Below, one piece after another: positions 1 to 9,260 of a stretch of 9,260 nt of DNA (positions are counted from its first letter, which is position 1; each line of letters opens with the position of its first letter). A model generated the notes under the pieces. The model worked only from the letters and a program-made list of their open reading frames with translations. It was not told where the DNA came from and did no database searches. This stretch comes from Fibrobacter sp. (GTDB lineage Bacteria; Fibrobacterota; Fibrobacteria; Fibrobacterales; Fibrobacteraceae): NCBI GenBank assembly GCA_017520105.1, contig JAFWRL010000210.1:1-9260 (forward strand). Reading direction: 5' to 3'. The translations under genes were made by a program, and so were the position numbers.

Positions 1-1422
1 AAGGCGAAGGACCGTGAACAAATTATCAGCCTCGTTCGCGAAGGGCTTACGCCTTACCTCAAGCGTTTGCACCGCAAGGAGGTTACAGACGAAGAAATCG
101 GCAAGCTCATCGAAATCCCGATCCGCCGTATAAGCCATTACGACCGCGAAAAGGCCGACCAGCTCTTGAAGGAACTGGAAGAAAGCATTGCAACCTGCAA
201 GTACAACCAGGAACACATTATCGATTACGCCGTGAACCACTTCAAGAACATCTTGAAGAAGTACGGCGAAGGCAAGGAACGCCGCACGCAGATTGCCGAA
301 TTCGGTAAGGTGAACGCCGTGCACGTGGCTCTTGCAAACCAGAAGCTCTACGTGAACCGCAAGGAAGGTTTCGTAGGCACGGGCATGAAGAAGGAAGAAT
401 ACCTCTTCGACGTGTCGGAATACGATGACCTGATTGTGTTCAAGGCCGACGGCAGCTACAAGATTGTGAAAGTCAGCGACAAGGACTTTGTCGGAAAAGA
501 CATTATCTTAGTCGAAAAGTTCAACAAGGACGACGAACGCCATATCTACAACGTCATCCACCAGGATGGCAAAGACGGTTACGCTTACATCAAGCGCTTC
601 AACGTCGGCGGCGTGACTCGCGACAAGGATTACTATATGGGCAAGAACAAGCCTGGTAGCAAGATTCTTTACATGTCGAGCAACTTAAACGGCGAAGCCG
701 AAGTCGTGGAAGTCATCTTGAAGCCGCGTCCGCGTATCAAACTGAATTTTGAAGTCGATTTTAGCGAAGTCGAAGTCAAGGGACGTGGCGCCATTGGCAA
801 CATCGTTTCTAAGTACCCGATTAAGACGGTCAAGAGGCTGCGCAAGGGCGTTTCGACACTTGGCGCAAGAGTGCTCTACTTTGACGCTCCGAGCGGAATC
901 GTCTCGACGCAGAAGAAGGGCGATTGCCTCGGTGAATTTGGCGAAAACGACAAGTTGCTCATCATCAAGCAAGATGGTAGCGCACGCGTCCACAACATGG
1001 CAGACCCGATTCTCGTGGGTTCGAACATCAAGTATCTGCACAAGTACGACCCCGCACAGGTCTTTACGGTGCTCTACTTCGAAGGCTCGAATTTCAACTA
1101 CATGGTCAAGCGCTTCAACCTCGAAGGCTGCCCCATGACGACGGAATTCAGCGTGGTCTCCGATCACAAGGACACGAAGCTCATCGAGCTCTTTGCTACA
1201 GACGACGCTCGCGAACTGATGGAATACCAGGTCGGTCGCGAAGTCCAGAAGGAAGAACTCGACTTGACGGAAATTGCGGAAGTCAAGGGCTACAAGGCTC
1301 TCGGAAGCAAGTTCACCGCCAAGAAGATCAAGCGTGTGAGTCGCATTTCGCCGGCAGATCCGTTTAGCGACGGTAGCGGCGACGCCAGCGACAACTCGCA
1401 AGAAGAGCCGAGTCTGTTCTAG
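1..1422 (+). CDS. parC: DNA topoisomerase IV subunit A, C-terminal part (5' end outside window)
   Basis: This is the breaking-and-rejoining subunit of a type IIA topoisomerase. With ParE it decatenates daughter chromosomes in the cytoplasm. The frame is open from base 1, so 473 residues are visible and the TTG at 67 is not a real start. The first ~95 visible residues are helical and match the end of the coiled-coil/C-gate region, with EEIGKLIEIPIRRIS followed by KYGEGKERRTQI. The rest is a beta-rich repeat region fitting the C-terminal beta-pinwheel (for example GYAYIKRFNVGGV, then NYMVKRFNLEG). The catalytic tyrosine would lie upstream of the window. No GyrA box (QRRGGKG-like) is visible, which favours ParC over GyrA, and the whole resembles the Bacteroidetes-type ParC. 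The tail, about 20 residues rich in Ser, Asp and Gly, looks disordered. Stop is TAG at 1420-1422. It is convergent with the - strand genes. A GyrA-like paralogue cannot be fully excluded. Confidence 0.85.
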   Translation, partial: KAKDREQIISLVREGLTPYLKRLHRKEVTDEEIGKLIEIPIRRISHYDREKADQLLKELEESIATCKYNQEHIIDYAVNHFKNILKKYGEGKERRTQIAEFGKVNAVHVALANQKLYVNRKEGFVGTGMKKEEYLFDVSEYDDLIVFKADGSYKIVKVSDKDFVGKDIILVEKFNKDDERHIYNVIHQDGKDGYAYIKRFNVGGVTRDKDYYMGKNKPGSKILYMSSNLNGEAEVVEVILKPRPRIKLNFEVDFSEVEVKGRGAIGNIVSKYPIKTVKRLRKGVSTLGARVLYFDAPSGIVSTQKKGDCLGEFGENDKLLIIKQDGSARVHNMADPILVGSNIKYLHKYDPAQVFTVLYFEGSNFNYMVKRFNLEGCPMTTEFSVVSDHKDTKLIELFATDDARELMEYQVGREVQKEELDLTEIAEVKGYKALGSKFTAKKIKRVSRISPADPFSDGSGDASDNSQEEPSLF

Positions 1423-1430
1423 GGAATTCA

Positions 1431-1458
1431 TGGATCCTTCGCGCAGCTCAGGATGACA
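1431..1458 (+). repeat. Palindromic repeat, copy 1 (intergenic)
   Basis: A REP-like imperfect palindrome reading TGGATCC ... AGGATGACA. Outer arms are ATCCT and AGGAT. Inside is a TC/TC mismatch on both sides, then a GC/GC inner pair with loop GCA. It starts 8 bases after the parC stop and is transcribed with the parC message. It is an inverted partner of the copy at 1473-1500, so the two could also pair with each other. Confidence 0.85.
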
Positions 1459-1472
1459 ACGGAATGATAAGC

Positions 1473-1500
1473 TGTCATCCCGAATGCAATGAGGGATCCA
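1473..1500 (-). repeat. Palindromic repeat, copy 2 (intergenic, inverted)
   Basis: Same architecture as copy 1 but on the opposite strand. Read on the - strand the arms are ATCCC and GGGAT, the TC/TC mismatch is kept, and the inner stem is AT/AT with loop TGC. The outer arm differs from copy 1 on both sides at once (T-A changed to C-G), which supports selection on base pairing. The flanks TGG and GACA are retained. Confidence 0.8.
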
Positions 1501-1520
1501 GTTAAATTAATAACTGTGAC

Positions 1521-1556
1521 TGGATTCTTCGAGGCCTACGGCCTCTCAGAATGACG
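1521..1556 (+). repeat. Palindromic repeat, copy 3 (intergenic)
   Basis: Reads TGGATTCTTC ... AGAATGACG. Outer arms are ATTCT (1524-1528) and AGAAT (1548-1552), then TC/TC, then a perfect inner stem GAGGCC (1531-1536) with GGCCTC (1540-1545) around loop TAC. It runs directly into the terminator that follows. Its orientation is opposite to copy 2, so the three copies alternate +, -, +. Confidence 0.85.
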
Positions 1557-1599
1557 ATGCAAAAAACATTAGGCCGGTGGTGAGCCGGTCTTTTTGCAT
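1557..1599. terminator. Bidirectional Rho-independent terminator between convergent genes
   Basis: A G+C-rich hairpin (AGGCCGG at 1571-1577 with CCGGTCT at 1585-1591, one G-T pair) is followed by a T run at 1591-1595. The run is preceded on the left by AAAAAA at 1561-1566, so the - strand transcript also gets a U tract. Outer arms ATGCAAAAA (1557-1565) and TTTTTGCAT (1591-1599) are perfectly complementary. It would end parC from the left and the - strand operon from the right. Confidence 0.85.
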
Positions 1600-1616
1600 T
1601 TAAGAAAACATGTTAT

Positions 1617-2255
1617 TTAAAATTTTGAATCACTAGAATCTCGATCCACCCACCCCAAATAAACTTTCAAATAAAATCGCGGTCCCCTTTTAAGTTCGTA
1701 TGTATTCGTAACCACATAAGCATACGATACAGAAACTCTTAAGAGCACTAAATTGACGTTCAAATCGGCATGTGGCCTGAAATAAAACCTACGACCGGGA
1801 CTAAAAGCAAACCAGTCCATCTTATAACCCACACTCACCGATACAGGAACCCAGCCCTTCCAAAAAAAATACTCCACAGTCGGATTCAACAAAAAAAGTG
1901 ATCCAAAAAAAACGTTCATCAAAACATCATCATCGCGATGGCCTTCACCACGCAACACAACAAACGGAAGGAAAGCAAAAGAAACAAACGAGTTTATTCC
2001 TGATACTCTATGGTCAAAATGACTCGTATCACTTCTATCCGAAATCATGTGGTAACTAAAAACATCAGCATTCAGATAAAGATTTTTCCCAACCGGAATT
2101 CCCCCTTCCAAGGTCATACTACAATCTTCATTATAAACCGCTTTATCATTGACATGATCAGTCCACCCTGTACCTTCACCTCCAAAAAAGAAGCTATCAG
2201 CAAAGGTATGGGAACAGAAGAATATCAAACAACATAGAATCACTATTCGACGCAT
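1617..2255 (-). CDS. Secreted protein of unknown function, possible outer-membrane beta-barrel
   Basis: I do not recognise this 212-residue protein. It begins with a clear Sec signal peptide (MRRIVILCCLIFFCSHTFA, likely cut before DSFFF), so it leaves the cytoplasm. The mature part is rich in aromatic residues, with alternating polar/apolar stretches such as FYFRPHADLNVNLVLLRVSVSYAYV and RFYLKVYLGWV, as expected for membrane-spanning beta strands. The last residue is Phe, which many outer-membrane proteins share, but the preceding DSSDSK does not look like a typical terminal strand. The start is fixed by a good ribosome-binding site. It lies 36 bases after ftsE and just before the terminator, so it is probably the last gene of the unit. 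Its DNA is visibly richer in A+T than its neighbours, with several runs of A on the + strand, which suggests a lineage-specific or recently acquired gene. Confidence 0.75.
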   Translation of the reverse strand: MRRIVILCCLIFFCSHTFADSFFFGGEGTGWTDHVNDKAVYNEDCSMTLEGGIPVGKNLYLNADVFSYHMISDRSDTSHFDHRVSGINSFVSFAFLPFVVLRGEGHRDDDVLMNVFFGSLFLLNPTVEYFFWKGWVPVSVSVGYKMDWFAFSPGRRFYFRPHADLNVNLVLLRVSVSYAYVVTNTYELKRGPRFYLKVYLGWVDRDSSDSKF

Positions 2256-2263
2256 AAATCATA

Positions 2264-2269
2264 CCCTCC
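2264..2269 (-). promoter_or_regulatory. Ribosome-binding site GGAGGG
   Basis: Read on the - strand, GGAGGG lies 8 bases before the ATG at 2255-2253 and selects that start. An ATG at 2262-2260 is out of frame and too close to the site. It is the clearest Shine-Dalgarno sequence in the window. The other - strand starts have weak or no such motif. Confidence 0.75.
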
Positions 2270-2291
2270 AAAATTTCAATACAAGATACTG

Positions 2292-2981
2292 TTAAAGAAT
2301 ATCTCTGTTCAAAAGTTCGCCGTGGCTGAGTTCGAGGCGGCGGAACGGGCTGTTCAGATAAAAGTCTGGGTTATGCGTTGCCATGAGGATGGTCGTGCCG
2401 CGGGCATTGATTTCCTTGAAAATGCAAAAGACTTCTTCAGCGTTTTTCGGGTCCAAGTTACCGGTCGGTTCGTCCGCCAAAAGCAAGTACGGGTTGTGCA
2501 CCATCGCACGGGCAATCGCCACGCGCTGCTGTTCACCGCCCGAAAGCGTGTAAGGCATCGCAAAGCGTTTTTGCGTAATTCCCACAAGTGCTAATGCGTC
2601 AAATACGGCAGAGTTAATCTTGTTACTTGGCGTCCCTACAATGCGGAGCGCGAGTGCCACATTTTCGAAAACATTGCGGTCCGGCAACAGTTTAAAGTCC
2701 TGGAAAATGATTCCCATCTTGCGGCGAAGCGCCTGGATTCTATCGTCCGGAGTGTTCTTGCTATCGTACAATACGTTGTCCGAAAACTTGACCATCACCT
2801 GGCCACCGCGTTCATCGTCCGGGCGTTCGTCCATATAAATGAGCTTGAGCACCGTCGATTTTCCAGCACCGGAATGCCCCGTCAAGAAAACAAACTCGCC
2901 TTTGTTTATACGGAACGTGACGTTGTTCAACGCCTTCCAGTTGGCTTCATAAGATTTCGTGACATGGGTGAAATGAATCAT
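2292..2981 (-). CDS. ftsE: Cell-division ABC transporter ATP-binding protein FtsE
   Basis: FtsE is the cytoplasmic ATPase that pairs with the membrane protein FtsX at the divisome. In characterised bacteria the complex transmits ATP hydrolysis across the membrane to switch on peptidoglycan hydrolases. The 229-residue length fits the family (about 220). Motifs are complete: Walker [10 protein letters not shown] (35-43), Q-loop Gln94, signature LSGGEQQ (146-152), Walker B LLLADE (166-171), D-loop NLDP (175-178) and H-loop His203 in ATHN. The N-terminus [11 protein letters not shown] and the stretch [12 protein letters not shown] are very close to E. coli FtsE. A small insert, [11 protein letters not shown] (51-61), follows Walker A. 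It begins 1 base after the surA stop, implying translational coupling. No FtsX-like membrane protein lies beside it. A LolD/MacB-type ATPase is the alternative, but the FtsE match is strong. Confidence 0.92.
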
Positions 2982-2982
2982 A

Positions 2983-4266
2983 TTATTCCGTCATTCTGAT
3001 TTCGACGAGAACTTCCTTACGCCACTTCTTGATAAGCTTTTCAAGCTTTTCGTTTTCAAGGTGCGTTGCCGCCATCATTTCAATCTTGCCGTAGTCTTCT
3101 TCGAGCGTGAGTTCACGCACTTGACGAGAATCATCCAGACGGAACAAGTGATAAGCCCCATCAATCAAGACAGGCTCCGAGATTTCACCAACGTTCAAGT
3201 TCGCGACAGGATCGACGTAAGCGGGTTCCATTTCATTACGCTGGAACCAGCCGAGCAAACCGCCCTGGAAATTGCTGGACTTGTCTTCGCTATAGGTCTT
3301 TGCGGCGGCAGCAAACTGTTCCTTGCTCTTGATACTTTTACGGAGAGAATCGGCGAGAGCAACAACAGCCGCAGTATCCTTTGCCGTCGGAATCGTACGC
3401 AAGAGAATTTGTGCAGAACGGACACCATCTTCTTTACGGCCAAGCACGCGGGCAATGTGCCAGCCCAAGTCCGTCTTGACTGGAGTCGCTGCATAATGGC
3501 CGTTTTTCAAACGTTCAATCGCCTTTTCAAAAGCCGGGTCCAAAAGACCACGCTTGAAATAACCGAGGTCTCCCCCCTTGGCAGCAGTACTATCCTGCGA
3601 ATGGTTCTTAGCCAAAAGCTCAAAACTGATTCCAAGGTTCAAGCTATCAATCAACGACTCGGCCACATGCTTCACAGAATCCACAATCACGGAATCCGGC
3701 TTCACCGGAATCTGGATGTGGCTCAGCAATACGCAGTTGAACTGGCGCGGCAGGGAATCCTTGTAATCCTTGTAGAAAAGATCCACCTCTTTTTTCGTCG
3801 GGTGAATCGAGCCAACATGGAGCTGACGCACGCGGGAAATTTCCATGTGGTTGCGGATTTGCTTGCCGAGTTGCTCGCGGTACTGGATCATCGAAAGGCC
3901 AAGCTGCGCACGCACAGCCTTTTCAAGCGTTGCCATGTCAATCTTCTGGCTTGCGGCAATGGACTGGAGATGAGCCGTCACGCGCTGATCCACTTCGGAT
4001 TCCGTAATAACGATGGAATCGCGGTCGATGCGGCTGAGCAAAACTTTTTCTTCAATCATGCGGTCTAGCACAGCTTCTTTCTGCTGCTGTTCCGTCATGT
4101 TCGCTGCTTCGGGCGTATCCTGAAACCTGTAAAGGTTGTTCATGAACTCCGAACGCATAATCGGCTTGCCATCCACGACAGCCGCAATGCCTTCCATCAA
4201 CACGGGTTCGGCAAAGCAGGCGACAGACAGAGCAAAAACAAGAGAGGCAATTCGATTACTAATCAT
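2983..4266 (-). CDS. surA: Periplasmic peptidyl-prolyl isomerase/chaperone SurA (two parvulin domains)
   Basis: SurA binds unfolded outer-membrane proteins in the periplasm and delivers them to the BAM complex. This 427-residue protein matches E. coli SurA in length and order. A signal peptide (residues 1-19, cut after CFA) leads into a SurA N-terminal chaperone domain starting at EGIAAVVDGKPIMRSEF (25-41) and running to about residue 170. Parvulin domain 1 spans ~177-277 (SHIQIPV, GGDLGYFKRG, LGWHI). Parvulin domain 2 spans ~283-378 (SAQILLR, GGLLGWFQRNEM, YHLFRLDD). A charged C-terminal helix (~388-422) follows. The ATG at 4266 overlaps the stop of the upstream lipoprotein gene by one base (TAATG), so the two are probably translated together. 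The last codons contain a short match to the palindromic repeat (see findings). Confidence 0.92.
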   Translation of the reverse strand: MISNRIASLVFALSVACFAEPVLMEGIAAVVDGKPIMRSEFMNNLYRFQDTPEAANMTEQQQKEAVLDRMIEEKVLLSRIDRDSIVITESEVDQRVTAHLQSIAASQKIDMATLEKAVRAQLGLSMIQYREQLGKQIRNHMEISRVRQLHVGSIHPTKKEVDLFYKDYKDSLPRQFNCVLLSHIQIPVKPDSVIVDSVKHVAESLIDSLNLGISFELLAKNHSQDSTAAKGGDLGYFKRGLLDPAFEKAIERLKNGHYAATPVKTDLGWHIARVLGRKEDGVRSAQILLRTIPTAKDTAAVVALADSLRKSIKSKEQFAAAAKTYSEDKSSNFQGGLLGWFQRNEMEPAYVDPVANLNVGEISEPVLIDGAYHLFRLDDSRQVRELTLEEDYGKIEMMAATHLENEKLEKLIKKWRKEVLVEIRMTE

Positions 4267-5069
4267 TATTTTTCCTTTTCGCTAAGAACATTCATCTTCG
4301 TAATTATGGGAATACCCGTTTTCCATTCGTCCTTGAGTCGTTTCAAGACCACATTCTGATGTTCCACCCAAGCCTGCATTGAAACATCCTCAATGACTTC
4401 GTCGAGCGGTCGCGCATCGGCGGAATCCAAACGGCTTGTCACAACGGCAATTTTGGCAGCACCATCGCAAACCTTCATCGGCGAAATGCGACCCACCACG
4501 GCACGTCTAATCGAAGGAATCATGCACGGATCCGGCGTTTTATCGACACCATCAAATTCCCTCATGCGTTTAATCAATCGATGGTTAGGCGGAATAGACT
4601 CAAACTTGGTATTCTTGAATTCCTTGTAATAAATAACTGCAGACTTCCAGTCGGCAAAGGAAAGAATTGCGCCGGAGACCGAGGTTTTACCGTTCAAATA
4701 CAAATTTTTGTTTTTATGGTAAAAGTCAATTTTTTCGCCATCGCTCACCAACATCGTATCAAGGAACGTCTGCATGTAGTAATCGGCCACGATTTTCCGC
4801 TTTGTGCGTTCCAGCACGCGAATAAGTGTCGTATCCTTCAATATACCGTTTTTCACGGCCTGTTGGTAAATAAGTTCTTCGTCAATCCAACGTTGCAAAA
4901 ACAAGATACGTTCGTTATCGCCCCAGGAATCCCAATCTGGGGCATACGTGTATATCTCTGACTGGTGCAACTTGGAATCACCCACCGTAACGATGACGGG
5001 GTCTTTTGTCTTGCAAGCAGACAAAAGCGCCAGACAGAAGGCAAGAAATATACGGATAAGAGATTTCAT
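4266..5069 (-). CDS. SurA/PpiC-like lipoprotein, probable periplasmic chaperone
   Basis: A 267-residue lipoprotein. I place the start at 5069 rather than at the upstream in-frame ATG (5120), because it then begins MKSLIRIFLAFCLALLSAC, a textbook lipoprotein signal with lipobox LSAC and acylated Cys19. The longer version would bury this behind 17 residues and overlap hrpA. The mature part starts DPVIVTVGDSKLHQSEI, typical of the SurA/PrsA N-terminal domain, followed by the helical WIDEELIYQQAVKNGI and RTKRKIVADYYMQTFLDTM. The parvulin region is short and lacks the usual GGDLG motif, so isomerase activity is doubtful. Two Cys (DPCM and KVCDG) could form a disulfide. Residues after Cys19 are KTK with no Asp at +2, so by the E. 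coli rule it would go to the outer membrane. Its coupling to surA and the Bacteroidetes habit of pairing such proteins support a joint role in outer-membrane protein folding. Confidence 0.8.
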   Translation of the reverse strand: MKSLIRIFLAFCLALLSACKTKDPVIVTVGDSKLHQSEIYTYAPDWDSWGDNERILFLQRWIDEELIYQQAVKNGILKDTTLIRVLERTKRKIVADYYMQTFLDTMLVSDGEKIDFYHKNKNLYLNGKTSVSGAILSFADWKSAVIYYKEFKNTKFESIPPNHRLIKRMREFDGVDKTPDPCMIPSIRRAVVGRISPMKVCDGAAKIAVVTSRLDSADARPLDEVIEDVSMQAWVEHQNVVLKRLKDEWKTGIPIITKMNVLSEKEK

Positions 5070-5106
5070 TGCGACAAATTTAGAAAATTCGAGGCCAAGA
5101 AAGTAG

Positions 5107-8100
5107 TTAAAGTCTCCCAAAACGGCCTTTCAACCTCGCCAAATCGTCTTCTTCTACGACATCCTCGGCATCGCAGCCCTTGCGCTTGTACCGCAAAATT
5201 TCAAAGTCCTCAAGCAAAGCCTTCGCTTGGAGATACAAATCGGCATATTCATTGTTATCAGTCGGAGTGCGGTCAATTTTTCCAAGGAGTTCGCGAGCAT
5301 TTTTCAGTTCGTGATCCTTGAGGTAGCGAGCCTTCAAGTACGGGCGGAAAAATTCGCGGAGAGTATTGGCAGAACGGTTTGATTTATCACGAGACGGGTC
5401 CGTATTGAGTATAGCATGAGATTCGCCAGTGCCGTCCATCGGTAAAGTCATATCTAAAGCATTCGCAACGGAAAGCAATCTTTCAAACAAAGTAGATTCT
5501 TTTTGGTATGCAGAGTGAACCGTTATTATTATTTTATTTCGGATTAGAGGTTTTCCGCTCACATTACGCATGTTTACGCTAAAATCTTTAAGCAGATTCC
5601 AGCATTTCACAAACGCATCAGCTCCAACGAGTCCCGATTCGTAAGTCGCACGCACAAGCGAAAGGCGGATTTCTTCGTCTTCGCTGCGGGTATTCGCCGC
5701 AAGACTCCTGAAATCGCGAATCTTTTTGCCACGCGAGAACTCAAGCCCTGTAAAGCGGACACAGCGATTGGCATCAAGACGGTCGGCAATGAGAGATTTT
5801 GCAACCCAAATTTTAAGCGCCGTTTCAAAGTTATCCGCAAAGACACCGCCTGTTTCGAGCAAATTCAAGCGGTCGGCAATGAGTTGCTTTTTCTCTTCGG
5901 TCTCGGGATGCGCGCCTTCCACTCGTTTGCGGAAAGCTTGCCAAAAGCGGGATTCGTCAGACATCATCAACGCAGACTCGCCAAGTCGCCAGCCAAAACG
6001 CATGTCTTCGAGCGGGAAATCAATACCAAAAGTCACTACTGCAGGGCGAACGGCATAGAACATGCGGTAAGAGCCCCATTCGGGCGACACTTCGATTTTA
6101 TACGGTTCCGGGAAGCCGGGTTTCGAAACGACCAAATGCAACCGCAAATGATTTTCCTTATCCGGGTTCACTGTCGGAACGTCGATGCTAGCGCCGTTTG
6201 CACCAGAGCGGATTTCCTTTGTATTCGAAAGTACTTCGTAAAGCAACAAGAGCGGTGCTTTATGCGGGAAATTTTCGAGTGCGGCGTAAAATTCATCGTC
6301 AATCGCAGTTCGTTTGGCTTCGAGCGATTTTTTAACAGTTTTCGGCATTTCACGAATCACCGATTCAATCATCCATTCGCGCCATTGCTGCATGCTCATC
6401 GCAAATTTTGCTGGAGAAATTTCTGTCAGCAAGTCATAGGGCAAATTGAGCGTAATGCCATCACAATCGCGAGTTGCGTCAAAGACCATTTCTCCAGTGA
6501 CAACGCGCTCGCCAATGCGGAAATGTTCGATGGAGCCGCCAAGAGTAGGGGCTGGAGATTTTCCACGCTTGTCAACCCCGACTTGTTCGGGGTTCCCCTT
6601 TCTTTGCCGAGAAAGCGATTCCGGGTCAGAGCCCGGAATGACGTTGCCTGCATTCGTCTTCCCAAGCGCTACATTCGTCATCCTGAGCGCAGCGAAGGAT
6701 CCAGTGCGGAACCCGTCTGCATCACTTGTCCAAATTGTTCCAGTCGTGCCACCATCTAACTGATCCAACCAATATTTCTCGTCAAATTTGAGGAATTGGT
6801 CGGTGTGTTCGCGAATGTAATCCTTGAGCGTCTTGATGGAATTGACTTTACCCGCAATTCGCGTGTAGTATTCCACAAGCGCATCTTCACTTGGAGCAAG
6901 CCCGAACTGGCGTTTACGAGCTTCGAGCGCATGGAGATTTTCAACGACACGTTCGTTATGCGTCATGAACGGGAAAGGTCGTGCCACCTCGCCCATCACC
7001 ACCGCTTCGCGCCAGAAAATCTGGGCGCAGTCTTCAGGATTCACGCGGGCGTAATCCACACGATGACCACGGCTGATGACAAGCCCTCTAAAGCTCACTT
7101 CTTCGACGGCTTCCACAAAGCCGCGTTCCTTGTTCCACGTCGGTTCAAACCAGCGACGCGTACAGAACTGCTCCGCCACCTGCAAAATCCATTCCGGCTT
7201 GATTTCAGCAGTTTTCGTGAGGAAAATGCGGCTGGTTTCGCGGACTTCAGCACTGAACAGCCATTCTACGCTTTTCGCATAAAGGTCGCTACCCGGGAAA
7301 ACATGCGTTTCGCGTCCGCTCACCAAACGGTAACAGCCGTTTTCGATATCGCGGTGCGCCACCCCGCCCAAGAATCCCGAAAGGAGCGCTATGTGCAAAT
7401 TGTCGCGATGAAACGAATCGAACGGACAAATTTTATTTTCGAATTTTACGTCGAGAATACGACTGAACTGTTCGTACAAATCCACCCATTCACGCAAGCG
7501 CAAAAAATGCATGCTATTCTTGTCGCAGAACTTACGGAGTTTATTCCAAGACTTACCATCCCATTCATCGCAGAACGCATTCCACATCGCAACATAAACG
7601 AGGAAATCGCTCTTGTGACCGCAGAATTTACGGTGCAACTGGCGAATTCGGGTACGTTCAGGTTCGTCGTTCGGCACTACACGCGGGTCCTGGATGCTAA
7701 GCGCCGAGCACACGATAAGTGCAGGCTGCAACACGCCAGATTCACGGGCACGGAGCAATACCGCCGAAAGCGAAACGTCCATCGGGAGCCGCGTCATTTC
7801 GCGACCAAGCTTTGTCACATGGCCATTGGAATTGTCGGCGGTGAGAGCACCAAGTTCAAACAACGTCTTGTAAGCGCCACGGAATGCCGACTGCGGTGGC
7901 GACTGCAAAAACGGGAAGTTTTCCAGTTCCAGACCGAGACTGCGAAGTTGCAGTACCACGTTCGCCAAATTGCTACGGCGAATTTCAGGCTCCGTAAATT
8001 CATCGCGTGCTTCAAAATTCTCGGGAGAGTAAAGGCGAATGCACACGCCGGGCTTCACGCGCCCCGCGCGTCCAGTGCGCTGCCGCGCGCTGGCTTTCGA

Positions 8101-9165
8101 AATCTCTTCGACAGGAAGCCCCTGGATTCTCGCCTGCGCATTGTATCTCGAGATACGCGCCATGCCGGTATCGACAACGTAAGCAATTCCCGGAATCGTC
8201 AAAGACGTTTCTGCAATGTTCGTCGCCAAGACCACACGCGTCTTGCCGGTGTGCTTGAAAATGCGACGCTGTTCATCGGGACTCATGCGCCCGTAAAGCG
8301 GGAGCACGTCAAACGTCGCAGCATCAAGCTCATGTGCAAGTTCGCCCATCAAGTCCTGAATATCGCGTTCCGTCGGCAAAAAGCAAAGCAAATGGTCGCG
8401 GTGCCGCGTTTCCAAATCAAGAATCGCATCGCGAGCTTCTTCAATCAGCCCCGAATCGCCCTTGCCGGAGATATTGAGGTCACGCCCTGGATCCTTCGAC
8501 TTCATGCCTGACGGCATTCCGCTCAGGATGACACAATTCTCTCGTCTTTCGTCTCTCGTCTCTTCTCTAAAATAATACTCCACATCGACGGGGTACGTGC
8601 GGCCTTCGGCCTCCATCACGCAGCTGTTGTCGTAAAACTCTTCGAATAGCTTTGCATCCAGCGTTGCCGAGGCTACAATCAACTTGAAATCCGGACGCCG
8701 CGCAAGAACCGTCTTAAAAATGCCAAGCAAGATATCGATGTTCAACGAACGTTCGTGCGCCTCGTCAATCATAATCGCATTGTACTGCCGGAACAAGCGG
8801 TCCTTGCGGAACTCCTGCAACAAGATACCATCCGTCATCACCTTGATGGGAGCCTCGTTCGTGCCTTGTTCCCAAAAGCGAATTTTCGTGCTGACTAAAT
8901 TTTCGTCCTTGAGTTCTTCGCGCAAGCGGTCAGCAATGGAAATCGCCGCCAAACGCCGAGGCTCAGTAACGCCAATTTTAAAGGGAGACTCCGCGCGGCA
9001 AAACCATTCCAGCAAAAACTTCGGCAACTGCGTCGATTTGCCGGACCCCGTGTCCGCCTTGACAATGATAACTTGATGTTTTTCTAAAAGCTCAAAAAAC
9101 TCCTCCCGATGTTCAACAACGGGAAGCTCCGGGTACTCAATATTTAGACGAAAGAACGCTCGCAT
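5107..9165 (-). CDS. hrpA: ATP-dependent DEAH-box RNA helicase HrpA, with two in-frame repeat insertions
   Basis: HrpA is a cytoplasmic DEAH-box RNA helicase linked in E. coli to mRNA processing and translation quality control. The 1352-residue protein has the full family layout: Walker A DTGSGKST (38-45), motif Ia TEPRRLAA (67-74), DEAH (134-137), SAT (166-168), motif V ATNIAETSLTIPG (314-326), motif VI QRTGRAGR (362-369), the helicase-associated HA2 region (~430-540), an OB-like region (~585-700) and the long HrpA-specific DUF3418 C-terminus (~710-1345). That C-terminus separates it from HrpB. Residue 37 is Ala where HrpA usually has Gly, as in HrpB. It starts at the only usable ATG: the frame is closed by TAA at 9195-9193, and the N-terminus lacks the helical extension of E. 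coli HrpA. No Shine-Dalgarno is seen. Residues ~200-236 and ~806-877 have no counterpart in the E. coli protein as I recall it and are encoded by repeat DNA. The frame stays open through both. Stop is TAA at 5109-5107. Confidence 0.93.
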   Translation of the reverse strand: MRAFFRLNIEYPELPVVEHREEFFELLEKHQVIIVKADTGSGKSTQLPKFLLEWFCRAESPFKIGVTEPRRLAAISIADRLREELKDENLVSTKIRFWEQGTNEAPIKVMTDGILLQEFRKDRLFRQYNAIMIDEAHERSLNIDILLGIFKTVLARRPDFKLIVASATLDAKLFEEFYDNSCVMEAEGRTYPVDVEYYFREETRDERRENCVILSGMPSGMKSKDPGRDLNISGKGDSGLIEEARDAILDLETRHRDHLLCFLPTERDIQDLMGELAHELDAATFDVLPLYGRMSPDEQRRIFKHTGKTRVVLATNIAETSLTIPGIAYVVDTGMARISRYNAQARIQGLPVEEISKASARQRTGRAGRVKPGVCIRLYSPENFEARDEFTEPEIRRSNLANVVLQLRSLGLELENFPFLQSPPQSAFRGAYKTLFELGALTADNSNGHVTKLGREMTRLPMDVSLSAVLLRARESGVLQPALIVCSALSIQDPRVVPNDEPERTRIRQLHRKFCGHKSDFLVYVAMWNAFCDEWDGKSWNKLRKFCDKNSMHFLRLREWVDLYEQFSRILDVKFENKICPFDSFHRDNLHIALLSGFLGGVAHRDIENGCYRLVSGRETHVFPGSDLYAKSVEWLFSAEVRETSRIFLTKTAEIKPEWILQVAEQFCTRRWFEPTWNKERGFVEAVEEVSFRGLVISRGHRVDYARVNPEDCAQIFWREAVVMGEVARPFPFMTHNERVVENLHALEARKRQFGLAPSEDALVEYYTRIAGKVNSIKTLKDYIREHTDQFLKFDEKYWLDQLDGGTTGTIWTSDADGFRTGSFAALRMTNVALGKTNAGNVIPGSDPESLSRQRKGNPEQVGVDKRGKSPAPTLGGSIEHFRIGERVVTGEMVFDATRDCDGITLNLPYDLLTEISPAKFAMSMQQWREWMIESVIREMPKTVKKSLEAKRTAIDDEFYAALENFPHKAPLLLLYEVLSNTKEIRSGANGASIDVPTVNPDKENHLRLHLVVSKPGFPEPYKIEVSPEWGSYRMFYAVRPAVVTFGIDFPLEDMRFGWRLGESALMMSDESRFWQAFRKRVEGAHPETEEKKQLIADRLNLLETGGVFADNFETALKIWVAKSLIADRLDANRCVRFTGLEFSRGKKIRDFRSLAANTRSEDEEIRLSLVRATYESGLVGADAFVKCWNLLKDFSVNMRNVSGKPLIRNKIIITVHSAYQKESTLFERLLSVANALDMTLPMDGTGESHAILNTDPSRDKSNRSANTLREFFRPYLKARYLKDHELKNARELLGKIDRTPTDNNEYADLYLQAKALLEDFEILRYKRKGCDAEDVVEEDDLARLKGRFGRL
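6570..6594 (-). repeat. Palindromic repeat inside hrpA (copy 4, variant)
   Basis: An 8-bp perfect hairpin, AACCCCGA (6574-6581) with TCGGGGTT (6587-6594), loop CTTGT. Read on the - strand it is followed by GACA, the same 3' flank as the other copies, but it lacks the TGGAT start and the TC/TC mismatch. It encodes NPEQVGVD (residues 858-865). Confidence 0.7.
6617..6643 (+). repeat. Palindromic repeat inside hrpA (copy 5, variant)
   Basis: An 8-bp perfect hairpin, ATTCCGGG (6618-6625) with CCCGGAAT (6632-6639), loop TCAGAG, followed by GACG. Oriented opposite to hrpA and to its two neighbouring copies. In hrpA it encodes NVIPGSDPES (residues 841-850). Between it and copy 4 lies a weaker 6-bp hairpin (CTTTCT/AGAAAG, 6598-6615). 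Confidence 0.75.
6677..6705 (-). repeat. Palindromic repeat inside hrpA (copy 6, canonical)
   Basis: A canonical copy on the coding strand of hrpA: TGGATCC ... AGGATGACG, with arms ATCCT/AGGAT, TC/TC mismatch, GC/GC inner pair and loop TGC. It differs from intergenic copy 1 only in the loop and the last base. It encodes GSFAALRMT (residues 822-830). Confidence 0.88.
8488..8533 (+). repeat. Palindromic repeat inside hrpA (copy 7, long inner stem)
   Basis: Begins TGGATCCTTC and ends CTCAGGATGACA, with outer arms ATCCT (8491-8495) and AGGAT (8525-8529) and the TC/TC mismatch. The inner part is longer than in other copies and contains its own stem, ATGCC (8504-8508) with GGCAT (8513-8517), loop TGAC. 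Antisense to hrpA, it encodes VILSGMPSGMKSKDP (residues 212-226). Confidence 0.88.
8540..8560. repeat. Tandem heptad tract inside hrpA
   Basis: Three adjacent 7-base units on the + strand, TCTCGTC, TTTCGTC, TCTCGTC, followed by a degenerate pyrimidine unit (TCTTCTC to 8567). It begins 6 bases after palindrome copy 7. It encodes most of the charged peptide EETRDERRE (residues 201-209). Three units give 21 bases, which keeps the reading frame. Confidence 0.75.
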
Positions 9166-9191
9166 GCTCGCTACAGACGAAAGACTAAAGG

Positions 9192-9197
9192 ATTATA
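9192..9197 (-). promoter_or_regulatory. Candidate promoter -10 box for the hrpA operon
   Basis: A perfect TATAAT on the - strand, 26 bases before the hrpA ATG. No good -35 box sits at 16-18 bases; the nearest hexamers are AAGTTG and AGTTGG. A small palindrome, GCGC-CAAA-GCGC (9201-9212), fills the space between -10 and -35 and could bind a regulator, but it could also be chance. It is the only promoter-like site I see for the five-gene - strand unit. Confidence 0.5.
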
Positions 9198-9221
9198 ACC
9201 GCGCCAAAGCGCCCCAACTTA

Positions 9222-9260
9222 AACCACAGACCAATGACCAACAACCATTGACCAGTCACT
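9222..9260. repeat. Degenerate tandem heptad array upstream of hrpA (continues past window)
   Basis: Five consecutive 7-base units on the + strand: AACCACA, GACCAAT, GACCAAC, AACCATT, GACCAGT, then CACT at the window edge. The consensus is RACCANN. It lies just upstream of the candidate hrpA promoter and holds no gene. The unit differs in sequence from the tract at 8540-8560 but has the same 7-base period. Confidence 0.7.

What the first reader, a model, noticed from the sequence alone, without database searches (positions are those of the whole stretch)
6570..6705. Second in-frame insertion in hrpA: three palindromes in alternating orientation
Seen: hairpins at 6570-6594 (-), 6617-6643 (+) and 6677-6705 (-), each ending in GAC(A/G) when read in its own direction, are all translated (GSFAALRMT, NVIPGSDPES, NPEQVGVD). 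Residues ~806-877 have low-complexity, repeat-derived sequence, and then DGITLNLPYDLL resumes the DUF3418 match. Inferred: a composite BIME-like cluster landed in the gene without breaking it. Two independent insertions in one protein suggest HrpA tolerates extra loops or that the elements are selected for coding compatibility.
Basis: partly seen in the sequence, partly recalled or inferred. Interest (0 to 1): 0.85.

Follow-up and report, generated by a model that had tools for sequence, protein, structure and literature searches.

The report
Swappable hairpin-repeat linker in helicase HrpA
In the rumen bacterium Fibrobacter, a conserved RNA helicase gene contains linkers built from short hairpin DNA repeats, and these linkers differ between strains almost independently of the rest of the gene, as if a housekeeping enzyme carried natural swap sites for mobile DNA.

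Summary
Observation holds: three small palindromic repeats in alternating orientation lie in frame inside an intact Fibrobacter hrpA. E2 and E3 belong to a hairpin family found in 80 of 80 Fibrobacter genomes; E1 is a related repeat whose own hairpin is not better than chance. Tag and stem match CGTC-tagged REPs (PMC3733652); tail and dimer layout do not fully. On a tree of 119 HrpA cores E1 (25 rows) needs 18 changes; core columns of similar frequency need 4 at the median, 13 at most. Six named strains with 97-99% identical cores mix linker contents at three slots. Exact E1 DNA is shared by 7 of 75 genes; silent sites in this linker agree better than in flanking gene parts in the three relatives tested. 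UvrA-like and topoisomerase III-like genes show similar slots in one two-genome comparison. Repeat orientation follows replication in one genome (128 of 185). Repeats are not coding-adapted. Best reading: mobile hairpin repeats land in tolerant linkers and are then exchanged by recombination. In-frame REPs are known; slot-like shuffling in a conserved helicase looks new.

The parts
5107..9165 (-). hrpA, DEAH-box RNA helicase, 1352 aa
   Evidence: TIGR01967 762.2 bits, cut-off 722.75; Pfam DEAD, Helicase_C, HA2, OB, DUF3418 in two stretches; core dN/dS 0.05-0.07
6544..6765 (-). slot S3: hypervariable linker, residues about 801-874
   Evidence: alignment of 121 HrpA; pLDDT under 50 and no helix or strand over residues 805-870
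6677..6705 (+). E1, GTCATCCTGAG-type repeat (foot on + strand, antisense to hrpA), translated as GSFAALRMT
   Evidence: repeat match to 1431-1457; pattern 26 times in 9 of 14 genomes, control 0; exact 32 nt in 7 of 75 hrpA genes
6617..6642 (-). E2, CGTC-like REP hairpin (sense to hrpA), translated as VIPGSDPES
   Evidence: R2 37.4 bits, z -3.73
6571..6597 (+). E3, CGTC-like REP hairpin (antisense to hrpA), translated as NPEQVGVD
   Evidence: R2 41.7 bits, z -3.99
8473..8568 (-). slot S2, residues 200-231: AGACGAGAGACGA-type repeat plus a GTCATCCTGAG-type repeat (8487-8532)
   Evidence: the L001 version matches the start of another ORF of G052 at 92% over 51 nt; hairpin of the stretch 8478-8535 z -1.14
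8983..9000 (-). slot S1, residues 56-61 (short allele here; up to 81 residues in relatives)
5899..5916 (-). slot S4, residues 1084-1089 (mostly follows the core; repeats in 3 of 75 genes)
5371..5457 (-). length-variable linker S5, residues 1237-1265; none of the 71 repeat hits falls here
1431..1457 (-). intergenic GTCATCCTGAG-type repeat after the upstream gene's stop
   Evidence: simple hairpin z -0.05
1474..1502 (+). intergenic degenerate CGTC-like REP
   Evidence: R2 14.4 bits, E 0.012; z -1.07
1519..1555 (-). intergenic GTCATTCTGAG-type repeat with a strong two-part hairpin
   Evidence: z -4.05

Best explanation
The segment is a probably unstructured linker of HrpA that serves in Fibrobacter as a landing and exchange slot for dispersed hairpin repeats. 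Shown: E2 and E3 are members, E1 a cousin, of a genus-wide family of 25-30 bp hairpins with a GTCA foot (CGTC-like REPs); the gene is intact and its core selected; slot contents are mosaics of dispersed repeats; at three slots they are distributed nearly independently of the gene's history and of each other. Inferred: (1) repeats arrive through single-stranded DNA on the lagging-strand template, since their orientation follows replication, by an unidentified enzyme or by template switching; (2) only arrivals that keep the frame and fall in linkers survive; (3) hairpins and shared feet or repeats promote break repair or gene conversion that replaces whole modules, also between species; (4) the peptide has no conserved job beyond being tolerated.
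For: Family: 64 two-sided and 0 one-sided stem changes in 40 copies (38 of these had been picked by a stem scan, so biased); 36 copies picked without the tested pairs: 169 Watson-Crick, 1 G-T, 10 mismatches of 180; 80 of 80 genomes positive with R1. Shuffling: E1 in 25 of 119 rows needs 18 changes, E3 in 38 needs 19; core columns of similar frequency median 4, max 13 (62 columns) and median 8, max 18 (25 columns); random labels of E1's size mean 22.9. At core identity 98% or more, 59% of 852 row pairs have S3 similarity under 0.6 and 16% reach 0.9 (pairs not independent). Named strains: UWB11/UWB13 share S1 but not S2 or S3, UWB13/UWB4 share S3 but not S1 or S2, UWB7/S85 share S2 but not S1 or S3. 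Exchange: fourfold sites in S3 identical 34/38, 33/40, 25/30 against 97/160, 86/155, 85/159 in residues 600-760 plus 875-1060, p 0.0005-0.0023, for the 3 of 7 relatives tested. Elements in slots in 41 of 75 hrpA genes, reversed control 1 of 75, in both orientations and several phases. Replication: 128 of 185, intragenic 21 of 26, convergent plus divergent gaps 38 of 55. Generality: UvrA-like genes 738/824 identical and topoisomerase III-like genes 1026/1061 differ mainly at such slots.
Against: No clean empty site or target duplication was found; alleles differ by replacement. No enzyme identified. Change counts cannot tell gain from loss. Not all linkers behave so: S4 follows the core (r 0.74), and UWB12/UWB11 share both S2 and S3 at 0.95 while differing in S1. 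The tree has 48 of 114 inner branches weak. In the 23 rows on long contigs E1 (8 rows) needs 6 changes and 1 of 44 core columns reaches that. The replication bias rests on one contig and is mixed with a gene-sense effect in co-directional gaps. E1's hairpin is weak. Low pLDDT is not special to S3 in this model: 310 of 793 residues are under 50. Expression is not shown.
Confidence: 0.72

Rival explanations
1. A single composite BIME-like cluster inserted once and was inherited.
For: Three elements sit together in alternating orientation; the feet of E1 and E2 face each other, a layout reported as common for CGTC REPs (if head means the tagged end).
Against: E2+E3 without E1, E1 with another element instead of E2, and many other combinations occur among relatives; 18 and 19 changes on the tree.
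Confidence: 0.04
2. Ordinary RAYT- or IS200-mobilised REPs: a Y1 transposase moves them.
For: Hairpin with a tetranucleotide foot and a replication-strand bias as for Y1 transposition. Y1_Tnp matches in 5 of 14 genomes, weak RAYT-model matches in 25 of 80.
Against: RAYT model over its cut-off in 0 of 80 genomes, many of them incomplete assemblies; 1 of 11 Y1 loci has an R1 hit, about 1.1 kb from the match if flanks are 1,500 bases; CGTC REPs were reported without transposase association.
Confidence: 0.15
3. The slots are kept variable by diversifying selection, for example because HrpA linkers are contacted by phage proteins or toxins, and repeats are just raw material.
For: Nearly random distribution of alleles with the core under purifying selection; other nucleic-acid enzymes show slots.
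Against: No partner known; linker peptides look like translated repeats in arbitrary frames; S3 dN/dS is 0.20-0.91 against seven relatives, not above 1.
Confidence: 0.12
4. Assembly artefact: metagenome assemblies join different strains at repeats, creating false linker mosaics.
For: Many rows come from metagenome assemblies on short contigs.
Against: Six named strains show the same mixing (that they are cultured isolates is recalled); 23 rows on contigs of 100 kb or more need 6 changes against a core median of 2.
Confidence: 0.05
5. The linker is old and DNA-constrained (for example a regulatory hairpin), with repeated loss rather than exchange.
For: Exact E1 DNA in 7 of 75 genes and better conserved silent sites in S3; the adjoining residues 760-800 are also well conserved (10/14, 12/13, 8/11).
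Against: Other alleles are not deletions but other repeats; orientations and frames vary; S1, S2, S3 correlate weakly with the core (r 0.14, 0.18, 0.35).
Confidence: 0.12

Closest known systems
CGTC-tagged REPs (Di Nocera et al. 2013, PMC3733652; abstract, passages and sections 6, 14, 15 seen)
   Same: GTC tag followed by an 8-bp stem beginning with an A-T pair, dispersed, near gene 3' ends, no transposase association; the paper reports REPs of both its superfamilies inside genes for UvrA, UvrD, DNA ligase, RNA helicases, pseudouridine synthases, and different REPs at about the same site of recB in two Xanthomonas species, a precedent for a slot.
   Different: Tag mostly TGTC (a listed variant); loop 5-6 nt, tail not CCA; adjacent pairs here are 4 feet-together, 9 feet-apart, 8 same-direction of 21, whereas the paper finds head-to-head dimers predominant. 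No mixing of intragenic copies between lineages in the parts seen.
Rickettsia palindromic elements, RPE (PMC10969869 passages; PMC3733652)
   Same: Palindromes inserted in frame in protein genes; RPE-4 and RPE-6 are counted as CGTC REPs.
   Different: The RPEs described in the review are about 150 bp and encode a conserved peptide; here 25-30 bp, both orientations, several frames.
dRS3 of Neisseria
   Same: Listed as CGTC-1 repeats.
   Different: Mostly in large clusters; not studied here.
GTAG REPs / BIMEs with RAYT
   Same: Small hairpin with a foot; linked to ssDNA transposases.
   Different: Other foot; RAYT model over cut-off in 0 of 80 genomes.

Membership tests
CGTC-tagged REP (E2, E3 and family) | unpaired CGTC (or TGTC/CCTC) motif at one end | tested here: met
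   T precedes GTC in at least 90% of 40 copies, C at E2. GTCA itself was a selection criterion, so its constancy proves nothing
CGTC-tagged REP (E2, E3 and family) | 8-9 bp stem with A-T pairs in first and second position | tested here: met
   8 pairs; first A-T 40 of 40, second A-T type 33 of 40; pairing confirmed on 36 differently chosen copies
CGTC-tagged REP (E2, E3 and family) | loop of 4-5 nt | tested here: inconclusive
   5 nt in E3, 6 in E2
CGTC-tagged REP (E2, E3 and family) | 3-nt tail, mostly CCA | tested here: inconclusive
   short unpaired tail present, but mostly C-N-C-C
CGTC-tagged REP (E2, E3 and family) | dimers mainly head-to-head (a reported tendency) | tested here: not met
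   21 pairs within 80 bp: 4 feet-together, 9 feet-apart, 8 same-direction
CGTC-tagged REP (E2, E3 and family) | dispersed, mainly intergenic, close to gene 3' ends | tested here: met
   185 in 2.0 Mb, 26 in called genes; median 43 nt from an upstream gene's end, 146 copies
CGTC-tagged REP (E2, E3 and family) | not flanking transposase genes | tested here: met
   of 11 Y1 loci one has a hit, distant; other transposase classes not tested
CGTC-tagged REP (E1) | continuous 8-9 bp stem | tested here: not met
   5 bp, GA/GA internal loop, 2 bp; z +0.51; E1 is filed as a related type only
BIME / GTAG REP with RAYT | GTAG foot and a RAYT in the genome | tested here: not met
   foot is GTCA; RAYT over cut-off in 0 of 80 genomes
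RPE (long type) | about 150 bp, conserved peptide | tested here: not met
   25-30 nt, sense and antisense, more than one phase
HrpA | TIGR01967 equivalog score | tested here: met
   762.2 bits, cut-off 722.75

The most novel reading that the evidence does not exclude
Fibrobacter nucleic-acid enzymes (HrpA, UvrA-like, topoisomerase III-like) contain standing exchange slots: linkers whose DNA is a recombination hot spot made of hairpin repeats, so that linker alleles reassort among strains and species as freely as accessory genes while the catalytic core stays largely tree-like. REP hairpins would be the agents (breakage on the lagging strand, repair from foreign alleles) rather than passengers.
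Probability: 0.45. Interest if true: 0.85.

Novelty: new variant of a known kind. Interest (0 to 1): 0.72.

Why it matters
In-frame REPs were known as oddities. Here the same positions of a conserved helicase hold different repeat mosaics in strains with nearly identical cores, which makes the turnover of such elements measurable and offers natural tests of linker tolerance in DEAH helicases. It links REP spread to replication strand in a genus where no RAYT passes the curated cut-off (0 of 80 genomes), and so bears on the question left open in PMC3733652 of how CGTC REPs, which lack a dedicated transposase, move.

Tried and rejected
Rejected: single composite insertion; RAYT mobilisation as such; coding-adapted elements; assembly chimeras as the main cause; a pseudogene. 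Led nowhere: Rfam search of the window, 0 matches; text search for the repeat letters, 40 of 2,616 papers listed, which by title look unrelated apart from a Neisseria paper that I did not open; no target duplication or clean empty site in eight site comparisons. A first attempt to test E2 and E3 pairing by peptide motif caught only 54 of 75 genes and few elements: E3 6 of 6 fully paired, E2 8 of 10 fully paired, 1 with a G-T and 1 not paired.

Functional enrichment, not claimed: 8 of 14 repeat-bearing genes of G052 contig 1 act on nucleic acids against 6 of 30 length-matched random genes (p 0.034), or 7 of 14 against 7 of 30 with other sorting (p 0.095). The 14 are what I kept, by eye, of 19 genes behind 26 intragenic hits; 5 genes with hits near ORF ends or with atypical hairpins were dropped. 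The sorting is mine (the U32 peptidase as an RNA-modifying enzyme is recalled). 30 of the 42 drawn control genes were scanned.

First label patterns for E1 and E3 missed some true rows, such as P0042, P0001 and P0091; corrected counts are. Of the 71 hits, 3 lie outside the slots. Per-genome numbers are capped at 88 scored candidates. The genes behind searches come from my own codon-score ORF caller. On G012 contig 7, 11 of 53 kept hairpins fall in called genes, some near ORF ends or atypical.

Full report
What is there. The window comes from a Fibrobacter (14 of 14 related loci are Fibrobacter records). hrpA (5107-9165, minus, 1352 aa) passes the TIGR01967 cut-off; DUF3418 matches in two stretches. 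The gene is open and its core is under purifying selection (dN/dS 0.05-0.07 against seven relatives).

The three palindromes. E3 (6571-6597, +), E2 (6617-6642, -) and E1 (6677-6705, +) are real and in frame. E2 and E3 fold better than all 200 shuffles each; E1 does not (141 of 200 as good). E1 belongs to a GTCATYCTGAG type with a short outer stem, a GA/GA internal loop and a variable inner stem; of its two intergenic relatives here, 1519-1555 folds strongly (z -4.05) and 1431-1457 does not (z -0.05).

The family. On one 527,822-base contig of another genome 39 and 20 GTCA-footed hairpins lie on the two strands, against 3-4 per strand in two Markov controls. In 40 aligned copies (38 from that contig, plus E2 and E3) the stem is 99.7% paired with 64 two-sided and 0 one-sided changes. 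The 38 had been picked by a stem scan, so I repeated the test on 36 copies picked only by foot and a few fixed letters: 169 of 180 test pairs are Watson-Crick, 1 is G-T, 10 are mismatched. The near-absence of G-T pairs suggests that the DNA hairpin, or copying of one arm from the other, keeps the stem (inference). Model R2, without window sequence, finds E3 and E2 and weakly 1471-1503. Tag and stem match CGTC-tagged REPs (PMC3733652, sections 6, 14, 15); loop, tail and dimer layout match less well, so I call them CGTC-like.

Slots. Among 121 HrpA sequences (the window and the 120 listed of 490 found), besides the N-terminus seven segments vary in length: residues 56-61, 200-231, 805-871, 1084-1089 and 1237-1265, a 29-residue insert at 1024 in 9 of 121, and up to 18 residues at 1207. 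E. coli HrpA (9ggr/9gft) has 49 residues where this protein has 112 between aligned positions 782 and 894, the last stretch of that alignment being weak. The fold of residues 560-1352 is poor overall (mean pLDDT 57, pTM 0.33); residues 805-870 are under 50 (about 25-30 for most) without helix or strand, but 310 of 793 residues are under 50, so this only fits disorder. In 75 hrpA genes with DNA, some partial, 41 carry a recognisable element in a slot, reversed-sequence control 1 of 75, in both orientations and several phases: at S1 GTCATCCTGAGC is read as VILSE or CHPERSE, and hairpins as DPRxxGDD; at S4 as GMT. Linker DNA matches other dispersed repeats in the genus: 703 hits, with redundant queries, outside G012's own hrpA.

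Shuffling. On a FastTree tree of 119 HrpA cores without linkers (48 of 114 inner branches weak), E1 (25 rows) needs 18 changes, E3 (38) 19, E2 (55) 19. Core columns of similar frequency need a median of 4 and at most 13 (62 columns) for E1, 8 and at most 18 (25 columns) for E3; random labels of E1's size average 22.9, minimum 19. A tree of neighbouring residues alone gives 16, 21 and 24. In 2,500 sampled pairs of 91 rows, S1, S2 and S3 similarity correlate weakly with core identity (0.14, 0.18, 0.35) and with each other (-0.01 to 0.10), whereas S4 follows the core (0.74). Six strain-named rows with 97-99% identical cores mix contents: UWB11 and UWB13 share S1, UWB13 and UWB4 share S3, UWB7 and S85 share S2, each pair differing at the other two of S1-S3; UWB12 and UWB11 share S2 and S3 (0.95) but not S1. 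That these are cultured isolates is recalled. The exact 32-nt E1 stands in 7 of 75 genes, from different GTDB species by the make-up of the collections. S3 fourfold sites agree in 34/38, 33/40 and 25/30 cases against 97/160, 86/155 and 85/159 in residues 600-760 plus 875-1060 (p 0.0005, 0.0018, 0.0023) for the 3 of 7 relatives tested; residues 760-800, left out of the comparison, also agree well (10/14, 12/13, 8/11). Exchange between lineages is the simplest reading; change counts alone cannot separate gain from loss.

How modules change. Alleles differ by replacement. E1 plus spacer stands where other strains have a few codons before GTCATTC, and a different element (GTCATTCTGAAC...) can stand in E2's place with the same foot. 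At S4 and near residue 1206 elements replace native codons. A 21-nt difference between ACGAATG repeats looks like slippage. I found no target duplication.

Replication. In 2.0 Mb of G052 contig 1 (inferred to be strain UWB11, since a contig length equals that of P0012) lie 185 elements, 26 in called genes where about 147 would be expected if spread evenly. The GTCA strand is the leading strand, that is the sequence of the lagging-strand template, in 128 of 185 (p 2e-7), in 21 of 26 intragenic copies and in 38 of 55 in convergent or divergent gaps, where gene direction cannot explain it. In co-directional gaps both effects appear (leading genes 64 sense, 20 antisense; lagging genes 30 and 32). 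This fits ssDNA-mediated insertion as documented for IS200/IS605 (PMC6006769, passages), but the RAYT model passes its cut-off in 0 of 80 genomes. Template switching would give the same bias.

Not coding-adapted. Intergenic copies have fewer open frames than their shuffles (4.11 against 4.96 of 6; random intergenic 31-mers 3.81).

Generality. Between G052 and G012, a UvrA-like gene (738/824 identical) differs mainly at two slots and a topoisomerase III-like gene (1026/1061) at one (families; both score below the equivalog or subfamily cut-offs). HrpB-, ligase- and UvrD-like genes also carry elements.

Literature. Searches for Fibrobacter with palindromic repeats (20 of 50 listed), REPs with strand bias (2 of 2), Fibrobacter with recombination and linkers (15 of 446), CGTC REPs after 2013 (11 of 11) and intragenic or hypervariable linkers (15 of 70) listed nothing on Fibrobacter REPs or linker shuffling. 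The main texts of PMC3733652, PMC12306157 and PMC6006769 hold the word Fibrobacter 0 times; but figures are not held, and the species list of CGTC families is in a figure, so Fibrobacter could be there. The library holds only open-licence papers.

Verdict. Ordinary in element type, unusual in behaviour: orthologous slots in a conserved helicase gene that turn over like accessory DNA.

Noticed in passing
G052 contig 1 (L123-L222): Orientation of GTCA-footed repeats flips with GC skew: 84 plus/38 minus left of the switch near 1.286 Mb, 19/44 right of it.
   Followed up: partly
window 1431-1555: Three intergenic repeats in alternating orientation directly after the upstream gene's stop codon, a layout like that in hrpA.
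   Followed up: partly
window 1517-1556, 6674-6708, 1428-1460: The GTCATYCTGAG type shows an outer 5-bp stem, a GA/GA internal loop and a variable inner stem; may be a family of its own.
   Followed up: no
window 8535-8568 and 9175-9194: AGACGAGAGACGAAAG-type low-complexity repeats, one translated as RETRDERRE in slot S2, one upstream of hrpA; the same motif fills slots in relatives.
   Followed up: partly
L149:1110-4370 and L031:14202-17387: Topoisomerase III-like genes with three and two in-frame hairpins.
   Followed up: partly
L150:3749-5851: Pectate lyase with a serine-rich linker in which two repeats encode NVILSSSSE, as if repeat and Ser linker had merged.
   Followed up: no
L208:16466-19177: HrpB-like helicase of G052 also carries two in-frame elements.
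   Followed up: no
L022-L048 (G012 contig 7): Other frequent 12-mers form simple arrays such as AGTAGGAAGTAGACAG and CACCAACCACTA.
   Followed up: no
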